The notes below the pieces were generated by a model, which saw nothing but the letters and a program-made list of their open reading frames with translations, had not been told where the DNA came from and ran no database searches. Of a stretch of DNA of 5,069 bases, positions 1 to 5,069 are shown one piece after another. The stretch lies in NCBI GenBank assembly GCA_900313295.1, contig OMQS01000039.1, forward strand, positions 1 to 5,069. Reading direction: 5' to 3'. The translations under genes and the position numbers were made by a program. Positions within the stretch are counted from its first letter, which is position 1, and the number at the start of each line of letters is the position of its first letter. The stretch comes from an uncultured Eubacteriales bacterium. GTDB lineage: Bacteria; Bacillota; Clostridia; Oscillospirales; Oscillospiraceae.

Positions 1-40
1 CGACAGGGTGTGCGGCGTTTTTTATTAGGAGGAACGACGG

Positions 41-544
41 ATGAACATATTTTACCAACTCATCGGGTTCGGCGCACTGATCGCCATGGGTCTCAGCTAT
101 TGGCAGAATGACAAGCGTACCATCTTGCTGTGGCAGGTGGTGGCCAACCTGATCTTCGCCATCCACTACACACTGCTCCACGCATGCTCCGGCGCACTGT
201 GCAGCTTTTTCCAGATTGTCGTGCTGCTGCTTTTCCTATTGCAGGAGAAATTCAACTGGAGTAAACTGGTCACCGCGATACCCATCGTGGCAGTATTTCT
301 GCTGATTGCCGTGGTGACCTATGAGACGCCAGTGACGGTACTGCCCATCGTGGCATCGTTGGCGGCGTTGCTGCCGTTCTTCCAGTCCAGGCGGCGGGTG
401 ATACAGGTGGCGGGCATTGCCAGCGGCCTGTCGTGGCTGGTGTATGTCATTGCGGTACGGTCGTATTCCGGCATGGTGACAGAGTCGGTACTGACCATCA
501 TCACGGCGGCGTCCCTGCTGAAGAAGGAAACCAGAAAGCCCTGA
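41..544 (+). CDS. YgjV-family inner membrane protein
   Basis: This 167-aa protein is almost entirely hydrophobic and is probably an integral membrane protein. Visible membrane segments lie at about residues 4-20, 28-47, 50-67, 75-93, 97-114, 120-139 and 145-160, with short charged turns such as QNDKR (22-26) and QSRRR (115-119). The opening (YQLIGFGALIAMGLSYWQNDKR), followed by a segment resembling WQVVANLIFAIHY, is the pattern I associate with the YgjV family (bacterial inner membrane protein, Imp-YgjV domain); length also fits. The molecular function of that family is not established and I do not assign one. The ATG is supported by AGGAGG at 27-32, eight bases upstream. The C-terminus is a short basic tail (KKETRKP). 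A perfect hairpin starts six bases after the stop. The upstream gene lies outside the window, so operon membership is unknown. Confidence 0.85.
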   Translation: MNIFYQLIGFGALIAMGLSYWQNDKRTILLWQVVANLIFAIHYTLLHACSGALCSFFQIVVLLLFLLQEKFNWSKLVTAIPIVAVFLLIAVVTYETPVTVLPIVASLAALLPFFQSRRRVIQVAGIASGLSWLVYVIAVRSYSGMVTESVLTIITAASLLKKETRKP

Positions 545-549
545 ACGGA

Positions 550-580
550 CAGATCCCCCGGCATATTGCCGGGGGATCTG
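550..580. terminator. Perfect 13-bp hairpin, terminator-like but without a T-tract
   Basis: The arms are CAGATCCCCCGGC (550-562) and GCCGGGGGATCTG (568-580), with loop ATATT. Neither side is followed by a T-run: the plus side continues CCGAAGGGG, and the minus side continues TCCGTTCAG. It sits between the ygjV-like gene and the end of the minus-strand ORF 599-766, where a bidirectional RNA 3' end or stabilising stem would be expected. Terminator function is inferred from position and stem strength only. Confidence 0.55.
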
Positions 581-598
581 CCGAAGGGGTGCGCCGCG

Positions 599-766
599 TC
601 AGGCGTAGTGCTTCAGACCCTGCGCCATGGATGAGGCGGTACAGCGGCGGGCATAGCAGGAGAGCGTATCATGTTTCTCTCCGCCGCACCGGGTGGCTGC
701 TATCAGCGCGGCCAGTCTCCGCTTGCGGGGGACTAAGGGAGTATCCTGTTTCATTTGCTTTGCCAT
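599..766 (-). CDS. Small basic hypothetical protein (55 aa), minus strand
   Basis: I do not recognise this protein. A longer frame runs up to 832, but the start at 766 is preferred because a good Shine-Dalgarno (GGAGGT, complement of 774-779) lies seven bases upstream of that ATG; the upstream ATGs have none. The product starts MAKQMKQD, is rich in Arg and Lys (PRKRR at about residues 13-17), has three cysteines (28, 38, 44), and lacks a signal peptide or membrane segment. A possible -10 on the minus strand is TATGAT (complement of 798-803), without a convincing -35. It is the only minus-strand candidate gene here and is divergent from the pucR-like gene. It could be a real small protein, a remnant, or chance; the ribosome binding site is the main argument for it. 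Confidence 0.45.
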   Translation of the reverse strand: MAKQMKQDTPLVPRKRRLAALIAATRCGGEKHDTLSCYARRCTASSMAQGLKHYA

Positions 767-857
767 GGAATATACCTCCGTTCGTTTTACTACCGCTATC
801 ATAAAACAACGGACGGTCTGTTCCATTGGCAAAAATAAATGAACATTTCTATGAAAA

Positions 858-874
858 TTGTGATAGTATCACAA
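858..874. promoter_or_regulatory. 17-nt perfect palindrome, candidate operator of the pucR-like gene
   Basis: TTGTGATAGTATCACAA has 8-bp perfect arms around a single central G and ends 13 bases before the pucR-like ATG. It covers a possible extended -10 (TG at 859-860, then GATAGT at 862-867), so a bound protein would block transcription. The half-sites TTGTGA/TCACAA match those known for Rex and CRP-type regulators, but the spacer is 5 bases where both consensus sites have 6. Which protein binds is not shown by the sequence; the downstream PucR-like protein itself, Rex and a CRP/FNR-type factor are all possible. Confidence 0.6.
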
Positions 875-887
875 GGGGGCAGAAGCC

Positions 888-2060
888 ATGACATCACAGC
901 ACACAGCGGACTATCCCACACTGCAGGAGGTGCTGCGCCTGCCCGTGTTCGCGGGCTGCACGGTCTGCGGCGGCGCGGCGGGACTTGGCCGTAGGGTCAG
1001 CGGTGTCAATCTGACGGACACACCGGACTACGCGCGCTGGCTGGCGCAGGGAGAACTGCTCATCACCACTGGTTTTGCCATCGCAGACGATCCGCAGGCC
1101 GTGGATGCGCTGCTGCCCACGGCGGCAGAAAAAGGCCTGTCCGGTGTGGGTATCAAGCCGGGGCGCTACCTGCCCAGCCCCCTGCCGGCGGCGCTGGCGG
1201 AGAAGGCTGACCGACTGGGACTGCCGCTGCTCCAACTGCCGACCGATATGCGCTTTGCCGAGTTGGCCGATGCGGTGTCCCGCGAGATCGCACGGCGGCG
1301 AATACCGGCGGAGCAGGAGCGGCAGCTGGCCGTACTACTGCACCATCTCATCTCTGGCGCGCCGCTGAGCGAAGAGATGGAGCGGCAGGCGGCGGAGTCC
1401 GGTATCCATTTGGAATGTCCGCATACCCTGTTGCGGATACGGGCTGATGCGCCGGAGTTGCAGCGGCGCTCTTGGCTGCACGAGGCAGAAGAGCGCTGCC
1501 GGGCGTTGGGCGCGGACACGTGGGGCGCACTGTCGGAGGATGGCTTTCTGCTGACGCTGGAGGCGGACGACCTGTTCGCGCTGGAGATGCCGCTGCGGCA
1601 GGTGATGGCGGACTTTGCCGCCGACCACGGCGTTATCTGCGGCGTCAGCCGCCCCTACGGCGGTACGATGGGCTTTCAGAAAGCAGACCGCAGCGCCCGT
1701 GCGGCGCTCCACATGGCGGCGCGATCGGAAGCACCCTGCGTGACAGACGACCCAGCGGGGGTGGTACGGCTGCTGGAGGAATCCTCCCCGGCGGAAACGG
1801 ACGCCTATATCCATCGGCAGCTGGGAACGCTCCTGCGGCAGCCAGAGCCGCGGCGGCAAGAGCTGCTGGACACGCTGGCGAGCTGGCTGCGCTGTATGGG
1901 CAACCAGCGCCGGATGGCGCGGGAGCTGCACCTGCACTACAACACCGTGAGTTACCGGCTCCAGCAGTTATGGTTGCTGCTGGAGGCCGATCCGGTCGAT
2001 CCGATGAAGCGATTGGCATTGGAAACGGCCCTGTATCTGTACCGGTACAGGCGCACATAA
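888..2060 (+). CDS. PucR-family transcriptional regulator
   Basis: This 390-aa protein has the three-part PucR layout. Residues about 10-132 are the N-terminal PucR ligand-sensing domain (TLQEVLRLPVFAG, then GELLITTGFAI and EKGLSGVGIKPGRYL, ending in LPLLQLPTDMRFAELADAVSREI). The middle, about 175-290, is the GGDEF-like region common in this family (VICGVSRPYGG, then KADRSARAALHMA). The C-terminus, about 325-388, is the PucR helix-turn-helix (GNQRRMARELHLHYNTVSYR, 338-357). In Bacillus subtilis PucR controls purine catabolism, but family members elsewhere regulate varied genes, so the target here is unknown. The ATG is preceded by a modest ribosome binding site (AAGGGGG, 873-879) and by the palindrome 858-874, suggesting autoregulation or control by another factor. 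The acetyltransferase gene begins 14 bases after the stop and is the likely co-transcribed target. No purine genes are in view. Confidence 0.9.
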   Translation: MTSQHTADYPTLQEVLRLPVFAGCTVCGGAAGLGRRVSGVNLTDTPDYARWLAQGELLITTGFAIADDPQAVDALLPTAAEKGLSGVGIKPGRYLPSPLPAALAEKADRLGLPLLQLPTDMRFAELADAVSREIARRRIPAEQERQLAVLLHHLISGAPLSEEMERQAAESGIHLECPHTLLRIRADAPELQRRSWLHEAEERCRALGADTWGALSEDGFLLTLEADDLFALEMPLRQVMADFAADHGVICGVSRPYGGTMGFQKADRSARAALHMAARSEAPCVTDDPAGVVRLLEESSPAETDAYIHRQLGTLLRQPEPRRQELLDTLASWLRCMGNQRRMARELHLHYNTVSYRLQQLWLLLEADPVDPMKRLALETALYLYRYRRT

Positions 2061-2074
2061 AGGAGTTACTGATC

Positions 2075-2727
2075 ATGGATAAGAGCAGGACGAGCGGTGA
2101 ATGGGAACGGATGGTGTCGGGGCAGCTCTATACGCCTGTCGATCCGGAGATTGCCAAGAGGCACCGTGTTGGTATGCGCCGCTGTGACCGGTTCAACCGC
2201 CTCCCGCTGTGGTGCGCAAAGACCAAACAGCGTGCGCTGGAGCGCCTGATCCCCCCGCAGAAGGAAAGAATTTCGAGGCGTTTGCACCCTTTTACTGCGA
2301 GTACGGCGTGAATATTTATGTGGGGCGGAACTGCTTCGTCAACTACAACAGCGTATTTCTGGATGTAGCGCCCATTACGCTGGGGGACAATGTACTCATT
2401 GGACCCAATGTGACGCTGGCCACGCCCAACCATCCGTTTATCGCCGAAGAACGAGCCTATACAGACTACCCCAACGGCTGCCATGCGTTGGAGTATGCCG
2501 AACCCATCACCACCGGGGATCACTGCTGGCTGTGCGCCGGTGCGACGGTGTGCGGTGGCGTGACCATCGGAGCGGGAAGCATCATCGCCGCCGGCGCGGT
2601 GGTGACGCGTGACATCCCACCCAACAGCATTGCCGCCGGCGTACCCGCCAAGGTGCTGCGGCAGATCAGCGAGAGCGACCGCATACATGTGTGGGAAAAG
2701 TATATAAAAAACAAGCCTCCACGCTAA
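2075..2727 (+). pseudogene. Maltose/galactoside-type O-acetyltransferase, split by a -1 frameshift at a C6 run
   Basis: The gene starts at ATG 2075 with AAAGGAG (2059-2065), which overlaps the preceding stop codon. The first part, 61 codons to about 2257, is the N-terminal Mac domain (EWERMVSGQLYTPVDPEI, then RRCDRFNRL). The homologous continuation (GKNFEAFAPFYCEYGVNIYVG, then LDVAPITLGDNVLIGPNV) is in another frame, open as 2209-2727. The frames join at six C (2251-2256): one extra C would give IPPAEGKNF and a 217-aa product. As written, the initial frame stops at 2309-2311. The second part carries the left-handed beta-helix hexapeptide repeats and the expected catalytic histidine (ATPNHPF), so acetyl-CoA-dependent acetylation of a sugar hydroxyl would be expected if intact. 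Substrate is unknown. The cause may be true mutation, phase variation, ribosomal slippage or a sequencing error. The rest looks undegraded, which favours a recent or artefactual change. Confidence 0.85.
2251..2256 (+). repeat. C6 homopolymer at the frameshift site
   Basis: Six consecutive C lie exactly where the acetyltransferase reading frame must shift by -1. In the starting frame the region reads ATC CCC CCG. A run of seven C would restore the full gene. The tract is short for classical phase variation. Confidence 0.7.
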
Positions 2728-2775
2728 TTTTTATGCAAACAAAATCAATTTAAAAAGGAATGAGGATGAGTTGAG

Positions 2776-3312
2776 ATGCCATTTCATTATCATATCCGAG
2801 AGCTGACGGCAAAAACGACCACGGCGGCGTTCGTGGTGCGGTTTGTGTGGGTGGAAAAGTTTCTTCCCCTCTGCCGCCGGTGCGACAGTTACGGTACCCG
2901 CTGGACCTGCCCGCCTTTTGACTTTGACCCCATGACGATCTGGCACAACTACACCGGCTTGCTGCTGTATGCCCGCATTCTGCAGGCCGACACACCGGAG
3001 CAGCCGCTGGAGGAAGCTCTTGCGGCGCTGAAGCGGGAAAAGCTGCTGTATCGGGACAAGCTGCAGCAGTGGGAGCGAGACACTCCGGACAGCCGGATGC
3101 TGCTGGCCGGCACCTGCCACGAGTGCGAAGCGTGCGAAAAAACGCAGGGGCGCCCCTGCAAAAAACCGGAGCTGCTGCGCTACTCCATCGAAGCGCTGGG
3201 CGGCGACGTGGAGGGCTGCCTACAGCAGTATTTTCACATGCCCATGCTCTGGGGACGGGCGGGCAAAGCGCCGGACTATCTTGTGCTGGTGGGCGGCCTG
3301 CTGCTGAAGTGA
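2776..3312 (+). CDS. DUF2284 cysteine-rich, predicted metal-binding protein
   Basis: This 178-aa soluble protein has two cysteine clusters typical of DUF2284. The first is CRRCDSYGTRWTCPP (Cys 33, 36, 45). The second is CHECEACEKTQGRPC (Cys 114, 117, 120, 128), followed by KPELLRYSIEALGGDV. The arrangement suggests an iron-sulfur cluster or other metal site, which is the usual inference for the family; the biochemical role is not established. Members are common in anaerobic bacteria and archaea, consistent with the setting. The N-terminal part may carry residues of the fold and has no signal peptide. The ATG at 2776 follows a purine-rich stretch (GAGGA at 2762-2766, nine bases away). It lies 48 bases after the acetyltransferase with no terminator hairpin between, so read-through from the pucR unit is possible. 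An intrinsic terminator begins eight bases after the stop codon. Confidence 0.85.
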   Translation: MPFHYHIRELTAKTTTAAFVVRFVWVEKFLPLCRRCDSYGTRWTCPPFDFDPMTIWHNYTGLLLYARILQADTPEQPLEEALAALKREKLLYRDKLQQWERDTPDSRMLLAGTCHECEACEKTQGRPCKKPELLRYSIEALGGDVEGCLQQYFHMPMLWGRAGKAPDYLVLVGGLLLK

Positions 3313-3319
3313 TGCGGAT

Positions 3320-3365
3320 AAAACGACTGCGATGGCGGAACAAAACGCCTTTGCAGTCGTTTTTT
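3320..3365 (+). terminator. Intrinsic terminator after the DUF2284 gene
   Basis: The outer stem is AAAACGACTGC (3320-3330) with GCAGTCGTTTT (3353-3363). An inner stem GGCG (3334-3337) pairs with CGCC (3346-3349) around an A-rich loop. The descending arm runs into six T (3360-3365). This closes the unit upstream of rex; the A-run on the left arm could also permit function on the minus strand. Confidence 0.85.
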
Positions 3366-3416
3366 ACGGATCCTCAGCGGCCAAATGCAATTTGCGAAGA
3401 AAATTTCCAAAAAACA

Positions 3417-3435
3417 TTGTTAAAAAAGTTGACAA
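3417..3435. promoter_or_regulatory. Imperfect Rex-type operator overlapping the rex -35
   Basis: TTGTTAA (3417-3423) and TTGACAA (3429-3435) form an inverted repeat with one mismatch and a 5-base spacer. The Clostridia Rex consensus is TTGTTAA-N4-TTAACAA, so this site has close half-sites but is one base longer. It contains the -35 hexamer of the rex promoter, so binding would repress rex. Autoregulation by Rex is known in several Gram-positive bacteria. The assignment rests on sequence similarity and position. Confidence 0.55.
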
Positions 3436-3457
3436 GTAGCCCTTCCTGCGTTACAAT
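3429..3457 (+). promoter_or_regulatory. Sigma-A promoter of rex
   Basis: A perfect -35 TTGACA (3429-3434), 17 bases, and a -10 TACAAT (3452-3457, five of six) form a near-consensus housekeeping promoter. Transcription would start near 3464, giving a leader of about 35 bases before the rex ATG. Confidence 0.85.
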
Positions 3458-3498
3458 TATGGATAATCAAACGCAAAGGAAAAGGATCGAACCGATTT

Positions 3499-4128
3499 AT
3501 GAAAAAGCAAAAAGTATCTGATGCCGTCATTCATCGTCTTCCCCGCTATTACCGCTATCTGGATGACCTTTATAATAAAGGCGTCGTGCGTATTTCCTCC
3601 AATTCCCTGGGCAGTAAAATGGACATCACCGCCTCCCAGATCCGCCAGGATCTGAGCTGCTTCGGTGAGTTCGGCCAGCAGGGATACGGGTACAATGTGG
3701 CCGAGCTACGCTCGGAGATCGGGCATATTCTGGGCATTGACAAAGGCCACCGCCTCATCATCATCGGCGTCGGCCATCTGGGTCATGCTCTGCTGCAGAA
3801 CTTTGATTTTGAAAAGGTCGGCTTCCATGTGGACACCGCCTTCGACATCTCTCCGGATCTCATCGGCACCAACATCCACGATGTCACCATCCGCTCCATG
3901 GACGAGCTGGAGCAGTATGTGGCGGAAAACCGCCCCAACGTGGCCGTGCTGACGGTGCCGCAGCATGTGGCGCAGCCCATGGCCAGCCGCCTCATCGACC
4001 TGGGCATCAAGGGCTTTTGGAACTTCACAAATGTGGAGCTGAGCACCGACGTGCCGGATGTTTTCTTTGAGGACGTGCATTTTGTGGACACGCTGCTGAC
4101 CTTGAGCTACCGCATCACCCGCCCCTGA
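3499..4128 (+). CDS. rex: Redox-sensing transcriptional repressor Rex
   Basis: Rex senses the NADH/NAD+ ratio: it binds operators when NADH is low and lets go when NADH binds, typically releasing fermentation and alternative-electron-acceptor genes. The 209-aa length is normal. Residues about 7-78 form the winged-helix DNA-binding domain (RLPRYYRYLDDLYNKGVVRI, then ITASQIRQDLSCFGEFGQQGYGYNV, 43-67). The Rossmann NAD(H) domain follows, with GVGHLGHA at 90-97 matching the GxGxxGxA dinucleotide motif. The C-terminus (FWNFTNVEL, then VHFVDTLLTLSYRI) is also Rex-like. The ATG is preceded by AAAGGA (3481-3486), 12 bases away, a rather long spacing, but no better start exists and the N-terminus aligns with family proteins. 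The gene has its own sigma-A promoter with a Rex-like operator on it. No hairpin terminator follows before the small Cys-rich gene, so some read-through is possible. Confidence 0.96.
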   Translation: MKKQKVSDAVIHRLPRYYRYLDDLYNKGVVRISSNSLGSKMDITASQIRQDLSCFGEFGQQGYGYNVAELRSEIGHILGIDKGHRLIIIGVGHLGHALLQNFDFEKVGFHVDTAFDISPDLIGTNIHDVTIRSMDELEQYVAENRPNVAVLTVPQHVAQPMASRLIDLGIKGFWNFTNVELSTDVPDVFFEDVHFVDTLLTLSYRITRP

Positions 4129-4153
4129 TGCACCTTTCTCTCCGACCGGCATA

Positions 4154-4193
4154 CTATGAAGTGAGGCCCGCGACACGGCCCCAAATTTCATAG
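4154..4193 (+). other. Nested inverted repeat running into the ribosome binding site of the Cys-rich gene
   Basis: CTATGAA (4154-4160) pairs perfectly with TTCATAG (4187-4193). Inside it, GGCC (4165-4168) can pair with GGCC (4177-4180), flanked by TG/CA pairs and one A-C mismatch. The last base of the outer stem is the first G of the GGGAGG ribosome binding site. In a read-through transcript from rex this structure could affect translation of the small gene. No T-run follows, so it is not a terminator. Function is inferred. Confidence 0.45.
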
Positions 4194-4205
4194 GGAGGTC
4201 ACAAT

Positions 4206-4334
4206 ATGTGCAATCAGGGGAATAGCTGCTGGATCATCATCTGCGTCATCATCCTGTTCCTGTTCTGCGGCAATGGCTGCGGTTGCGGCTGCGGCTGCAA
4301 CAACAACCAGAACAGCTGCGGCTGCGGCTGCTGA
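4206..4334 (+). CDS. 42-aa Cys/Gly-rich small membrane peptide
   Basis: The frame is short but well supported: GGGAGG (4193-4198) lies seven bases before ATG 4206, and a very strong terminator starts 16 bases after the stop. The peptide has three parts. Residues 1-8 (MCNQGNSC) form a short polar head. Residues 9-20 (WIIICVIILFLF) form a single hydrophobic segment, short for a full membrane span but enough for anchoring. Residues 21-42 form a tail of Gly-Cys repeats (GCGCGCGC, 24-31, and CGCGC, 38-42) with an Asn-rich middle. Eleven of 42 residues are cysteine. Similar short high-cysteine peptides in gut Clostridia are, from memory, sometimes labelled chorion-class high-cysteine proteins; small YjcZ-like sporulation peptides are another comparison. 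Neither can be confirmed here. Metal binding, disulfide cross-linking or a spore-coat role are possibilities only. No modification enzyme gene is nearby to suggest a RiPP. Confidence 0.75.
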   Translation: MCNQGNSCWIIICVIILFLFCGNGCGCGCGCNNNQNSCGCGC

Positions 4335-4350
4335 CCGGCTGAAAAGCTTT

Positions 4351-4390
4351 ATCCCCCCGTCCGACAGGACGGGGGGATTTCTTTCTTTTT
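4351..4390 (+). terminator. Strong intrinsic terminator after the Cys-rich gene
   Basis: A perfect 12-bp stem, ATCCCCCCGTCC (4351-4362) with GGACGGGGGGAT (4367-4378), has a GACA loop and is followed by a T-rich tail (4378-4391, interrupted by two C). It insulates the small gene from the Nudix gene. Confidence 0.93.
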
Positions 4391-4405
4391 TCACAGGCAA
4401 AAATG

Positions 4406-4414
4406 TGGTATACT
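4406..4414 (+). promoter_or_regulatory. Extended -10 promoter of the Nudix gene
   Basis: TGGTATACT is an extended -10 (TG, one base, TATACT at 4409-4414). No good -35 exists at 17 bases (a T-run of the terminator lies there); TTCACA at 4390-4395 is only 13 bases away. Transcription would start near 4421, leaving a leader that is little more than the ribosome binding site. Confidence 0.6.
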
Positions 4415-4436
4415 ATATAAAAAGGAGGTGCTTTCC

Positions 4437-5054
4437 GTGGATCTCAGCGCCATTGAACGATACTATAGCCGCCATGTGCCCACGCTGCAGGAGGCTCGCA
4501 GCGAATACGCCGTTCTGCTCCCCCTGCTGCAAAAGCCGGACGGTCTGCACCTGCTGTATGAGATGCGCGCCTCCTCTCTGCAGCACCATCGCAGTGAGGT
4601 GTGCTTCCCCGGCGGCCGCATGGAACGCGGGGAAACTCCCGCCGCCTGCGCCCTGCGGGAAACATGGGAGGAGCTGGGCATCGCCCCCGACCGAATCCGG
4701 ATCTTCGGAGAAGCCGACTTTCTGCATCTGCGCTCCGAGTGCCTCATGCGTCCCGTGGTGGGTCTGCTCTCCGGCATTGAACCGGAAGCCCTCACCCTGA
4801 ACCCGCAGGAGGTCAGCAGCGTGTTCACCGTGCCCGTCAGCTGGCTCCGGCAGAACCCGCCGCAGGTCTACCGCTACCCCCTCAGGCCGGAGGTAGGCGA
4901 TGATTTTCCCTATCACCTCGTCCGCACGCCCAAGGACTATTCCTGGCTCCCCGGCAACATGGTGCTGCCGGTCTATGAGGGGCTTCCCTACCCCTTATGG
5001 GGTCTGACGGCGCGTATTACCATGCATTTTATTGAGGTTTATTCGGCTCTGTAA
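4437..5054 (+). CDS. Nudix hydrolase, CoA-pyrophosphatase type
   Basis: The protein (205 aa from GTG 4437) has a complete Nudix box GX5EX7REUXEEXGU at residues 60-82: GRMERGE, seven residues, then RETWEELGI, with the metal-binding glutamates in REXXEE. Just before it is the motif that marks the CoA-pyrophosphatase subgroup (UPF0035; LLYEMRASSLQHH, then SEVCFPGG). The late WGLTARI is also typical. The expected reaction is hydrolysis of CoA or a derivative to 3',5'-ADP and a phosphopantetheine product, in the cytoplasm; substrate is inferred from the motif, not proven. An upstream in-frame GTG at 4428 lies inside the AAGGAGGTG ribosome binding site (4422-4430) and cannot use it; GTG 4437 sits eight bases after AGGAGG and is preferred. 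The gene has its own extended -10 promoter and follows a strong terminator, so it is a separate unit from the Cys-rich gene. Confidence 0.9.
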   Translation: MDLSAIERYYSRHVPTLQEARSEYAVLLPLLQKPDGLHLLYEMRASSLQHHRSEVCFPGGRMERGETPAACALRETWEELGIAPDRIRIFGEADFLHLRSECLMRPVVGLLSGIEPEALTLNPQEVSSVFTVPVSWLRQNPPQVYRYPLRPEVGDDFPYHLVRTPKDYSWLPGNMVLPVYEGLPYPLWGLTARITMHFIEVYSAL

Positions 5055-5069
5055 TGCTATTTCCCTTTA

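Follow-up and report, generated by a model that had tools for sequence, protein, structure and literature searches.

A conserved small gene for a cysteine-rich peptide behind rex, with a sigma-K-type promoter and a putative spore-surface role

Directly downstream of a rex gene in an uncultured member of the Clostridia, a short reading frame encodes a peptide in which more than a quarter of the residues are cysteines. Is this frame a gene, when would it be expressed, and what might its product do? The window, by which we mean the whole stretch of DNA analysed (5,069 nt), is contig C75 of genome G000, a 77%-complete assembly of 1.39 Mb. The features on which the argument turns are as follows.

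3499..4128, + strand: rex, encoding a redox-sensing repressor; neighbour on the upstream side, with possible read-through (NCBIfam NF003990, 275 bits, cut-off 233)
4132..4133, + strand: AC, core of a sigma-K-type -35, spaced 16 nt from the -10 (genus leader comparison)
4150..4157, + strand: CATACTAT, mother-cell sigma -10 (leader alignment; consensus from PMC3789822)
4154..4193, + strand: hairpin, outer arms 4154-4162 / 4185-4193, inner stem 4165-4168 / 4177-4180 (fold, covariation)
4194..4198, + strand: Shine-Dalgarno GGAGG, ending 7 nt before the ATG (sequence; kept in relatives' leaders)
4206..4334, + strand: peptide gene, 42 aa, 11 Cys, ATG to TGA (sequence, genus conservation, predicted helix)
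4351..4378, + strand: intrinsic terminator, 12-bp hairpin, for the peptide gene and rex read-through (hairpin scan)
4428..5054, + strand: NUDIX hydrolase, downstream neighbour (Pfam NUDIX, 4.9e-14)

The first-pass annotation, made from the letters alone, had described a 42-residue frame with 11 cysteines and a clear stop, preceded by a strong ribosome binding site. Both descriptions were borne out: the frame runs from ATG to TGA at 4206-4334, and GGAGG at 4194-4198 lies 7 nt from the ATG. The product has a short Cys/Asn head, a hydrophobic segment at about residues 8-21 and a Gly/Cys/Asn tail; AlphaFold2, run on the alignment, predicted a helix at residues 7-22, with low confidence for the tail (mean pLDDT 59).

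Searching the genus with the peptide alone matched 26/32 genomes at E <= 10, and searching with the alignment matched 30/32 at E <= 0.01, paralogs included. A Cys-rich peptide of 40-62 aa is encoded in 26 of the 30 genus loci fetched, the window included, and is lacking from the other four. All 26 peptides begin with Met-Cys, contain a short hydrophobic segment and end in a Gly/Cys/Asn tail; M1, C2, W9, I11 and C38 are invariant among the 25 in our alignment, from which L015 was excluded for an ambiguous residue. A substitution pattern like that of noncoding DNA, which had been named as evidence against a gene, was not seen: the window and locus L002 differ at five codons, all synonymous and all at third positions, and the two proteins are identical. 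Across 14 core codons of 23 loci, compared in non-independent pairs, pN/pS was 0.40 in the frame vs 0.62-2.10 in the other five frames. A protein search with the peptide returned five relatives, and none of them was identical along its whole length. A chance open frame is favored by the ease with which GC-rich DNA produces GGC/TGC repeats and by the inflation of profile E-values through composition; that explanation is already contradicted by the start, hydrophobic segment and promoter kept across 26 loci with synonymous-biased change, and we consider it vanishingly improbable. A real, translated small gene is well supported by the genus-wide conserved frame, the Cys-rich make-up and the place after rex. 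We conclude that the ORF at 4206-4334 is a conserved small gene, so far without a name, that belongs to a widespread family; the function proposed below is putative. The original observation is confirmed; its interpretation is partly supported and is extended here by a sigma-K-type promoter, an overlapping hairpin, a paralog in the genome and a class-wide spread of such peptides.

With the genus profile, 122/250 genomes of the family (70/106 genera) matched at E <= 0.01 and 49/291 genomes of the class at E <= 0.001, E-values that are prone to composition. ORFs that are rich in Cys and carry a hydrophobic stretch were found in 25/26 fetched loci from other genera and in 26/29 from the class, sometimes two in tandem. 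Tandem Cys-rich mini-ORFs, in two types that differ slightly, were noted in L086, L088, L090, L091, L103, L106, L111 and others. G000 itself holds a second member on contig C125 (MCFDNNNCSCIWLIVILLLVFCCCGNG..), which is preceded by a CATACAAT box and adjoins a YceG-like gene; L015, L016 and L018 resemble this second type by eye.

Scans of Pfam and NCBIfam with the peptide, seven relatives and a 24-member alignment gave no match over a curated cut-off, and sub-cut-off matches (TatA/E 0.04, ODV-E18 0.12, late nodulin 0.0048, LptM 0.005) were set aside as composition. No solved structure matched the peptide. The few relatives named in database listings are each called 'hypothetical protein', and no paper describing the family, by title and abstract, was found within the literature library searched. 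The name 'chorion class high-cysteine' led to literature on silkmoth or insect chorion and was discarded. A small, Cys-rich product would also suit the precursor of a modified peptide (RiPP), its cysteines being the sites of thioether or similar changes. We regard this as very unlikely: no RiPP model matched, the window's annotated frames include no modifying enzyme or exporter, and the hydrophobic segment comes without a leader-core layout.

The first-pass annotation had proposed looking for conservation of the gene's place after rex, and this was found: rex lies directly upstream in 23 of the 26 peptide-coding genus loci, the remaining three not being beside rex. A NUDIX gene follows within the fetched stretch in 19/26, and a terminator-like hairpin stands 3' of the peptide gene in 23/23 rex-linked loci. 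In the gap that separates rex from the ORF, the hairpin scan found just one weak 6-bp terminator candidate (4112-4131), so transcripts reading through from rex would also end at 4351-4378. That terminator had been called strong and dedicated; the strong 12-bp hairpin is present, but 'dedicated' does not hold, since read-through from rex would use it too. No Rfam family matched anywhere in the window at the gathering score. Elsewhere in the window, an acetyltransferase-like gene at 2075-2727 (+) is apparently split over two frames, starting in the frame of ORF 1472-2311 and continuing with its hexapeptide part in ORF 2209-2727, and a small ORF at 599-832 (-), with an internal ATG after GGAGG, is a possible further short gene.

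This arrangement raises the reading that the peptide gene is simply cotranscribed with rex in growing cells, as the second member of an operon; its product, a small membrane protein, would then have a Rex-linked function in regulation or redox. Rex senses redox and the peptide is thiol-rich; the two genes adjoin in most genus loci, with no clear terminator between them and one shared behind them. The upstream region, however, argues against it.

Mother-cell sigma factors are described as recognizing a -10 of the CATA..AT type at a spacing of ~16-18 bp (PMC3789822), and the B. subtilis sigma-K motif as a 5-nt -35 and a 10-nt -10 separated by 14-16 nt (PMC517825). A promoter of the form AC-N16-CATA..AT sits between the rex stop and the ATG (G000:C75:4132-4157). 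Across 22 aligned genus leaders, the -10 is CATACTAT or CATACCAT, both of the mother-cell type, and an AC precedes CATA by exactly 16 nt in 21/22 of them, as it does in 6/7 leaders picked from other genera. ATA, by comparison, occurs at 13-21 nt in 0/22 genus leaders and at 12 nt in one.

The sigK leaders of the same genus provided the contrast. Twenty were taken (L135-L154, the first 20 genomes in score order; L145 is shortened by a contig end), and ATA-N17-CATA, the mark of sigma-E, was present in 19/20 when all were examined with CATA alone; the strict -10 places only 9/20, eight with ATA at 17 nt and two with AC at 16. AC-N16-CATA is also present in 4/20 of these sigK leaders, which counts against our preferred explanation. 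Since AC is fixed and ATA absent in the peptide leaders, we rejected sigma-E in place of sigma-K. In the sigK leaders themselves, ATA-N17-CATA mostly falls inside a well conserved CATAGGGAC(T/A)TTCC-like block, a sigma-E-type promoter.

We then counted a broader pattern, AC-N15..17-CATA..(AT or NTA), within 150 nt upstream of loci that had been chosen by protein profile and not by promoter. The count covered 26/26 genus loci, 25/26 from other genera (no ORF was found in L054) and 26/29 from the class (none was found in L094, L097 and L104). The pattern was present in 26/26 genus loci, 20/25 loci of other genera in the family and 16/26 class loci of other families. Control windows of the same loci gave 0/808, 1/828 and 2/758 (3/2394 in total), and mononucleotide shuffles gave 14/1300, 10/1250 and 28/1300, respectively. 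The bare pattern is not enriched in G000, with 13 matches vs 14 for the reversed control, and a search for co-regulated genes by that pattern was dropped on this count; 3/13 matches precede, by eye, an ORF with a ribosome site, one of them the peptide gene. The promoter evidence draws its strength from conservation. The paralog in G000 has the CATACAAT box with no AC at 15-17 nt, a further point against the preferred explanation. As a separate observation, nine loci from other genera with long leaders (L038, L040, L042, L044, L046, L048, L049, L057, L059) have a mother-cell-type -10 well over 100 nt before the start of the Cys-rich ORF, and several of these leaders end alike (..CAGCGGCAGAATGGAG), making them candidates for a structured leader RNA.

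A sigma-K-type promoter makes late mother-cell expression of the peptide gene likely. The same promoter speaks against the operon reading, as it is present in all 26 genus loci, including the three away from rex, and rex was not found within the stretch in most of the loci fetched from other genera and the class.

The -10 (4150-4157) is also part of an inverted repeat, which was considered as a putative Rex operator. It overlaps the outer 5' arm of a hairpin, and the opposite arm of this hairpin extends up to the Shine-Dalgarno element. The window leader with the full hairpin folds at -16.2 kcal/mol (z -2.1); for the short leader, which lacks the outer 5' arm, folding is not better than that of shuffled sequences (z 0.35). 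Covariation was examined in 22 of the 23 rex-linked leaders (L020 was dropped, its leader being as in L019) and in 7/26 leaders from other genera (L034 was dropped for want of a fitting -10). Other leaders that were folded form a like hairpin against the ribosome site, with L005 as an exception. The inner stem covaries: own arms pair at -9.2 kcal/mol vs -7.2 for arms swapped between species (p = 5e-5, the floor of the test), and we take this stem to be real. Covariation of the outer stem is weak within the genus (p = 0.08), and the p = 3e-4 reached with the seven leaders from other genera leans on those rows because they were picked by eye for likeness.

This overlap of promoter and hairpin suggests, as a good guess, a putative translational lock on the rex read-through mRNA. 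That mRNA alone would carry the whole hairpin and would translate the peptide poorly. A sigma-K transcript would lack the outer 5' arm because its start lies downstream of the -10, and its ribosome site would be open. The folding of the read-through leader against the ribosome site is a third point against a rex operon product of growing cells, which we judge improbable.

Late mother-cell expression presupposes the sigma factors of sporulation, and G000 encodes both: SigK matched NF004471 at 278.6 bits (cut-off 252; below the stricter TIGR02846 cut-off), and SigE matched NF006158 at 376.2 bits (cut-off 339). They carry arginine and glutamine, respectively (GISRSYVSR, GISQSYISR), reported as the specificity residues of the two sigma factors (PMC3789822). 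SigK-like sigma factors were found in 32/32 genus genomes, and SpoIVA in G000, in 27/32 genus genomes and in 206/250 family genomes. Within the family, SpoIVA accompanied a peptide match in 110/122 genomes vs 96/128 without a match (p = 0.0025), and in the better genomes only, 83/86 vs 62/74 (p = 0.007), both comparisons being confounded by completeness and kinship.

Two results count against the explanation that we prefer. YabG (PF05582), whose gene is described as the one specific sigma-K gene in the signature of sporulation (PMC10681294), is absent from 32/32 genus genomes, so its use as an internal sigma-K control was dropped. In genome G001, whose listed completeness is 100%, the peptide is found and SpoIVA has no match. 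The absence of YabG despite SigK-like factors in every genus genome and SpoIVA in most gives the picture of a reduced or unusual sporulation gene set. That the genus is Vescimonas is a guess; V. coprocola has been reported as non-spore-forming (PMC11334427), which is relevant only if that guess is right.

The explanation we favor, at a probability of roughly 0.58, is a sigma-K-driven, membrane-anchored, disulfide-forming mini-protein of the spore surface. It starts from what can be read in the DNA: a conserved frame, a Cys-rich make-up, a sigma-K-type promoter, a terminator, a place after rex, and genes for SigK, SigE and SpoIVA. The timing, location and disulfides of the peptide we infer. Sigma-K would activate the gene at a late stage in the mother cell, a step well supported by the sequence. 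Composition and timing suggest that the hydrophobic helix would then lodge in a membrane or pack in a coat layer, and that the Gly-Cys tail would be cross-linked by disulfides into the spore surface; the disulfides would perhaps form on exposure of the spore to oxygen, in line with a proposal for C. difficile CD1067 (PMC3738446). A helix of ~14-16 residues is short for a membrane span, and this counts against the explanation, as does the pLDDT of 59. The surface, coat or thiol-linked role suggested in the first-pass annotation becomes likely through the promoter, and it stands as a prediction.

Metal binding by the tail is the main rival. Here the peptide would be a membrane-anchored, metallothionein-like binder whose C-x-C tail chelates metal ions during sporulation and forms no disulfides. 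The promoter does not separate these two readings. C-x-C-type motifs bind soft metals, and the alternating Gly-Cys of the tail amounts to repeated C-x-C pairs. However, scans of Pfam and NCBIfam gave no match to a metallothionein model, and both tail length and Cys spacing differ between species, a variability more in keeping with loose cross-linking than with a fixed metal cluster. We consider the metal binder unlikely.

The sigma-K regulon is described as the least shared part of sporulation (PMC10681294), and the spore surface of uncultured gut Clostridia can therefore not simply be inferred from that of Bacillus or C. difficile. A recurring, recognizable sigma-K-linked peptide family would mark lineages in which the final sporulation stage may still operate, and would provide very small proteins to seek on their spores. 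A wider picture, which we hold tentatively and which may well prove wrong, is that sigma-K-driven 'thiol zipper' peptides of ~30-90 residues would armour the spores of gut Clostridia across the class, becoming disulfide-locked on leaving the anaerobic gut, while in this genus a promoter within a hairpin behind rex would stop the rex mRNA from making the peptide early. The promoter-in-hairpin layout offers a testable way to silence a stage-specific gene inside a housekeeping transcript.

Among known systems, the YjcZ family (TIGR01732, tiny_TM_bacill) likewise comprises tiny proteins with one hydrophobic segment. YjcZ proteins have a Gly-rich head like that of our peptide; a Cys-rich tail is not known as a YjcZ trait. 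Of the YjcZ-like traits, size and the single hydrophobic segment are seen in the peptide, and sigma-K control is indicated by the promoter only; yjcZ itself is in a B. subtilis sigma-K regulon list (PMC517825). The TIGR01732 model found nothing in G000 or in the peptide scans and passed its cut-off in 1/148 class genomes. The two are set apart by family model and description, YjcZ sequences for a profile comparison not having been found.

The likeness to the exosporium proteins CdeC and CdeM of C. difficile is one of putative role only; these are of 44.7 and 19.1 kDa and our peptide of ~4-5 kDa. CdeC (CD1067) is Cys-rich and sigma-K-regulated, and a disulfide-bonded arrangement around the spore has been proposed for it (PMC3738446, PMC9542656). 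Proteins with the cysteine-rich transmembrane module (CYSTM) are also small, Cys-rich membrane proteins (PMC10217909), a likeness of layout only; they are eukaryotic, and the peptides had no CYSTM match in the Pfam scans.

For the promoter-in-hairpin arrangement, the closest counterpart in our comparison is gene e (lysozyme) of phage T4, whose late promoter is described as occupying the 5' strand of an RNA helix, one formed exclusively by the longer mRNAs that arise from read-through (PMC3014915). The effect of that helix is given as 100-fold, with the ribosome site itself paired (PMC3014915). Whereas the T4 helix pairs the Shine-Dalgarno element or the AUG, the helix here ends at 4193 and the Shine-Dalgarno element begins at 4194. 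What the two share is a late promoter in the 5' arm of the hairpin, here with the -10 at 4150-4157 and the outer arm at 4154-4162.
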